Of a stretch of DNA of 64,000 nucleotides, positions 1-64,000 are shown one piece after another. Position numbers and translations under genes: made by a program. Each line of letters starts with the position of its first letter. Positions within the stretch are counted from its first letter, which is position 1. The notes under the pieces are model-generated. The model was given only the letters and a program-made list of their open reading frames with translations. It was not told where the DNA came from and searched no databases. Source of the DNA: Halopseudomonas sabulinigri (GTDB taxonomy: Bacteria > Pseudomonadota > Gammaproteobacteria > Pseudomonadales > Pseudomonadaceae); NCBI GenBank assembly GCA_011053055.1, contig DRHT01000049.1, forward strand, positions 1 through 64,000, read 5' to 3'.

Positions 1-238
1 CCACATCCGCAGAACGGCGCATAAGGTTGAACATGCTGATGCGGGTGTAGCGCGCAAAGCGCTCGTTGATCATTTCCAGGGTGGGCATGCGCCCGCGTAC
101 AATGCGATCCTGGCTGGTCAGATCGTAACTCTTGATCGACCCCGGTTCGCTTTCCAGGTCGGTATCAATGGCACCGTCATCGACCCCATGCAACAGGGCA
201 TCGATTTCATCCTGGGATAGCAGATCCTGTACGGCCAT
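1..238 (-). CDS. fliM: Flagellar motor switch protein FliM (N-terminal part)
   Basis: FliM is the C-ring protein that binds phosphorylated CheY and switches flagellar rotation. The 79 residues visible begin MAVQDLLSQDEIDALLHGVDD, which contains the N-terminal CheY-P binding helix (LSQDEIDALL), followed by the start of the CheC-like middle domain (IVRGRMPTLEMINERFARYTR). The gene runs off the left edge, so the middle and C-terminal SpoA domains are not seen. It starts 9 bases after the fliL stop codon and is therefore in the fliL operon, which in pseudomonads continues with fliN, fliO, fliP, fliQ, fliR and flhB. Confidence 0.95.
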   Translation of the reverse strand, partial: MAVQDLLSQDEIDALLHGVDDGAIDTDLESEPGSIKSYDLTSQDRIVRGRMPTLEMINERFARYTRISMFNLMRRSADV

Positions 239-247
239 GAACGCTTC

Positions 248-760
248 CTATTGCAAAACCATATTGGTAAAAAGTACCGACTCGATGACCGGGTCGCCCA
301 CTTCCTTTTCCAGCAATGCCTTGACGGCTAGACCGGCTCTCTCGCGCAGCGCTTCCTTGCCTTCAGGGCTCAGCAGCGCGGCAAACTCTTCGCTGCCAAA
401 CAGCAAAACCAGCTGATTACGAATCAGTGGCAGATGTTGGTTAAGCTTGGCCATGCCTTCAGCACTGCGGCCCATGAGCACCACACTCACCTGCATGTAA
501 CGTTGCCGGCCATTGTCGCTGTAATTGACGACAAACGGCGGCTCGAGCGCCTGATACAACGCCATCTGTTTGACCGGTTCAGCAGGCGCCTGCGCCACCT
601 CTTCCTGATCATCGCCAGACAGCAAGAAGTAAGCAACGCCACCGGCCGACAACAACAGCGCCAGCAGGCCAACACCGATCAGAATGAAAAGTTTTTTGCG
701 GCTATTGGACGGTTTTTCCTGCACTTCTTCCGTCACTTCGTTATTTTCTTGTTTCGCCAT
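248..760 (-). CDS. fliL: Flagellar basal body-associated protein FliL
   Basis: FliL is a single-pass inner-membrane protein that surrounds the stator units at the flagellar base and supports motor torque and swarming. The 170-residue product has a charged cytoplasmic N-terminus (about 1-22, many E/K), one hydrophobic helix (about 24-47, KLFILIGVGLLALLL), and a periplasmic domain with the family pattern YQALEPPFVVNYSDNGRQRY and a C-terminal PVIESVLFTNMVLQ. Length and layout are normal for the family. It is the first gene of its operon, with fliM 9 bases downstream, and a sigma-54 type promoter lies about 50 bases upstream of the start. Confidence 0.95.
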   Translation of the reverse strand: MAKQENNEVTEEVQEKPSNSRKKLFILIGVGLLALLLSAGGVAYFLLSGDDQEEVAQAPAEPVKQMALYQALEPPFVVNYSDNGRQRYMQVSVVLMGRSAEGMAKLNQHLPLIRNQLVLLFGSEEFAALLSPEGKEALRERAGLAVKALLEKEVGDPVIESVLFTNMVLQ

Positions 761-809
761 GACAATATTCCGTCACTCCAGCGGGATTTTCCCTGTTTTT
801 GAGGGTGAT

Positions 810-824
810 GCATTGAGCGTGCCA
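810..824 (-). promoter_or_regulatory. Sigma-54 promoter of fliL operon
   Basis: On the minus strand the sequence reads TGGCACGCTCAATGC. The -24 element TGGCAC is perfect; the -12 element is ATGC instead of TTGC but keeps the invariant GC at the correct spacing. It ends 49 bases upstream of the fliL start codon. In P. aeruginosa the fliLM operon is RpoN and FleR dependent, which fits. Confidence 0.7.
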
Positions 825-1039
825 GCCCATGCATTTGCATACCGGATGATCGCAGAATAGCTCAGGGTTAGCGTCTACGCTCAGTCAAAGAGCCGGATCG
901 CCATAGGATAAAGGGAAAGCGGAGAAATGTCTTTGTCAGCCCACCGACGCCGGCAAGCTGACAACAACAATTAAGACAACAGCGCGAAAGGCGCCTAACA
1001 AGAAGGGGATTACGCAGGCGCGTTGGTAGAGCTCAGTAA

Positions 1040-2479
1040 TCAGGCGTAGTAATCAACTAACCGGCTATTGGCGACCATACTCTGCGCTGCTGCTATCGGC
1101 AATTCGTCTTCGCTGCCAACCTGCGAGGTGCCAGCCACCGCCGAGCCACCCGCTCGACCACCGCCTGACTCCCCGCCGGCAAAATTACCACGCGCCTCAC
1201 TGCCCGATTGCTGGCCACTGCTGCCATCGGATACCGAAACATCCAGTTGATCCACGCCCTGCTGAGCAAAGAGCTCGCGTAGGCGGTGCATCTGCGCTTC
1301 CAGCGCATCGCGAACCGCTGGATTTTGGCTAACAAACTGTACTTGGTGCTCCAGCCCACGCGTCTGAATCTTGATTTCAAGCGGACCCAGCTCAGCCGGA
1401 TCCAACTGAATCTCAACACTTCTCAAGTTCTGGCTGGACATCCACATGACCTTGTTAACTACCGATTCACTCCAGCCAGCTTGCCCGAATGGCACGGCTG
1501 CCGGCTGCGCAGCGGAGGCGACGGGCCGTTGAGTCAACGCGTTCTGCGCCGCACTAACAGTAGTTGCGGCTTTATTCTCCAGAGCATCAACTGCCGAACT
1601 CTCTAACTTGGCCGAATCACCACCCTTGTGTTCTGCCAACTTGGCCGCGAACAGACCTTGAGAGTCTGCACTGGCAGCCAGGTTGGCTACTCGCTGACTC
1701 TGTTGTGGCTGGTCTGCCGGATTGGCTTGTCTGTTGCCCGCCATAAGTCTGTCGTCTGCGTCGCCCTGCTGCACCTTACCTTTGGCCGCAGATTCATCGC
1801 CTGCTGTCGTCTTGTTGGTGGCAGCATCCGCATCAGTTGATGCCGACCCCGACATCACCGCACGTAATTGCGCAAGCATCTCCGGCAGGCTCATCGCACC
1901 TTGCGCGCCCGGTAGCACCTTGTCTCCGGGCAAACCTGCGCTGAGCTCAGCACCGATGATCTGTTTCAACGCTTTGTCGGCATCAGCTGTGTTGATTGCC
2001 GCTGAAGCTGCTGTTGGCGCGGAAGCACCACTCGCCAATCCTGCAGTCTCTGGCAGTTGCGCCATCCATTGTTGCCACTGGCTGCTGAGCCCTGCCAACA
2101 AGCCCATTGCTTCCTGAGCGTCAACATCGCTGGATTCTGTTGATTCGATAGAACCTGCGGCGTCTGCAGAGCTGTCCTGCAGCGGAGACTCCAACATGGC
2201 CAGCTTTTGCAGCCATTCCTTAATCTCAACCGGCAAGCTATTGCCGTCAGCGGCAAAGCGGGACAGCTCTTCGTTGCTCTCGGCGGTTTGACCTTGCACC
2301 TGGCTCAACTGACCCAAAAAAGCTTTCAGCTCAGCTGGCTGTTGCGCAGCCAGAATCGAAGAGAAACCGCCCAGCCCCTCTATACCAGCGCTATCGGCTT
2401 TTACAGAGGTAAGCCCGGCGAACCTGTCTCGCGGCATTTCGGCGCTCATCAGCGCCTGCAGATTTTGCCCAATTGGCAT
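1040..2479 (-). CDS. fliK: Flagellar hook-length control protein FliK
   Basis: FliK is the secreted molecular ruler that sets hook length and switches the export apparatus from rod/hook to filament substrates. The 479-residue product has a long low-complexity central part rich in Ala, Ser, Gln and Asp, as expected for the ruler. Around residues 350-430 it has the conserved Flg_hook domain (VEIQLDPAELGPLEIKIQ ... VRDALEAQMHRLRELFAQQG) that contacts FlhB. I chose the ATG at 2479 (MPIGQNLQALM) because GGTGGAG lies just upstream; a longer in-frame ORF to 2629 has an implausible N-terminus. It lies between hptB and fliL with its own sigma-54 promoter. Confidence 0.92.
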   Translation of the reverse strand: MPIGQNLQALMSAEMPRDRFAGLTSVKADSAGIEGLGGFSSILAAQQPAELKAFLGQLSQVQGQTAESNEELSRFAADGNSLPVEIKEWLQKLAMLESPLQDSSADAAGSIESTESSDVDAQEAMGLLAGLSSQWQQWMAQLPETAGLASGASAPTAASAAINTADADKALKQIIGAELSAGLPGDKVLPGAQGAMSLPEMLAQLRAVMSGSASTDADAATNKTTAGDESAAKGKVQQGDADDRLMAGNRQANPADQPQQSQRVANLAASADSQGLFAAKLAEHKGGDSAKLESSAVDALENKAATTVSAAQNALTQRPVASAAQPAAVPFGQAGWSESVVNKVMWMSSQNLRSVEIQLDPAELGPLEIKIQTRGLEHQVQFVSQNPAVRDALEAQMHRLRELFAQQGVDQLDVSVSDGSSGQQSGSEARGNFAGGESGGGRAGGSAVAGTSQVGSEDELPIAAAQSMVANSRLVDYYA

Positions 2480-2530
2480 GCTTGAATCTCCACCCCGGTC
2501 TGCAAGAATCCTTGCGTTTGCAAGCAACCT

Positions 2531-2545
2531 GCAATGCATGGGCCA
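2531..2545 (-). promoter_or_regulatory. Sigma-54 promoter of fliK
   Basis: The minus strand reads TGGCCCATGCATTGC: a -24 box with one mismatch (TGGCCC) and a perfect -12 TTGC at the 15-base spacing. It lies about 51 bases upstream of the fliK start chosen here, the same distance as the fliL promoter, which supports both the promoter and the shorter fliK start. Confidence 0.65.
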
Positions 2546-2561
2546 ACCAGGATGAACAGTA

Positions 2562-2897
2562 TTAGAAAAGTTGCGCTTGCAGACGAATAAAGCGCTCACG
2601 AATGCGCGAGTAGCTGTTAGACGCAGCACTGGTATCGCCTTCGAGTGCTGCGCGCTCGGCGATCAAGCAGGCTTGTTCCAGCGCTAGCGCACCCATATTG
2701 CCGCAGCTGCCTTTAAAACTGTGGGCAGCTTGGCGAAACGCTTCAAGATCCTCAATCACCAGCGCTTCACGCAACTGAGTCAAACGCAGTTTGGCGTCGG
2801 CCAGAAAGGTCTCTAGCAATAACGGATAATCGTCTTCCATCAACTCGCGCAGCGCGTCCAGCGCAGCGGGATCGACGTCCGGTAATTGATCTGACAT
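2562..2897 (-). CDS. hptB: Histidine phosphotransfer protein HptB
   Basis: HptB is a stand-alone phosphotransfer domain. In P. aeruginosa it receives phosphate from several hybrid sensor kinases and passes it to the response regulator HsbR. The product is 111 residues and carries the Hpt signature AAHSFKGSCGNMGA, whose His is the phosphorylation site; the surrounding four-helix bundle pattern (ALRELMEDDYPLLLETFLADA) is intact. The ATG at 2897 aligns with known HptB proteins; an in-frame ATG at 2918 would add seven residues. hsbR lies 109 bases upstream and hsbA beyond it, so the whole HptB-HsbR-HsbA relay is encoded together inside the flagellar cluster. Confidence 0.88.
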   Translation of the reverse strand: MSDQLPDVDPAALDALRELMEDDYPLLLETFLADAKLRLTQLREALVIEDLEAFRQAAHSFKGSCGNMGALALEQACLIAERAALEGDTSAASNSYSRIRERFIRLQAQLF

Positions 2898-3006
2898 ACG
2901 CAAAAACCTTGTATCCATTCTCGGGGGCTATCGCCGCTTCATAACGCTCGCGCAAAGATAACCCCGATCCTATGGGTTGCGCGTAGTGGCCAGCAGTATG
3001 CCCAAG

Positions 3007-4752
3007 CTACCAACTGAAGACCACCCTCACCCGGCTACCAACACCGTCCACCTCTACCTCCTGAGCCAGGGCCGCAACCAACGCCAAACCCCGCCCCGCG
3101 TAGTCCGCAGAGGCGCAGGCTGGATCAAAGCCACTACCACTGTCTTCACACTCGATCTGCAGCATGCCGCCGTCAGGTGTAGGGCTGTGGTTCAAGGTAA
3201 TAGTAATCCAGCCACTAACCAGATGACGCAAGCGCTCGCCACGCTCGTGGTAATAGAGTGCAAAACCATCAGAGTCGCGTTTCCAGGCTGAATCGAGTTG
3301 CAACAAACCGTGCTCAAGGGCGTTGCTGTATAGCTCACTGAGTACCGTAAACAAGGCGCCGGCCTGCGGCCGCAGGCCGGGAATTTCCAGCAACCGCGTA
3401 AGTAAAAACGGTAGGGGGTTTTGCTCACGAATAGAAACAGCGCGATAGGTGTAGCTCAACGCCCAATCCTGAGCGCGCGTCGGCGGCGCCGTAGCGCGCG
3501 GCGCTGGTTGACGCTCGGTTGGCCCAGGCATGACTACCTGCAGCAGGCTAACGTCGTCTTCGGGACTACCGTGGAAGCGCTCTAACGAGTCAAGCAAACC
3601 ATCGAACACCCGACCCGGATGCCCAATGTAGGCGTCCAGCACTTCATGCACGCCCGCGTCGCCAAACAATTCGCCAGCGTGATTACGGCTCTCAATCACG
3701 CCATCTGTCCAGCACAGCAGTCGCTCACCCGGGCGCATCACCATCACCACCGGATCGGGGTTAAAACGCTGTTTGTTAGCAACGCCCAGGGGCAAATGGG
3801 TGGAAGGAATGCTGCGCATCAATTCCGCCGTCTGACCGAGAATGATCACTTCCGGCAAGCCGCCGTTCCAGACTTCCACCAAACCCTTGCCTGGATTGAT
3901 CTCAATCAGCACCGCGCAGCAGAAAATACCCACCGGTAATATCATTGCCAGCTTGTCGTTCAGCTCAATCAGAATATCCCGTAGACTGAAACCCTTGGCG
4001 GTCATAGCGTAGAAAACTTCCGCTAGCGGCATCGCACCGATGGCCGCCGAAAGGCCGTGCCCGGTAAAGTCACCCAGCAGTAGGTGCATCTCACCGGAAG
4101 GGCGATTGGCGGCGAGCAGAATATCGCCGTTAAACATCGCGTAGGCGGATTGCAAATAGCGCAGGCTGCTGTGACTCAGCGCACCGGTGTGCGCCACACG
4201 GTCAAAGATAATCTTCGCCAATTCCTGATCCTGCACCAAACTGGCGTGCTGCGCTGCAATCACGTCTCGCTGCGCCTGCAGGGTCTGATGCATCTCACGC
4301 ATACGCCGAAAAGCACTGATCTTGGCGTCAAGGATTACCGGGTTGTAAGGTTTGGTCAGAAAGTCATCACCGCCGGCTTCAAGACACTGCACCAGCGCGT
4401 CGGTTTCGGTCAGACTAGTAAGAAAGATAATCGGTACAAGGTCTTCGCCGGCCTGCTGCTTGATCAACCGCGCAGCTGCAAAGCCATCCATCACCGGCAT
4501 CAGCGCATCCAGCAGCACTATGTCAGGTCGGCGCTCCGCAAACTGCTCTACCGCCAGCCGGCCGTTCTCGACGAGATACACCTGGTGGCCAAGACGCTCA
4601 ACCAAGCGGCCAAGAATCATTCGATCCGCCGGATTGTCGTCCGCCACCAGCACTGTCAGGCGGACGGAATTAGGTCGAGCCGCGTCAGGTCGGGCCGCGC
4701 TCGGTCGGGCTAGGCTCTTACTCCCGGGTGCCGAAATCGGGCCAGTAACCAC
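3007..4752 (-). CDS. hsbR: Response regulator/PP2C phosphatase/anti-sigma kinase HsbR
   Basis: Three-domain regulator of 581 residues. Residues about 31-150 are a receiver domain (VLVADDNPADR; phospho-acceptor D82 in VLLDALMPVMDG; K in FLTKPYNP). About 200-420 is a SpoIIE/PP2C-type serine phosphatase (LLLGDFTGHGLSAAIGAMP and LLCWTDGVIESRN metal-binding motifs). About 435-581 is a GHKL anti-sigma kinase domain (LYSNALEHGLL N-box). In P. aeruginosa the equivalent PA3346 phosphorylates or dephosphorylates HsbA according to phosphate from HptB, switching between swimming and biofilm formation. The start is GTG, three bases after the hsbA stop, so the two are translationally linked. The Ala/Arg/Pro-rich N-terminal extension of about 28 residues is unremarkable. 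Confidence 0.9.
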   Translation of the reverse strand: MVTGPISAPGSKSLARPSAARPDAARPNSVRLTVLVADDNPADRMILGRLVERLGHQVYLVENGRLAVEQFAERRPDIVLLDALMPVMDGFAAARLIKQQAGEDLVPIIFLTSLTETDALVQCLEAGGDDFLTKPYNPVILDAKISAFRRMREMHQTLQAQRDVIAAQHASLVQDQELAKIIFDRVAHTGALSHSSLRYLQSAYAMFNGDILLAANRPSGEMHLLLGDFTGHGLSAAIGAMPLAEVFYAMTAKGFSLRDILIELNDKLAMILPVGIFCCAVLIEINPGKGLVEVWNGGLPEVIILGQTAELMRSIPSTHLPLGVANKQRFNPDPVVMVMRPGERLLCWTDGVIESRNHAGELFGDAGVHEVLDAYIGHPGRVFDGLLDSLERFHGSPEDDVSLLQVVMPGPTERQPAPRATAPPTRAQDWALSYTYRAVSIREQNPLPFLLTRLLEIPGLRPQAGALFTVLSELYSNALEHGLLQLDSAWKRDSDGFALYYHERGERLRHLVSGWITITLNHSPTPDGGMLQIECEDSGSGFDPACASADYAGRGLALVAALAQEVEVDGVGSRVRVVFSW

Positions 4753-4755
4753 AAC

Positions 4756-5061
4756 TTACTTGATGCTGAACAGTTGTTCGAAATTAGAAATACTCAGCAC
4801 TTTGCGCACATCTGGATTGCAATGCACAATGCTGATTTGCGCAGTGTCGCCACCGGCGTGATCACGCAGCAGCAGCAGCATGCCCAACGCGGAACTGTCT
4901 ATGTAATCGGTTTCATGCAGATCTACCACGTAGCGTTGCGGAGTCAGGCCACTGCGCTCGTAAGCATTACGAAAATCCTGATGGGCGCCAAAATCAAAAC
5001 GTCCTTTGACGCTGATGGTGAGTACTTGGCTGTCCGCCGATAAAGTTGCCTGAATCGACAT
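4756..5061 (-). CDS. hsbA: Anti-sigma factor antagonist HsbA (STAS domain)
   Basis: Single STAS-domain protein of 101 residues. The switch motif DSSALGMLLLLRDHA contains Ser56, the same position as the serine phosphorylated by HsbR in P. aeruginosa HsbA. There the unphosphorylated form binds the anti-sigma factor FlgM (freeing FliA) and the phosphorylated form binds the cyclase HsbD. I chose the ATG at 5061 because GGGAGA precedes it at good spacing; the longer reading frame to 5106 lacks a ribosome binding site. It lies 60 bases downstream of fliJ and just upstream of hsbR. Confidence 0.9.
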   Translation of the reverse strand: MSIQATLSADSQVLTISVKGRFDFGAHQDFRNAYERSGLTPQRYVVDLHETDYIDSSALGMLLLLRDHAGGDTAQISIVHCNPDVRKVLSISNFEQLFSIK

Positions 5062-5121
5062 GATTTCTCCCTGGCAGTGTGTGAGGTGTTCCAATTCTTT
5101 TAGCACAGGGAACCGGGACTG

Positions 5122-5577
5122 TCAGGAATTATTTCCACGTTGTGCGTGCGCACGCTGGGATAATTCATCCAGCAGCTTCTGCTCTTGCCGGTCAGCTCTG
5201 GCTTGCGCTTCCTGCCGATATTTTTCAATCAATTTGCGCAACGCCTCCAGCCGCTGGTAGCGTTCGCGCCAACTCTCCCGGGCTTTATCGATGCTCTGGC
5301 TGTGCCAACTGACAGTCTGACGCTGCTGCTCTAGTGCCACCTCCATCTGCGCCATAAAGCGCTGATAATTCATCAGCCACTCGCGCCCGACTCCCTGCTC
5401 ACCACGTTGCGTCCAGCCTTTGGCATATTCGCCGCAGTAGTACTCCAGATCGCGCAGGCGACCTTGCGCATCGTCCAGCTGCTTCTGGCATTGCCCCAGC
5501 AGCGTGGCCGCTTTGCGCTCGTCATCCAAGGCCATATCCAGCACTGGCGAGAGCCGGCGAATGCGCTCCTCACTCAT
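5122..5577 (-). CDS. fliJ: Flagellar export protein FliJ
   Basis: FliJ is the coiled-coil stalk that sits in the central pore of the FliI hexamer and couples ATP hydrolysis to proton-driven export. The 151-residue product is almost wholly helical and charged, rich in Gln, Glu, Arg and Lys, with heptad-like spacing throughout ([43 protein letters not shown]). Length matches the pseudomonad family. Its start overlaps the end of fliI by 8 bases, showing translational coupling in the fliEFGHIJ operon. Confidence 0.93.
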
Positions 5578-6922
5578 CGCTGATGGTCTGTTGCAACGCC
5601 GCCTGGCTGTCGCTCAAATTGACGCTAACATGCAGACCCTGACGCAAAAAGGCCTGCATGGACGGCATTTTTTCCAATGCCTTGTCAGTCAAAGGATCGG
5701 AGCCAGCGGAGTAGGCACCGACACTAATCAGATCTCGACTCTGCTGATAGCGTGCGTAGAGCTGCTTGAACAACTGGGCCTGTTGCAGCTGCTCAGGCGA
5801 CACGATCTGCGGCATGGCACGGCTAATAGAGGCTTCAATATCGATTGCCGGATAGTGGCCCTCTTCGGCTAATCGGCGCGATAACACCACGTGGCCATCC
5901 AGAATGGCGCGCGAAGCATCAGCAATGGGATCTTGCTGGTCGTCACCTTCAGATAAAACGGTATAGAAGGCGGTGATCGAACCGCCGCCCTCCTCGGCAT
6001 TACCGGCACGTTCAACCAGTTGTGGCAACTTGGCAAACACCGAAGGCGGATAGCCCTTGGTCGCAGGCGGCTCACCAATCGCCAAGGCAATCTCCCGCTG
6101 AGCCTGGGCAAAGCGCGTCAATGAATCCATTAACAGCAGCACATTTTTGCCTTGATCGCGAAAGTACTCGGCAATGCGTGTGCAATACATAGCAGCGCGC
6201 AGACGCATAAGCGGTGCGTCGTCAGCAGGCGAAGCCACCACTACTGAGCGCGCCATGCCTTTCTCACCGAGAATCTGCTCGATGAATTCCTTTACTTCTC
6301 GGCCCCGTTCACCGACCAGGCCAACAATGGTGATATCAGCATCGGTAAAACGCGTCATCATGCCCAGCAACATACTCTTGCCCACGCCGCTGCCGGCAAA
6401 CAAGCCCAAGCGCTGGCCACGACCGACCGTCAATAAACTGTTGATCGAGCGAATACCCACGTCTAGCGGCTCTTCAATCGGGTGGCGCTTGAGGGGGTTA
6501 ATGACCGGACCATTGAGATCAACCCAGTCTTCGGCCTTGAAACTACCCTTGCCGTCCAAAGGACGGCCAATCCCATCAACGACGCGGCCAAGCATGGCCG
6601 AGCCCATCGGCAGTTTGCCGCCGCCACTGGAAGGCACAACCCGCGCGCCAGGCTGCAAACCTTCGAGTCGATCCACTGGCATCAGATAAATCTTGTTGCC
6701 GGAGAAGCCCATGACCTCAGCTTCGATACTGCTCTGGCCCCTGGGAGTGTCGCTGATAACCTGGCAGCGGCTGCCAACCGGCGCCTTGCAACCTTCGGCT
6801 TCAAGCGTCAGGCCGACCATGCGGATCAGCCTTCCCTCGACTACCGGATTGGCCGGCAGCGTGATCGCCGCCTGATAGCGCGACAACCGACGAGCAAAGC
6901 TGATGCGTTCACGCTGGCTCAT
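5570..6922 (-). CDS. fliI: Flagellum-specific ATPase FliI
   Basis: FliI is the hexameric ATPase of the flagellar type III export system, related to F1-beta. The 450-residue protein has the P-loop GSGVGKS at about 177-183, the Walker B stretch [27 protein letters not shown], and the C-terminal [15 protein letters not shown] segment typical of the family. I prefer the ATG at 6922 ([13 protein letters not shown]) because it aligns with Pseudomonas FliI and gives the family length; an in-frame ATG at 6943 would add seven residues. The gene overlaps the 3' end of fliH by 14 bases and fliJ by 8. Confidence 0.95.
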
Positions 6923-7733
6923 TATCGCTGCCGTCATTGTCATCGTTAGCGCGGGTTGGCGTGGTGCTCGGCGGCGTAATACTGAGATCAGCTTCAGGCG
7001 GGTGGGCGCGCTGCTCGCGACGCTCTTCGTACAATTGGGCGATCAGCTGCTGCAAGCGGGTTTCCAGCGTGGCGTCGACTTGACTGTGCTCGGTCTCAAT
7101 GCGGCAACCGCCAGCCATCAAGCTATCGTCTTCAAGCAGGCGCCAACTCTCTTCATGGCGCTCACGCAAGGCCTTGACCGCCTCGAAATCGTTCGGATTC
7201 AGATAGATGCGAATGTTGCCTGCGCCCACCGGCAACGCTTTGAGTGCGCCACGCAGCACCTGCAAAATCTGGGTTTTATCTTCGCGCATTTCGCGCTGCA
7301 GCACTTCGCGCAACATGGCTTCGAGCATTTGCAGCAGCATGTCTTCGATCTGCTCATCCTGCGTCTGCAGGGGCATCATCAGTTGATTCATCAGGGTTTC
7401 CAGCTCCGCAAGGCGGGCATCCAAAACCGTGCGCGCCTCCTGCTGCCCTTTCAACTGGCCGGCATGAAAACCGTCTTTTTCGCCGGTGGAAAAGCCGTCG
7501 TTGTAAGCCTCCTGGCGAATCTGCTCGAGCTCTTCGACAGTAAAAGGCTTAACCACTTCCAGCTCTTCTTCGGCCTCGCCAAGCGCATCGTCAAGCTGTT
7601 CTTCAGGTTCTGGCACATCGCGTTCCAGCTCCACCTTATGCGGTGCGCTGTCAAAGCTCGGCAGATCCCAGAGGCTAAAGGCTTCTACCTGGCCACCGCG
7701 CAGCAATTCAGAATCGGATTTATTTGACGCCAT
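6909..7733 (-). CDS. fliH: Flagellar assembly protein FliH
   Basis: FliH is the peripheral stalk/negative regulator that tethers the FliI ATPase to FliN at the C-ring. The 274-residue product has an acidic N-terminal region ([23 protein letters not shown]), a Gly- and charge-rich helix ([26 protein letters not shown]) with the GxxxG spacing typical of FliH, and a C-terminal domain (about 150-250) resembling the V/F-ATPase E/delta stalk fold. The C-terminus ends in a Pro/Thr/Asp-rich tail. It follows fliG after a 125-base gap that contains an inverted repeat. Confidence 0.93.
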
Positions 7734-7810
7734 GGGCTAACTACCCTGCAGCTGATTGAATGACTGCGCCAGAATAACACCGCATCGTAGTAGACGCGTT
7801 CCGACTGTTA

Positions 7811-7860
7811 ACAGGCCGTTGAAAACCCAGTCTAAGTAGATAGCTTTTCAACAGCCGGTT
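7811..7860 (-). repeat. Inverted repeat between fliG and fliH
   Basis: Two 16-base arms, AACAGGCCGTTGAAAA and its near reverse complement TTTTCAACAGCCGGTT, face each other across a 19-base loop immediately after the fliG stop codon. There are two mismatches between arms. It lies inside an operon, so it may act as an mRNA-stabilising or attenuating hairpin rather than a full terminator; a dispersed palindrome is the other option. Confidence 0.6.
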
Positions 7861-8881
7861 AAATCATTTCCTCGCCACCTTTGCCACCTAGAACGATCTC
7901 GCCGGCATCAGCCATGCGTCTGGCAATGGTGAGAATCTCTTTCTGCGCCGCTTCCACTTCGCTGATACGTACTGGACCTTTGGCTTCCAGATCGTCTTGC
8001 AGCAGTTCGGATGCGCGCTTGGACATATTGCGGAAGATCTTGTCTTTGATATCTTCGTCTGCGCCCTTGAGCGCGATGATCAACACCTCGGAGGAAACCT
8101 CACGTAGCAATGCTTGAATGCCACGATCATCGACCTCGGATAGATTGTCGAATACAAACATTAGATCCTCAATCTTCGACGACAGGTCTTCGTCCATCTC
8201 GCGGATGGCTTCAATTAGCTGCGACTCGGTGCTCGATTCGAGGAAGTTCATAATGTCTGCGGTGCGCTTAATACCCCCCATGGTGGCGCGGGTAGTATTC
8301 GAGTTACCGGCAAACTGCTTCTCCAAAATCTCGTTTAGCTCCTTTAGGGCTGAGGGCTGCACGGTGTTCAACGAGGCAACGCGCAACAATACGTCGAGGC
8401 GCACTTTGTGATCAAAATAGCCGACCACTTCAGCAGCCATGTCCGGGTCTAGATACGCCACCACAATGGCCTGAATTTGCGGATGCTCAAATCGAATCAC
8501 GTCAGCAACGGCGCGTGGCTCCATCCACTTCAAGCTATCCAGTCCGGACGTGCTGCCGCCAAGTAATATGCGATCAACCAGGCTATTCGCTTTATCTTCG
8601 CCCAACGCCTGCGTGAGCATAGTGCGGATATAACCGTCGGCGCCGACGCCAAGCCCCGTTTGGTCACCTACTGTTTCAATAAAGTCACCCATGACCTCCT
8701 GCACATGCTCCCGATTCACGGTACGCAGGCCCGCCATGGCGCTACCCACGCGCTGCACTTCTTTAGGGCCCATGTGTTTAAGCACTGCGGCTGCATCGGA
8801 CTCACCTAGACTGAGCAGTAAAATCGCTGCTTTATCCAGCCGTGACAGTTTCTGTGGGCGTTTGCTGGCTTCTTCACTCAT
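7859..8881 (-). CDS. fliG: Flagellar motor switch protein FliG
   Basis: FliG is the C-ring protein that contacts the stator MotA and the MS ring. The 340-residue product has the N-terminal FliF-binding domain (KLSRLDKAAILLLSLGESDAA), the EHPQ motif in RFEHPQIQAIVVAYL of the middle domain, and the C-terminal torque-generating helix with alternating charges (FVFDNLSEVDDRGIQALLREV ... DEDIKDKIFRNMSKRA). Length is standard. Its start overlaps the fliF stop by 8 bases, as is usual for this pair, which must be made in stoichiometric amounts. Confidence 0.96.
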   Translation of the reverse strand: MSEEASKRPQKLSRLDKAAILLLSLGESDAAAVLKHMGPKEVQRVGSAMAGLRTVNREHVQEVMGDFIETVGDQTGLGVGADGYIRTMLTQALGEDKANSLVDRILLGGSTSGLDSLKWMEPRAVADVIRFEHPQIQAIVVAYLDPDMAAEVVGYFDHKVRLDVLLRVASLNTVQPSALKELNEILEKQFAGNSNTTRATMGGIKRTADIMNFLESSTESQLIEAIREMDEDLSSKIEDLMFVFDNLSEVDDRGIQALLREVSSEVLIIALKGADEDIKDKIFRNMSKRASELLQDDLEAKGPVRISEVEAAQKEILTIARRMADAGEIVLGGKGGEEMI

Positions 8882-10589
8882 CGGCGTTAATCCATTCTTT
8901 GACTACCTGAGCCACTCGGCCAGGATCTTCAGCCAGCAAGCCCTTGATGGCATTCAGTTGTTGCTCATAGCCGGCGCCTGGCGGCGGCAGTAATACGGGT
9001 CCGGAACTAGGGCCTGAAAGACTTACCTGATCGGGGCGTAGATCATCGTCCAAGCCGCCTCCGCCGGGCAAAGAGGATGGATAACCGCCCTCACCGCCAC
9101 CACTACGACTAGAAACCGTCAGGTTCTTCAACGCCGGGCGCAATACCGCGAAAACCAGAATAAGTACAAAGAGAATACCCAGAATCTGCTTAGCTACATC
9201 CCAGAACCAGGGTTGTTCCCAAAAAGGAATTGAAGGAAGAGGTTCGATCGCCGCTTGGGCAACAAAGGCACTATTGATCACGCTGACGCTGTCGCCACGA
9301 CTGGCATCAAAGCCAACCGCGTCCTGCACCAGCCGAGTTAGGCGGGCTATCTCTGCTTCGGCCAATGGCGTGTGGGTCACTTCACCGGTCTCGGCATTTA
9401 CGCTGGATGGATCGTCCACCACTACCGCAACAGAAAGGCGAAGCAAGCGCCCTTGCTGCTGGCGGGTGTGGCTGATCTGACGATCCAGTTCATAGTTACG
9501 GGTAGCTTGTTCGCGGGTGTCTTTTGGTATTACCGCAGCAGCGGTAGCTTCCCCCGTAGCCGGGTCGATCACCTGCTCGGGTGCCTCACCGGCTAGCGGT
9601 GGCTGGTTAGACAATGCGCCTGGGATGCCAATAGGGCCCGTCGTGCCGCTACGCTGCTCGCTCACTACCTGTTCACTGCGCAGCGCGGACTCGGGGCTGT
9701 ACATTTCAGCGGTAGACTCTACCGCACTGAAATCCACGTCTGCCGAGACTTCTGCCTTATAGCGACCTTCGCCGAGCACTGGCTGCAAAATGTTGTGAAC
9801 CCGTCGAGCATAGGTGTCTTCCAGACGGCGAGCGTAATCAAACTGCCGACCCGCAACGGTCAGCTCGTTCAACTCGTTCTGGTTGGACAGCAGGTTGCCT
9901 TTCTGGTCGACCACTGTCACTTGGTCTTTATCCAGCTCAGGCACACTCGTCGCCACTAGATTGACGATCGCCATAACCTGCGCTGGCTCCATACCGCGAC
10001 CGGCATACATTTCCAGCAGCACTGACGCGCTAGGCTTGCGCTCATCACGGACAAAAACCGTGGAGCGCGGAATGGCAATGTGCACGCGCGCATTCTTGAC
10101 GTTATAGAGGCTAGCAATGGTACGCGCCATTTCCCCTTCGAGCCCACGGCGATAACGCGTGGTTTCCATAAACTGGCTGGTGCCGAGACCCTGCTCGCGA
10201 TCGAGAATTTCAAAGCCCAAGTTGCCGTCGGTGGGCGCAATACCAGCACCGGCCAATCGCATGCGCGCATCAGCCAGATCTTCAGTTCTGACTAGCAGAG
10301 CGCCGCTGCTGGGCTCAACTTTGTAATCGATGCGGCTCTGCTGCAGCATGTCGACCACTTGCGCGGCGTCAAAGCCCTCCATGCTGTTATACAGCGGCCG
10401 GTACTCAGCCTCCTGCGACCACAGCACCACGGCAAAACCAATGGCTACGCTGGCAGCCAGCCCGACCAGCAAACCAAACTGTCGCAGCATCGGTAGCTGC
10501 GACAGATTATCCAGAAAATTCAAGCCCATCAGAGGCTTGCGCTCAGCGTTGAGCTGGTTCTGGGTAGCAGGTGTGTTGGCGGATTCCAT
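8874..10589 (-). CDS. fliF: Flagellar MS-ring protein FliF
   Basis: FliF forms the MS ring, the foundation of the basal body and housing for the export gate. The 571-residue protein has an N-terminal membrane helix (about 35-57, LRQFGLLVGLAASVAIGFAVVLW), the RBM1/RBM2 ring-building domains (VDMLQQSRIDYKVEP; GLEGEMARTIASLYNVKNARVHIAIP), a large periplasmic part, a second membrane helix (about 450-472, AKQILGILFVLILVFAVL), and a cytoplasmic tail ending VAQVVKEWINADE that binds FliG. It follows fliE by 37 bases. Confidence 0.96.
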   Translation of the reverse strand: MESANTPATQNQLNAERKPLMGLNFLDNLSQLPMLRQFGLLVGLAASVAIGFAVVLWSQEAEYRPLYNSMEGFDAAQVVDMLQQSRIDYKVEPSSGALLVRTEDLADARMRLAGAGIAPTDGNLGFEILDREQGLGTSQFMETTRYRRGLEGEMARTIASLYNVKNARVHIAIPRSTVFVRDERKPSASVLLEMYAGRGMEPAQVMAIVNLVATSVPELDKDQVTVVDQKGNLLSNQNELNELTVAGRQFDYARRLEDTYARRVHNILQPVLGEGRYKAEVSADVDFSAVESTAEMYSPESALRSEQVVSEQRSGTTGPIGIPGALSNQPPLAGEAPEQVIDPATGEATAAAVIPKDTREQATRNYELDRQISHTRQQQGRLLRLSVAVVVDDPSSVNAETGEVTHTPLAEAEIARLTRLVQDAVGFDASRGDSVSVINSAFVAQAAIEPLPSIPFWEQPWFWDVAKQILGILFVLILVFAVLRPALKNLTVSSRSGGGEGGYPSSLPGGGGLDDDLRPDQVSLSGPSSGPVLLPPPGAGYEQQLNAIKGLLAEDPGRVAQVVKEWINADE

Positions 10590-10626
10590 GGGTCTTCCTC
10601 AGACTGTCAGCAACAAATAATACAGG

Positions 10627-10959
10627 CTAGATGGGCATCTTCATGATGTCTTCGTAGGCGCTCACCATCTTGTTGCGCACCTGAGTAATCGCCTGGAAGG
10701 CAACTGACGACTTCTGCGAGGCAATCATCACCTCGGTCAGATCAATACCTTGATCCCCGCGCTCGTAACCGGTCTGCAAATTACTAGTAGTTTGCTGCAG
10801 CTCGTTAACACGATCAACGGCCTGTTTGAGCATGTCATCAAATGCCGGGGCGTTGACGTTTTTCTCTACCTGAGCCGCTGGCTGAGGTTTGCCCATGGCT
10901 TCCATTTGCATGGTGCGCATCTGCAACATCAAACGATTGAATTCAACACCTTGGGTCAT
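10627..10959 (-). CDS. fliE: Flagellar hook-basal body protein FliE
   Basis: FliE is the small protein joining the MS ring to the proximal rod and is exported early. The 110-residue product ends with the conserved motif [36 protein letters not shown]. The ATG at 10959 ([11 protein letters not shown]) is preceded by GGAGG at ideal spacing, so the longer ORF to 11031 is rejected. It is the first gene of the fliEFGHIJ-hsbA-hsbR-hptB direction and has a strong sigma-54 promoter upstream. Confidence 0.94.
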
Positions 10960-11015
10960 ACCTGCCTCCGGGCCGTAAATTTTTTGACGGCGATTGTCGC
11001 TGTACAGGTACTTGA

Positions 11016-11030
11016 GCAAGATTGGTGCCA
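11016..11030 (-). promoter_or_regulatory. Sigma-54 promoter of fliEFGHIJ
   Basis: The minus strand reads TGGCACCAATCTTGC, with perfect -24 (TGGCAC) and -12 (TTGC) elements and correct 15-base span, 56 bases upstream of the fliE start. In P. aeruginosa fliEFG is a class II operon transcribed by RpoN with FleQ. Confidence 0.85.
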
Positions 11031-11033
11031 AGG

Positions 11034-11049
11034 TGTGATTTGGATCACA
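11034..11049. promoter_or_regulatory. CRP/Vfr-type operator upstream of fliE
   Basis: TGTGATTTGGATCACA matches the CRP consensus TGTGA-N6-TCACA with both half-sites perfect. It ends 3 bases from the -24 element of the fliE sigma-54 promoter, placing its centre near -36 relative to the predicted transcription start. Vfr, the pseudomonad CRP homologue, is the natural candidate ligand. Confidence 0.65.
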
Positions 11050-11231
11050 TAAGGTTGCGTTTATATTGTTTTTTTTTACATCGGCGGTGCGATGGCGGAT
11101 CGCAGCTATATTTTGACCAAGTCGGAATGAGGACTAGCCACTGGAGCAGGATAACGGGGAGCAAATGGGCTGGCAGGAATATAAAAGAGTGCTGCAAATA
11201 GGCTATTTAAAGATGGCTTTATCATCATCGC

Positions 11232-11428
11232 TTTTCGCCTTTTTGGCGAGCCAAAGGGGAATGCTTGCCCATTCCCCCTTAGCAATCCCCCAGGGCACCC
11301 AACTGCGCGGCCCTGCGGGTTCGCTGCGTTGCTCGATCTGTCGGGGACGCGCGCAAACTCGCTTCGCTCAGACACCGCGCACGTCTTTTTCCCGGCAGCT
11401 CTGCGCTACTCGCCCGCTCAGATGGGAT
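11232..11428 (+). repeat. Dispersed repeat of about 195 bp, copy 1
   Basis: This segment is matched, in reverse complement, by 30690-30885 with roughly 90 percent identity by eye over its whole length. Shared landmarks are TTAGC(A/G)ATCCCCCAGGGC, TTCGCTGCGTTGCTC, GACGCGCGCAAACTCGCTTC and CTCGCCCGCTCAGATGGGA. Similar segments are common between genes in pseudomonads. It encodes nothing convincing. Confidence 0.75.
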
Positions 11429-11659
11429 CTAATAGTCTGTGCACTAACGTGGTTACGATGCAGAGCTAGACATAAAATTCAAACGCTACGCGGACGTCCT
11501 GCCTTTCGTCCCCGTTCCAAGCTGTCGAGTAACGCAGGGGTTGGGCGAACAGCGGGGCGGACTGTTTGAGGAGCAAGGCGACGAGTTTCCGCGCCGCCGC
11601 CCAACACCGAGTAACGCAGAGAAGCCGAAGGCCAGCTTGGTGGGGTGGCCTTTCTTTTG

Positions 11660-11693
11660 GTGACTTTTCTTTAGCCATTCAAAGAAAAGTCAC
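11660..11693. repeat. Perfect inverted repeat with 13-base arms
   Basis: GTGACTTTTCTTT and AAAGAAAAGTCAC face each other across the 8-base loop AGCCATTC. This AAGAAAAGTCACTCGCC element is a familiar intergenic palindrome in pseudomonads. It could form a strong hairpin in either transcript, but no gene ends immediately beside it. Confidence 0.75.
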
Positions 11694-11849
11694 TCGCCGG
11701 CAAAGGCGAAAAGCGTGCGCAAAAAAAAACTAACGCAATGATCCTGATATCTAAGTTCCCACCTCACTCCGGTTTACGTCCGGGAGACGTAGAGCGCCTG
11801 AGAGATGGAGCGCCCGCAGCAGCAAATACACTCAGCCCTCAGCCAAATA

Positions 11850-13277
11850 TCAAACGCCCGCAAACAAACTCGCTTCCACATCCAACCCAGCATCACGCAT
11901 CTGCGCCAACTTATACCGCAGCGTCCGCGGGCTAATGCCGAGGCGGTCGGCAGCTTCTTTGCGCTTGCCGTGCTCTGAGCGCAGCACGTCAATAATCATT
12001 TGATACTCGCGTTGCTTGACGCCGGCGCCCAAGACGCCTGCACTCGTGTGCTGGGGGGCGGCAGCTGCAGGCTGTTCCGGTATTGGGTCCAAAGGTCTAA
12101 CCGCACTCGCCGTGACTGCGGCGCCAGGCGCCACAGTTAAACACAGGTCATGCGGCTGGATTGTGCCACCCTGATGCAGCACCAGTGCACGCTGGATCGC
12201 GTTATCCAGCTCGCGTACGTTGCCCGGCCAAGCATGTACCTGCAAAGCTTGCACTGCGGCGCTGGCAAAGCGCACGGCGCTCATGTTCATTTTGCGGCTA
12301 TGCTTGGCCAGCAAACGCTCGGCGATCGGCAAAATGTCGCCGGGTCGCTCGCGCAGTGCTTGCCACTGCAACGGGAAAACACCCAAGCGATAGTAAAGAT
12401 CCTCGCGAAAACGCCCCGCTGCCACATCTGCAGGCAGATCGCGGTTGGTGGTCGCAATAATGCGGATATCTAGCTGTATCAGCTTGCGTCCGCCGACCCG
12501 TTCAACTTCTCGCTCCTGCAGCACACGTAATAACTTGGCCTGTAGGCTCAGCGGCATTTCAGATATTTCGTCCAACAGCAAAGTGCCGCCATTGGCCTGC
12601 TCAAATTTACCGGCCTGGGCCGCAACTGCACCAGTGAATGCGCCTTTCTCGTGCCCAAAGAGCGTAGCCTCCAGCATATTTTCCGGAATAGCTGCACAGT
12701 TGATCGCGATAAACGGCTGAGCCGCGCGCGGTGAATTCTGATGAATATAACGCGCCAACACTTCCTTACCCGTGCCGGATTCACCCGATACAAGGACCGT
12801 AGAATCGCTGGCCGCAACCCGTCGTGCCAGATCCAACAATTGCAAACTGGCGGGCTCAACGGCCACCGGACCTTCGCCCGGTAACGATTGCAACTTACCC
12901 TGAGCATGCTGCGCGACCAAATCCAGCAAGGCTTTAGGCGCAAAGGGCTTAACCAGATAATCCACCGCGCCGTCACGAATGGCGGTGACCGCCTGCTGTA
13001 CAGTGCCATAGGCCGTCATCAGCAAAACGGGGAGATGCGGATAATTGCTGCGTAAGTTGCGCAGCAATGCATGGCCGTCCATGCCCGGCATGTTGACGTC
13101 ACTGATAACCATGCTGACATTTTCCTGACGCAATAAGCTCAGTGCCGTTTCGGCGTCCGGCGCCTGTACGTAGTCGTAACCGCCGATCATCAAGGTGTCA
13201 GCCAAGGCTTCACGCAAAGAATGATCGTCTTCAACTAGCAATACGCGAGTCGCTTGCTGGGTGGCATGATTGCTCAT
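11850..13277 (-). CDS. fleR: Two-component response regulator FleR
   Basis: FleR is the sigma-54-dependent activator of class III flagellar genes (hook, rod and switch proteins). The 475-residue protein has a receiver domain (1-125; acidic pair D17/D18, phospho-acceptor D60, K in YLVKPFAP), an AAA+ domain (P-loop GESGTGKE, the sigma-54 contact loop GAFTGA, Walker B GGTLLLDEI), and a C-terminal Fis-type helix-turn-helix (GKRKEAADRLGISPRTLRYKLAQM). It overlaps fleS by 4 bases (ATGA type) and is its cognate partner. Confidence 0.95.
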   Translation of the reverse strand: MSNHATQQATRVLLVEDDHSLREALADTLMIGGYDYVQAPDAETALSLLRQENVSMVISDVNMPGMDGHALLRNLRSNYPHLPVLLMTAYGTVQQAVTAIRDGAVDYLVKPFAPKALLDLVAQHAQGKLQSLPGEGPVAVEPASLQLLDLARRVAASDSTVLVSGESGTGKEVLARYIHQNSPRAAQPFIAINCAAIPENMLEATLFGHEKGAFTGAVAAQAGKFEQANGGTLLLDEISEMPLSLQAKLLRVLQEREVERVGGRKLIQLDIRIIATTNRDLPADVAAGRFREDLYYRLGVFPLQWQALRERPGDILPIAERLLAKHSRKMNMSAVRFASAAVQALQVHAWPGNVRELDNAIQRALVLHQGGTIQPHDLCLTVAPGAAVTASAVRPLDPIPEQPAAAAPQHTSAGVLGAGVKQREYQMIIDVLRSEHGKRKEAADRLGISPRTLRYKLAQMRDAGLDVEASLFAGV

Positions 13278-14491
13278 ACGCCCTCCTGGTCCATAACCAA
13301 CAATGGACGGACCGGCAAGAGTATTTCAGCACAGGTGCCCCAGCCCGCTTTGCTGCGCAGCGCAAACTGACCGCCGTGCGCTTGCACCACTGATTTGACC
13401 ACTGCAACGCCCAGGCCAGTGCCTTGTGCTCGCGTGGTGTGGAACGGCTCGCCAATACGCGCCAGTAGCGCGGGTGACATACCGCTGCCGGTATCCACCA
13501 CGCTAATGCTCAGTTGGTCTTCAATTAGCCGCAGGCTAACCTTGAGGCTGGGGTTCGGAGTGCCTGCCTGCAGCGCATTATCAATTAGATTGGTCACCGC
13601 GCCAGTCAAGGTGTCGCGGTTACAGCGCAGCATCACATCGTCGGGCAAAAGATAATCCCAACGGCAGTGCCCGCCCTTCTCTTCTATCAGACTGTCAGCT
13701 TGGTTCTGCAGCCATTCGAAGAAGATCGACGCGGGCAATCTGTCTTCGATTGGCAGGTCGCCTTTGGCAAACTGCAGCATGTCGCGAATCTGATGTTCAA
13801 TACTGTGCAAACGCCCCTGCAGACGTTCGGCGAAACGCACACGGTGCGCCGGTGCCAGCTCTTGATTATTGAGATGTTCCGCGTATAGCAGGGCCGCCGA
13901 AAGCGGCGTGCGAATTTGATGAGCCAACGAGGCAACCATGTGGCCCAAAGCAGACAAACGCTCGTTGCGCGCGAGCTGACTTTGCAGTTGACGGGTTTCG
14001 GTCAGGTCGTTGAGCAAAATCAGCTGGCCAGGTTCGCCGACGAGAGAGCGTGTCGCCAGGGAAACGCGGCGGCCGCTGCGTAGCGATACCTCATGGTAGT
14101 CGTCTTCACGTGGGGCAAAACGGTCGCGAATCAGATCGCGCCAAAGCTGGCCTTCCAGCGGTTCACCAAGCAAATCACGCGCCGCCGGGTTGGCCTCGCG
14201 CACCACACCTCGGCCATCCAAAACCACTACGCCACCGGGCAGCAAGTCCAAAACATTCTGCAAACGACCAGCCAATCGCGCTTTTTCCGTCAGCTCATGT
14301 GTACGCTGCTCTTCGGCATCGGCCAACTGGCGCTTAAGCATGGAAACCTGCTGCGTCAGCAGCGCGTGCGACTGCGCCAGCTGCTCAGAGACCTCACTAA
14401 AACGCTCATAAGCATCCGCCAGCGGCTCAGCCTGGGAAGCCGAATCAACTTGCGCTGTAACGTGCGGAATGGGTTTTGCGGATACGGCCAT
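13274..14491 (-). CDS. fleS: Sensor histidine kinase FleS
   Basis: FleS is the soluble sensor kinase that phosphorylates FleR. The 405-residue product has no membrane helix. It has an N-terminal coiled coil (about 25-75), a PAS domain (about 78-165, VLDLLPGGVVVLDGRGVVREANPAA), a HisKA domain with the phospho-acceptor H191 in VASLAHQIRTPLSAALL, and a HATPase domain with N-box (VTNLIDNALQAG) and G-boxes (VVDTGSGMS, GTGLGVAVVKSVVQAHGG). A sigma-54 promoter lies 45 bases upstream, consistent with FleQ control of fleSR. Confidence 0.95.
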   Translation of the reverse strand: MAVSAKPIPHVTAQVDSASQAEPLADAYERFSEVSEQLAQSHALLTQQVSMLKRQLADAEEQRTHELTEKARLAGRLQNVLDLLPGGVVVLDGRGVVREANPAARDLLGEPLEGQLWRDLIRDRFAPREDDYHEVSLRSGRRVSLATRSLVGEPGQLILLNDLTETRQLQSQLARNERLSALGHMVASLAHQIRTPLSAALLYAEHLNNQELAPAHRVRFAERLQGRLHSIEHQIRDMLQFAKGDLPIEDRLPASIFFEWLQNQADSLIEEKGGHCRWDYLLPDDVMLRCNRDTLTGAVTNLIDNALQAGTPNPSLKVSLRLIEDQLSISVVDTGSGMSPALLARIGEPFHTTRAQGTGLGVAVVKSVVQAHGGQFALRSKAGWGTCAEILLPVRPLLVMDQEGV

Positions 14492-14535
14492 TGGGATTCC
14501 CCTGGGTACTGAAACCTGTCGTCAGGGGATATAAA

Positions 14536-14550
14536 GCAAAGGCTATGCCA
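14536..14550 (-). promoter_or_regulatory. Sigma-54 promoter of fleSR
   Basis: The minus strand reads TGGCATAGCCTTTGC: -24 box TGGCAT (one change from TGGCAC) and perfect -12 TTGC at 15-base span, ending 45 bases before the fleS start. FleQ-dependent RpoN transcription of fleSR is established in P. aeruginosa. Confidence 0.75.
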
Positions 14551-14604
14551 CTAAATAAAAAACATTAAATAACATAGACTTGTAAATAAAAAATTAAATT
14601 CGCG

Positions 14605-16074
14605 TCAGTCTTCTGACACGTCGGAACCGCGATTAAGACCGTACTTACGCATCTTTTCAACCAAGGTAGTGCGACGTATTTTCAACCGCTCAGCCGCGCG
14701 TGCCACCACGCTATTGCACTCGTCCAGGGCCTGCTGAATGAGCGTCTGCTCTAGTCCCGCAAGGTACTCTTTCAGGTCCAGGCCCTCGGGTGGCAAGAAT
14801 GCCGGGCTATCGAGACCAACCAAGCCGCTGAACGCCTCGCTGCGCTCATCTTCGTCTTCGCGTAGTTGCCGCAGGTCATCCTGATCGTCTTCGACATAAC
14901 GGAATTTACGGGGTAGCTCACCTACACCGATAACCCCGTGCGGATGCATGATAGCCATACGTTCTACCAAGTTGGCGAGCTCACGCACGTTGCCCGGCCA
15001 CTCATGTTGGCACAGTGACATAATGGCAGAGGTGCTGAAACGAATGGAACCGCGCTTCTCTTTTTCCAGACGGGTAATCAGCTCATTGAGCAATAGCGGT
15101 AGGTCTTCAATACGCTCGCGCATAGCGGGCATATCAATAGGGAATACGTTGAGACGGTAGTACAGGTCTTCGCGGAAGCTGCCCTGCTCTATCATTGTCT
15201 CAAGGTTTTTATGTGTTGCAGCGATAACGCGCACATCCGCAGTCTGGACTTTATTACTGCCCACACGCTCAAAAGTGCGCTCCTGCAGCACGCGCAGCAA
15301 CTTAACCTGCATCGGCAGCGGCATATCGCCAATTTCGTCAAGGAATAATGTACCGCCTTGCGCCAATTCAAAACGACCTGCGCGGCTGGTAATTGCGCCG
15401 GTAAAGGCGCCTTTCTCATGGCCAAACAGCTCGCTTTCCAGCAGCTCGGCAGGAATAGCACCGCAATTGATGGGAACGAAGGGCGCTTCGTTGCGGCGGG
15501 AGTGATAATGCAGATTGCGCGCGACCACCTCTTTACCCGTGCCAGACTCCCCAAGGATCAACACAGTCGCCTCAGTGTCCGCTACCTGCTGCATCATTTG
15601 ACGCACAGAATGTATTGAACGACTGGTGCCCACTAAGCTACGAAACAGATTCGGCTCACGCTGATGCTGCCGATTGGCCTTTTCTCCGAATACTTCGCGA
15701 TACACCTGCGCACGGTGCAGCGCGTCAAGCAGATGGTTATAACTTAAAGGGGGCTCGAGCACTGCCAACAAACGCTGTTTGAGATGGTCAGGCCATTTAC
15801 TCGATTGCTCAGGATCGATCAGGATAATCGGTAAATTCTCATCCCATTTATCAAGTTGCCCCAAAAGGGCGGGCAAGCCTTGCTCATGCTCACAACGACC
15901 AAGAATCACACATTTGACTGCACCCGGCGATTCAACCTGCTCGCCAGCCGCCGCCAACCAGTTTTGCGAGTCACTGATGATCGCCTCCTCGCCCAGAAAG
16001 CCGAGAATAACAGCCAGGTCGTGGCGGTTTTGGGAGGAGTCGTCGATCAACAAAATGTGACTGTTGGGCAGCAT
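14605..16074 (-). CDS. fleQ: Flagellar master regulator FleQ
   Basis: FleQ is the top-level sigma-54 activator of flagellar genes and a c-di-GMP-responsive repressor/activator of biofilm genes. The 489-residue product has a degenerate receiver-like N-terminal domain, an AAA+ domain nearly identical to known FleQ ([56 protein letters not shown]) and a Fis-type HTH ([20 protein letters not shown]). The start at 16074 ([12 protein letters not shown]) gives the usual length; in-frame ATGs at 16089 and 16122 are possible and none has a clear ribosome binding site. No sigma-54 promoter is visible upstream, as expected. Confidence 0.95.
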
Positions 16075-16248
16075 AGTCAGAGGGGGCATTCCTGTGGGCA
16101 GGCTAGACTGGTCGCGGAGCATGATGGCGCCGCGCCATACCTTTTGTGTTGAGCTTAAATGTAGTCAGAAATGGAGTCGCAGTCAAATAGTTGGCGCAAC
16201 AAAGTTGGCTAATAATTTGAAGTCAAAAGCGCTGTAGTCAGAAGCCCT

Positions 16249-16545
16249 TCAGGTAAACATCTGGTAAACCTTGGCGCCCTGACGACTCTTCTGCAAGTCT
16301 TGCAGCTCTTCAGCCAGCTTTCCTTGCACTGCTTGGCACAAGGCTACAACTTCGCGGTAGGTGCCGCTCAAGCCTTCCAGCACCTCGGCGATCTGCTGAT
16401 CGTCACGCTGCGGATCTTGCATAGCTTGCTGCACCTGAGTGCGGCACAAGCGGTCCAACTCGCCGACTTGCTGCCAATCACCTGCCTGCACGGCAGCGAT
16501 CAGGAATTCGTGGGTGTTTTGAATTTGCTCAACGGCATTGGCCAT
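16249..16545 (-). CDS. fliT: Flagellar chaperone FliT-like protein
   Basis: Small helical protein of 98 residues directly downstream of fliS in the position where pseudomonads carry fliT, whose product chaperones the filament cap FliD. Sequence similarity to enterobacterial FliT is weak in this lineage and the call leans on position, size and all-helical composition (VALCQAVQGKLAEELQDLQKSRQ). The ATG at 16545 has GAGGAGT upstream; the gene starts 11 bases after the fliS stop. Confidence 0.75.
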   Translation of the reverse strand: MANAVEQIQNTHEFLIAAVQAGDWQQVGELDRLCRTQVQQAMQDPQRDDQQIAEVLEGLSGTYREVVALCQAVQGKLAEELQDLQKSRQGAKVYQMFT

Positions 16546-16556
16546 CGGAATACTCC

Positions 16557-16940
16557 TCAAGATTGGCGAATGCCGTCCCAGCCAGCTTTCACTTCACGCA
16601 GCAATGCGGTTACTTCATCCAGCAATGCCGCATCATTACGTAGGTTAGCCTGACTAAGACGCTGCTGCATAAAAGCATAAAGGCTATCTAGGTTACCCGC
16701 CACTTCTCCGCCTTGCTTCTGGTCCAGCGCTTCACGTAAACCACCGATAATGGCAATCGCTTTACCAATCTGCTCGCCTTTGAGCGGCACGTTACCATGT
16801 TGCATCGCGCCCTTAGCCTGCGCAACCCGCTGCAAACCGCCTTCCATTAGCATTTGAATCAAACGATGTGGATCGGCTTCGCTGATCTGCGCGTTAACGT
16901 TAACAGTTTGGTATTGCTTCATAGCGGCGTAAGCATTCAT
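16557..16940 (-). CDS. fliS: Flagellar export chaperone FliS (copy 1)
   Basis: FliS binds the C-terminal D0 helix of flagellin and keeps it from polymerising in the cytosol. The 127-residue product has the N-terminal AYAAMKQYQTVNVNAQISEADPHRLIQMLMEGGLQRV motif set of the family and the C-terminal LLREVKAGWDGI. The ATG at 16940 is preceded by AGGA; the longer ORF to 16967 is rejected. A second fliS gene lies upstream. About 40-65 bases upstream a sigma-28-like sequence (TCAAGTTT, 10-base spacer, GCCGATAT) can be read, one base short of the usual spacing. Confidence 0.92.
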   Translation of the reverse strand: MNAYAAMKQYQTVNVNAQISEADPHRLIQMLMEGGLQRVAQAKGAMQHGNVPLKGEQIGKAIAIIGGLREALDQKQGGEVAGNLDSLYAFMQQRLSQANLRNDAALLDEVTALLREVKAGWDGIRQS

Positions 16941-17155
16941 GGGGCATATCCTGGAGATAGATGGCACATGATGTTTATATCGGCAGCGCGGGGGAAACTT
17001 GAGGCTAATTTGCTAAAAAGAACAACATATATAACAACCTAGCGAAGATAGCCGTCCCATCGTAAGCTCGGCCTACTTGCGCATGCAGATGCAGAAGCAG
17101 TGCATACCCAAATAAGCAGCTTAAGCGAGGAAGTTCTGTATTAAAGAGCGATCAA

Positions 17156-17524
17156 TCAAGCAGGCTCAATGGCATCCCAACCTTCTTTGATCTCACTTAA
17201 CAACTGCTGAACCTCATCGAGCGAGCGCGGCGTGTCATCCAAGGCGACACCTGCTAGCTTACGGGTCATATAATCGTAAAGTGCATCAAGATTCTCGGCG
17301 ATCTCGCCGCCCATATCTTTATCCAACGACGCCTGAAGTGCCCCGATGATGCTGATGGTGCTGCTCACCGCCACACCGCGACGCTCAGGGTTGCCGGTTG
17401 CCTGCGCGTGGCGAGCCAGCTTGAGCCGCTCAATAGCGCCGTCCAGCAGTAGTTGCACGGCGCGATACTGCGAAACTTCTTGCGAAATATTAACCTGCTT
17501 GTAGGTGTCGATTGGGCTAGCCAT
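17156..17524 (-). CDS. fliS: FliS paralogue (copy 2)
   Basis: Second FliS-family protein, 122 residues: [67 protein letters not shown] and the terminal [15 protein letters not shown]. It resembles copy 1 only partly (shared GGEVA/GGEIA-NLD-LY core), so it is not a recent duplicate. It begins 3 bases after fliD and is likely co-transcribed with it, while copy 1 sits 215 bases further on. One copy may serve flagellin and the other another substrate; that split of roles is inference. Confidence 0.88.
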
Positions 17525-17527
17525 TGC

Positions 17528-18994
17528 TTAATCCTTTTTCACGAAGCCAGGTAGGCTGTCGAGTTGAGCGTCAAGAAACCCACCTGTACTACTCAGTTGG
17601 GAGACCAGCGTATCCATAGCATTAAACTGTGCGAACAGCCGCGCCTCCAACTTGCCCAACCTAAGCGTCAATGCTTCACGTTGCTCATCTACACCACCGC
17701 GACCTGAAAGGGTGTTTTGCAGCGCCTTGGTACGACTTTCCAGCAAGCCGCCAGTTTCGGTGTAGGGTTTAACCTTGTCTTCAAGCCGCGACATCAAGCC
17801 ATCGACGCCCGTAAAGAACGCGTTAACCTGCTCAAAGTTGGTTTCCATGGCGTCATCCAGCTTGGCGTCATCTACCGCCAGCTTGCCATCGCGCTGGGTG
17901 GTAATACCCAATTCAGACAAAATCCGAATACCGTCACCGCTAGCAGGGGTGCCTAAAGCACTGCGCATGCTATTCATAAATGAACGCACCGAAGAGTCGC
18001 CCACCAACGCAGCTACCAAAGGCTCGGAATTATCTCCACCAACGGCGGTTACATTGGTCAGCGCATTTACGCTGCCCAGCATCTTGTTGTAAGCATCGAC
18101 AAAGTCAGTAATAGACTTGCGAACGCCAACCTTGTCCTCAGCCACTCCAACGTTAACGGTCTCGGCGTTGGCAAGCGCTTCGGCCGATTGCGCGCTCTTG
18201 AGCGTAAGCGTCACACCATCAATGGCATCCTCAACGGTATTGCTGGCACTGCTAAGGTTTAGACCATCAATGGCAAAATTGGCATCGCGGGAATAGCTGA
18301 TAACGCGAGCAGCACGAGGGTCGCCAGGGTCTGCTGGCGTTGGCTCAAAGCTCGCATCAGTTCCCGAAGGCGGCGCAAATGCCAGGTTGCCTAAATCGCC
18401 AGTGGCATCAGCAGACACAGCCACGCTGATATCGTTGTCAGTACCAGACTTGCTGGAGCTCAACACCAAGCGCGCACCGCCCACTCCATTGGGGTCGCTT
18501 ACGATAGTCGCGCTCAGCCCGGACTCTTTACCTGCCTTATTAATCGCATCGCGGATGTCGGCAAGGCTATTGCTGCCGTCGGGCACGTCAATATCCAGCG
18601 AATCGCCGCCTACGTTGATAGTCAGCGTGCCGGTACCTAGCGCATCTGTAGAGTTGTCGAAACCGGCCAGCGCCACCTTGCTGGTTTGCGCCAGGTTGAA
18701 AACCTGCACATTGTAATTGCCGGCTGCGGCTTTAGAGTTTGCAGTAATGCTGACCGTTTCAACTGAGCTGGAGGTAGCACTACGCTTTTCGAAAAGAGCA
18801 GGATCGTTCAGCTTTTCAAGGGCGGTTTGGAAAGTAGATAGCGCACTGCGGAACTGTCCCAGCGCGGAAACCTTGGTAGTAGTGGCTTTTTCCAGCCGAT
18901 CCAGCTGAGCCGTTTTGGGCGCAGCATCTGCGTTCACCAAGGCACCAACCAAACTATTAATGTCTAGACCTGAGCCGATACCGGTAATTGCCAT
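17528..18994 (-). CDS. fliD: Flagellar filament capping protein FliD
   Basis: FliD forms the cap under which flagellin monomers fold at the growing filament tip. The 488-residue protein has the conserved N-terminal domain (GIGSGLDINSLVGALVNADAAPKTAQLDRLE), a central region with the FliD_N/FliD_C folds (FNLAQTSKVALAGF; VGVRKSITDFVDAYNKMLGSVNAL), and the terminal helical segment (RLGKLEARLFAQFNAMDTLVSQLSSTGGFLDAQL). It is transcribed from its own sigma-54 promoter and followed by a fliS gene. Confidence 0.95.
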   Translation of the reverse strand: MAITGIGSGLDINSLVGALVNADAAPKTAQLDRLEKATTTKVSALGQFRSALSTFQTALEKLNDPALFEKRSATSSSVETVSITANSKAAAGNYNVQVFNLAQTSKVALAGFDNSTDALGTGTLTINVGGDSLDIDVPDGSNSLADIRDAINKAGKESGLSATIVSDPNGVGGARLVLSSSKSGTDNDISVAVSADATGDLGNLAFAPPSGTDASFEPTPADPGDPRAARVISYSRDANFAIDGLNLSSASNTVEDAIDGVTLTLKSAQSAEALANAETVNVGVAEDKVGVRKSITDFVDAYNKMLGSVNALTNVTAVGGDNSEPLVAALVGDSSVRSFMNSMRSALGTPASGDGIRILSELGITTQRDGKLAVDDAKLDDAMETNFEQVNAFFTGVDGLMSRLEDKVKPYTETGGLLESRTKALQNTLSGRGGVDEQREALTLRLGKLEARLFAQFNAMDTLVSQLSSTGGFLDAQLDSLPGFVKKD

Positions 18995-19057
18995 GACCTT
19001 ACCCCTTCGACCGATTATTGACGGTCCGCTTGCCGAACGTACGTTTCCGGTAAGACA

Positions 19058-19072
19058 GCAAATCCCATGCCA
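19058..19072 (-). promoter_or_regulatory. Sigma-54 promoter of fliD
   Basis: The minus strand reads TGGCATGGGATTTGC: TGGCAT at -24 and perfect TTGC at -12, 15-base span, ending 63 bases before the fliD start. In P. aeruginosa fliD transcription needs RpoN and FleQ. Confidence 0.75.
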
Positions 19073-19096
19073 CCAACCGGCATAGCCAAACGCTTG

Positions 19097-19501
19097 TTAG
19101 GCTTTGGCTTCAAACAATAGACTGCGAATTTCGGAAAGGTTCTCCGACAACCGCAGCGCTTCTTCCGAAGGCAGCTGGCGAATTATATCGCCACTGGATG
19201 CCTCGGTTACATTAATTACCACCCGGCCACTTTCGTCATCAAGGTTAAAGTTGATGTCGCGGCGTACCGATTGGACAAAATCCTGGAGATCAGTCACTGC
19301 TGTCTGCAGTTGCTCACGTTTTACTTCTGGGCTTTGTTCTACCGCCTCACGGGTGAGTGTTGCCACCGGTTGCGGTACTGATGTTATTTGCGCAGCGTCC
19401 ATCTGCTGTGTTGCTTGGCCCTTACCGGCGCCCGCTTCCACCGCTGCAGCGCTGAGCGCAGTGCGGGTTACTTCAAACGGTTTGATAACACCCATATCCA
19501 T
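19097..19501 (-). CDS. flaG: Flagellar protein FlaG
   Basis: FlaG is a small protein encoded beside flagellin in polarly flagellated bacteria and affects filament length. The 134-residue product has a variable N-terminal half rich in Ala, Thr and Gln and the conserved C-terminal FlaG domain (INFNLDDESGRVVINVTEASSGDIIRQLPSEEALRLSENL). I chose the ATG at 19501 (MDMGVIKPFEV), preceded by GTGAGG; the longer ORF to 19555 runs through the fliC terminator. It sits between fliC and fliD. Confidence 0.88.
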   Translation of the reverse strand: MDMGVIKPFEVTRTALSAAAVEAGAGKGQATQQMDAAQITSVPQPVATLTREAVEQSPEVKREQLQTAVTDLQDFVQSVRRDINFNLDDESGRVVINVTEASSGDIIRQLPSEEALRLSENLSEIRSLLFEAKA

Positions 19502-19525
19502 GGCGCGTACCTCACAAAGGAGAAA

Positions 19526-19553
19526 GCGGAGAGAGGGTGCACCCTCTCTCCGC
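19526..19553 (-). terminator. Terminator of fliC
   Basis: A perfect 28-base palindrome (arms GCGGAGAGAGGGTG and CACCCTCTCTCCGC) lies 20 bases past the fliC stop, followed on the minus strand by TTTCTCCTTTG. It should end most flagellin messages and leave flaG at a lower level; the T-tract is short, so some readthrough is likely. Confidence 0.75.
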
Positions 19554-19573
19554 AATATTACCTCAGTTTACCC

Positions 19574-20701
19574 TTAGCCCAACAGGCTGAGGACCGCCTG
19601 TGGCAACTGGTTGGCCTGAGCCAGCATCGCAGTACCAGCCTGCTGCATGATCTGGTTTTTGGCCAGGTTGGCAGACTCGGCAGCGTAGTCAGTGTCCATA
19701 ATACGACCGCGTGCAGCAGAAGCGTTTTCGCCAATGTTCTGCAGGTTGCTGATGGTCGAATCAAAGCGGTTCTGGATCGCACCCAGGTCGGCGCGAGTGC
19801 TGTCTACTGAGGCAATAGCATCATCAAGAACCTGAATCGCTATCTGAGCATTATCAGCATCAAGAACATTCAAGTCACTGACCGAGGAGGGCGTAACAGT
19901 CGCTGATTGGGTCGCAGCCGTTAGACCAAGCTCAGTCATAGTAGCAGTATCGCCAGCTCCAATTACGTATTCTTCAGTAGAGCTAAGAGTCAATGTGGCG
20001 CCATCGTCACTCACTGAAGCAGTAACACCGGTGCTAGCGGTATTGATTTTATCTGCAATGGAGCCTGCAGTATCGCCCTCAGTCAGATAAACGTTCGTGC
20101 CATTCAATGTTATAGAGCCGTCAGCGTCCAGCGTACCGTCGGCGGCAGCGAGAGCCAACGTGGCATCGACCGTCGCCAGGCTGGAATCGCCCTTTAAGCC
20201 TTTAGCACTCATATCACCGATACTAAAAGAAAGTGTTTCGCCGGCGTTTGAGCCGACCTGGAAGCTTTCACCTTTGATATCACCATTCAGCAAGCTTTTA
20301 CCACCGAAGGTGGTGGTCTCAGAAATACGAGTAAGCTCACCTGAAAGCGAAGAGAACTCTTGATTCAATGCTTTGCGTTCTTCGGCAGAGTTAGATCCGT
20401 TGGAAGCTTGCAAGGCCAGATCACGCATACGTTGCATGATGTTAGTAGATTCCTGCAAAGCACCCTCAGCAGTCTGCGCCATGGAAATACCGTCATTAGC
20501 GTTCTTAACCGCGACGCCCAGACCGTTGATCTGGCTGGTCAGACGGTTGGAAATCTGCAGGCCTGCTGCATCGTCTTTAGCGCTGTTGATTTGCGAACCG
20601 GAAGACAGACGCTCCAGCGAGGTGGACAGCGCGTTAGAAGAGGAATTCAGATTACGCTGAGCGTTCAGTGAAGCAATGTTGCTGTTTACTGTAAGAGCCA
20701 T
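19574..20701 (-). CDS. fliC: Flagellin FliC
   Basis: Filament subunit of 375 residues. The N-terminal D0/D1 region ([18 protein letters not shown] ... [35 protein letters not shown]) and C-terminal region ([19 protein letters not shown]-like stretch, ending [23 protein letters not shown]) are strongly conserved. The central part (about 165-280) is short and rich in Ala, Thr, Asp, Gly, so this is a small a-type flagellin. No glycosylation genes are adjacent. It has a strong sigma-28 promoter and its own terminator. Confidence 0.97.
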
Positions 20702-20792
20702 GATTAATACCTCAACCTAGTGATGTTTGCCTGAGCTTGCGACTCGCGGGCCGGCTTTGCCCAGGCACCCATTGAGTTCGCATTCGATTACT

Positions 20793-20819
20793 TTATCGGC
20801 ATCCCTATCAGGACCTTTA
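20793..20819 (-). promoter_or_regulatory. Sigma-28 (FliA) promoter of fliC
   Basis: On the minus strand TAAAGGTC is followed after 11 bases by GCCGATAA, a near-perfect match to the FliA consensus TAAAGTTT-N11-GCCGATAA. It lies about 92 bases upstream of the flagellin start codon, leaving a leader of roughly 80 bases. Confidence 0.9.
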
Positions 20820-21035
20820 GGGTTTTTGCTGAATTATTTTTGCTGTGCTTGATAACTGCTCAGCAAACTCAGAACTCCCTAAACGCATCTGACATGGTTT
20901 TGACGCCAATCAGATGCTCCGCCGATGACTGTGTATCGACGGGTTGAGGAATAACTTTAGGGTTGTCTGTGATTGTAAAACCGGGACTAAAACCGGCAGA
21001 CGGATGAAAGCGCATGCACCTGCCGCCACGCCGCC

Positions 21036-21160
21036 CTGTGGAGGGCCGGGTTCCATCCCGGCCAGCGGTGTCTTGCTAACACGCTGCTGCTGACTCGTGC
21101 GCATTACTAATTAAGGTGTAGCCGGATAAACCGCTGGTCGAGATGGAACTCGACCCTCCA
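21036..21160. repeat. Inverted REP pair (family A)
   Basis: Two palindromes in opposite orientation: GGCCGGG-TTCCAT-CCCGGCC at 21044-21063 and GGTCGAG-ATGGAA-CTCGACC at 21136-21155, each flanked by CCGCTG/CAGCGG on one side and GGAGGG/CCCTCC on the other. The same double unit recurs at 22121-22243, and related units at 26119-26245. It resembles the paired REP (BIME) arrangement of gammaproteobacteria. Confidence 0.8.
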
Positions 21161-21241
21161 TAAAGCGTGCCTTGCGTTGACCAACGGTGGTGCGGCAGGA
21201 CTTTGGGCGCGCGCGTTGTGGACGCGGAGCGTCCGTGGCCG

Positions 21242-21267
21242 CGTTCCCACGCTGGAGCGTGGGAACG
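21242..21267. repeat. REP palindrome (family B), copy 1
   Basis: CGTTCCCACGCT-GG-AGCGTGGGAACG is a perfect palindrome with 12-base arms, preceded 8 bases earlier by GGACGCGGAGCGTCC. The same pair of elements recurs at 30586-30627. This CGTTCCCACGCT palindrome is widespread between genes of pseudomonads. Confidence 0.8.
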
Positions 21268-21351
21268 ATCAACCACCAAGGGCATGATGCTGGTCTGGTC
21301 CTGGCCAGATAGATAAGCTAGCTGGCTACTACATTTGCTCTGGAGAACTCA

Positions 21352-21771
21352 ATGGCCGATTCGGATATTCGTTGGCTGCAGCGTCTTGCTAGCTATCAAC
21401 GTGCACTTGTATTTCTGCGCGATGCAATTGAGCTGGCTAACACGCGCCCACTGACCGAGCTGGAGAAACAGGGGTTAATTCAAGCGTTCGAGTTTGTTTT
21501 TGAGATGGCTTGGAATGTGATGAAAGATTACTTCCTCTATCAAGGCAATCCCGGTATTACAGGCTCACGCGACGCCATACGCAGCGCCTTTAAACAAGAG
21601 CTGATTAGCGATGGTGAAGGCTGGATGGAAATGATCAAAAGCCGCAACCAGTCAGCGCACACTTATAACGAGGCGGTGGCCAATGCTATCGTGGATAGCA
21701 TTCTGAGTTCTTACCATCGCCTGTTCGAGCAGTTCGCCAGCCATATGCAAAGCCTTGCAGAGCAACCATGA
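21352..21771 (+). CDS. hepT: HEPT-domain toxin (HepT-like, HI0074 family)
   Basis: All-helical protein of 139 residues from the nucleotidyltransferase substrate-binding (HI0074/HEPT) family. The RX4HXY motif of HepT toxins is complete: R98, H103 and Y105 in KSRNQSAHTYNE. In characterised MNT/HEPT modules HepT is an RNase or mRNA-targeting toxin, and the neighbouring nucleotidyltransferase neutralises it by adding AMP to the Tyr of this motif. The ATG has GGAG at good spacing. The stop overlaps the antitoxin start by 4 bases. The pair lies between two inverted REP pairs. Confidence 0.85.
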   Translation: MADSDIRWLQRLASYQRALVFLRDAIELANTRPLTELEKQGLIQAFEFVFEMAWNVMKDYFLYQGNPGITGSRDAIRSAFKQELISDGEGWMEMIKSRNQSAHTYNEAVANAIVDSILSSYHRLFEQFASHMQSLAEQP

Positions 21772-22100
21772 CCACCCACGAGCAATACGGCCTTCCGATT
21801 TCTGCCATAACAGCGCTGCTACACGTTTTTACTCAGTGGCCGGCTGTGGATAGCGTGTGGCTTTATGGTTCCAGGGCAAAAGGCAACTTTAGGGCTGGGT
21901 CAGACATCGACCTCACCGTAAAAGGGTGCGATTTGGCGATGGAAGATTTACTGGCCATGGAGAACCAGATCGACGACCTGTTGCTACCCTGGTCTGTTGA
22001 TCTTTCTTTGTTTGCGGATATCGACAGTGACAGCCTGCGCGAACATATTGAGCGGGTAGGCATCGTTTTTTATCGCAAGCTGGTGGCAGGCCACCATTAG
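21768..22100 (+). CDS. mntA: Minimal nucleotidyltransferase antitoxin (MntA-like)
   Basis: A 110-residue MNT-domain protein with the GSX10DXD signature: G34, S35, then D46 and D48 in GSRAKGNFRAGSDIDL, and a third acidic residue D78 in VDLSLF. These are the metal- and NTP-binding residues of DNA polymerase beta-type transferases, so the enzyme should be active. In known type VII modules MntA AMPylates or polyadenylates HepT and so blocks it. Translational coupling (ATGA overlap) with the toxin gene supports a functional unit. Confidence 0.85.
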   Translation: MTTHEQYGLPISAITALLHVFTQWPAVDSVWLYGSRAKGNFRAGSDIDLTVKGCDLAMEDLLAMENQIDDLLLPWSVDLSLFADIDSDSLREHIERVGIVFYRKLVAGHH

Positions 22101-22120
22101 CCTAAAGCGATTGGCGCGTT

Positions 22121-22259
22121 GTGGAAGGCCGGGTTCCATCCCGGCCAGCGTTGCATGGCTAGTACACCGCTGCTGGCTTATGCGCATCACTAAGAAAGGC
22201 GTGGCTGGATAGCCCGCTGGTCGAGATGGAACTCCACCTTCCCAGAGGAAACCCTCTGG
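22121..22259. repeat. Inverted REP pair (family A) plus hairpin
   Basis: GGCCGGG-TTCCAT-CCCGGCC at 22127-22146 and GGTCGAG-ATGGAA-CTCCACC at 22219-22238 repeat the arrangement at 21036-21160, followed by a CCAGAGG-AAAC-CCTCTGG hairpin at 22242-22259 that could terminate the toxin-antitoxin message. The rest of the gap up to 22416 shows only the GAGGTG ribosome binding site of the next gene. Confidence 0.75.
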
Positions 22260-22416
22260 CGGCTCACGGCTTTGCTGCTTCTTCTATTACATCTGCATGA
22301 ATATTGCCCCAGCGGTAGCAGCATGCAACACCCCTGTAACCTCCCTCCGGTTAGCTGGTGTCATTTCCAAACCCGTGCGCTTGAACGCACGCCAACAGAC
22401 TGACACCGAGGTGCCC

Positions 22417-23292
22417 ATGTACGCTGAGAAAGCTGTTATTCGCGTGCACCGCGATTTAAAGGTGCACACCTGGCTCTACCCGAATCCCACGGCCGAATCG
22501 ACGATCATTTTGGTCAACGGCTCGCTGGCCACCAGCGCCTCTTTTGGGCAGACGCTGCGGTACTTGCAGCCGCTGTTTAACGTGGTGCTGTTTGATCAGC
22601 CTTACAGCGGCCACTCGCGGGCCCACAACAGCAATCAGCTGCTGATTGGCAAAGAAGATGAGGCGCTGATTTTGTTAGACCTGATTGAGCATTTCCGTGC
22701 CGACCAGGTACTGTCTTTCTCGTGGGGCGGAGTGGCGACTATGCTGGCATTGGCCCAGCGACCTGATCGCATCAAGCGGGCGGTGATCACCTCTTTCTCA
22801 CCGATCATTAACCCGGCGATGCAAGACTACCTGTCGCGCGGCAAGGCCTATCTTGCAGCGTGCGACCGTCAGCAGATCGGAAGCCTGATCAATGAGACCA
22901 TCGGCGAGCACCTGCCGCCGCTATTTAAACGTTGTAACTTCCGTCATGTGAGCTGTTTGGATGAGCACGAGTACGCACAAATGTTGCTGCATATTCGTCA
23001 GGTACTGGAACTGGATAGCGGCCAGTACATGAATTGCGTCAGCAATATTGATATTCCGCTGTTATTCGTCAACGGAACCTGGGACAAGTACACCAGCGCG
23101 GAGGATGCCCTGCGTTTCGGCGATCTGGCGCCACGGGCGGAGTTTGCCCGTATTGCTCACACCGGACATTTTCTGGATCTGGAGCACAAGACGGCTTGGC
23201 AGGACGCCAGGGCAGCGATTGAGCCGTTTGTATTGGGGGAGATTCAGCCAATAGTGCAAAAAAAACACCATCGTCTTGCGATGGTGGGTTGA
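22417..23292 (+). CDS. phaG: (R)-3-hydroxydecanoyl-ACP transacylase/thioesterase PhaG
   Basis: Alpha/beta-hydrolase of 291 residues in the PhaG/RhlA family. PhaG diverts 3-hydroxyacyl-ACP from fatty acid synthesis toward medium-chain polyhydroxyalkanoate; RhlA makes the lipid of rhamnolipids. Catalytic triad residues fall at S102 (SFSWGG), D223 (NGTWDKYT) and H251 (HTGHFLDLE), the same numbers as in those enzymes, and HX4D (HVSCLD) is present. Stretches such as FNVVLFDQPYSG, DYLSRGKAYLAACDR and LFKRCNFRHVS match PhaG better than RhlA, and no rhlB follows. The ATG at 22417 has GAGGTG upstream. The last 12 codons overlap a terminator for the opposite gene. Confidence 0.9.
   Translation: MYAEKAVIRVHRDLKVHTWLYPNPTAESTIILVNGSLATSASFGQTLRYLQPLFNVVLFDQPYSGHSRAHNSNQLLIGKEDEALILLDLIEHFRADQVLSFSWGGVATMLALAQRPDRIKRAVITSFSPIINPAMQDYLSRGKAYLAACDRQQIGSLINETIGEHLPPLFKRCNFRHVSCLDEHEYAQMLLHIRQVLELDSGQYMNCVSNIDIPLLFVNGTWDKYTSAEDALRFGDLAPRAEFARIAHTGHFLDLEHKTAWQDARAAIEPFVLGEIQPIVQKKHHRLAMVG
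23258..23286 (-). terminator. Terminator of the SDR gene, inside phaG
   Basis: On the minus strand CACCATCG-CAAGA-CGATGGTG is followed by eight T residues: a complete intrinsic terminator 58 bases past the SDR stop. It lies wholly within the last codons of phaG on the other strand, encoding its VQKKHHRLAMVG tail. Confidence 0.85.
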
Positions 23293-23343
23293 GCGTTACC
23301 TGCCGCTCCTGGTACAAATCAGAAGCGGCAGGCGGCAGCACAA

Positions 23344-24192
23344 TCAGGGATTCATTGAATCAAACACGGTAGTTTCAGCGCTGGCCGCTTCGGCACGTAA
23401 GCCAATCAGCTGTTTGATCTTACGGTGCGGGAACACATAGAACTGATTGCTCTCAACCGCCTTGAGGGTTTGTTCGGCGATATCCGGCGCCTGAATCTTG
23501 CCCTTCTGAACCGCGGCTTTGGTCATTTCCGCGCGCTTGAGCATCATCTCGCTAGGCTTGATGGTATCCGCCATGTCAGCCGGACGGTTACGCCCGGAAT
23601 CAGAGATGCCCGTTGGAAAAAACGCTGGGCAAAGGCAGGTTACGCCTACGTTCGCCTCAATATCACGCAGGTCCAGCGCCAGGGTTTCTGACAGGGCAAC
23701 GACCGAGTGCTTAGTGACGTTGTAAATCGACATGCTCGGGCCATTCAGCCAGCCAGCGGCAGAGGCGGTGTTAATGATGTGGCCTTCACCCTGCTCGATA
23801 AACATCGGGGTAAAGACTTTAACGCCCCACACCACGCCATACAGGTTGACGCCCATCACCCATTCCCAATCGGCAACGGTGTTTTCCCACGCTGGGCCGC
23901 CCACGCTTACGCCGGCGTTGTTGAAGATCAGATGCGCGGCGCCAAACTCGCTTTTGCATAGATCGGCGAAAGCCTGCACTTGCTCCAGCTTGGATACGTC
24001 GAGCCGCATGGTTGCTGCAGCGGTACCGGGATGTGCAGCTTCCACCACGCGCAGAGTTTCCTGCATGCCTGCTTCATCCACATCGCCCAGCACCAGCTTC
24101 ATGCCACGCGCAGCGCAGCACAGCGCAAACTCGCGACCCAAACCACTGCCGCCGCCGGTAATAGCCGCAACTTTGCCCTGTAAATCCTGCAT
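23344..24192 (-). CDS. Short-chain dehydrogenase/reductase (SDR)
   Basis: Classical SDR of 282 residues. It has the cofactor motif TGGGSGLG near residue 12, DVDEAG after beta-2 (NAD-type acidic residue rather than an NADP pattern), NNAGVS, and the active-site Ser, Tyr and Lys in NTASAAGWLNGPSMSIYNVTKHSV. The substrate cannot be told; pseudomonad relatives are loosely annotated as SDR family or 3-hydroxyacyl dehydrogenases. The ATG at 24192 (MQDLQGKVAAITGG) has AGGAG before it, so the longer ORF to 24261 is rejected. It converges on phaG. Confidence 0.85.
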   Translation of the reverse strand: MQDLQGKVAAITGGGSGLGREFALCCAARGMKLVLGDVDEAGMQETLRVVEAAHPGTAAATMRLDVSKLEQVQAFADLCKSEFGAAHLIFNNAGVSVGGPAWENTVADWEWVMGVNLYGVVWGVKVFTPMFIEQGEGHIINTASAAGWLNGPSMSIYNVTKHSVVALSETLALDLRDIEANVGVTCLCPAFFPTGISDSGRNRPADMADTIKPSEMMLKRAEMTKAAVQKGKIQAPDIAEQTLKAVESNQFYVFPHRKIKQLIGLRAEAASAETTVFDSMNP

Positions 24193-24426
24193 GCCCTGCT
24201 CCTTTGAACCTGCGCTCAGCTTATGCGAGCGACAATGAATTATAACTAGGATGAATAGCATGCCTCGTTCACCCCACCCTAGACCAGTGCTATCGGTCGG
24301 GTTGATCTAGCCCAAGCAGTGCAATTTATAACGCTCGTCACATATTGAGATGAAGCTTGGCAAAACACCTTCTGTTCTGTTGGTTATGTCCTATAGTCAG
24401 CACATCAAAGCTGCTGGACAACAATC

Positions 24427-25677
24427 ATGTTAGGACGTCTGTGGTTAGCATTTGCTTTCGCCCTACCTTTGACCGCTCACACTGCGCCACTGCGTTTGAA
24501 TACGGATATTTTACCGCCATACCAAGTGCAGGAAGGCGACCGCCTGACGGGCAGCTCTATCAATGCATTAGCCTGTATATTTGAAGCATCAGATCGGGAC
24601 TACGAGATCAGAGTGCTGCCTTGGCAACGCGCTGTGCGTGAGGTGAGCCAGGGTAAGGCCGAGGGCTTTTTCTCAGCGACAAGAATGAACAATGCCAGTG
24701 ATTTTGCCACCCTCTCGGCACCGTTGGCACTGGAGAAGTGGTACTGGTACAGCAACAGCACAGAACGGCCTCCAGCTTTCGGTGCCGCTAACAGCCTGCG
24801 TATCGGCGGAGTCCGTGGCAGTAACCAAGTGGATTGGTTATTGCAACATGGCTACTCGGTCGACCCGCTGGTGACCAATACTGCGCAGTTGCTGCAGTTG
24901 CTTAAGCGCGGCCGCATAGATGCCTTTCTTGCGGACCAGCAAACGCTACGCATAGAGATGACACAGCAACCCCTCGATTCACGCCCGCTCAATGCCCATT
25001 TTCAGCAGTACACCACATTGGGTGTCTACTTCTCCAATTCGCTGCTAATCCGCGAACCCGCTTTTCTTGAGCAATTTAACCGGCAGGTTTTTCAGTGCAT
25101 TCCGGAAATAGGCGTACTACAGGTCGAGGAGCGCGCGCGCCTGCAGCACCTGTACGACACACTTTTCGACAACTGGCGCCGTGAGCCAATGTTGATACAG
25201 GCAGTACTGCAACAAAACAAAGCCCACACCGGCATATCTTTAAGTCGCATCCATGCACTCGACAATCAATGGCAGCAAGAACAGCAGCAAACCGAGCAGC
25301 CACTAATAAACAGCGTGCACAGCAATGCTTTATCGCCCTGGCTCACGCAGCAACAAGCCATCTACAAAGGCCTGGTTAGCGAGATAATAGTGACTGATCA
25401 ACATGGCTTGAATATCGCCACCAGCGAAACCACTACCGACTACTGGCAAGGTGACGAGGCCAAGTTTGCCGAGCCTTTCTTCGCAAGCGAAGATAAGCCT
25501 TATATGGGCCCTTTGAGTTACGATCAGTCAACCCAGCGCTATCAGGTGCATATCAGCAACACCGTGCGCAATCCCAGCAACGGAGAAGTGATTGGCGTGC
25601 TTATTCTGGGCATTGATATAGAACGTGCTTTAAAGATGGAAGACAGTCTTTTTACTAAAGAAGCGATTAAACAATGA
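24427..25677 (+). CDS. Periplasmic binding protein fused to a Cache-like domain
   Basis: Protein of 416 residues with a signal peptide (1-19, LWLAFAFALPLTAHTA). Residues about 22-230 form an amino-acid-type substrate-binding domain (SBP_bac_3: LNTDILPPYQ, WQRAVREVSQGKAEGFFSATR, LLKRGRIDAFLADQQ). About 250-405 looks like a PDC/Cache sensor (VSEIIVTDQHGLNIATSETTTDYWQGDEAKFAEPF ... VIGVLILGIDIERAL). No membrane helix or signalling domain follows, so it would be a free periplasmic protein. It ends in a 4-base overlap with a lipoprotein gene. Function unknown; a periplasmic sensor partner is an inference. Confidence 0.75.
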   Translation: MLGRLWLAFAFALPLTAHTAPLRLNTDILPPYQVQEGDRLTGSSINALACIFEASDRDYEIRVLPWQRAVREVSQGKAEGFFSATRMNNASDFATLSAPLALEKWYWYSNSTERPPAFGAANSLRIGGVRGSNQVDWLLQHGYSVDPLVTNTAQLLQLLKRGRIDAFLADQQTLRIEMTQQPLDSRPLNAHFQQYTTLGVYFSNSLLIREPAFLEQFNRQVFQCIPEIGVLQVEERARLQHLYDTLFDNWRREPMLIQAVLQQNKAHTGISLSRIHALDNQWQQEQQQTEQPLINSVHSNALSPWLTQQQAIYKGLVSEIIVTDQHGLNIATSETTTDYWQGDEAKFAEPFFASEDKPYMGPLSYDQSTQRYQVHISNTVRNPSNGEVIGVLILGIDIERALKMEDSLFTKEAIKQ

Positions 25678-26120
25678 GCCACATGACTTACCTTCTTAAC
25701 GCCAGCTTAGTAGCGCTCGCGCTGGCGACCAGTGCCTGCTCCCCGGTGCCGCAAAAGCCACTGGAAAGCGGCATGGTGCGCGTCAATTTGGCTGCCGATG
25801 TGGGCAACGATGTTAAGGCCTACCGTGTGGATGGCGAGCTCACCCAAAGCATTCGCTTCGGCGACATCAGCCCTGGCACACACAATCTTCAGGTACGTTA
25901 TCATTTCGAGGTGCCGGGCGGCGCCGGCAGCGGCGGCCTGTTTGATGCCAACTTTCGGACGTGCGTGATGGAGGTGGATTACGACAACTTCACCGCCGGC
26001 ATGCAGTATTTATTCAAAGTAGAGCGACGTGGCTGGCGAAGCGCCGGTGGTTTGTATGATCAACAGACTCAAGAGAAGGTTGCTACAGCTGAAGAGGTGC
26101 GATGTGGGCCGGGCATGTAG
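25674..26120 (+). CDS. Predicted lipoprotein
   Basis: Protein of 148 residues with a lipoprotein signal peptide ending in the lipobox LATSAC (Cys near residue 22). The mature part has a beta-rich pattern (MVRVNLAADVGNDVKAYRVDGELTQSIRFGDISPGTHNLQVRYHFEV) like small carbohydrate- or peptide-binding beta-sandwich folds with a Gly-rich loop (PGGAGSGGLFD). It overlaps the upstream binding-protein/Cache gene by 4 bases, so the two are made together. I do not recognise a family. An in-frame ATG at 25683 is a possible alternative start. Confidence 0.7.
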   Translation: MSHMTYLLNASLVALALATSACSPVPQKPLESGMVRVNLAADVGNDVKAYRVDGELTQSIRFGDISPGTHNLQVRYHFEVPGGAGSGGLFDANFRTCVMEVDYDNFTAGMQYLFKVERRGWRSAGGLYDQQTQEKVATAEEVRCGPGM

Positions 26121-26245
26121 CTGGGCGGGATAGAACCCAGCCCTCCATGTACCGCGCTGTGCTTTTTTGGAAGGTCGAGTTCCATCTCGACCAGCGTGGT
26201 ACCCTACGACGCCGCTGGCCGGGATAGGTTCCAGCTTTCCACCAC
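26119..26245. repeat. REP-type palindromes (family A), three units
   Basis: Three related palindromes: an arm pair GCTGGG/CCCAGC at 26120-26141, GGTCGAG-TTCCAT-CTCGACC at 26173-26192, and a decayed copy GGCCGGGATAGGTTCCAGC at 26217-26235. They lie between the lipoprotein gene and the convergent hyi-like gene and may serve as their transcription end. Confidence 0.7.
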
Positions 26246-26318
26246 AGCGTGTGGGTTAAGCGATACCGCGCTAACCCACAGAGTTCGGCGTAAAAATCCA
26301 GCGACTATTAGCCACTTT

Positions 26319-27116
26319 TCAGCGCTCGCCAACCCAACCTGCTTTACGCCAGTCGGCCATCCACGCCAAATCATCATCCGTCTCGGCACGATACTCCGCA
26401 GCCAACCACCCCTCATATCCTGCCTTTTCAAGCGCCATCAAGGCAGCAGCAAAATCCATCTCACCTGAGCCGGGTGCGCCGCGTCCGGGGCAATCAGCGA
26501 ACTGCACGTGACCAATACGACCGGACAGCCGTTGCACGCTATGCGTCAAATCTTCATCCATCCGCGCCATGTGATAAAAATCCAGCTGCGCCGATAGGTT
26601 GGGATGGTCGACCCGCGCAAGCATCTCAGCGAGCTCCGCCGAACCGGCAAGCAAAAAGTCCGGCATATCCAATCGGTTGATAGCTTCACACACCACGCCA
26701 ATACCCAGGGGAGCAAAGGCCTCCGCCGCCATGTTCAGGTTAGTAGCCAGTGTCGCTAATGCAGCTTTTCGCTCGACGCCCGCAGCCAACTTACCCGGCA
26801 ACACGTTTACCTTTTCCGGCCGCAACACCTGCGCGTACTCCACGGCCAATTGCAGGGCGCTAGCAAACTCCGTCTCGCGGCCTGCAACGCCGGCCAACCC
26901 TGGCCCGCCCGTCATCAAATCGCCAGCGGGCAAGTTGAACAGCACCAGCGGCATGGCGTGACGCTCCAACTCGGCGCGCAACTGGATAGCCGGCAACGCA
27001 TAGGGAAACTGCAACTCCACACCATCGAATCCTGCCTTGGCAGAAGCGCCAACCCGCTCAATCAGCGGTAATTGAGCAAATAGTAGCGACAGGTTAGCGG
27101 CCAATTTCCAGCGCAT
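26319..27116 (-). CDS. hyi: Hydroxypyruvate isomerase family protein
   Basis: TIM-barrel protein of 265 residues of the Hyi/OtnI branch of the xylose-isomerase-like superfamily. These enzymes interconvert hydroxypyruvate with tartronate semialdehyde, or act on 2-oxo-tetronate. Family landmarks are the N-terminal ANLSLLFAQLPLIERVGASAKAGFDGVELQFPY, the metal-ligand Glu in VVCEAINRLDMPDF, the AQLDFYHMAR stretch, VQFADCPGRGAPGSGE and the terminal Glu in LAAEYRAE. All are present, so an active enzyme is likely. It is a single gene, divergent from the ABC importer that starts at 27281; no glyoxylate genes are beside it. Confidence 0.85.
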   Translation of the reverse strand: MRWKLAANLSLLFAQLPLIERVGASAKAGFDGVELQFPYALPAIQLRAELERHAMPLVLFNLPAGDLMTGGPGLAGVAGRETEFASALQLAVEYAQVLRPEKVNVLPGKLAAGVERKAALATLATNLNMAAEAFAPLGIGVVCEAINRLDMPDFLLAGSAELAEMLARVDHPNLSAQLDFYHMARMDEDLTHSVQRLSGRIGHVQFADCPGRGAPGSGEMDFAAALMALEKAGYEGWLAAEYRAETDDDLAWMADWRKAGWVGER

Positions 27117-27280
27117 GGATGAAGCTCCTCAAGGTAAACCAACGAGTGTAATCCAGCTTGCGACAAGGCTAAACGTTTCAGGGCTTCGCCTGTGCGCGCT
27201 TTTTCTTTACACTTGCCGCCACGCACCGCTCGGCCACGACAGCCGACTGGTAGTCTTCCGCTATTGAACCGGAGTAATAC

Positions 27281-28150
27281 ATGTCGACGATCAAACGCCC
27301 CTTGGCTGTGCTGGCGGGCCTGTGCCTGTCTGTTGCCACCCTTTTCTCCACCGCCGCTATGGCCGAAACCACCGAGCTGCGCGTCTCCGCTATCCCTGAC
27401 GAAGCACCCACAGAGCTGATGCGTAAATTCGAGCCGCTAGGCAAGTATCTCGAAGAGCAAATTGGCATACCTGTGACCTTCCAACCGGTTTCCGATTACG
27501 CCGGCGTGGTTGAAGCCCTCGGCGCCAAGCGTCTGGACATGGCCTGGTTGGGTGGTTTCACTTATGTGCAGGCAAAACTGCGCACCGGCGATGCTATCCC
27601 GCTGGTTCAGCGCGAGCAGGACGAAGTATTCACCAGCACGTTCATCACCGCCGACCCTGAGGTGAAAACCCACGCTGACCTTAAAGGCAAAAGCTTCGCC
27701 TTCGGTTCAGTGTCCTCTACTTCTGGCCACCTGATGCCGCGCTACTTTCTGCAGCAAGACGGCATTGATGCTGACACCTTCTTCAGCCGTGTGGGCTTCT
27801 CTGGCGCACATGACGCGACCGTAGCCTGGGTTGAATCCGGCAAGGTTGACGCTGGCGTGCTCAACTCCTCGGTATGGGAAAAGCTAATCGAGGAAGATAA
27901 GGTTAATACCGACAAGGTACGCGTTTACGCTGTAACCCCTACCTACTACGACTACAACTGGACCGTACGCGGTGGTCTGGAGCCTGAACTGGTCGAAAAG
28001 ATCAAAGCAGCCTTCCTGGCACTTGATCCTGCCAACCCAGAGCACAAGGCGATCCTGGATTTGCAACGCGCTTCACGCTTTGTACCCACCAGTGCCGAGA
28101 ACTACCAAGGCATCGAAGAAGCCGCGCGTGCTGCTGGCCTGCTTGAGTGA
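27281..28150 (+). CDS. PhnD-type ABC transporter binding protein (putative selenate)
   Basis: Periplasmic binding protein of 289 residues with a Sec signal peptide (cleavage after ATLFSTAAMA). The fold is that of PhnD/PtxB anion binders: LRVSAIPDEAPTELMRKFEPLGKYLEEQIG, DMAWLGGFTYVQ, FGSVSSTSGHLMPRYFL, GAHDATVAWVESGKVDAGVLN. This wording matches the branch annotated in pseudomonads as putative selenate ABC transporter binding protein rather than true phosphonate binders; there is no C-P lyase nearby. Substrate is unproven. GGAG precedes the ATG. It is the first gene of a four-gene importer with short overlaps. Confidence 0.82.
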   Translation: MSTIKRPLAVLAGLCLSVATLFSTAAMAETTELRVSAIPDEAPTELMRKFEPLGKYLEEQIGIPVTFQPVSDYAGVVEALGAKRLDMAWLGGFTYVQAKLRTGDAIPLVQREQDEVFTSTFITADPEVKTHADLKGKSFAFGSVSSTSGHLMPRYFLQQDGIDADTFFSRVGFSGAHDATVAWVESGKVDAGVLNSSVWEKLIEEDKVNTDKVRVYAVTPTYYDYNWTVRGGLEPELVEKIKAAFLALDPANPEHKAILDLQRASRFVPTSAENYQGIEEAARAAGLLE

Positions 28151-28953
28151 GCATCAACCTGAACGGGGTGGGTTATATCCACCCCAACGGGATGCGCGCG
28201 CTAAAGGATATCAATCTCAGTATTGCTGCTGACGAGCAAGTCGCCATCATCGGCTCCTCCGGCGCGGGTAAAACCACGCTGCTGAAGTTGCTGGCGACTA
28301 GCTTGCTGGCTTCCTCCGGCGACATTCAGTTACTACAGCACAACCCTGCGCAACTGCGTGCGAGCACCTTACGACGCCTACGCAGCCGTATTGGCCTGAT
28401 CCATCAAAGCCCTCCCCTGCCACCTCGCCAACGCGTGGTAACTGCCGTACTGGCTGGCCGACTGGGACAATGGACGCTGGGCCGCGCGTGCTTGTCGTTG
28501 TGTTATCCGAGCGATATCGAAGGCGCGCGCGCCGAACTGTCTCAACTGGATCTGGCAGACAAGCTGTTCGCCCGCTGCGATCAATTATCCGGTGGTCAGC
28601 AGCAACGGATCGGCATCGCCCGCGTGCTCTACCAACAGCCCGACCTGATGCTTGCAGACGAACCTGTCTCCGCGATGGACCCGGTACTGGCAGAGCACAC
28701 GCTCAGCGTGCTCGGGAGTATTGCCCGCGAGCGCGGTGTGCCGCTGATAGCCAGCTTGCACGCGGTCGAATTGGCGCTGCGGCATTTCCCAAGAGTGATT
28801 GGTTTGCGCGCTGGCGAGGTGTTGTTCGACAAAGCTGCCGATGCAGTCAGCCAACAGGATCTGGATGCGCTCTATGTGAACATCGGCCTCAGCGACACAG
28901 CGCAGCAACCCGCCGCAGCCATTGCCAACAGCCTACCCAACCGATGTCTGTGA
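28147..28953 (+). CDS. PhnC-type ABC transporter ATPase
   Basis: ATP-binding subunit of 268 residues starting with GTG that overlaps the binding-protein stop (GTGA). It has Walker A GSSGAGKTT, Q-loop IHQSPPL, signature LSGGQQQR, Walker B LMLADEP with the catalytic Glu, and the switch His in IASLHAVELA. The extra C-terminal tail (about 245-268, Ala/Pro rich) is probably not structural. It energises the two permeases encoded next, and like them belongs to the phosphonate-type (PhnC) subfamily. Confidence 0.87.
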   Translation: MSINLNGVGYIHPNGMRALKDINLSIAADEQVAIIGSSGAGKTTLLKLLATSLLASSGDIQLLQHNPAQLRASTLRRLRSRIGLIHQSPPLPPRQRVVTAVLAGRLGQWTLGRACLSLCYPSDIEGARAELSQLDLADKLFARCDQLSGGQQQRIGIARVLYQQPDLMLADEPVSAMDPVLAEHTLSVLGSIARERGVPLIASLHAVELALRHFPRVIGLRAGEVLFDKAADAVSQQDLDALYVNIGLSDTAQQPAAAIANSLPNRCL

Positions 28954-29780
28954 TTAGCTCCCGCGCGCGTTGGCAAGATCCCGCCGCCACACCTCGCGCA
29001 TTATTAACCCTAGCGCTGCTGATATTGCTCTGGCCCGGTCTGCAACTGACCGAGTTTCGGCCACAGATTCTGTTCAACGCGCAAAACCGTGAGGTCATGG
29101 GCCGTTTTCTGGCTGGCTTTTGGCCGCCGGAGACCAGCGCCGACTTTTTGCTCTTGCTTGGCCGCGCCACGCTCGAAACGCTCGCAATGGCGACCGCAGG
29201 TTTGGTACTGGCGCTGCTTTTGGCCATCCCACTTAGCCTGATCGCCACGCGCGCGCTATCCATTTCCAAGTTACTGAGCGGCACACCCAGTTGGGCTGGT
29301 CGGTTTTTGCGCTACCCCGTACGCCTGGTGCTGGTGGTGCTACGCAGCATTCCGGAGATTGTCTGGGCGCTACTATTCGTGCGCGCCGTAGGCTTGGGCC
29401 CGACGGCGGGCGTGCTGGCTATCGCCATCACCTACAGCGGCATGCTCGGCAAGGTTTACGCCGAGATTTATGAATCCGTCGACCCGCAACCCACCCGCGC
29501 GCTGCTGCAAAGTGGCAGCTCTCGGCTAGCTGCGTTCCTGTACGGCGTGCTACCTAATGCCGCACAGGAATTGACGTCCTACACCCTGTATCGTTGGGAA
29601 TGCGCGGTGCGTGCCTCAGTGATCATGGGGTTCGTCGGTGCTGGCGGGCTGGGCCAGATGATTGATCTGTCGATTCGTATGTTCGCCGGTGGCGAAGTGG
29701 TGAGCATACTGCTGACCTTCCTGCTGCTGGTGCTGGTAGCAGACCAAATCAGCCTGCAATTGCGCCGGAGACTGGCATGA
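28944..29780 (+). CDS. PhnE-type ABC transporter permease 1
   Basis: Inner-membrane permease of 278 residues, with about six hydrophobic helices. The EAA loop that docks on the ATPase is GSSRLAAFLYGVLPNAAQEL, and the PhnE-family marks LVVLRSIPEIVWALLFV and IMGFVGAGGLGQMIDLSIR are present. The ATG at 28944 overlaps the ATPase gene by 10 bases; the reading frame stays open far upstream inside the ATPase gene but that part is a shadow. It pairs with the second permease as a heterodimer. Confidence 0.86.
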   Translation: MSVISSRARWQDPAATPRALLTLALLILLWPGLQLTEFRPQILFNAQNREVMGRFLAGFWPPETSADFLLLLGRATLETLAMATAGLVLALLLAIPLSLIATRALSISKLLSGTPSWAGRFLRYPVRLVLVVLRSIPEIVWALLFVRAVGLGPTAGVLAIAITYSGMLGKVYAEIYESVDPQPTRALLQSGSSRLAAFLYGVLPNAAQELTSYTLYRWECAVRASVIMGFVGAGGLGQMIDLSIRMFAGGEVVSILLTFLLLVLVADQISLQLRRRLA

Positions 29781-30541
29781 GACCGACACTCAGCGCAGCG
29801 TTCTGGTTGCTGGCTATCATCGCTTCGGTCGTGGCCTCCTTTGCATACCTGCAACTGGATTTCATCAGTCTGGTCAGCAGCGACAGCCGCGTACAGATGC
29901 TCGATTACGCCACCTCCTTCTTCCCACCCAACACCTCACCCGCTTGGCTGAGCAAGCTATGGCAAGGCTCGCTGGAAACCCTGGCAATATCCGCTATTGG
30001 TACCTTGCTGGCAGCACTCTTTGGCGGGGCATTTAGCCTCTTGGCGGCAGGCCGTTTGGGCGGTGTGGCCAAAGCCATCTGCCGGCTGCTGCTCAATGCT
30101 CTGCGTTCTGTACCTGAACTAGTCTGGGCGGCTCTGATGGTTTTGGCTGCCGGGCTCGGCCCCTTCGCCGGCACCCTAGCCATTGCCCTGCACACCACAG
30201 GTGTACTCGGCCGGCTCTTTGCCGAAGCGCTGGAAAACACCCCACCCGAACCCGCCAACGCCCTGCGCGCAGCAGGCGCCTCTGCCACCACCGCCTTCCT
30301 ATACGGCACCCTGCCCGGCGTTATTCCGCAGTGGCTTGCTTACACGCTGTATCGCTGGGAAAACAACATTCGCATGGCGGCGGTGCTCGGGTTTGTTGGT
30401 GCTGGCGGTTTAGGCCAAATGCTCCACGTCACGCTCAGTCTTTTTCAGCAGTCCAAGGCGATGAGTGTGATTTTGGCTATGTTAGCGATGGTGTTGTTGG
30501 TGGATGCGTTGAGTGGGTGGTTGCGGGCGAGGCTGGGTTAG
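29777..30541 (+). CDS. PhnE-type ABC transporter permease 2
   Basis: Second permease, 254 residues, paralogous to the one before it: LLLNALRSVPELVWAALMVLAAGLGPFAGTLAIALH, EAA loop GASATTAFLYGTLPGVIPQW, and VLGFVGAGGLGQMLHVTLSLF. It overlaps the first permease by 4 bases (ATGA). Two different PhnE subunits per importer is a common arrangement in this family. It closes the operon; REP palindromes follow. Confidence 0.86.
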   Translation: MRPTLSAAFWLLAIIASVVASFAYLQLDFISLVSSDSRVQMLDYATSFFPPNTSPAWLSKLWQGSLETLAISAIGTLLAALFGGAFSLLAAGRLGGVAKAICRLLLNALRSVPELVWAALMVLAAGLGPFAGTLAIALHTTGVLGRLFAEALENTPPEPANALRAAGASATTAFLYGTLPGVIPQWLAYTLYRWENNIRMAAVLGFVGAGGLGQMLHVTLSLFQQSKAMSVILAMLAMVLLVDALSGWLRARLG

Positions 30542-30601
30542 GCCTGAGGCACAAACAAGGGTAGGCAGCGCGCACCACTGGACGCGGCGCGTCCAAAGCG
30601 G

Positions 30602-30627
30602 CATTCCCACGCTGGAGCGTGGGAACG
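30602..30627. repeat. REP palindrome (family B), copy 2
   Basis: CATTCCCACGCT-GG-AGCGTGGGAACG: same palindrome as at 21242-21267 with a single base change in the left arm, again preceded by a GGACGC/GCGTCC hairpin (30586-30594 region). Confidence 0.8.
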
Positions 30628-30689
30628 ATCGCAATCACAGTTTTCTTTTTCGTTTCGGCCACTTCACGACAATGCTACGCGGACCATCC

Positions 30690-30885
30690 AGTCCCATCTG
30701 AGCGGGCGAGTAGCGCAGAGCTGCCGGGGAAAAGGCGTGCGCGGTGTCTGAGCGAAGCGAGTTTGCGCGCGTCCCCGGCAGCTTGAGCAACGCAGCGAAC
30801 CCAAAGGGCCGCGCAGCTGGGTGCCCTGGGGGATCGCTAAGGGGGCATGGGCAAGCATGCCCCCTTAGCTCGCCTAGTGGCGAAA
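30690..30885 (-). repeat. Dispersed repeat of about 195 bp, copy 2 (inverted)
   Basis: Reverse-complement copy of 11232-11428. The match begins at the AGTCCCATCTGAGCGGGCG end and continues to the GGCGAGC/TGGCGAAA end, with scattered base changes and no large gaps that I can see. The two copies are about 19.3 kb apart and point toward opposite directions. Confidence 0.75.
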
Positions 30886-30982
30886 CCGGTCCCAAACCAG
30901 ATATCAGTGTCTGAGTGACCAACAGTCAAAAAGCTAGCCGAATAAAGCTATCTTTAAAACATACTTGCGGGCAAAAAATGGG

Positions 30983-31288
30983 TCAACTTTTATTCCGCTC
31001 CTGCACCAAAACCCAAGGCCGAATCACCACCGCCCACAAGTTACTGGGCTCCCGCTCCGCCCAATCCCCTGCCTGCGCATCCGTCGCAAGCTGCAGCTGA
31101 CCGGCATCCATCCAGCCTTTAATCTGCTCACCGTTGTCCTCCATCATGGCCGCAGCCGCCTGCACCAAATCCAACTCAGGCGCGACCACCAGCAAATCGC
31201 CACGGGCAAAGTGGGGTTCAAGGGTTTTCCATTCAATATTACCGGTGGCACCAAGGATGGCCGCGTAAGCTTCTTCAGACAGGGGCAT
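30983..31288 (-). CDS. DUF2288 family protein
   Basis: Small soluble protein of 101 residues that looks like the DUF2288 family (YAAILGATGNIEWKTLEPHFARGDLLVVAPELDLVQAAAAMMEDNGEQIKGWMDAGQL ... WAVVIRPWVLVQE). Function unknown. The ATG at 31288 is preceded by AAGGA at 9-base spacing; an in-frame ATG at 31306 lacks one. It is a single gene, divergent from braC. Confidence 0.72.
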   Translation of the reverse strand: MPLSEEAYAAILGATGNIEWKTLEPHFARGDLLVVAPELDLVQAAAAMMEDNGEQIKGWMDAGQLQLATDAQAGDWAEREPSNLWAVVIRPWVLVQERNKS

Positions 31289-31581
31289 CGGAGTAAGTCC
31301 TTTCATCTATCAAAGGCTTGCATGGTAGCGAGCTGTAGCTGACATGCAAGAAATCGTCGGCAATGTCGCCAAAAACAGCCTACTCTGTCATTTGGTATGT
31401 CGCCATACAGACACAATGTTGCAGTTAACGGACATTGACTGACAAATCGACAACGGTCGATTCCCTGTACCGATGGGGGTTGCTAAACTGCGCCGGTACA
31501 GTTCCGATCAGGCTGTGAATCCATAATAAACCGGAACGAGCCAAGACTACTTCGGCATAACAACACAAGTGAGCAGATGAT

Positions 31582-32709
31582 ATGAAAATGGCACATAAGA
31601 AAGCACTTTCCCAGATTATCACCGCTGCGGCGCTGGTCGGCTTCAGCGGCTATTCGCTAGCCGCCGACACCATCAAGATCGCGCTGGCCGGCCCGGTCAC
31701 TGGCCCAGTCGCGCAATACGGTGATATGCAGTTCATTGGTGCCAAAATGGCCATTGAGCAGATCAACCAAGCTGGCGGCGTCAACGGCAGCCAACTGGAA
31801 GGCGTCGTTTTTGATGATGCCTGCGATCCTAAACAAGCCGTTGCGGTTGCCAACCGCATCGTCAACGATGACATTCGATTCGTCGTTGGTCACCTCTGCT
31901 CCAGCTCTACCCAGCCTGCTTCCGACATTTATGAAGATGAAGGCATCCTGATGGTAACTGCGGCCTCTACTAGCCCGGAAATCACCGAGCGCGGCTATAA
32001 GTTGCTGTTCCGCACTATCGGTCTGGACAGCCTGCAAGGCCCGACTGCTGGCAAATACATCGCCGAACAGATCAAGCCAAAGAAAGTGGCGGTCATCCAT
32101 GACAAGCAGCAGTACGGTGAAGGCATCGCGACTGCAGTACGCGACGTACTGACCGAAGCTGGCATCGACGTGCCTCTGTTTGAAGGCGTCACCGCCGGTG
32201 ACAAAGACTTCTCCGCGCTGATCGCCAAGCTTCGCCAAGCCAACGTCGACTTCGTTTATTACGGCGGCTACCACCCGGAGCTAGGTCTGATTCTGCGTCA
32301 ATCATCCGAACAAGGCCTGGACGTGCGCTTCATGGGGCCTGAAGGCGTAGGCAACACGGATATTTCTGCGATTGCTGGCGAAGCTTCCGAAGGTCTGCTG
32401 GTCACATTGCCCAAGGCCTTTGATGAAGATCCCAAGAACGCCGATCTGGTAGAAGCCTTCAAAGCCAAGAACGAGGACCCGTCCGGCCCGTTCGTCTTCC
32501 CTGCCTATGCAGCGGTTCAAGTCATTGCCGATGGCATCAAGCTAGCTGGCAGCGCTGATACCGAGGCGGTTGCTGAGGCATTGCGCAGCAATAGCTTCGA
32601 CACGCCCACCGGCACCCTCGCTTTCGACGAAAAAGGCGACCTGAAAGACTTCAACTTCGTTGTCTATGAATGGCACGCTGACGCTAGCAAAACCGCACTA
32701 ACTGAGTAA
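31582..32709 (+). CDS. braC: Branched-chain amino acid binding protein BraC
   Basis: Periplasmic Leu/Ile/Val (and Ala/Thr) binding protein of the high-affinity importer. The 375-residue precursor has a Sec signal peptide (cleavage after SGYSLA-A, near residue 27) and the LivJ/BraC core (IKIALAGPVTGPVAQYGDMQFIGAKMAIEQIN, VVGHLCSSSTQPASDIYEDEGILMVTAASTSPE). The two Cys in DDACDP and GHLCSSS form the usual disulfide. ATG at 31582 is used; ATG at 31588 is also possible. A strong hairpin separates it from braD, which should keep binding protein in excess over the membrane parts. Confidence 0.95.
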   Translation: MKMAHKKALSQIITAAALVGFSGYSLAADTIKIALAGPVTGPVAQYGDMQFIGAKMAIEQINQAGGVNGSQLEGVVFDDACDPKQAVAVANRIVNDDIRFVVGHLCSSSTQPASDIYEDEGILMVTAASTSPEITERGYKLLFRTIGLDSLQGPTAGKYIAEQIKPKKVAVIHDKQQYGEGIATAVRDVLTEAGIDVPLFEGVTAGDKDFSALIAKLRQANVDFVYYGGYHPELGLILRQSSEQGLDVRFMGPEGVGNTDISAIAGEASEGLLVTLPKAFDEDPKNADLVEAFKAKNEDPSGPFVFPAYAAVQVIADGIKLAGSADTEAVAEALRSNSFDTPTGTLAFDEKGDLKDFNFVVYEWHADASKTALTE

Positions 32710-32720
32710 GTGAACTGACT

Positions 32721-32760
32721 CCGGGCCTGTCCAACCTAGTTGGCAGGCCCGGTCTTTTTT
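32721..32760 (+). terminator. Intrinsic terminator/attenuator after braC
   Basis: CCGGGCCTG and CAGGCCCGG pair across a 14-base loop, followed by TCTTTTTT. It lies 12 bases after the braC stop and 58 bases before braD, so partial termination would set the ratio of binding protein to permease. Confidence 0.88.
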
Positions 32761-32818
32761 GTTGATGCCAGTCTTTGCGGACCTGCATTGCTCCTCTTGT
32801 ATTTTCGGTGTCGTGGCT

Positions 32819-33745
32819 ATGCCAGAGTCCCTCTATTATTTTCTTCAACAGTTGCTGAACGGCCTTACCGTCGGCAGCACCTATGCCCTGATCGCCATTG
32901 GCTACACCATGGTTTATGGCATCATCGGTATGATCAACTTCGCCCACGGCGAAATTTATATGATTGGTAGCTATATCGCCTTTATCGTCATTGCCGCACT
33001 GGCAATGTTCGGAATTGAGTCGGTACCGCTGCTGATTTTTGCTGCCTTCGCGATCAGCATGCTGGTCACGAGTGCCTACGGCTACAGTATCGAGCGTGTC
33101 GCCTACCGCCCGCTGCGTGGCGGCAACCGCCTGATCCCGCTCATTTCAGCGATCGGCATGTCTATCTTTCTACAAAACCTGGTGCGCATCGCCCAAGGCT
33201 CGCGTGATATCGCCATGCCCACCCTGGTAACCGGCGGTATTGATATCGGTCCGCAGGATGCCTTTCATGCCAGCTTGTCTTATATGCAAATGATCATTTT
33301 TGCAGTGACGCTGATCAGCATGGTTTTGCTTACCCTGTTCATCTCTCGCTCGCGTATGGGCCGCGCCTGCCGCGCCTGTGCTGAAGACTTGAAGATGACC
33401 AACCTATTAGGCATCAATACCAACGGCATCATCGCGCTGACCTTCGTCATCGGCGCAGCGTTGGCAGCCATTGCTGGTGTGTTGCTAGGCATGTACTACG
33501 GCGTAATTAATCCATACATCGGCTTCATGGCCGGCCTCAAAGCTTTCACCGCTGCAGTACTTGGCGGTATTGGCAGCATTCCCGGCGCGGTACTGGGTGG
33601 CTTGCTACTCGGCGTTACCGAAGCCATTACCGCAGGCTACTTCAGTACTGAATACAAAGACGTCGTCTCCTTCGGCCTGCTGATTCTTATTCTCCTGTTC
33701 CGCCCCAGTGGCATTCTTGGCCGCCCGGAGGTGGAAAAAGTATGA
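32819..33745 (+). CDS. braD: Branched-chain amino acid permease BraD (LivH)
   Basis: Membrane permease of 308 residues with about eight helices. It is close to P. aeruginosa BraD ([88 protein letters not shown]). I chose the ATG at 32819 ([11 protein letters not shown]), which aligns with BraD; a TTG at 32759 would lie inside the terminator. It overlaps braE by 4 bases. Confidence 0.94.
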
Positions 33746-35001
33746 TTCGTACCAATCTAAAACCGGCGGTAATTTCCGCCGTTGTGGTGGTGGTCCTATC
33801 CGGACTGTTGATGGGGGTACGGCTAAATCAGGACGGCACCAACCTGACGCTAGTCGGCGCTGGCCCTGATGTGTATTGGAAAATCGCCATCGCCGCCGCC
33901 TTCATATTCTTCTACAACCTGTTCCGCGACCACCTTGCAGCCTTGTGGAAAGCCATGCCTGGCATGCCAAAGACTCCTGTGCAGCTCATCGAGGCAAGCA
34001 AAAAGCCCATTCTTCGGCGGCTGTTCTGGTGCTTTCTGATCGCACTCGCGATTCTCTGGCCGTTTATTTCAAACCGTGGCGGTACCGATCTGGCGACCCT
34101 GGTGTTGATTTACGTGATGCTCGGCTTGGGGCTGAATATCGTGGTTGGCCTGGCCGGCCTGCTGGATTTGGGTTACGTCGGTTTCTACGCGGTCGGCGCC
34201 TACGGCTATGCATTGCTGGCGATGTATTTCGATGTTGGCTTCTGGACTGGCCTGATTTCTGCCGGCTGCCTGGCAGCGTTGTTCGGCTTTCTGCTGGGCT
34301 TCCCGGTGCTGCGCTTGCGCGGCGACTATCTGGCCATCGTGACGCTAGGCTTTGGCGAAATCATCCGCATCCTGCTCAACAACATGACTTGGCTAACCAA
34401 CGGCCCGAATGGCATTGGCGGCATTCCCAAGCCAACTTTGTTCGGCTTGGAATTCAGCCGTAAGGCCAGTGAGGGTATGCAGACGTTTCATGAGTTTGTG
34501 GGGATTGACTACAGCTCCGAGCACCGGGTGATGTTCCTGTATCTGCTCGCACTACTGCTGGTGTTGATCACCCTATTTGTGATCAACCGCCTACTGCGCA
34601 TGCCCATTGGCCGCGCGTGGGAAGCCCTGCGTGAAGATGAAATTGCCTGCCGTGCGCTAGGTATCAACCCAACTTCAGTGAAACTTGGCGCTTTCACCAT
34701 TGGTGCCAGCTTCGCCGGTTTCGCTGGCTGCTTCTTTGCCGCGCGACAGGGCTTCATCAGCCCGGAATCCTTCACCTTTATCGAGTCTGCCATCATCCTC
34801 GCCATCGTGGTGTTGGGCGGTATGGGCTCGCAGATTGGCATCATTTTGGCCGCCATCATTATGACCATCTTGCCGGAGCTGGCCCGCGAATTTAACGAGT
34901 ACCGCATGTTGCTGTTTGGGTTGATGATGGTCTTGATGATGATCTGGCGCCCGCAGGGACTGCTACCCATGAACCGCCCGCACCTGGAGTTGCGCACATG
35001 A
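33742..35001 (+). CDS. braE: Branched-chain amino acid permease BraE (LivM)
   Basis: Second permease subunit, 419 residues. It has an N-terminal extension (about 1-105, two membrane helices and a basic loop) typical of pseudomonad BraE, then the LivM core: [63 protein letters not shown], and the ATPase-docking loop [20 protein letters not shown]. It overlaps braD and braF by 4 bases each. Confidence 0.94.
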
Positions 35002-35765
35002 GCCGCCCGTTATTAGAAGTATCCGGGCTGACCATGCGCTTTGGCGGCCTGCTAGCCGTCGACGGGGTGCAACTCAGCGTACAGCCTGGCCAGATCGTTT
35101 CGATGATTGGCCCTAACGGCGCCGGCAAAACCACGGTATTCAATTGCCTGACCGGTTTCTACAAGCCCAGTGGCGGCAAAATCATTTTCGATGGTCGTGA
35201 AATACAAGGCTTACCCGGCTTCAAGGTTGCGCGCCGCGGTATGATCCGCACCTTCCAGCATGTTCGTCTGTTCAGCGAGATGACCGTCGTCGAAAATTTG
35301 TTGGTGGCCCAGCATCAACACATGAATACCAGCATGCTGGCTGGCCTGTTCAAGACGCCGGGTTACCGCCGTAGTGAACGCGAGGCGATGGAGCGCGCTG
35401 CGTATTGGTTGAAGCGAACCAACCTGCACGAGTTCGCCAATCGGCCCGCTAATACTATGTCTTATGGCCAACAACGCCGTCTGGAAATCGCCCGCTGCAT
35501 GGTCACTCAGCCCAAACTACTGATGCTGGACGAGCCCGCCGCCGGCCTCAACCCACGGGAAACCGATGACCTCAAAGCACTGATTGCCGAGCTGCGCGAT
35601 AACCATGAGTTAACCGTGTTGCTGATCGAGCACGACATGAAGCTGGTGATGAGCATTTCCGATCAGATCGTAGTGATCAACCAGGGACGCCCGCTGGCCG
35701 CTGGCACGCCGGACCAGATCAAGCAAAATCCAGACGTTATCAAAGCCTACCTGGGTGAAACCTGA
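34998..35765 (+). CDS. braF: Branched-chain amino acid transport ATPase BraF (LivG)
   Basis: ATPase of 255 residues of the LivG type. Walker A is GPNGAGKTT, the Q-loop region [23 protein letters not shown], the signature [12 protein letters not shown] (family form lacking the usual SGG), Walker [14 protein letters not shown] and switch His [11 protein letters not shown]. Works as a pair with BraG on the BraDE channel. The gene overlaps the end of braE by 4 bases. Confidence 0.94.
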
Positions 35766-35778
35766 GGAATTGCCAGCC

Positions 35779-36480
35779 ATGCTGTACATGAAAAACGTAT
35801 CGACCCACTACGGCAAGATCCAGGCGCTGCATGAAGTAAACCTGGAGGTTCAACGCGGCGAAATCGTTACTTTGATCGGTGCCAACGGCGCTGGCAAAAC
35901 CACCCTGCTGATGACCCTTTGTGGTGATCCGCGCGCCACCACCGGCAGCATTCGTTATGAAGGTGATGAGCTGACCGGACTGACTACCGCTGAAATCATG
36001 CGCAAGGATATCGCCATTGTGCCGGAAGGCCGACGCGTATTCTCACGCCTCACGGTAGAAGAAAACCTCAGCATGGGTGCTTTTTTCACCAAGAAGGAAG
36101 AGCAGCAGGAACAGCTGGACACCACCCTGACGCTGTTTCCACGCTTGAAAGAACGCTACCAGCAACGCGCGGGCACCATGTCCGGTGGCGAGCAGCAAAT
36201 GCTGGCGATTGGCCGCGCACTGATGAGCAAGCCACGCCTGCTGTTATTGGACGAACCTTCGCTCGGCTTGGCGCCGATCATTATCCAGCAGATTTTCGAC
36301 ATCATCGAGCAGCTACGCCAACAGGGCGTGACCGTCTTCCTGGTAGAACAAAATGCCAATCAGGCGCTCAAGCTAGCAGATCGTGGCTATGTAATGGAGC
36401 ATGGACACATCGTTCTGCAGGACAGCGGCGACGCGCTACTGGCCAATGAAGATGTGCGCAAAGCCTATCTCGGCGGCTAA
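35779..36480 (+). CDS. braG: Branched-chain amino acid transport ATPase BraG (LivF)
   Basis: Second ATPase of the importer, 233 residues. Walker A is GANGAGKTT, then VPEGRRVFSRLTVEENLSMGAFF, signature MSGGEQQMLAIGRAL, Walker B LLLLDEPSLGLAP and FLVEQNANQALKLADRGYVME. I chose the ATG at 35779, which has GAGGA before it and aligns with BraG; a GTG at 35755 would overlap braF by 11 bases. Last gene of braCDEFG. Confidence 0.94.
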   Translation: MLYMKNVSTHYGKIQALHEVNLEVQRGEIVTLIGANGAGKTTLLMTLCGDPRATTGSIRYEGDELTGLTTAEIMRKDIAIVPEGRRVFSRLTVEENLSMGAFFTKKEEQQEQLDTTLTLFPRLKERYQQRAGTMSGGEQQMLAIGRALMSKPRLLLLDEPSLGLAPIIIQQIFDIIEQLRQQGVTVFLVEQNANQALKLADRGYVMEHGHIVLQDSGDALLANEDVRKAYLGG

Positions 36481-36505
36481 CAATTGGGCTTGAAAGGCCT
36501 ACAGG

Positions 36506-36536
36506 TTATCAAGGCGCCGTCTGGCGCCCTTGATAA
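36506..36536. terminator. Hairpin between braG and the convergent lipoprotein gene
   Basis: TTATCAAGGCGCC and GGCGCCCTTGATAA pair across GTCT with one bulged base, giving a very stable hairpin usable by both strands. No T-tract follows on either side, so it may be only a partial or Rho-assisted terminator. It overlaps the last codons of the minus-strand lipoprotein gene. Confidence 0.6.
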
Positions 36537-37159
36537 GCACAGCCGGTGAAACGCTCACCATCGACCAACAAAGTGGCGCTCATATGAAAGTAGTCACCTG
36601 TAACCAGGTCCTGGCAGGCTTGCGGATACAACCATAATTCCAGTTCATCACCCTGCAGACTCCGCGCGTTAAGCGAACCGTCAGCTGACTGCTCCGTTAC
36701 TACCGGTTGCGCAGGATACCCCCGCTCTGCGTCACTGCGTGTCAAACCATTGGCGGCCAGAGCAGCGCGCCAAGCAGGCTTGTATTGCAGCGCAACCCAC
36801 TGCGCGCCATCACCGCTGTGGTCGCTACAGCCGCGCCCCTGGGACTGCATGCGCAATACCTCACCGGAGGTAATTCGCTCGGAACGATCAACCTGCCCAA
36901 GCATGTCGACAAAGATAACCCGTTGCCCCGGCTGGGCGGCCTTTGCAAACACCTCATTCAATGAATTACTGGCGTTTACCGGTTGAGCGTGATCACTCCC
37001 ACACTGAGTCAATACAAAAGCGTCGCCTCTGTGCTCCAGCAAACCACTCAGGCGTTGCTGAGGGCCACTCCAGGTATCGCGCAAAAGGCTACAGCCGGAG
37101 ACCAGCAACGCTATTGCAATCAGGGGGATGCGCGTGGTATTTAGTGTAAAAGGTCTCAA
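36509..37159 (-). CDS. Predicted lipoprotein (COG3650-like)
   Basis: Protein of 216 residues with a lipoprotein signal peptide ending LLVSGC (Cys23). The mature part has two short repeats of the type found in proteobacterial envelope lipoproteins (ALAANGLTRSD ... GSLNARSLQGDELELWLYPQACQDLVTGDYFHMSATLLVDGERFTGCAYQGR). The terminal DLVTGDYFHMSATLLVDGERFTGCA pattern resembles the COG3650 family of predicted outer-membrane lipoproteins. It has four or more Cys that could form disulfides. Single gene, divergent from the OmpA-like gene. Function unknown. Confidence 0.72.
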   Translation of the reverse strand: MRPFTLNTTRIPLIAIALLVSGCSLLRDTWSGPQQRLSGLLEHRGDAFVLTQCGSDHAQPVNASNSLNEVFAKAAQPGQRVIFVDMLGQVDRSERITSGEVLRMQSQGRGCSDHSGDGAQWVALQYKPAWRAALAANGLTRSDAERGYPAQPVVTEQSADGSLNARSLQGDELELWLYPQACQDLVTGDYFHMSATLLVDGERFTGCAYQGRQTAP

Positions 37160-37334
37160 TTTGTGAACTCCATTGCGTAAATGAGGGTGAAGCCGCCAAA
37201 ATCATGACGTACGGCTGATCACAAATGCGATTTGCGGTGGTACTCTATGCCACATTCACCCGCATGCGATTCATTTTGGCGGGTTTGGTTCCCAAACGTT
37301 GTCTGGTTAGAAAAACTATGTTGGAAGCACAATA

Positions 37335-37892
37335 ATGAAGATGATTTCTGCCGCACTACTCAGCACCGTAGCACTCACCATTACGGCCTGCTCATCCAAC
37401 AAGCCCGCTCCACCGCCGCCGCCGCCAGAAGCAACGCCATGGGCTCAATCGCATATGGCAGAGCTGACCGCCATCGCGCTAGAGGAACGCTACGAGATTC
37501 ATAATACCGGTGAAGAGATTCTTCTGGTGATCCCGGTACGAGACAACTTCCACCCCAAGCGCACGCTGCTGCTGCCATCAGGCTTGGTTCCGCTGTCGCG
37601 CGTTGCCAAGGTGCTGCGTACAGCAACCGACAGCAACATCGCGGTAACCGGCTTCAGTGACAGCGTAGGCGCGGACGATACCAACCAGCAATTGAGCATG
37701 GAGCGCGCCCAAGCGGTTGCCAGTGTGCTGCAACTTGGTGGGGTACGCCGTCACAACATGCAGTTGAAGAGCCTCGGCGAAGAGCAACCCCGCGCTGATA
37801 ATAATACCGAAGCAGGCCGCGATCTGAATCGCCGTATAGAAATCGCGATCACACCACGTCAGTCAGTTTCCAGTCTGGCGCTAGCACCCTGA
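37335..37892 (+). CDS. OmpA-family lipoprotein
   Basis: Lipoprotein of 185 residues: signal peptide ending LTITAC (Cys19), a Pro-rich linker (PAPPPPPPEATP), and a C-terminal OmpA-type peptidoglycan-binding domain (about 70-175). The domain shows VTGFSDSVGADDTNQQLSMERAQAVASVL and GRDLNRRIEIAI, which include the Asp and Arg that grip diaminopimelate. It likely tethers the outer membrane to the wall (Pal-like), though it is not Pal itself, as no tol genes are near. A hairpin terminator follows. Confidence 0.85.
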   Translation: MKMISAALLSTVALTITACSSNKPAPPPPPPEATPWAQSHMAELTAIALEERYEIHNTGEEILLVIPVRDNFHPKRTLLLPSGLVPLSRVAKVLRTATDSNIAVTGFSDSVGADDTNQQLSMERAQAVASVLQLGGVRRHNMQLKSLGEEQPRADNNTEAGRDLNRRIEIAITPRQSVSSLALAP

Positions 37893-37910
37893 TTCAACGC
37901 GTTCTTACAG

Positions 37911-37938
37911 CCTCCTGAGCGATTCATCGCCCAGGAGG
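37911..37938 (+). terminator. Hairpin terminator after the OmpA-like gene
   Basis: CCTCCTG-A-GCGAT pairs with ATCGC-C-CAGGAGG across a two-base loop, 18 bases after the stop codon, followed by TTATTCCT. Likely intrinsic terminator with a weak T-tract. Confidence 0.65.
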
Positions 37939-38058
37939 TTATTCCTCTGCTTGCTACCCGCGCCCTGCGGGCATCTCCGCCATCCGGCTGCTAGAATAGC
38001 GACTAATTCCGTCATGCGTGGCTGACGGTTACCCGTATTCAACCAAAAGCGATTTCCC

Positions 38059-39408
38059 ATGGCCCCTATTCCGCAGGCACCCAGAGCCGTCGCTCTGTTG
38101 CCGCTCCTGCTGTTTTTGCTCATTTTTCTCGGCAGTGGCATCTATTACACCCTACAGGGCACCGAGTTTGCCTTTTATCAAATTAAGGCGCCGGTAGCTA
38201 TTCTGCCGGGAATCATCCTGGCCATGCTACTGACCCAACGTAGCTATCGCGAGAGCCTGACAACCTTTATCGACGGTATTGGCGATCGCAACATCATTAC
38301 CATGGCACTGGTTTTTCTGTTGGCTGGTGCCTTCTCCAGCGTCGCTAAAGCGATTGGTGGGGTGGATGCTACCGTCAACCTGGGCTTGAGCATTCTCCCG
38401 CCCAGCATGGTACTGCCGGGGTTATTTGTGATCGCCGTATTCATTTCGACCGCCATGGGCACTTCTATGGGCACCATAGGCGCGCTGATCCCCATTGCGT
38501 TGGGTTTTGCCGAGGCTACGGGGCTGTCGATTCCGCTGGCGGCTGGTGCGGTTATCGGTGGCGCCATGGCCGGCGACAACCTATCGATCATCTCGGATAC
38601 CACCATTGCCGCAACCCGCACCCAAGGTGTAGCAATGCGCGACAAGTTCAAACTCAATTTAATGATTGCCCTGCCCGCCATGCTACTGACCCTAGTGGTG
38701 CTGTTTGTCCTGGGCGACAGCAGCAACGCCGCGCCAGCCGGAGATTACAACGCCTGGCTGGTACTGCCTTACCTAGTGGTGTTAGCGCTGGCCTTAAGCG
38801 GGCTGGATGTGATGATCGTGCTGATGGCGGGCATCGTTCTTTCTGGCATCACCGGGCTGCTAATCAAACCGGATTACGCGCTGGCGACCTACGGTAATGA
38901 TATTTATCAGGGCTTTGCCGGAATGCTGGAAATCATGGTCCTGTCGATGCTGATTGGTGGTTTATCAGCCATCATGAAGCAGGAAGGTGGGCTGGACTGG
39001 CTGCGCTTGCGCATTCAGGCATTGACCTCCCGCACCAGCAAACCCGGTCGGCGCAGCGGGGAGACCGGCATCGCCGGGCTGGTCGGTCTGACTAACCTGT
39101 TTGTCGCCAACAACACTGTCGCTATCATCATCAGCGGCAGCGTTGCCAAGGATTTGGCCGAGCACTATGCGGTTGATCCACGGCGCAGTGCCAGCCTACT
39201 GGATATTTTTTCCTGCGTGGTGCAAGGCCTCATCCCGTATGGAGCGCAGATACTCTTGGCCGGCTCTTTGGCCGCGTTATCTCCGCTAGCACTGATCAGC
39301 CAGGTTCATTATTGCTGGTTATTGGGCTTGATGGCCGTACTGGCCATTGTATTTGGCTTTCCGCGGATCAAACCGAGCGCGCCAGCGCCAGAGCAGGAAG
39401 CCCTGTAA
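38059..39408 (+). CDS. NhaC-family Na+/H+ antiporter
   Basis: Polytopic inner-membrane protein of 449 residues with about ten to twelve helices. NhaC-type signatures are FISTAMGTSMGTIGALIPIALG and AGAVIGGAMAGDNLSIISDTTIAATRTQGV, whose Asp and Ser/Thr residues lie in the ion path. The second half repeats the theme (GETGIAGLVGLTNLFVANNTVAIIISGSVAKDLAEHYAVDPRRSASLLDIFSCVVQGLIPYGAQ). Relatives exchange Na+ for H+, some transport amino acids. It converges on the Mrp antiporter operon, so two sodium-handling systems sit side by side. Confidence 0.85.
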   Translation: MAPIPQAPRAVALLPLLLFLLIFLGSGIYYTLQGTEFAFYQIKAPVAILPGIILAMLLTQRSYRESLTTFIDGIGDRNIITMALVFLLAGAFSSVAKAIGGVDATVNLGLSILPPSMVLPGLFVIAVFISTAMGTSMGTIGALIPIALGFAEATGLSIPLAAGAVIGGAMAGDNLSIISDTTIAATRTQGVAMRDKFKLNLMIALPAMLLTLVVLFVLGDSSNAAPAGDYNAWLVLPYLVVLALALSGLDVMIVLMAGIVLSGITGLLIKPDYALATYGNDIYQGFAGMLEIMVLSMLIGGLSAIMKQEGGLDWLRLRIQALTSRTSKPGRRSGETGIAGLVGLTNLFVANNTVAIIISGSVAKDLAEHYAVDPRRSASLLDIFSCVVQGLIPYGAQILLAGSLAALSPLALISQVHYCWLLGLMAVLAIVFGFPRIKPSAPAPEQEAL

Positions 39409-39441
39409 CAGGGGCGACGACGCTACCGGTTAGCTTCTTGA

Positions 39442-39780
39442 TTACTGATCCCAGGGCTCGCCACGGGTTCTGGGTTCACGGCGTAGCTTTTCATGCATGG
39501 CCGCTTTGGCCAGCATGTGCGCACTGACTGGCGCGGTAAGAAACAGGAACAAGGTAATCAGCAGTTCGTGCAAGCTGGGCTCACCGGACTTTTGCGAGAA
39601 ATACAGCATGGAGCCCACTACCAGCGCGCCCACGCCCAGAGTGGTAGCCTTGGTCGGCCCATGCAAGCGCATAAAGAAATCGGGTAGCTTCACCAGCCCA
39701 ATAGAACCGATCAGGGCAAACAGGCTGCCAATCAGTAACAGCGCCGCGATAACCCACTCAACCCAACTTGATTCACTCAT
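39442..39780 (-). CDS. mnhG: Mrp-type Na+/H+ antiporter subunit G
   Basis: Small membrane subunit of 112 residues with three helices (WVIAALLLIGSLFALIGSIGLVKLPDFFMRLHGPTKATTLGVGALVVGSML) and a charged C-terminal tail. LPDFFMRLHGPTKATTLG is the subunit signature. Last gene of the mnhA/B-C-D-E-F-G operon; it follows mnhF after 9 bases. Confidence 0.92.
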   Translation of the reverse strand: MSESSWVEWVIAALLLIGSLFALIGSIGLVKLPDFFMRLHGPTKATTLGVGALVVGSMLYFSQKSGEPSLHELLITLFLFLTAPVSAHMLAKAAMHEKLRREPRTRGEPWDQ

Positions 39781-39789
39781 AACGACCTC

Positions 39790-40059
39790 TTACTCAATGA
39801 TGTTGCCGCGCATCAGGTGCTTGGCAATCGCAACAGTGCTCACGAACCCCATCACCGCAATCAATAGCGCCGCTTCAAAAAATAGATTCGAATCCAGATA
39901 GAGCCCAAACAACATAATCACGGCTATGCCGTTGATGTAGAGCGTATCCATGGCCAGTATCCGATCCGGCAAATCTGGTCCTTTGATCAGCCGCACAAAC
40001 GTCAGAATCAACGCCACGCTCATAATCCCAAGGCAAAAAATAATCACCGTTTGGAGCAT
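39790..40059 (-). CDS. mnhF: Mrp-type Na+/H+ antiporter subunit F
   Basis: Subunit of 89 residues with three helices. The family signature FVRLIKGPDLPDRILAMDTLYINGIAVIMLFGLYL is complete, and the C-terminus ends in AKHLMRGNIIE. GGAGGTG precedes the ATG. It overlaps mnhE by 16 bases. Confidence 0.92.
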   Translation of the reverse strand: MLQTVIIFCLGIMSVALILTFVRLIKGPDLPDRILAMDTLYINGIAVIMLFGLYLDSNLFFEAALLIAVMGFVSTVAIAKHLMRGNIIE

Positions 40060-40550
40060 TCGAACACCTCCTTAAGCGGCTGCTCATAGCGACGGCGGAT
40101 GTGCTCAATCAAAGCCTGCTCATCACCCACGTCCAGCCCATGAATCAGCAGTGTTTTGCGATCTGCGCTGATATCAGCTGAGACCGTGCCTGGTGTCAGC
40201 GAAATAGTGCTCGCCAACACACTGATGGAAAATTCGTGCTCGAGAGTCAACGGAAACAAAACAAAGGCAGGCCGAAGCTCACGGCGTGGGCCGAGAATTA
40301 ACTTGGCGACCTGCAAATTGGCCACCACTATGTCGATCAACACCCGGCAGACAAACAAAAACAAACGATCCACTCGACAAGCACGTGGCGGGTTAGGCCA
40401 AAAGACGTTGGTCATCCACGGTATCAGACAGGCCAATATGGCGCCCATGATGAGGCTGCCCGCTGACACCTGGTTCATCAGCAACTGCCAGCCAATAAGC
40501 ATAGAGAGGCTCAACCACGGGTGCGGCAACACGCGCTTCAGCAGGCTCAT
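40044..40550 (-). CDS. mnhE: Mrp-type Na+/H+ antiporter subunit E
   Basis: Subunit of 168 residues: two close N-terminal helices (LSLSMLIGWQLLMNQVSAGSLIMGAILACLIPW), then a membrane-associated domain with the family pattern VVANLQVAKLILGPRRELRPAFVLFPL and STISLTPGTVSADISADRKTLLIHGLDV. It overlaps mnhD by 4 bases and mnhF by 16. Confidence 0.92.
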   Translation of the reverse strand: MSLLKRVLPHPWLSLSMLIGWQLLMNQVSAGSLIMGAILACLIPWMTNVFWPNPPRACRVDRLFLFVCRVLIDIVVANLQVAKLILGPRRELRPAFVLFPLTLEHEFSISVLASTISLTPGTVSADISADRKTLLIHGLDVGDEQALIEHIRRRYEQPLKEVFECSKR

Positions 40551-42061
40551 GGGCTTGCCTCCGTTGCAGTGGGAAACACCGCATCTATATAGTTTTGTGG
40601 CTGGAGTAGCTGGTCTGCAGTAGCGGCCAAATAGGTGAGCACCGGCTCGGCAAATACCACTAGCAGAGGACTGGCCAGTAGCAACAGCAGCACCGCAGTC
40701 ATACGCAGGGCATCTAGCGGCTCAGCCGACGCACTGACCTCGGTTTGACGCCAAAACAACGTGGTACCAGCCCGGCTAAGTGCAATGAGGGCCAGCAGAC
40801 CGCTACCCAGTACGACTGGATACAACCAGGCGGCCAGATGGCCCATACCCGCCGCGCTGAGTAACAGCAGCTTGCCGATGAAGCCCGACAGCGGCGGCAT
40901 ACCGACAATCGACATCGCCGCTAGAAAGAAGATACCGCCCAGTAACATCGGGTACGGCAGCGCCGGACCAGCAACCAGCCGAGCGGCAAAGCGTGGCCCG
41001 CGCACGCGCTGCAGTACGCCAGAAAACAAAAACAGCGCGCCGGTTATCCAGGTCGAATGCATTAGATAGAACAAGGTCGCGCGCAATGCCTCGGGAGTAC
41101 CAATCGCCAGCCCCGCTAACATGGTGCCTACCGACAGCACTACCAGGTAAGCCACCAGGCCAGTCAGGGTGGCTGCGGCTAGCGAGCCGATGGCGCCCAG
41201 CGCCAAGGTCATCAACGCCAACGGCCAGAGCCAATCATTAACCATGTGCGCTAAGGTATTGGCCTGCTCACCAAAGATCAGCGTGTACACACGCAATATT
41301 GAATACAGCCCTACCTTGGTCATGATGGCGAACAGCGCTGCCACGGGCGCGCTGGCAGAGGAATAGGCTCGCGGCAGCCAGAAGTACAGCGGGAATATGG
41401 CTGTTTTCAAACCAAACACCACCAGCAGTAGCATCCCAGCAGCGCCTACCAAGGGCTGATCTTCAGCCGACAACTGACCGACCCGCACGGCCAGATCGGC
41501 CATATTTAGGGTGCCCAACACCCCATACAGAGTGCCTACCGCAATCAGGAATAACGCCGACCCAGTCAGGTTAAGCAGGACGTAATGTAGTCCCGCGCGA
41601 ACCCGCGCGGAACCGGCCCCATGCAACAGCAATGCATAGGAAGAAATCAGCAAAATCTCAAAGAAAACAAACAGGTTAAATAAGTCACCGGTAAGGAAGG
41701 CGCCGGTAATGCCCATCAGCTGAAACTGAAACAGCGGATGAAAGTTGCGTCCAGCTGCATCGTCTCCGCGTATGGCATACAGCAATGCGCAGAATGCCAG
41801 TACCGCCGTGATCAGCAGCATCAAGGCGCTGAGCCGGTCCACTACCAACACGATACCGAACGGCGGCATCCAGTTTCCCAGCGCATAAACCAAGGTCCCT
41901 TCGCTTGCACGCAGCAACAACAATATTGCCAAAGGGATCTGCAGGAAGGTCGCGATTAGCCCGACTCCCCGCTTGAAGTCCATGCTACCACGCAGCAACA
42001 ACAGCACTGCGCCTACAATCATGGGTAACAGTACCGGCAGGATCGGCAGATGACTCATCAA
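40547..42061 (-). CDS. mnhD: Mrp-type Na+/H+ antiporter subunit D
   Basis: Large antiporter-like subunit of 504 residues with about 14 helices, related to complex I NuoM/NuoN. The conserved ion-path residues lie in LFNLFVFFEILLISSYALLLHG (Glu) and VFGLKTAIFPLYFWLPRAYSSA (Lys). Mrp complexes act as one unit; subunits A and D are the two proton/cation channels. It overlaps mnhC and mnhE by 4 bases each. Confidence 0.94.
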   Translation of the reverse strand: MMSHLPILPVLLPMIVGAVLLLLRGSMDFKRGVGLIATFLQIPLAILLLLRASEGTLVYALGNWMPPFGIVLVVDRLSALMLLITAVLAFCALLYAIRGDDAAGRNFHPLFQFQLMGITGAFLTGDLFNLFVFFEILLISSYALLLHGAGSARVRAGLHYVLLNLTGSALFLIAVGTLYGVLGTLNMADLAVRVGQLSAEDQPLVGAAGMLLLVVFGLKTAIFPLYFWLPRAYSSASAPVAALFAIMTKVGLYSILRVYTLIFGEQANTLAHMVNDWLWPLALMTLALGAIGSLAAATLTGLVAYLVVLSVGTMLAGLAIGTPEALRATLFYLMHSTWITGALFLFSGVLQRVRGPRFAARLVAGPALPYPMLLGGIFFLAAMSIVGMPPLSGFIGKLLLLSAAGMGHLAAWLYPVVLGSGLLALIALSRAGTTLFWRQTEVSASAEPLDALRMTAVLLLLLASPLLVVFAEPVLTYLAATADQLLQPQNYIDAVFPTATEASP

Positions 42062-42384
42062 CGGTCTCCCTTGCCATCAACGTGGTCACTGTCCAACTCA
42101 CCTTGGGCGCGCAGCGATAGCACCAACGCAAAAGCGGTCATCGCAAAGCCGATTACGATGGCGGTGAGCACCAGCGCTTGCGGTAGCGGGTCTGCGTAAT
42201 CGATATGCTCTCCAAGCACCGCTGGCACTGCCTCGTCGATACGCCCCATGGAAAACAGAAACAAGTTAACCGCATAACCGATCAACGTAAGCCCTACCAC
42301 CACCGGAAAGGTGCGGGCGCGCAGCAGCAGGAATACCCCACAACTGGTCAGCAAGCCAATGAGCAACGCGAACATCAGCTCCAT
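42058..42384 (-). CDS. mnhC: Mrp-type Na+/H+ antiporter subunit C
   Basis: NuoK-like subunit of 108 residues with three helices: MFALLIGLLTSCGVFLLLRARTFPVVVGLTLIGYAVNLFLFSMG and DPLPQALVLTAIVIGFAMTAFALVLSLR. The DPLPQALVLTAIVI stretch is the family mark. It overlaps mnhD by 4 bases and the A/B gene by one base. Confidence 0.93.
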   Translation of the reverse strand: MELMFALLIGLLTSCGVFLLLRARTFPVVVGLTLIGYAVNLFLFSMGRIDEAVPAVLGEHIDYADPLPQALVLTAIVIGFAMTAFALVLSLRAQGELDSDHVDGKGDR

Positions 42385-45176
42385 TAGAAATCTCCCCTTC
42401 GCAGCGGCACCTTGGACAACTTGCCCAGGTTCGCGAGTATCAACAAAGTTGCACCAACCACAGTCAGATAGACCCCCAGATCAAATAGCATGGCGGTCGC
42501 CAGCTCAATGTCACCCACCAATGGAATATAGAAATGGTCGAAGGCGCTGGTCAGGAAGGGATAGCCAAACAACCAGCTGCCAGCACCGGTAGCTGCTGCG
42601 ATCAACACGCCCGAAGCTGCCAGGTAATGGTAATTCACCGGCCAACGCTCGGATGTCCACTCTTCGCCGCTGGCAACATACTGCAGAATCAGCGCTACAG
42701 CGGTAATCAGGCCGGCAATGAAACCGCCGCCCGGCAAATTGTGTCCGCGCAGGAAGATGAACACCGAGATCAGCAACGCCAACGGGAGCAACACCCGCGA
42801 CAGGTTCACCAACATAAGTTGCTCGCTGCGTGTCGCCCAAGGCTTGCCAAGACTATCGCCGCCGGGCAAACGTAATCGCAAGCCATCGATCAGCGCGTAA
42901 ATACCGATGGCAGCAACTGCCAGCACGGTGATTTCGCCCAAGGTATCGAAGCCACGAAAATCAACCAAAATCACATTGACGACGTTAGTGCCGCCACCGC
43001 CGCTAAGACTGTTTTCCAAGAAAAACCCGGCAATACTGTCATAGGGCCGTGTCATCACCGCAAAAGCCAGCGCTGCCACCAACAGGCCACTCATTAACGC
43101 CAGCAACAGGTCGCGCCCACGGCGTAATAAAGAAGACTCGCGTGGCGTACGCGCTGGCAGGAAAAATAACGACAGCATTAGCAGCACTATGGTGACCACT
43201 TCGACCGATATCTGCGTCAAAGCCAGATCCGGCGCGGCGAAACGAGCAAACGCCAAGACCACGCCCAAGCCCACTACGCTGAGCATGGTCAAGGAAACCA
43301 GCCGCTGCCGGTGCCAGAACACTGTCGCCAAGGCAGCTACGGCCATGATGAGGGTAACGGCCAGGCTAGTACCATCAATCGGTGACATAGCTACGTCACC
43401 ACGCAAACTTGGCAGTTTAAACAGCCAGTAACCGCTTACCACTAGCGCTGAGCCCAGCAAAAACGTGAGGTAACGCTGTAACGAGGCATTCTCCAGCATC
43501 AGCGTGAACTGACCGGCGCCACGCACCATAGACTGAATCATGCGTTCGAAAACCAGCTTGGCATCCAGCTCTCGCTGGCGCTCGTACCAGGCAAACAGGG
43601 GCGCACGTGCGGCGTAAACCAGAACACCCACCACCAGTGCCACAAAGCTCATCATCAGCGGCAAGTTGAAACCGTGCCAGATCGCCAAACTGTATTCCGG
43701 CAAGGCGCCGCCAACTGTCGCTTGCGCTGCGACGGAAAGCAGACCTGCAACCGTCAGGCCAGGAGCCAAACCAACCATAAGACACATGGCCACGAGAATT
43801 TCTACCGGCACCTTCATATAGCGCGGCGGCTCATGCGGCGGGTACTTGGGCAGGTTGACCGGTTTGCCGTTGAAAAACACATCGTGGATAAAGCGCAGCG
43901 AGTAGGCGACAGAGAACACCCCGCCCAAAGTCGCACCCAGCGGAATCAGCCAGCTGAAACTACCAAGCATGTGTTGCTCCAGAGTCTCGCTGAAGAACAT
44001 CTCCTTGCTCAGAAAGCCGTTGAGCAGCGGTACACCGGCCATTGCCGAGGCGGCTACCATCGCCAGGGTGGCGGTGTGCGGCATAAAGCGCAACAGGCCA
44101 TTAATCCGCCGCATATCACGCGTACCCGTTTCGTGATCGATGATGCCGGCGGCCATGAACAAGGACGCTTTGAACGTCGCATGGTTGATTATGTGGAACA
44201 CCGCCGCCACTGCGGCCAAGGGAGTATTTAAACCAAACAGCAGCGTAATCAAGCCCAGATGACTAATCGTCGAATAGGCAAGCAAGCCCTTGAGATCGTG
44301 CTGAAATAACGCCGTACAGGCCCCCACCAACAGCGTGGCCATGCCGGCACTGCTAACCAAATAGAACCACAGGTCAGTATCGGCCAGCGCCGGATAAAGC
44401 CGCGCCAGCAAAAATACCCCAGCCTTGACCATGGTCGCAGAATGCAGGTAAGCCGACACCGGGGTAGGCGCCGCCATAGCGTGGGGCAACCAGAAATGGA
44501 AGGGGAACTGCGCCGACTTGGTAAACACCCCAAGCAACACCAGTATCAGCATCACCGGGTATAGCGCGTGTCCGCGCAGCAAATCGCCTGCAGCGAGTAC
44601 ATCCGTCAGCTGGTAGCTGCCTACCACTTGGCCAATCAGCAACACGCCTGCCAGCAACGCCAGACCGCCAGCGCCGGTCACCGCCAAAGCCATGCGCGCG
44701 CCCTTGCGGGCATCTGTAGAGTGCGACCAGTAACCGATCAACAAGAAGGATGACAGGCTAGTCATCTCCCAGAAGAACATCATTAGCAGCAGATTTTCCG
44801 ATAGCACCACACCCAGCATTGCTGACATAAACAGCAGCAAGTAGGCAAAAAAACGACCCATCGGGTCGTTTTTAGCAAGGTAATAGCGCGCGTAGAGAAT
44901 CACTAGCAGGCCAATACCTAAAATCATCAACGCAAACAGAAAACTCAGACCATCCAGGCGGAAACTGATGTGCAAACCGAGCAGGTCGAGCCAACGCCAA
45001 GTTTGTACCAGCGTTTCACCGGCAAATACTGCCGGCGCCTGTTGCCACAACAGCACCATGCCGATGACCGGCGCCAACATAGTCATGCTGGCACAAAGCG
45101 AGCGGCCATGATTACTAAACAATAACGGCAGCAGACTGCCGATCAGTGGAAGGATGACGATAAGCGCCAAGGTCAT
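42384..45176 (-). CDS. mnhA: Fused Mrp-type Na+/H+ antiporter subunits A and B
   Basis: Protein of 930 residues with about 20 helices. Residues 1-750 are MnhA: NuoL-like antiporter part ([21 protein letters not shown] with the key Glu; [44 protein letters not shown] with the Lys and His) plus the MnhA-specific C-terminal helices ([23 protein letters not shown]). About 790-925 is MnhB ([47 protein letters not shown]). The fusion gives a six-gene group 2 (Pha/Mrp) operon, as in other pseudomonads, where it supports Na+ tolerance and alkaline pH homeostasis. First gene of the operon. Confidence 0.95.
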
Positions 45177-45440
45177 GCAGGACTCACTCCATCTATGGCC
45201 AAGAAGGCTATTACCGGTATTTCCGCGCTCCGAGCGCGGTAAGCCGACGGTTCAATCTGGCCGCCCAGCCTATCACGGTAGCGGCATAGAGGCCGCAGCG
45301 CTCATATAAGAAAGCGCGCAAGCAAAGATCGATAGTATAAAGGCAGGAGCTCTTGCTGCGGGCTGCGCGGAACGCGCATTGCGTTACAAAATGCGTAGCC
45401 TACCGGCGAGATGCCGACAGGCTTTGGCGCAAACTGGAGG

Positions 45441-45902
45441 TCACTTAACTACGCGCGACTCGCCGTTTACCGTCATTACACGCACTCTATCCCCTACAAT
45501 AAAGTCCACACCCTCCTGCACTTCCTGCACATAGGCTCGGGTCTGTCCTCCATCTTCGGTTACCGTGACCTCAACACCCTGAGTACGGGTCACACCCTCC
45601 TCAGCTGCAGCGCCGGCCACGCCACCGGCCAGAGCGCCAATGATAGTCGCGATTGCGCGACCACTGCCGCCGCCCACACTATTACCAGCAACACCGCCAA
45701 TTGCCGCGCCGGCAGCGGGCCCGATTACGGTTTTAGTGCCTTCGATCTTCACCAACCTGACCGACTCCACGGTACCCATACGCACAATTTGCGGTGCACG
45801 TGCGTCGTCGCGGCTATAGCTGTCCCCGGTCAACGATGAAGCACAACCGCCCAGTGTCAGCAATGCGCTAATCAGCAGGGTCGTTATCAGCTGTTTGTTC
45901 AT
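45441..45902 (-). CDS. Glycine-zipper outer-membrane lipoprotein (SlyB/Pcp-like)
   Basis: Lipoprotein of 153 residues with lipobox TLGGC (Cys20). The centre (about 60-100) is a Gly/Ala-rich glycine zipper hairpin (VIGPAAGAAIGGVAGNSVGGGSGRAIATIIGALAGGVAGAAAEE), flanked by MGTVESVRLVKIEGT and a C-terminal beta-rich domain (VEVTVTEDGGQTRAYVQEVQEGVDFIVGDRVRVMT). This is the SlyB/PcpA pattern; SlyB guards the outer membrane under envelope stress. Single gene, separated by 264 bases from the Mrp operon. In that gap a CCGCGCT-CCG-AGCGCGG hairpin lies at 45223-45239. Confidence 0.85.
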   Translation of the reverse strand: MNKQLITTLLISALLTLGGCASSLTGDSYSRDDARAPQIVRMGTVESVRLVKIEGTKTVIGPAAGAAIGGVAGNSVGGGSGRAIATIIGALAGGVAGAAAEEGVTRTQGVEVTVTEDGGQTRAYVQEVQEGVDFIVGDRVRVMTVNGESRVVK

Positions 45903-46235
45903 ATCAATAACCTCAAGGTGGGTGTAAAAGGTTGTATTCTAGGGTTGCGCAGCTTGCCGAAATTGAGCGATCCCCACCAGTGGTCGGCACAACCATTGAT
46001 CGGGAACTGTACAGCGCTGGTCGAATTAAATCGCCAAATCGCCTAAAATCGCGCCTGCTTATGAACCGGTGGAATGGCAGAAGCCGCCACCACATCATCC
46101 CATTTGTGTATCGCTGTAACCCTCCATAACCACAAGAATAGACAGGTACAGGCTGGACTGAAAGCGTCGTGATAACACATGTCGCCTCCGCTAGCGTACC
46201 GCAGGTTACCGATTCCGTTGTTCGGAGGACCCGCC
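45903..46235. other. Intergenic region with no recognised feature
   Basis: About 330 bases between two divergent genes. Apart from a GGAGGA ribosome binding site near 46224 serving the next gene, I see no clear promoter, repeat or RNA structure. Short open frames here are not supported. Confidence 0.5.
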
Positions 46236-46514
46236 ATGTATCCGTTGCAGGCAGCATGGATGTACTACCTCGCGCATCCCGCGTTGGTTATCAATAGTCT
46301 CGCGTTATTTTTTGCCGTCAATGGCAGCTGGCTGTGGATTGCCACCCAACTACGTGGCGTGCTCAACGCTCAGCGTATAGCCACCGCGCCGCAGGGTGCT
46401 GAGCTAAGTACCGATGACCAGGCGACTCAACGCAGCAACCGTTTATTCTATCGCGTGGGTGCTGTGGCACTCACGCTGGCACTGTTGCTGAGCTTAATCA
46501 GCACCCAGCTCTGA
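46236..46514 (+). CDS. Small two-helix membrane protein
   Basis: Protein of 92 residues with two hydrophobic helices, about 12-38 (PALVINSLALFFAVNGSWLWIATQL) and about 70-90 (RVGAVALTLALLLSLIST), joined by a polar loop. The ATG at 46236 has GGAGGA at good spacing, so the longer ORF to 46179 is not used. I do not recognise a family. It converges with the acyltransferase gene, 11 bases apart. Confidence 0.65.
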   Translation: MYPLQAAWMYYLAHPALVINSLALFFAVNGSWLWIATQLRGVLNAQRIATAPQGAELSTDDQATQRSNRLFYRVGAVALTLALLLSLISTQL

Positions 46515-46525
46515 GCGCATTCAAG

Positions 46526-47674
46526 CTATTGTTGCGCCAAAACTCGCAAGCGGCTGAGCACTGGATTGGCGTATTGCAATAGCCAGAATGGCCGCTGTGC
46601 AACCGGGCACTCCGCCAAACGTGCATTGAAGCGTGCTTCTTCTTCGGCTATCTCAGCCGCAGTAAAGGATGCACGCCAATCCGCCACATCCGCAGGAATA
46701 TCCCCCTGCTGCTCTAGCGCTAAATAATTACTTGGAAACAGCCGGTAGTGGGTCAGCACCTGCTGATCCACCGCACGGGCGACTGCCTTCGCATCAGCGT
46801 AATCATCCTGCAGTGGCTCGCCGAACGCCACGTGCACACGCCCTTTGTAACCAGTCAGCCCTTTGGCGATGGACCTATCGTCCTCGCCAGGCTCCTTGCG
46901 GTATTCGCCAAGTCGCGCCTTTTGTTCAAGCTCGCGCGCCTTCATGCTGTCACATGGGTCCCATTCGTAGGCGATCGATACCGGCACAAGATTCAATGAC
47001 TGAATCAGACCGGAAAACTCCTCACCCTTACGACTCATACACACCATTTTGATGATCGCCGGATCGGTTTCGTCCACACCATCCTTGGCTCGCCCTTCTG
47101 CCTGAGCAATCCAGATCGACTCGCCCTGCGCCAACGAATGGCTGATGTAAGCGGACAAGGTCTGGTACGCCTGCAGCTTTTCCCGACGACCGGTTAACGA
47201 ACGGTGCACGATAAAGCACTTATTCAGCCGCATCAGATCGGCAACAAAAGACCGCTGCAGCAGATTATCCCCAATCGCCATGCGTGGCGTCGGATGGCCG
47301 GCGTGGTAAAGCGCATAATTGACGAAAGCCGGATCCATGACGATGTCACGATGGTTAGCCAAAAAAAGGTAGGCCTGGCCATCGCGCAGATGTTCCATAC
47401 CGCTATAAGTGACCTGCAACGTGCTGCTTTCAATTAGCCGGTCGAGGTAAGGCTCCATCCGGTGCTGCAGGGTATCAACACACTCAATGCCGCGCGCCTC
47501 ACGCCGCAACCCGAGCTCCACTGCGCGCTGCATCAAGCCCGGAAACCAGCGCGCCAGGCGCGGAAAACGATAAGCAGCCAGCATCCGCATCAGTTCCCGA
47601 TCGCCTAGCAGGCGGTCCATTACGGCTGGAACCTCAGCATCGTCATACGGCCGAATAGCATCAAACGCGCCCAT
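46526..47674 (-). CDS. Glycerol-3-phosphate acyltransferase-like protein
   Basis: Protein of 382 residues with a PlsC-type acyltransferase domain at about 90-280. The block I motif reads FLANHRDIVMDPAFVNYAL, where His and Asp are separated by five residues rather than the usual four. Later blocks are FIVHRSLTGRREKLQAYQTLSAYI, IWIAQAEGRAKDG (block III) and VPVSIAYEWDPCD. No membrane helix is evident; the protein is probably cytosolic or membrane-associated. It likely acylates a lysophospholipid or related lipid; the acceptor is unknown. Single gene. Confidence 0.8.
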   Translation of the reverse strand: MGAFDAIRPYDDAEVPAVMDRLLGDRELMRMLAAYRFPRLARWFPGLMQRAVELGLRREARGIECVDTLQHRMEPYLDRLIESSTLQVTYSGMEHLRDGQAYLFLANHRDIVMDPAFVNYALYHAGHPTPRMAIGDNLLQRSFVADLMRLNKCFIVHRSLTGRREKLQAYQTLSAYISHSLAQGESIWIAQAEGRAKDGVDETDPAIIKMVCMSRKGEEFSGLIQSLNLVPVSIAYEWDPCDSMKARELEQKARLGEYRKEPGEDDRSIAKGLTGYKGRVHVAFGEPLQDDYADAKAVARAVDQQVLTHYRLFPSNYLALEQQGDIPADVADWRASFTAAEIAEEEARFNARLAECPVAQRPFWLLQYANPVLSRLRVLAQQ

Positions 47675-47789
47675 GTTTTCCTCAATCTAGTAAGCTTTAG
47701 CCGCGCATTATGCGACGTGTACGGCGGTTTCGCCAAATTGACGATAGGGCTACACTGGGCGCCACACGTTAACCACTGGAGCCATCCTC

Positions 47790-47984
47790 TTGCAGGCCAT
47801 TGAAGAAGCCAACCTCGCCTGCCCCTATTGCGGCGAACCCATAGCCTTGCTGCTCGACCTCACCGGCGGCTCTCAGGACTATATCGAAGACTGTCAGGTG
47901 TGCTGCCAACCGATCCAGGTGAACCTGTCAATTGACCCCGAGCAGGACGATTATCAGGTCGACCTGCGCCGCGAGCAGGACTGA
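47790..47984 (+). CDS. CPXCG-motif cysteine-rich protein
   Basis: Protein of 64 residues with two Cys pairs, CPYCGE and CQVCCQP, forming a likely zinc ribbon, then an acidic tail ending LRREQD. This is the CPXCG-motif (Cys_rich_CPXG) family of unknown function, common in gammaproteobacteria. The start is TTG, supported by GGAG nine bases upstream; the only in-frame start gives the full motif. Followed after 2 bases by the DUF2007 gene. Confidence 0.85.
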
Positions 47985-47986
47985 GC

Positions 47987-48247
47987 ATGCAGTGTGCATA
48001 TCGCCCCTTCGACATGGCCGAGGCCACCTTGCTGCAAAGCATGCTGGCGGACCATCACATTAACTGCCATATCAGCGGTCAATACTTGCAGGGCGCCGTT
48101 GGCGATTTACCCGCGCATGACCTGCTCGCCATCTGGCTTAGCGACGAAGATATTCAGCGCGGCAGCCAACTGATTAATGATTATCTAAGCGCTAGCCCAC
48201 TCGAAGAACCTAGCGACCTTATAGCGCCGGATCCCACCAATCCATGA
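47987..48247 (+). CDS. DUF2007 family protein
   Basis: Protein of 86 residues that looks like DUF2007, a ferredoxin-like small domain: YRPFDMAEATLLQSMLADHHINCHISGQYLQGAVGDLPAHDLLAIWLSDEDIQRGSQLINDYL. Members act as putative signal-transducing domains and are often fused or linked to zinc ribbons, which agrees with the gene before it. The stop overlaps the SRAP gene start by 4 bases, so three genes form one operon. Confidence 0.82.
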   Translation: MQCAYRPFDMAEATLLQSMLADHHINCHISGQYLQGAVGDLPAHDLLAIWLSDEDIQRGSQLINDYLSASPLEEPSDLIAPDPTNP

Positions 48248-48894
48248 CTGGCCGCCTTGCCCAATTCACCCCTCCCCATCCCAGCACCCCGGCCGATTGG
48301 CAACCTGAATGGAATCTGCCACCCGGCGGACGAGTACTGATTTTGCGTAAACAGCAGGGGCGCCTGGAATGCGTGCCGGTGTTGTGGAACCTGACGCCGG
48401 GCTGGCTGAAGGACCTCAGCCGTGCCAGCTTTAATGCGCGAGCGGAATACCTGCATGAGAAACCCATGTTTAAACAGGCTTTCGCGCAGCGGCGTTGCTT
48501 GGTACCGATCAATGGTTATTATTTATGGAAGAGCAATGGCTCGCGCAAACATCCATGGTATCTGCGTCGCCGCGACGGCGGGCTGGCTTTGGCCGCCATC
48601 TGGGAGCGTTACCAGCTCGACGAAGGGATCTATTGGGACAGCTGCGCGATCATTACTGCACCGTCCAAAGACCTACCGGCCAAATTGGCCGAGCGCATGC
48701 CGGTTGCACTCAATAGCGGCGAGCAGGCCATCTGGCTGGCAGATGCGACACCGGTCAGCGCGTTACAGCCGTTGCTACTGAACGCCGACGCTCAGGTAGA
48801 GATGATTCACCCTGTGAACAGCGCCGTCAGCACGCCACTGACCAAGGGGCCGCATTGCTGCAACCCCAGCGGCCCGATTCAAACCTTGAACTGA
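48244..48894 (+). CDS. SRAP (YedK/HMCES-like) protein with lost active site
   Basis: Protein of 216 residues with the SRAP fold that shields abasic sites in single-stranded DNA by a Cys2 crosslink. Shared landmarks are the N-terminal [25 protein letters not shown] (with the conserved Asn, N64), [29 protein letters not shown] and RMPVAL. The catalytic residues of YedK are changed: Cys2 to Thr2 (MTGR), the Glu of GFYEW to Leu94 (GYYLW), and the His before RMP to Ala149. It may bind DNA without crosslinking. Its last 16 bases overlap the convergent chemoreceptor gene. Confidence 0.85.
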
Positions 48895-51014
48895 TTGATC
48901 AGACGGCGTTGATGCTCTGCTAGCTTGGTCAGCGAGGCGCTGGCCTGCGATGCTTCATCGGCGCCAGCCGCTACTGATTTAGCCACCGTATCGATAGTAG
49001 TAACGTTGCGGTTAATGTCTTCAGCTACCGCACTCTGCTGCTCCGCCGCACTAGCAATTTGATTATTCATATCGTTAATCACTGATACCGCTTGAGTGAT
49101 TGAGGTCAGCGCAGCATCCGCCTCTTCTGCCTGTAGTACGCTCTGATCGGTGCGTGAGCGACTTTGCTCCATCACTTTAACGGTCTCGCGCGTACCGTTC
49201 TGCAGCTGCTCGATCATCGTCTGAATCTCGGCAGTAGAGGCTTGGGTTTTCTGCGCCAAGTTACGTACTTCATCCGCTACCACGGCAAAACCACGGCCTT
49301 GCTCGCCAGCTCGCGCTGCCTCAATGGCGGCATTGAGCGCCAACAGATTGGTCTGTTCCGCGATGCCACGAATGGTGTCGAGAATCCCAGTGATGTTCTC
49401 GCTGTTACGCGCCAGCGACTGCACACTTTCGACCGCGCGCTGAATATCCTCTGAAAGATTCTGAATAGTGGCCGAAGTCGCTTTGACCACCTCGCGGCCA
49501 TGATTAGCAGAACCGTCCGCGTTATGCGCAGCGCTTGCCGCCTGGGCAGCATTGCGCGCTACATCCTGCGCAGTCGCTGTCATCTCGGTAACAGCTGTGG
49601 CTACCAGGTCAATTTCACTGAGCTGCCGCTGTACCCCATCGTTAGTACGAATGGCAATATCGGCGGTGTGCTCGGAAGCATCGGTAACCTGCTGCACCGA
49701 GCCAACCACTTCCTTGATCATCCCCTGCAACTTATCGAGGAAGGCGTTGAAACCGGCCGCTATGGCACCTAGCTCATCCGCGCGATCCACATTCAGACGT
49801 TTGGTTAGATCGCCGTCGCCTTTGGCAATGTCATCCAGCATGGCGACCAGCTGACGTGCAGGCTTGGCCAAGCCATAGGCGACAAAGATCATCACAACAA
49901 GACCAACCAGCGCTACCAGAAAGCCAACCACAGCCAGCATCAAGGCAGACTGAGTGCTCTGCTCGGCCACTTCGCCATCCAGCGCGATCAAGTCAGCCAT
50001 GACTGCATCCATAGGCAAGATGATCAACAACGACCAGCGCGTACTGGTATTACCTAGGGTGATGGGCATGGCCAATTCAATATGGCCACGGGCCTCATCT
50101 ATCGAATAGATGGGTTGATCTTGTAGCTTTGCCAGATTGGCCAAGTCACTGCTGTCCAGGACTTTGTCGGCGCGATCACCAGGCTTGGCGCCCTCGCCGG
50201 TAAAGGCAACCAACCGTCCGCTACTGCTAACCAACGCCTGGGTGCCCACGCCGTCGTATAACGCATCATCGCCACGCTGCAGCATGCCCTGCAAAAAGTC
50301 CATGGACAGGTCAGCCCCCGCTATACCGCGAAACTCGCCTTCGCTGATCAGCGGGACGGTAAAGGAAGACAACAGAATAGTTCTGTCACCGACCTCGTAA
50401 GGTGCCGGATCAGTCACGCAGGGTTTGAGGGTATCCTTGGGGCAAAGATAGTACTCGCCAGCGCGCACGCCGGTATCTAGCAGAGTTTCATCTTCCAGGT
50501 CAGCCAGCGAATCCATCTCAAGGCTGCCGTCTTCGCTGCGATACCACCACGGCATGAAGCGGCCGCTACCATCGTAACCGTCGGTCTCGATACCCTGAAA
50601 GAAGTTATCCAGATCGTCAAAAGCATTTGGCTCCCAGCCAACATACGCGCCCAGCAGATCAGGATTTTCCTGCAGCGTCATACGAATAACCCGGTTCATT
50701 TCCTCGCGCCCCATCATCAGCGAAGGCATACCGTCTGGTTGTATCTCACCCAACATAACGTTCAGATTGGCCAACTGTGAGGCCACTCCCAAGGGGTATT
50801 CCAGCTGGCGGCGAATCTGCTCCCGTTCACCGTTAGCGATCGACAGGAGTCGGTCTTTCACTACACCTTCGAGCAACTCCTGACTGCGATCTTGCACATA
50901 AGCTTGGCTGCGCTCTGAGGAGTAGACGGAAAAAAGGGTCATGACCCCGACTGCGATGAACAGACAAGCTCCAGCCAGAACTGCGATGGATAGCTGAATC
51001 GACTTGAATTTCAT
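48879..51014 (-). CDS. Methyl-accepting chemotaxis protein with dCache sensor
   Basis: Chemoreceptor of 711 residues. An N-terminal membrane helix (about 8-30), a large periplasmic double-Cache domain (about 35-350: [72 protein letters not shown]), a second helix (about 358-382), HAMP (about 382-435) and the signalling coiled coil with the hairpin tip [39 protein letters not shown]. The ligand is unknown; the domain type often binds amino acids or organic acids. The C-terminus lacks a CheR-tethering pentapeptide. A sigma-28 promoter lies upstream. Confidence 0.95.
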
Positions 51015-51068
51015 TAATTACCTCGGCTTAGCCGCCAGACAAAGGCGCGCATACATGTTCTTGTTGTT

Positions 51069-51095
51069 ATATCGGCGACCAGCAAAAAAACTTCA
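51069..51095 (-). promoter_or_regulatory. Sigma-28 (FliA) promoter of the chemoreceptor gene
   Basis: The minus strand shows TGAAGTTT, an 11-base spacer, and GCCGATAT: one mismatch in each FliA box, correct spacing, 55 bases upstream of the chemoreceptor start. FliA control of chemoreceptors is typical. The remaining gap to 51320 shows only the next gene's ribosome binding site. Confidence 0.78.
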
Positions 51096-51320
51096 ATCCT
51101 GTGAAGACATTAGCGCGTTTGCGCTGTCTGATTGCCTGAAACCGGTGATGGCAATACCATACTAGCCGTGTTTCATTGAGCTGAACTACCTCGTTCTGGC
51201 AGCGCAGCAATCTCAACAGAGAATCCCTGCGTAAGCAAAGAACGTCGCGAAATCTGCAGCTCTGCTAGATTTAAAAGTGCTGGTCTGTATTGCGTTCAAT
51301 AATCCTGGAGATACAAAGCA

Positions 51321-51455
51321 ATGAAAAAGACGCTGATGATGCTTGTAGCAACCCTGTTTGGTATCGCTGTTCTCTCGGGTTGTAATACCGTTGAGGGCTT
51401 TGGCAAGGATGTGCAAAAGGTTGGCGATGGTATAGAAGATTCAGCTGATCGATAA
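51321..51455 (+). CDS. Entericidin A/B family lipoprotein
   Basis: Peptide of 44 residues starting MKKTLMMLVATLFGIAVLSGC, a lipoprotein signal peptide whose Cys21 would be lipidated, followed by a 23-residue amphipathic stretch NTVEGFGKDVQKVGDGIEDS, the hallmark of the entericidin family. Such peptides are small outer-membrane lipoproteins; EcnB is bacteriolytic and EcnA counteracts it. Only one member is present here. CTGGAG lies upstream of the ATG. It precedes the M48 protease gene by 59 bases. Confidence 0.88.
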   Translation: MKKTLMMLVATLFGIAVLSGCNTVEGFGKDVQKVGDGIEDSADR

Positions 51456-51514
51456 GCACCACAACGGCGTGGCGGTTGTCCGCCACGCCCAGTTCATTCA
51501 AGGATAAAAGAACC

Positions 51515-52321
51515 ATGCGATTGCGTTTTCTACTGTGTGTGCCGGTCATTGCCCTGGCCGGATGCCAAAGCGTGCAAACCACTCAAGGCGGCAACGTTGG
51601 AGTGGACCGTACCCAGTACATGATGAGCGGCCTGTCGAGCGAAGAAGTCAACCAAATGGCGGCTCAGTCTTACGACGAGATTCTGGCGGAAGCCAAGAAG
51701 GCTGGCGTGCTCAATACCAATGCTGCGACCGTCCGCCGTTTGCGCAAAATCGCCGACGATCTGACCGCGCAAGCTACTTATTTTCGGCCGGATGCAGCTC
51801 AGTGGGATTGGCAAGTCAACCTGATCAAGGATGACCAGCTCAACGCCAGTTGCGCGCCCGGCGGTAAAATCCTGTTCTACTCCGGGATCATCGATAAACT
51901 CAACTTAACCGATGACGAAATTGCCCAAATAATGGGCCACGAGATTGCTCACGCCCTACGCGAGCATGGCCGCGAAGCCATCTCCCGTGCGTACGCCACT
52001 CAGATGGGCACTCAATTGGCTGGCGCACTACTGGGCTTGGGCTCTGGCAGCCAGCAGGCAGCGGATATGGCTGTTCAGTATGGCCTAACGCTGCCCAACA
52101 GCCGCTCCAACGAGAGCGAAGCCGACCTGATTGGCCTCGAACTCGCTGCCCGGGCAGGCTACAACCCGCAGGCCGCCGTCAGCCTGTGGCAGAAAATGTC
52201 AGGCGCCTCGCAGGGCGAGCCACCACCGTTCATGAGCACTCACCCATCATCCTCAGGCCGTATTGAAGCTCTGCGTGCCGCCGCACCGCGCGTGCAGGCG
52301 TTGTACGAAGCCAATAAGTAA
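51515..52321 (+). CDS. M48 family lipoprotein metalloprotease
   Basis: Lipoprotein of 268 residues; lipobox IALAGC with Cys17. The zinc site is HEIAH (H142, E143, H146) with the downstream ESEAD motif supplying the third ligand, as in E. coli LoiP/YcaL. Other marks are DDQLNASCAPGGKILFYSGIIDKLNLTDDEIAQIMGHEIAHALREHGRE and the STHPSSSGRI loop. These proteases degrade damaged or misassembled outer-membrane proteins. The ATG at 51515 (MRLRFLLCVPVIALAGC) gives a normal signal peptide; the ORF extends in frame to 51476. An intrinsic terminator follows the stop. Confidence 0.9.
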   Translation: MRLRFLLCVPVIALAGCQSVQTTQGGNVGVDRTQYMMSGLSSEEVNQMAAQSYDEILAEAKKAGVLNTNAATVRRLRKIADDLTAQATYFRPDAAQWDWQVNLIKDDQLNASCAPGGKILFYSGIIDKLNLTDDEIAQIMGHEIAHALREHGREAISRAYATQMGTQLAGALLGLGSGSQQAADMAVQYGLTLPNSRSNESEADLIGLELAARAGYNPQAAVSLWQKMSGASQGEPPPFMSTHPSSSGRIEALRAAAPRVQALYEANK

Positions 52322-52328
52322 GCCACAG

Positions 52329-52359
52329 GCCGGGCAGCTGAAAAGCAGCCCGGCTTTTC
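52329..52359 (+). terminator. Intrinsic terminator after the M48 gene
   Basis: GCCGGGC and GCCCGGC pair across a 12-base loop (itself partly paired), starting 7 bases after the stop and followed by TTTTC. Confidence 0.75.
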
Positions 52360-52467
52360 ACTTTACTCTTTCTGCTGGGCCGTCCCGTTCATCCGTTGTG
52401 CCGGAAATGTCTGGCTGTCTGCGAATAAATCATTAGAATGTGCGCCGCTTAAGGTCATTCTGACCGC

Positions 52468-52505
52468 ATGGGTTCCCTAACCCCATTTATAAACAACGGC
52501 GGAGG
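52468..52505 (+). promoter_or_regulatory. preQ1-I riboswitch-like element upstream of yhhQ
   Basis: A five-base-pair stem ATGGG/CCCAT (52468-52472 with 52482-52486) encloses TTCCCTAAC and is followed by an A-rich single strand TTATAAACAAC and then GG. This is the preQ1-I H-type pseudoknot plan: small stem, loop ending TAAC before CCC, A-rich tail whose GG pairs with loop CC. It is very like the Thermoanaerobacter preQ1 aptamer (CTGGG ... TAACCCCAG, A-rich tail, AAGG). A GGTCA-TTC-TGACC hairpin precedes it (52453-52465). The regulated gene, a preQ0/queuosine precursor transporter, fits the ligand. Confidence 0.75.
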
Positions 52506-52538
52506 CAGCGGCTTCCGGATCCGTAAAAAGGACACAAA

Positions 52539-53195
52539 ATGACGACCCTCTCTTCCGCACGCCGGCAAAAAGCCTTGGCGTTGCTGATTGCTTTTCATAT
52601 TGCCATCATCATTGCCAGCAACTACCTGGTACAACTGCCTATCACCTTGTTTGGTTACCATACGACGTGGGGCGCTTTCAGCTTTCCTTTCATTTTTCTC
52701 GCCACCGATCTAACTGTGCGCTTGCTCGGCAAAAGCGCCGCCCGCAACGTCATTGCCAAGGTGATGCTGCCAGCGTTGCTGGTGTCCTATGCGGTGTCGG
52801 TGGTATTCCAGGAAGGCAGCTATCGCGGCATTGAATCACTGCTGTCATTCAACGACTTCGTACTGCGTATTTCACTGGCGAGCTTTGTCGCTTACGTGAT
52901 CGGTCAGTTACTGGATATTCAGGTATTCGACCGCCTGCGTCAGTCGAAAAAGTGGTGGATTGCACCCAGCCTGTCGACAGTACTGGGCAACCTGGCCGAC
53001 ACCTTTGCCTTTTTCTCGGTGGCCTTCTGGCGCAGTAGCAACGAGTTCATGGCGACTCATTGGGTCGAGATCGCTACCGTCGATTACGCCATCAAGCTGG
53101 GCATCAGTCTGTTGCTATTCTTGCCGCTGTATGGCGTGTTACTCAAAGCGCTACTGCGGCGTTTTTCTGGACCGGATACCGCCACCAGCCATTGA
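52539..53195 (+). CDS. yhhQ: Queuosine precursor transporter YhhQ
   Basis: Membrane protein of 218 residues with six predicted helices, of the COG1738/YhhQ (vut_1) family that imports 7-cyano-7-deazaguanine and relatives for queuosine tRNA modification. Family patterns are GAFSFPFIFLATDLTVRLLGKSAARNVI, FVAYVIGQLLDIQVFDRLRQSKKWWIAPSLSTVLGNLADTFAFFSVAFW and DYAIKLGISLLLFLPLYGVL. AAGGA precedes the ATG by 8 bases. Its leader carries a preQ1-I type riboswitch. It converges with chrA, the two being separated by a hairpin. Confidence 0.92.
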   Translation: MTTLSSARRQKALALLIAFHIAIIIASNYLVQLPITLFGYHTTWGAFSFPFIFLATDLTVRLLGKSAARNVIAKVMLPALLVSYAVSVVFQEGSYRGIESLLSFNDFVLRISLASFVAYVIGQLLDIQVFDRLRQSKKWWIAPSLSTVLGNLADTFAFFSVAFWRSSNEFMATHWVEIATVDYAIKLGISLLLFLPLYGVLLKALLRRFSGPDTATSH

Positions 53196-53203
53196 TCAAA
53201 TTG

Positions 53204-53222
53204 CCGCGCCAACCTGGCGCGG
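53204..53222. terminator. Shared hairpin between yhhQ and chrA
   Basis: CCGCGCC-AACCT-GGCGCGG is a perfect 7-base-pair hairpin in the 27-base gap between the two convergent stops, so it can serve both. T-tracts are weak on both sides. Confidence 0.6.
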
Positions 53223-54575
53223 TTACCAAAGGCTGATAAGCAACCCCAGCAACGCGCAGCACCCAAGCGTTTGTAATACTGAGCGCTTGGCAACGAACAA
53301 TAGCAATGTTGCCAGCCCGGCGATCAGTACAGACCCAAGGTCCAGCCCCGCAGCAAACCCCTGTGGCCAGAGCACGTGCCAAGCAAAGAACAAAGCTAAA
53401 TTCACAATCACACCGACTACCGCGGCAGTGATCCCCGTTAACGGCGCGGTGAACGAGAGCTTGTTATGGGTCGATTCCACCAGCGGCCCGCCCCCCAGAA
53501 TGAACAGAAACGAGGGCAAGAAGGTAAACCAGGTTTCCAACAGCGCCGCGACCAAACCCGCCAACAACGCCTGCTCCGCGCCAAACACCTGTAACACATA
53601 ACCGCCAACAAAAGCGACGAAGGTCACCACCATGATCAAGGGTCCCGGCGTACTTTCACCCAAAGCCAAGCCATCAATCATCTGTGTTGGCGTTACCCAT
53701 CCATGTTGCTCCACCGCCCCCTGAAAAACGTAAGGCAGCACTGCATAAGCGCCGCCAAAGGTAAGCAGCGCCGCTTTGGTGAAGAACCAGCTCATTTGGG
53801 TCAGCTCACCGGCCCAGCCATAACATACCGTCAGCACCGCCATCGGCAGTACCCACAGCAATACACCAACCGCCAGCAGACGTGACAGAGAGCTCCATCT
53901 GAAGAGCGCATGCTCAGGCGTAGGGGTTGTGTCATCAATCAGCGCTGGAGGGTGATCAACCTGTTTAACCGTCGCGTCCCCGCCCGGCTGAAACAACGCG
54001 GGCCGCAGACGACCACCCAAGTAGCCGAGCAAAGCTGCGCCGAGTACGATCAGCGGAAACGGCAACTGCAACACAAAAATTGCCAGGAAAGCTGCTATCG
54101 CAATCGCCCAGAGCCACCGATTTTTTAATATACGCCCGCCAATTCGCCAGGCAGCTTGAAATACCACCACAGTAACGGCCGGCTTGATGCCATAAAAAAT
54201 ACCTGCCACCCAAGGCAGATCGCCGTATGCGACATATACCCACGCGAGTATGATCAGCAAAAACAACGACGGCAGGATAAACAGCAGCCCTGCCAACACA
54301 CCGCCCCAGGTACGGTGCAACAGCCAACCGAGGTAAGTAGCCAATTGCTGCGCTTCCGGCCCGGGTAGCATCATGCAGTAATTGAGCGCATGCAAAAAAC
54401 GCCGCTCCGAAATCCAGCGCCGTTTGACCACTAGCTCTTCATGCATTATCGCGATCTGCCCTGCCGGCCCTCCGAAACTGATAAAACCTAACTTCAGCCA
54501 GAACAGCATGGCCTGGTAGAAAGGCGCGGTCGGGGCAGCACTATCAAGATTTAGGGAAGTCGGTCTGTTTTGCAT
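53223..54575 (-). CDS. chrA: Chromate transporter ChrA
   Basis: Two-domain (long chain) CHR-family membrane protein, 450 residues from the start chosen. The N-terminal half carries FWLKLGFISFGGPAGQIAIMHEELVVKRRWISERRFLHALNYCMMLPGPEAQQLATYLGWLLH, and the C-terminal half the matching FFTKAALLTFGGAYAVLPYV and GLALGESTPGPLIMVVTFVAFVGGY; both chromate-transporter repeats are intact. ChrA expels chromate from the cytoplasm. No chrB regulator is present. The start is uncertain: ATG at 54575 (MQNRPTSLN) or 54620; neither has a strong ribosome binding site. Confidence 0.92.
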   Translation of the reverse strand: MQNRPTSLNLDSAAPTAPFYQAMLFWLKLGFISFGGPAGQIAIMHEELVVKRRWISERRFLHALNYCMMLPGPEAQQLATYLGWLLHRTWGGVLAGLLFILPSLFLLIILAWVYVAYGDLPWVAGIFYGIKPAVTVVVFQAAWRIGGRILKNRWLWAIAIAAFLAIFVLQLPFPLIVLGAALLGYLGGRLRPALFQPGGDATVKQVDHPPALIDDTTPTPEHALFRWSSLSRLLAVGVLLWVLPMAVLTVCYGWAGELTQMSWFFTKAALLTFGGAYAVLPYVFQGAVEQHGWVTPTQMIDGLALGESTPGPLIMVVTFVAFVGGYVLQVFGAEQALLAGLVAALLETWFTFLPSFLFILGGGPLVESTHNKLSFTAPLTGITAAVVGVIVNLALFFAWHVLWPQGFAAGLDLGSVLIAGLATLLLFVAKRSVLQTLGCCALLGLLISLW

Positions 54576-54921
54576 CTTATCTGGCAATCTCTTTTCAGAT
54601 GTTACGTAGCGGTTCGGCATAGCACATCGGCTCTAGAACGCAGCATGCCAGAATCAGGTTGCAACCTGATTGCAATATTCTTGAAAAATAGCTGCCAATG
54701 GGGCTAGGCGAAAATATAAAGCGAAGGCATTATTCTGCCATCGCAGGCATTGCCTCGCGGCCCCACCTTGCGGCACGGATGCCTCGACACTCTGCCTTGT
54801 TTTTGTATTTATCCGGTCTTTTTTCGGACACCCGCGCGTGGGCAAATACTGAGACCCAATGGGTCTTCATACCCTCAGCGCTTTGCGTCAAAGAGAATTA
54901 CCCACAAAAAGGAAGTAGTCG
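54576..54921. other. Divergent intergenic region
   Basis: About 345 bases between chrA and a lipoprotein gene. It contains a small perfect hairpin AGACCC-AAT-GGGTCT at 54852-54866, within the leader of the right-hand gene, and an A-rich ribosome binding site (AAAAAGGAAG) just before that gene. No repeat or RNA gene is recognised. Confidence 0.5.
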
Positions 54922-55368
54922 ATGTTAGCCAGGAAAATGCTGTTCTCTGCCGTACTCATCAGTGCTGTTATGGCCACAGGTTGCGCCAGCGTCAACAAGG
55001 CGCCCAGCGCCATGGACGCCGAAGCCAAGCAATTCAATACTCACCCCGACTACGCTCAGGTGTACGTCTACCGCAACGAAACCTTCGGCGCGGCGATCTC
55101 CATGCCGGTTGCAGTCGACGGGCAACGCGCAGGCACTACCGGCCCAAAGTCGTTCTTCAAGTTTCAACTATCTGAAGGCCAACACACCATCAGCTCTCAA
55201 AATGGCGCCTCTTCGCTGCTGCTGAATACCGAGAAAAACAAGAACTATTTTGTCTGGCAAGAAGTAAAAATGGGCATGGCTTCCGGCGGCTCGAAACTGC
55301 AGCTGGTAAACGAAAGCACAGGCCGTTCAGGTGTTAAGGAATGCAGCCTGATTCAGAGCAACCTCTAA
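54922..55368 (+). CDS. DUF2846 family lipoprotein
   Basis: Lipoprotein of 148 residues with lipobox VMATGC (Cys21). The mature part is the DUF2846 beta-sandwich pattern: QVYVYRNETFGAAISMPVAVDGQRAGTTGPKSFFKFQLSEGQHTISSQNGASSLLLNTEKNKNYFVWQEVKMG. Function unknown; members are small periplasm-facing envelope proteins. A GC-rich hairpin (CCGGCAGC-GATTCAG-GCTGCCGG, 55385-55407) lies 16 bases past the stop and probably ends the transcript. Confidence 0.82.
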   Translation: MLARKMLFSAVLISAVMATGCASVNKAPSAMDAEAKQFNTHPDYAQVYVYRNETFGAAISMPVAVDGQRAGTTGPKSFFKFQLSEGQHTISSQNGASSLLLNTEKNKNYFVWQEVKMGMASGGSKLQLVNESTGRSGVKECSLIQSNL

Positions 55369-55383
55369 TAGTCCAGGAGGAAG

Positions 55384-55408
55384 GCCGGCAGCGATTCAGG
55401 CTGCCGGT
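55384..55408 (+). terminator. Hairpin after the DUF2846 gene
   Basis: CCGGCAGC and GCTGCCGG form a perfect 8-base-pair stem around GATTCAG, followed by TCACGCTT without a run of T. Confidence 0.55.
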
Positions 55409-55481
55409 CACGCTTGCTCGCGGTTACTGAAAACGATGAAATATCCAAAGCCAATACCAGCCAACCAAAAAGGATAAAAAA

Positions 55482-56024
55482 ATGGCGACCTGTGCAAACT
55501 GCAAAAAGATCATTCTTATGGGAGGCGTTCGTCAAGAAGGTCTTCGTTTCTGCGGCAAACCTTGCTTACAGCGCGGGCAAGCCGCACTGCTGGCCGCTCG
55601 CATGCCGGAAGCGGAGCGAGTAAGAGCAGCGCAAACGCTGTTTCGCGGCCCCTGCCCCACGTGCAACAAGCGTGGAGGTATTGATCTATACAAATCCCAT
55701 TACGTAATGTCTTTTGTGCTTTTTACCCGGCATGGCAGCCATTCACTTATCAGCTGCCGTACTTGCGCGTTAAAAAAGCAAGGCGGCGATTTCATGCTGT
55801 CATCACTGGTTGGGTGGTGGGGTATACCTTTTGGCTTGTTGCTAACCCCGGTGGCGTTACTGCGTAATGGCTATGCCATGCTTTTTCCACCCAATGGGGT
55901 AGAACCTTCCCCGGCATTTCAACAGGAAGTAGCGCTACGGTTGGCCTGCGCCGAAATAGATCGCCAGCAAGCGGCGCAAAATCCACCACAGCAGAGGCCT
56001 GAAAAAGCCAACTGGAAAGAGTAA
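55482..56024 (+). CDS. Zinc-ribbon membrane-associated protein of unknown function
   Basis: Protein of 180 residues with three Cys clusters: CANCKK at 4-7, FCGKPC, CPTCNKRGG at about 58-66, and CRTC at about 91-94, suggesting one or two treble-clef/zinc-ribbon sites. A hydrophobic segment follows (about 105-135, LSSLVGWWGIPFGLLLTPVALL), then a helical Gln/Ala-rich tail. I do not recognise a named family. Ribosome binding site AAAAAGGAT precedes the ATG. It is followed after 35 bases by the GFA-family gene and may be in the same transcript. Confidence 0.7.
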   Translation: MATCANCKKIILMGGVRQEGLRFCGKPCLQRGQAALLAARMPEAERVRAAQTLFRGPCPTCNKRGGIDLYKSHYVMSFVLFTRHGSHSLISCRTCALKKQGGDFMLSSLVGWWGIPFGLLLTPVALLRNGYAMLFPPNGVEPSPAFQQEVALRLACAEIDRQQAAQNPPQQRPEKANWKE

Positions 56025-56059
56025 ACCGATTAAATGCGGCGAATCCCAAGGAGAAACCG

Positions 56060-56494
56060 ATGGGCGATATAAGTGGGAAGTGTCTCTGTGAAGCGGTGCA
56101 ATACCGCATCTGCGGCAGTCTGGGGCCAATATACAATTGTCATTGCAGCAAATGTCGGCGCTGGCATGGCGCGGCTTTTCGCACTCGTGCCTCTTTCAAG
56201 CGCGAGCAGTTCAGTTGGTTGAGCGGTGCTGACAATCTTTCCAGCTACGCCTCTTCGGATAACGTCACCCGCTACTTCTGCAGCACCTGTGGCTCGCCGC
56301 TGATAAGCACCTATAAAGATCATCCCGACGTACTGGGTATAGCCTTGGGAGGGCTGGAAGGCGATATCAGCGGCCGGCCGCAAGCACACCTTTTTACCGA
56401 CTCCAAGGCCAGTTGGCATCAGATAACCGATGACCTGCCCCAGCATTCTGGCTGGCCCGGGACTGAGTCGGCGGTTAGAAAAACCGTGGATTAG
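56060..56494 (+). CDS. GFA/CENP-V family protein
   Basis: Protein of 144 residues of the glutathione-dependent formaldehyde-activating enzyme-like fold. Zinc ligands are C8 and C10 (KCLCEAV), C27, C29 and C32 (YNCHCSKCRRWHGAAF) and the pair in YFCSTCGSPL, the normal set. Few members have a proven reaction; glutathione adduct chemistry or metal storage are possible. GGAG precedes the ATG. The stop overlaps the convergent DsbA-like gene by 4 bases. Confidence 0.87.
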   Translation: MGDISGKCLCEAVQYRICGSLGPIYNCHCSKCRRWHGAAFRTRASFKREQFSWLSGADNLSSYASSDNVTRYFCSTCGSPLISTYKDHPDVLGIALGGLEGDISGRPQAHLFTDSKASWHQITDDLPQHSGWPGTESAVRKTVD

Positions 56495-57153
56495 GCGGGG
56501 TTAGCGGCGGCATTTTGCTGAGCAATTTCGCGTAGCGCCTGCACCAGGTAATCCGCTTCCTGCGCGCCAGAGATCAGGTATTGATCGTTGACGATAAAGG
56601 CCGGGACCGATGACACGCCAGCTTGCTGGTAACGTTCCTCATCGCTGCGCACTGCTTCCACGTAGGCATCTGACTCCAATACCTGGCGCGCCGCAGCGGC
56701 ATCCAGCCCTACCGACTCAACGCAACGCAGTAACACTTCTGTCTCACCTACATTCTCGGCGTGGCCAAAATAAGCATCGAACAGCGCCTGTTTCATTGCC
56801 GTCTGCTTGCCCTGCTCTGCCGCCCACTTGACCAGCCGGTGGCCGTTAAATGTATTAGCGGTATAGCGTTCCTGCATCTTGCTGAAGTTAAGCCCTAGAC
56901 CGGTGGCAATTTCGATCATATTGGCCTGCGCGGCTTCCATCTCTGCCTCGCTACGGCCGTATTTGCGGCTCAATGCCTGCAAGATCGGCTGCGGTTGACT
57001 GTCGGGATTAGGGTTCAACTCAAAGGCGTGCCACTCAACATCAAGTTCAAGCTCGCCCGCCAAACTAGCCATAGCTTGCTCCAGCCGCGCATAACCGATA
57101 GCGCACCAAGGGCAAGCGATGTCGGACACAATATCAATATGCAAATTGCTCAT
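56491..57153 (-). CDS. DsbA-family oxidoreductase (FrnE-like)
   Basis: Cytosolic thioredoxin-fold protein of 220 residues of the FrnE/2-hydroxychromene-2-carboxylate isomerase-like branch. The active site CPWC is at C14-C17 (IVSDIACPWCAIG), with the cis-Pro loop GVSSVPAFIVNDQYLISGAQ. EATGLGLNFSKM-like wording and the helical insert (NTFNGHRLVKWAAEQGKQ) are typical. It probably reduces or isomerises disulfides; Deinococcus FrnE protects against oxidative stress. No signal peptide. The ATG at 57153 is used; a GTG at 57165 is in frame. Confidence 0.88.
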   Translation of the reverse strand: MSNLHIDIVSDIACPWCAIGYARLEQAMASLAGELELDVEWHAFELNPNPDSQPQPILQALSRKYGRSEAEMEAAQANMIEIATGLGLNFSKMQERYTANTFNGHRLVKWAAEQGKQTAMKQALFDAYFGHAENVGETEVLLRCVESVGLDAAAARQVLESDAYVEAVRSDEERYQQAGVSSVPAFIVNDQYLISGAQEADYLVQALREIAQQNAAANPA

Positions 57154-57376
57154 GGACTGTCTCACTCTGAGTCGTTATCAATAGGCATAGCCTACACGCC
57201 CCGCAGCGCGCTTTCACCTATGACAACATCTTGAATAGTGCCAAATAGGCTTGGGGCCATATACTCAAAGCAGTTCAAAAGGAAGATGGCTTGGATGATT
57301 GTTAGATCAGTAAGCACCATAGCCACGGGCTGATCATCAGCCACCGCGGCAATACAAACCTTTATCGGAGTGCGCC

Positions 57377-57610
57377 ATGCTGGAGTTACGCCCCAACTGC
57401 GAATGCTGTAACAAAGACTTGCCGCCCAGTGCCTCCGATGTACTGATCTGCAGTTTTGAGTGCACCTTCTGCCGTGATTGTGCAGAACGTCAGCTGCAGC
57501 TGACCTGCCCAAATTGCGGCGGCAACCTGGTCGAGCGACCAATTCGACCGGAAGCGCTGCTGGCGGCCAACCCAGCATCGACTGAACGGGTGTTAAAAAA
57601 ACGCTGTTAG
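57377..57610 (+). CDS. DUF1272 family zinc-binding protein
   Basis: Protein of 77 residues with a RING-like/zinc-ribbon Cys arrangement: CECCNKDLPP, ICSFECTFCRDCAE, LTCPNCGGNL. This matches the DUF1272 family, small proteins found in many proteobacteria. Function unknown. CGGAGTG precedes the ATG. The start region lies in the 220-base gap after the divergent DsbA-like gene. Single gene. Confidence 0.85.
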   Translation: MLELRPNCECCNKDLPPSASDVLICSFECTFCRDCAERQLQLTCPNCGGNLVERPIRPEALLAANPASTERVLKKRC

Positions 57611-57769
57611 GGCACAGGCATGCCGAACTTAGACTTTAGTCACATAGCTGCCTATTTCTTCCCAAAGCCGGCTACCCTCTGCGGTCGCGTCGTCTATAGT
57701 TGACCAAGACTAGTAAGTGGCTGGTTGGCGTCTGTTAGCAAAAAAACAAGAGATAACCGGGAGTCTTGC

Positions 57770-59452
57770 ATGAGCGCTGTAATCCTGTTGGTGGTAGGTC
57801 TAGTCCTGATGAGCCTAGGATATTTCATCTACTCCAAATTCATTGCTGAAAAAATCTACCGACTCGACCCTGACTACCGCACACCTGCGCACGAATTCGA
57901 AGACGGCGTAGATTTTGTGCCCACCAACAAGTTTGTACTCTGGGGTCACCACTTCACGTCAGTTGCCGGCGCAGCGCCCATTGTTGGCCCGGCCATCGCC
58001 GTTATCTGGGGCTGGGCCCCTGCCTTCATGTGGGTAGTGTGTGGCACCATCTTTTTTGCCGGCGTACACGATATGGGTGCCATCTGGGCCAGCGTGCGTA
58101 ACCGGGGCCGCTCGGTTGGCTCATTGACCGGCGACGTAGTCGGCAAGCGTGCTCGCAGCATATTTATGATCGTCATCTTCCTGGTGTTGCTGATGGTCAA
58201 TGCGGTATTCGCCGTTGTCATTGCCAAGCTGATGATGAAATTTCCAACTGCCGTGCTGCCCGTCTGGGGCGCTATTGTCGTGGCGCTAATTGTTGGGCAG
58301 TTAATCTACCGCCGCATTCTAAATCTGGTCAGCGTTTCGGTGATTGGCGTCATTGCGCTCTACGCATTGATCTTCGCGGGCCCCTCCATGCCGATTCAAA
58401 TGCCTGCCGAAGTGGCCGGGGTATCCGGCAACGCCGTCTGGATCGTATTGCTGTTCATTTACGCCGGTGTGGCTTCCATTCTGCCGGTTTGGATGCTGCT
58501 GCAACCACGCGACTACATCAACGGCTTGCAGCTTTTCGTTGGCTTGCTGATCCTCTATGGCGCCATACTGCTGCTGAATCCGACCATGGTCGCGCCGATG
58601 TTCAACGATGCTGTACCTCCGGGAACGCCATCGATAATACCTTTGCTCTTCGTCACCATTGCTTGCGGCGCGATTTCTGGCTTTCATGGTTTGGTGGCCT
58701 CGGGCACAACATCCAAGCAGCTCAATAAAGAAACTGACGCGCGCTTTGTCGGTTACTTTGGTGCTATCGGTGAAGGCTGTTTGTCGCTGGCGGCGATTCT
58801 GGTCGCCACCGCCGGCTTTGCCAGCCTGACTGACTGGAAAGCCATGTATTCGGCTTTTGGTCAGGGCGGCGTAACAGCCTTCGTTGAAGGTGGCGCTTAC
58901 ATCATCCACAACGGTCTCGGCCTGTCAGAGGTTACTGCGGCAACACTGCTGACCGTAATGGCCGCGCTGTTCGCCGGTACTACCATGGATACAGGCCTGC
59001 GCCTGCAACGTTACATTTTCCAGGAGTGGGGTGAGATTTATAATCAGGAGTGGATGAAGAAGCCGCTGGTTGCGACCCTGCTGGCCGTAGGTAGCTGCAT
59101 GGCGCTGGCTTTCGGCGCCGGTGCCGATGGCTCTGGTGGCATGATCATATGGCCGCTGTTCGGCACCACCAATCAGTTGTTGGCCGGGCTGACACTGCTG
59201 GTGATCACTGTGATGCTGGTGCACCTTAAGCGTCCAATGTGGTACACCCTCGCGCCGCTGTGTTTCCTGATGGTAATGACCGTGGTTGCTTTGGTTCTGC
59301 AACTGCGCACTTTCTATCAGCAGGGGAACTTCTTCCTGCTGTTCCTGGGTGTGGTGGTATTGATTGCTGCCATCCTGGTGGCTATGGAAAGCGGAGCGGC
59401 GCTCAAACGACACCGTGCATTGGCAGCAGCCGAGGACAGCAATGCCTCCTAA
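57770..59452 (+). CDS. cstA: Carbon starvation protein CstA family transporter
   Basis: Membrane protein of 560 residues with about 15 helices. CstA family marks: FVPTNKFVLWGHHFTSVAGAAPIVGPAIAVIWGWAPAFMWVV, GVHDMGAIWASVRNRGRSVG, FVTIACGAISGFHGLVASGTTSKQL and LFGTTNQLLAGLTLLV. It belongs to the shorter CstA branch without the long C-terminal part of E. coli CstA. Family members import pyruvate or peptides when carbon is scarce. ATG at 57770 has GGGAG in front. The next gene overlaps its end by 11 bases. Confidence 0.9.
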   Translation: MSAVILLVVGLVLMSLGYFIYSKFIAEKIYRLDPDYRTPAHEFEDGVDFVPTNKFVLWGHHFTSVAGAAPIVGPAIAVIWGWAPAFMWVVCGTIFFAGVHDMGAIWASVRNRGRSVGSLTGDVVGKRARSIFMIVIFLVLLMVNAVFAVVIAKLMMKFPTAVLPVWGAIVVALIVGQLIYRRILNLVSVSVIGVIALYALIFAGPSMPIQMPAEVAGVSGNAVWIVLLFIYAGVASILPVWMLLQPRDYINGLQLFVGLLILYGAILLLNPTMVAPMFNDAVPPGTPSIIPLLFVTIACGAISGFHGLVASGTTSKQLNKETDARFVGYFGAIGEGCLSLAAILVATAGFASLTDWKAMYSAFGQGGVTAFVEGGAYIIHNGLGLSEVTAATLLTVMAALFAGTTMDTGLRLQRYIFQEWGEIYNQEWMKKPLVATLLAVGSCMALAFGAGADGSGGMIIWPLFGTTNQLLAGLTLLVITVMLVHLKRPMWYTLAPLCFLMVMTVVALVLQLRTFYQQGNFFLLFLGVVVLIAAILVAMESGAALKRHRALAAAEDSNAS

Positions 59453-59726
59453 GCGTCACCCCGGAGAATGGCGCGCCTGGCTTAGCAAGGCGCGCTTTTT
59501 TCTGGAAGAGACCTACAGCACCCGTTACCGTGGCGCCATTGCGCGAGCGCGGCGTGACGAGGATGACCTGTTTATGCTGCTGGTCTTCTCGGAAATGATG
59601 GGCGTGCCTAACCCCGCCAGTTATTACACCCTTGAGTTGCAGCCACTATTGCTGCAGCGCTTCCATGACTGGCATCGCCGTATGGGCATGGAGCATTCCC
59701 CGCTTGATCACTTTCGCTGCTGCTGA
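59442..59726 (+). CDS. cory-CC-star family protein
   Basis: Protein of 94 residues: a basic N-terminus (PPKRHPGEWRAWLSKARFFLEETYSTRYRGAIARARRDEDDLFMLLVFSEMMGVPNPASYYTLEL), then a conserved ending HRRMGMEHSPLDHFRCC with two Cys immediately before the stop. Such proteins are named cory-CC-star and are found next to ArsA-like ATPases, as here. The twin terminal Cys recall tail-exposed metal or lipid ligands. It starts inside the last codons of cstA (11-base overlap) and ends 15 bases before the ATPase coding region. Function unknown. Confidence 0.78.
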   Translation: MPPKRHPGEWRAWLSKARFFLEETYSTRYRGAIARARRDEDDLFMLLVFSEMMGVPNPASYYTLELQPLLLQRFHDWHRRMGMEHSPLDHFRCC

Positions 59727-59741
59727 TCTGGAGCACCCGTT

Positions 59742-60761
59742 ATCACTACCCCAAGCTTTGACCTGCTCAACCGCCGCCTAATCTGGGTGGGAGGTAAAGG
59801 CGGAGTCGGCAAAACCACCGTTTCCGCTGCCCTCGCGGTATTGGCCGCTAGCCGCGGCAAACGTTGCTTGATCGTCTCCACCGACCCAGCGCACAGCCTC
59901 GGCGACGTATTTGCCAAGACGTTGGACGACAAGCCGCGCCGCCTGCTGCCCAACCTAGATGCCATGGAAATTGATCCTGACGTTGAGGTGGAAGCTCATC
60001 TGGCGCGCGTTAAAGCCCAGATGCGGAGCTTCGCCAGCGCCGAAATGATGCCTGAGCTCGAACGCCAGCTAAAACTGACGAGGCAATCGCCGGGCACTCA
60101 GGAAGCAGCGCTATTAGAGCGTATCGCCCGGCTGATCAGCACGCCACAACCCGATTATGACCTGATCATTTTTGATACCGCGCCAACTGGGCATACCTTG
60201 CGGCTACTGACGTTGCCCGAGGCTATGGCCGCGTGGACTGAAGGCTTGCTCAGTCATAACCGCAAATCTGAAGAACTCGGCAAGGTGCTGCAGCATCTCA
60301 CGCCAAAGCGCGGGCGTGATATCGACAGCCCTTTTGATGACCCGCAGGACAATGCATTAAGCGATTTTGATCGCAAAACCCGCGATGTAGCCGAGACGTT
60401 ATTGACCCGTCGCCGGCTATTCCACCAAGCCAGACGCGTATTGCAAGACCATAAACAAAGCGGCTTCCTTTTTGTACTTACCCCCGAACGCTTGCCTATA
60501 CTGGAAACAGCCCGGGCGGTCAGCACCTTACAGTCAGTCGATATTCCGGTGGTAGCAGCGCTGGTTAACCGCGTTATACCCGAGGACGCCGACGGCCAGT
60601 TTCTGCAGCGCCGACGCGAGCAGGAAGCAACCTACCTGCAGCGCATAGATAAGGAGCTAGGGCATTTGCCGCGTCCGCAGTTGCCTTGGTTGGAAACCGA
60701 TGTGCAGGGTGTAGAGATTTTGCAGCAGATTGCTGAACAATTGGCCGCACAAGGGTTCTGA
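59742..60761 (+). CDS. ArsA-like P-loop ATPase (non-canonical start)
   Basis: ATPase of the ArsA/Get3 type, about 339 residues. It has the deviant P-loop GGKGGVGKTT, the switch STDPAHSLGD, and DTAPTGHTLRLLTLPEAM, but no Cys cluster for arsenite. The fold needs the strand NRRLIWV just before the P-loop, yet the only usual start codon in frame is GTG at 59787, which begins inside that loop (MGGKGG). Upstream, after GGAG with 8-base spacing, stands ATC at 59742 giving (M)TTPSFDLLNRRLIWV. I therefore place the start at ATC; a GTG start or a base error are the alternatives. It follows the cory-CC-star gene. Confidence 0.82.
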   Translation: MTTPSFDLLNRRLIWVGGKGGVGKTTVSAALAVLAASRGKRCLIVSTDPAHSLGDVFAKTLDDKPRRLLPNLDAMEIDPDVEVEAHLARVKAQMRSFASAEMMPELERQLKLTRQSPGTQEAALLERIARLISTPQPDYDLIIFDTAPTGHTLRLLTLPEAMAAWTEGLLSHNRKSEELGKVLQHLTPKRGRDIDSPFDDPQDNALSDFDRKTRDVAETLLTRRRLFHQARRVLQDHKQSGFLFVLTPERLPILETARAVSTLQSVDIPVVAALVNRVIPEDADGQFLQRRREQEATYLQRIDKELGHLPRPQLPWLETDVQGVEILQQIAEQLAAQGF

Positions 60762-60825
60762 GTCTTTACTGGCGGTAATGCCGGGCTGGCAAGCTCTGGT
60801 CAAATCAACCTGAAGGGACACGACC

Positions 60826-61248
60826 ATGAAACACGCTCTACTGATTGCCGCAGCGCTGCTGCTGATCGCCGGCTGTTCCAGCCAGCCCATTTACAACGTC
60901 GACGATAACAATACGTCTATCTACAACAACGACTTTCAGCCCACAGAGCAACAGGTCGAACAAGCCATTATGCTGGGTGCGACCCGCTATGGCTGGCAAC
61001 CAAGGCTGGTGGAGCCTGGCCTGATTGAAGCCAGCATTTTATTGCGCGATCACCAAGCGACCGTAGAAATCCCCTATTCCGCCAACAGCTACAGCATTCA
61101 TTACAAGAGCAGCGAAAACCTGGATTATGAAGATGGCGAGATACATCGCAACTACAACCGCTGGGTGATGAACCTGTCTTCTGCTATCCAGCAACAGCTG
61201 AGCGCCGAGGCCTATGGCGACACGCCACAAGGTGGCCAGATACGCTGA
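60826..61248 (+). CDS. Predicted lipoprotein
   Basis: Lipoprotein of 140 residues with lipobox LLLIAGC (Cys17). The mature part contains an Asn/Asp/Tyr-rich linker (YNVDDNNTSIYNNDF) and a domain of alternating strands and helices (QQVEQAIMLGATRYGWQPRLVEPGLIEASILLRDHQATVEIPYSANSYSIHYKSSENLDY). The YGWQ ... IEA ... HQATVEIPYS pattern is seen in small gammaproteobacterial envelope lipoproteins of unknown role. GAAGGGA precedes the ATG. It is downstream of the ArsA-like gene with its own ribosome binding site. Confidence 0.78.
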   Translation: MKHALLIAAALLLIAGCSSQPIYNVDDNNTSIYNNDFQPTEQQVEQAIMLGATRYGWQPRLVEPGLIEASILLRDHQATVEIPYSANSYSIHYKSSENLDYEDGEIHRNYNRWVMNLSSAIQQQLSAEAYGDTPQGGQIR

Positions 61249-61308
61249 AGCCTAAGCTGCACCAGCAGCCCGCCGTCATGCACAAACCGCCGCCCGGAGA
61301 ACCAATTT

Positions 61309-61674
61309 ATGCTCAACATCACTCTTGATCCCGAGAATGCCATTGTCATGCTGGAACCGCATGGCACCCTGAGCGAAGAGGATTTTCGTCGCGTGCGCGC
61401 GGCGGTTGATCCATTCATCGAACTGCATCAAGGCTTGCGGGGCATGATTATTCATGTGCACTCCTTCCCCGGCTGGGATTCCTTCAGTGCAATGATCTCG
61501 CACCTGACGTTCGTGCATAACCACCACAAGAAAGTAAAACGTATCGCCGTTGCCAGCGACTCTAATCTGGGCAACGTCGCAGAAGCACTCGGCTCACACC
61601 TGATCGCAGCCGAGATAAAATCATTCGACTTTACTCAGCTGGCCGACGCTCAGCGTTGGATTCTCGAGGAGTGA
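61309..61674 (+). CDS. SpoIIAA-like STAS domain protein
   Basis: Protein of 121 residues of the SpoIIAA-like/DUF3478 STAS subgroup: ITLDPENAIVMLEPHGTLSEEDFRRVRAAVDPFIELHQGLRGMIIHVHSFPGWDSFSAMISHLTFVHNHHKKVKRIAVASDSNLGNVAEALGSHLIAAEIKSFDF. Unlike HsbA it has the FPGWD motif and no switch Ser. Members are cytosolic and may bind lipid-like ligands; function open. It lies 80 bases upstream of the DRE-TIM gene on the same strand and could be co-transcribed. Confidence 0.82.
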   Translation: MLNITLDPENAIVMLEPHGTLSEEDFRRVRAAVDPFIELHQGLRGMIIHVHSFPGWDSFSAMISHLTFVHNHHKKVKRIAVASDSNLGNVAEALGSHLIAAEIKSFDFTQLADAQRWILEE

Positions 61675-61753
61675 TCCAACCCGCGCGTTAACTCGAAGCC
61701 GACACACATACGTGCTATACAGGAGCCATTAACATCCACGGACAGGATTAGAC

Positions 61754-63052
61754 ATGGCACTCAACCCAGCTACCATCACCCAGATAAAGACCCTTCTCTC
61801 CGGCGCGCAGGACAAGATCGAGCAACTGCGCACGATCGAGCCGTTCTTCATTGATCTATCCCTGCGAGAAAACCCGGTTGGCGCACGCGTCGGGCAAACT
61901 CTGGCTGACAAGCTGGCGATACTGCCGAAAATTCGTGCCTTTGGTTTCGACAAGATCCTGCTCGGCACCCTCGATTACTCCATGCCAGATGAGCTGGAGG
62001 TCGATGACGACTTTATGATGTATCTGCGCGATCAACAGATAGATGCCACAGGTTGTTACGCCTTTACCGATATAGGCTTGGTAGATGAAAGTGGGAAATT
62101 CACGCCCTCACCTTCCATGCTCAAGCTACGCGATTACGCAGTGCCCAATACGCTACACGAAATCTATTTGAGCAAGGACGGCATGGCCGGTCAGTACGAT
62201 CTGGCTACCTTGCTGCGCAGCCTGCCCGCCAGCATTCAATGGCTGCAGGAAAACGTGCGCGGCGATCACGGCGGCGCACCGCGCATCCTGATCAACGTAG
62301 TGGATGGCTGCGACGCCTTGGCTGAAGATCCTGAGACCGCGTGTGAGGTCTTTGCCATGCTTGCTCAGCAACCTATTGAGGGCATCAGCATTGAGGATGA
62401 CCGTGGCACCTACCTGCCCTTTCAGGTTGGCGCCTTTGTGGCGGCCATTCGCTGTGTACTCCCGCGGCCGCTAAAGCTATTGGTACACATGCACGCCGGC
62501 GGCGGCTTTGAGAATGCTTCGGTACTGGAAGCTCTGATCAGCGGTGCCGATGGTGCCTGGGGAGGCCTACCCAAGCGCGCAGCTATTATTGGTCATGCCT
62601 CGCTCGGTGAGTTAATCGCCAACCTGGTGCGGGTCGGTAATCCACATATGCAGAACACCTATCAGCTGAATCAGCTGATGCCGCTGGCGACTAACTTGCA
62701 GATCATGGATGAGGAGCAGGCCGTGCCGGATGATCTGCCTATCCTCGGGCATAACGCCTATCGCCTGACGCTGAGTTTTTTTCGTCAGCGGGCAGATCGT
62801 TTCATGGACTTGGTGCCGGAAGCTATTGGCGGCCGTTACGGTTTTCGAATTTGTCCGGTGGTCAGTGATCCCGCCGTCATTGCCGGTCGCCTGAGCGAGG
62901 TAACTGGTCTGCCTGCAAGCAGCTTTCCCTCAGCCGTACTGGAGCAAATGGTCCGCCTGATGCGCCGCGATCTGCGCGCGGGCGAGCGCATTGTTTACGA
63001 CGAGCCCGCACAATTGATGGCGCTGTATCAGCGCGCCGGTGGCAATAGCTGA
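61754..63052 (+). CDS. HMGL-like (DRE-TIM) metal-dependent lyase/synthase homologue
   Basis: Protein of 432 residues with a TIM-barrel resembling HMG-CoA lyase, homocitrate and 2-isopropylmalate synthases. Expected motifs are altered but traceable: the metal/catalytic Asp and Arg in IDLSLRENPVG (D34, R38; compare DTTLRDG), the D-x-x-G-x-x-x-P turn in ISIEDDRGTYLP, and the metal-binding HxH in LLVHMHAGGGFENASVLEALISGADGAWGGL (H245, H247; the usual Asn after HxH is Ala). About 130 C-terminal residues (320-432) form an extra domain. The product is unknown. Neighbours give no pathway hint. Confidence 0.75.
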   Translation: MALNPATITQIKTLLSGAQDKIEQLRTIEPFFIDLSLRENPVGARVGQTLADKLAILPKIRAFGFDKILLGTLDYSMPDELEVDDDFMMYLRDQQIDATGCYAFTDIGLVDESGKFTPSPSMLKLRDYAVPNTLHEIYLSKDGMAGQYDLATLLRSLPASIQWLQENVRGDHGGAPRILINVVDGCDALAEDPETACEVFAMLAQQPIEGISIEDDRGTYLPFQVGAFVAAIRCVLPRPLKLLVHMHAGGGFENASVLEALISGADGAWGGLPKRAAIIGHASLGELIANLVRVGNPHMQNTYQLNQLMPLATNLQIMDEEQAVPDDLPILGHNAYRLTLSFFRQRADRFMDLVPEAIGGRYGFRICPVVSDPAVIAGRLSEVTGLPASSFPSAVLEQMVRLMRRDLRAGERIVYDEPAQLMALYQRAGGNS

Positions 63053-63227
63053 GCAACCACTCGGCGGCTGATGCTTTACAACCGCCCCAAGGTAGGGCTA
63101 AAACAAGGAGCTGCGGACTTTTTCACGGTTCAACATGACGCTTTTACTCGCAACGGATCAGCGCCCCTATGCCATGGAACTGGCTGAGCCTTGCACTCTG
63201 CACTCACACACACAGAGTTGAAGGACG

Positions 63228-64000
63228 ATGACAGACATAGCCCGAGAGATAGAAGAAGACAGCGCGGTCTACAAGACCCTGCTCGAATCCACCAAGGCCA
63301 TCCCCTGGAAAATCGATTGGGCAAGCATGCAGTTTGCTTATATCGGCCCTCAGATTGAAGCTCTACTGGGCTGGACACCGGGCAGCTGGCTCACCGTCAA
63401 CGACTGGTCAGACCGCATGCACCCCGAAGATCGAGAGTGGGTGGTCAACTTCTGCGTCTCCCAATCCCAAGCCGGTATCGACCATGAGGCCGACTATCGC
63501 GCACTTACCAGCGATGGCAACTATGTGTGGATTCGTGATGTGGTGCACGTGGTGCGTAACGACGACGGCGACGTAGAAGCGCTGGTTGGCTTTATGTTCG
63601 ATATCAGTGAGCGTAAAAAAACCGAAGAGAAGCTACTGAGTCTGCAAAAGGAGCTGGAGGAGTTGTCGTTCAAGGACGGTCTGACTGGCGTCGCCAATCG
63701 CCGCATGTTCGACTCCATACTGCAACTGGAATGGACCAACGCCCGACGCACCGGCCAACCCCTGTCGGTCATCATGATCGATATTGACTACTTCAAGCAG
63801 TACAACGACCACTACGGCCACGTTAAGGGTGACGATTGCCTCAAGCGTGTTGCCAAGGCACTGGATACCGCCGCCGCTCGCTCACGCGACTTCTTCGCCC
63901 GCTTTGGCGGCGAGGAGTTTGTGTTGGTATTGCCTGAAACCGACGCGGCCTCCGCCGAACGCGTTGCCGAGCGTTGCCGCAACCTGGTTTTCAAAGAGCA
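63228..64000 (+). CDS. PAS-GGDEF diguanylate cyclase (C-terminus cut off)
   Basis: The first 257 residues of a c-di-GMP synthase, continuing past the window edge. A PAS fold with PAC motif is at about 25-130 (KIDWASMQFAYIGPQIEALLGWTPGSW, FMFDISERKKTEE), a short coiled coil (130-150) and then the GGDEF domain from about 151 (DGLTGVANRRMFD). The catalytic motif GGEEF is at 227-231, and the inhibitory-site RxxD is present as RSRD at 218-221, so product inhibition is likely. No membrane helix occurs in the visible part. AAGGA lies close before the ATG (2-base gap). Confidence 0.92.
   Translation, partial: MTDIAREIEEDSAVYKTLLESTKAIPWKIDWASMQFAYIGPQIEALLGWTPGSWLTVNDWSDRMHPEDREWVVNFCVSQSQAGIDHEADYRALTSDGNYVWIRDVVHVVRNDDGDVEALVGFMFDISERKKTEEKLLSLQKELEELSFKDGLTGVANRRMFDSILQLEWTNARRTGQPLSVIMIDIDYFKQYNDHYGHVKGDDCLKRVAKALDTAAARSRDFFARFGGEEFVLVLPETDAASAERVAERCRNLVFKE

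Follow-up and report, generated by a model that had tools for sequence, protein, structure and literature searches.

The yhhQ leader of Halopseudomonas sabulinigri very probably contains a type III preQ1-I riboswitch (52468-52532, + strand) in which the Shine–Dalgarno (SD) sequence serves as the P2 partner, and its linker carries a 29-nt hairpin. Coordinates refer to the window, i.e. the whole 64,000-nt stretch of DNA that was analysed. Read 5′ to 3′, the leader comprises a short hairpin (P0; 52453-52465), the P1 stem-loop (52468-52486), a 9-nt A-rich linker, the 29-nt hairpin (P3; 52496-52524), AAAAAGGA and the yhhQ start codon. The type III subtype itself is known, and the linker hairpin is a structural variant of a known riboswitch. 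Type III was reportedly defined in a 2014 paper, and such linkers may appear there. In the literature searched, which includes the passages on linkers, insertions and hairpins of PMC10622847 and PMC11625349 and has the 2014 defining paper outside its scope, no description of hairpins in type III linkers was found.

The downstream gene, yhhQ (52539-53195, + strand), was recognised from its open reading frame and a family match. Its ATG lies at 52539, and its product is a queuosine-precursor transporter of 218 aa, which belongs to the 7-cyano-7-deazaguanine/7-aminomethyl-7-deazaguanine (preQ0/preQ1) transporters (NF008406, E 1.6e-104). The nearest named relatives of the yhhQ locus are Pseudomonas neustonica (93%) and Halopseudomonas species (84-85%). 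The host also encodes QueF, QueC and Tgt, covering preQ1 synthesis and use, and YhhQ is therefore a salvage route that is expected to be turned down at high preQ1. Type III riboswitches bind preQ1 one to one and prefer it over preQ0. A search of 52322-52560 found no consensus promoter, and the sole terminator-like site in this interval (52339-52360) lies 3′ of the upstream gene, consistent with yhhQ being expressed from its own promoter. That upstream gene encodes an M48-metalloprotease-like protein (a LoiP match below the curated cut-off).

Type III aptamers are described as having UU after the P1 5′ strand, an AC motif, a pyrimidine loop and an AAAAAGG tail whose AAGG doubles as the SD (PMC10622847, PMC11625349), and the E. 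coli yhhQ leader is a member with a solved preQ1-bound structure (PMC10622847). In the window, P1 is formed by ATGGG (52468-52472) and CCCAT (52482-52486) around the loop TTCCCTAAC (52473-52481), or AUGGG/CCCAU around UUCCCUAAC as RNA. It contains the three conserved G-C pairs below the pocket (GGG/CCC), the UU (U52473-U52474) and the AC (A52480-C52481), and seven of its nine loop letters are pyrimidines, in agreement with the short pyrimidine-rich loop of type III. C52481, 5′ of the P1 3′ strand, belongs to the AC motif (PMC11625349) and is the expected specificity base. The tail TTATAAACAAC (52487-52497) is followed by GG (52498-52499), and its first nine nucleotides form the unpaired part of the L3 linker (52487-52495, from sequence and fold), compared with 8 nt in wild-type E. 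coli (PMC10622847). From P1 to the poly(A) the linker measures 38 nt, 29 of them folded in P3, and a variable linker is a feature of type III. The poly(A) and SD, AAAAAGGA (52525-52532), provide the four to five A followed by AAGG that is characteristic of type III and could pair with the loop; the AAGGA of yhhQ lies at 52528-52532, and 7 nt separate its GG from the ATG. In E. coli, P2 consists of U11-A28, C10-G29 and C9-G30 (PMC10622847). The window letters at these places are 52478-52529, 52477-52530 and 52476-52531, so that 52476-52478 corresponds to the anti-SD (C9, C10 and U11 in E. coli numbering) and A52529-G52531 is its expected partner.

Compared with the E. coli type III leader, the window shares the 15-nt core bar one loop letter, the UU and AC motifs, the poly(A) followed by AAGG as SD, and the downstream gene family. 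It differs in the 29-nt L3 hairpin, in having A rather than C at loop position 12, and in the outer P1 pairs, which are A-U and U-A in the window but U-A and U-A in E. coli. The initial annotation had placed the aptamer on the plan of Tte (class I type II), with which it does share an AC motif, an A-rich tail and, in its predicted fold, an H-type pseudoknot of similar size. However, the UU after the P1 5′ strand, the pyrimidine loop and the AAAAAGG tail fit the type III description instead. In Tte, the loop purines G8, A10 and G11 are present and two SD nucleotides are buried (PMC10622847), whereas the window loop has C, C and U at those positions and a full AAGG. The letters and positions given in that first reading for the stem, loop, tail, GG, GGAGG/CTTCC and AAGGA were all correct, and its assignments of riboswitch class, gene and queuosine pathway are supported. 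Just 5′ of the aptamer, P0 (GGUCA-UUC-UGACC) was identified by fold prediction. Some pairing in this region was predicted in 29 of 30 folded genus yhhQ leaders, with differing sequences (none in L007), and the predicted hairpin may protect the 5′ end or aid folding of the aptamer.

We examined the conservation of the core across relatives. A yhhQ match was present in 32 of 37 genus genomes (the other five had none), and the core GGGTTCCCTNNCCCC lay 5′ of yhhQ in all 32 (30 loci plus L140 and L141), as it did in named Halomonas, Shewanella, Photobacterium and E. coli. Loci L004-L105 were brought in via a protein match or as the E. coli control, and 94 of these 102 (seven genomes being present twice) had the core; in all 94, a run of five to seven A followed by GG also lay no more than 85 nt 3′ of it. 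The eight lacking the exact core, which were excluded from counts, are four Legionella-type loci (L098-L101), L104 (a partial gene match) and three with altered cores (L059, L079 and L084). Conservation in orthologous yhhQ leaders was one half of the refutation check set by the first reading, and this half was passed. In the relatives, the inner P1 pairs (GGG/CCC) and the loop letters were set by the search pattern, so the invariance of the anti-SD letters is by construction, and the two outer P1 pairs were free. These outer pairs covary over 16 distinct cores, with 93.8% of all P1 cells paired (5 of 80 unpaired) and 15 double-change cells, a level reached in 0 of 500 shuffles, while the number of double-change pairs was equalled by 351 of 500 shuffles.

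A covariance model of the 19-nt P1 hairpin, built from 14 distinct cores with the ATGGG type excluded, matched 52468-52486 at 29.2 bits (E 1.9e-4 in the window; E-values are rough owing to a short calibration). The next two matches in the window scored 15.8 bits (E 0.24). Across the 3.8-Mb host genome, where 150 of 1336 first-look candidates were scored, no match besides 52468-52486 (E 0.0115) was reported at E 10 or below. Fold energy by itself does not set the leader apart (z -0.22), and the case for a riboswitch therefore rests on conservation and covariation. The Rfam model proposed as a check by the initial annotation, RF00522, gave no match at 52300-52640 up to E 10 and none at the gathering score (39 bits), and genome-wide it produced weak matches elsewhere only (14.5-16.3 bits; 150 of 287 candidates scored). 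Since RF00522 also gave no match to the E. coli type III yhhQ leader, used as a control, this failure is a limit of the model and is not diagnostic. With both type III leaders that were scanned undetected by RF00522, annotation from Rfam alone can miss such switches.

P3 (ACGG CGGAGGC AGCG GCUUCCG GAU CCGU; 52496-52524, + strand) is supported by its fold (p 0.018 against 500 shuffles) and by compensatory changes in sister leaders. Within it, GGAGG (52501-52505) lies opposite CTTCC (52512-52516); this pairing, seen in the first reading, is real, but what was taken there for an unusual expression platform is a linker insertion between a linker of ordinary length and the poly(A)-SD. In the genus, the linker is 34-38 nt long and bears the hairpin in 9 of 32 genomes, and it measures 4-8 nt in the remaining 23. 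Each of the seven distinct hairpin linkers from Halopseudomonas beats its dinucleotide shuffles in folding (p 0.012-0.036) and leaves 8-12 nt unpaired. A MAFFT alignment of all nine hairpin leaders misplaced the 6- and 7-pair stems, and covariation was therefore counted on an alignment restricted to the second subgroup, five of whose six leaders were used; L010 was omitted because its stretch equals that of L009, and the three from the window's own subgroup fell outside the count. Across these five, every one of the 18 pairs in P1, P2 and P3 was kept (100% of cells paired). Three P3 pairs were changed on both sides, compared with none in six slid controls; shuffles reached the number of double-change cells in 2 of 500 and that of double-change pairs in 63 of 500, with only three different upper stems among the five leaders. 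The lower P3 stem (ACG/CGU) was invariant in the five leaders, and this could reflect a sequence function. The P2 pairs were likewise invariant and their loop side was fixed by the pattern, so P2 has no covariation of its own. An origin of P3 from a dispersed repeat was not supported, as a genome search allowing up to 3 mismatches gave one copy.

Long linkers recur outside the genus. At the level of the order, the core was followed after 4-34 nt by AAAAGG in 42 of 390 genomes, and after 28-58 nt in four of 390, namely the window, two genomes of family f36 and G169. The G169 match (L106), also counted among the 42, has no yhhQ and was dropped as a chance occurrence. In f36, 54 of 221 genomes had 17-47 nt before AAAAGG, and yhhQ lay downstream in all 30 loci fetched from this search. 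Since the YhhQ tree places the f36 rows among those named Halomonas and Vreelandella, we term the family Halomonas-like. Class-wide, a spacing of 20-50 nt occurred in the window's genome alone (1 of 369, the denominator being all genomes and not core-bearing ones). Every one of the 26 distinct linkers of at least 28 nt folds below -3 kcal/mol, and 12 of the 26 have p<0.05 against shuffles; leaving aside the seven from Halopseudomonas, these values are 19 of 19 and 5 of 19, in a test that is weak because short GC-rich sequences fold well when shuffled and because related rows are not independent. Among shorter linkers, p<0.05 against shuffles was reached by 1 of 22 distinct linkers of 14-19 nt and by 1 of 6 of 20-27 nt. 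When the label 'linker of at least 24 nt' is placed on a tree of 87 YhhQ proteins made by a quick method, it requires at least six changes, four of them forced by well-supported branches. The label records linker length and not a hairpin and, as rows were partly picked for their long linkers, the figure is a tally of changes and says nothing about frequency. Together, these results suggest that structured long linkers are tolerated and were acquired more than once, with the SD kept as the sensor. They also provide naturally occurring variants with which to examine how fast and how strongly such a switch responds as its linker varies in length and structure; to date, this question has been addressed with deletions in E. 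coli (PMC10622847). In one Halomonas-like linker (G400, locus L107, core at 1501), three small hairpins in a row are visible by eye, and the last two are near-identical units (AAAACGCC..TTCGGC and AAAACGCCC.TTCGGC), which suggests linker growth by tandem duplication. The minimum-energy fold of this linker pairs those hairpins otherwise and is no better than shuffles (p 0.116).

Our favoured explanation is a type III translational switch that lowers YhhQ when preQ1 is plentiful, with P3 acting as a kinetic or spacing element. By comparison with the E. coli structure, P1 and the pyrimidine loop would form and preQ1 would sit on P1 against C52481; the poly(A) would lie along P1, and A52529-G52530-G52531 would pair with U52478-C52477-C52476. 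Binding of preQ1 is predicted to stabilise this pseudoknot and bury the SD, hiding the ribosome site and lowering YhhQ synthesis. Direct SD occlusion is the likeliest mode of control. The first reading had instead considered a second hairpin or a terminator, but the SD is itself the expected P2 partner and the scan of 52322-52560 gave no terminator-like site between the aptamer and the ATG. A terminator or detached platform was rejected, as the only terminator-like site in that interval lies behind the upstream gene. P3 would be an insertion into a tolerant L3 linker and, since about 9 nt of the linker stay unpaired once the hairpin has folded, nearly as many as in E. coli (8 nt), the SD could still reach the loop. 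The hairpin likely holds the SD near the loop, tunes the kinetics of pseudoknot closure and locks away a decoy CGG, a role proposed by analogy with helix P4 of class II preQ1 riboswitches (RF01054), the removal of which barely affects binding yet matters for binding kinetics (PMC11625349). Like P3, P4 is a hairpin away from the ligand, but class II has a different aptamer and is limited to Bacillota, making this an analogy only. We hold the explanation as a whole with only moderate confidence, because the proposed role of the hairpin overlaps with a reading of P3 as filler and because no more than the 5 of 19 long linkers outside the genus beat shuffles.

On that reading, the riboswitch is a genuine type III switch with the SD as P2 partner, and P3 is neutral, tolerated since the linker is unconstrained. 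Both the length and the sequence of the linker are described as variable, and trimming one to three nt from it in E. coli raised affinity 1.7- to 4.2-fold (PMC10622847). Linkers of 2-48 nt occur among the loci compared, and 14 of the 19 distinct long linkers from outside the genus fail against shuffles at p<0.05. Yet the P3 helix is kept by compensatory changes in the sister leaders, none of the 26 long linkers lacks a fold below -3 kcal/mol, and all seven of Halopseudomonas beat their shuffles (the rows being related), and we consider neutrality rather unlikely, although it is the most serious of the alternatives. A different proposal, in line with the initial annotation, takes the proximal GG (52498-52499) as the P2 partner, so that the aptamer is complete before P3 and P3 relays the signal to a separate SD. 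It draws on the proximal tail, which is A-rich and ends in ACGG in all nine hairpin-bearing genomes, and on the invariance of the CGG-containing lower stem in the five leaders, but conservation of these G can be explained by pairing inside P3. The letters at this site are ACGG, in place of the AAGG given for type III, and U11-A28 therefore cannot form (PMC10622847); furthermore, all nine genomes still have the distal AAAAAGG, the leader fold contains no anti-SD helix and no terminator precedes the ATG. We regard this relay as quite improbable, and the GG that matters is most likely that of the SD (52530-52531).

The proximal ACGG might also serve as a decoy. In the ligand-free state, the lower P3 stem would open and ACGG would pair with the loop as a decoy P2 unable to hold preQ1, leaving the SD free; preQ1 would then select the SD pairing and P3 would close over the decoy. 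Folding of three sequences put the lower stem at about 1-3 kcal/mol, and such an exchange is therefore energetically possible, although we think it improbable. If true, a three-state preQ1-I switch would have evolved through one hairpin insertion. Finally, the absence of an RF00522 match here could be read as a chance resemblance with no riboswitch at all, but the E. coli leader escapes that model as well and, given conservation and the outer-P1 covariation, chance is barely credible.

Elsewhere in the window, a 128-nt direct repeat is present in two copies (21032-21159 and 22115-22242; 81% identical) around a two-gene unit. One enclosed gene encodes a nucleotidyltransferase substrate-binding protein (PF08780), with a HepT-like match that falls below the cut-off, and the other a nucleotidyltransferase of Pol-beta type (PF18765). 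Judged from these domains, the unit has the make-up of a putative HEPN-MNT toxin–antitoxin pair, and the direct repeat may mark the boundary of a cassette.
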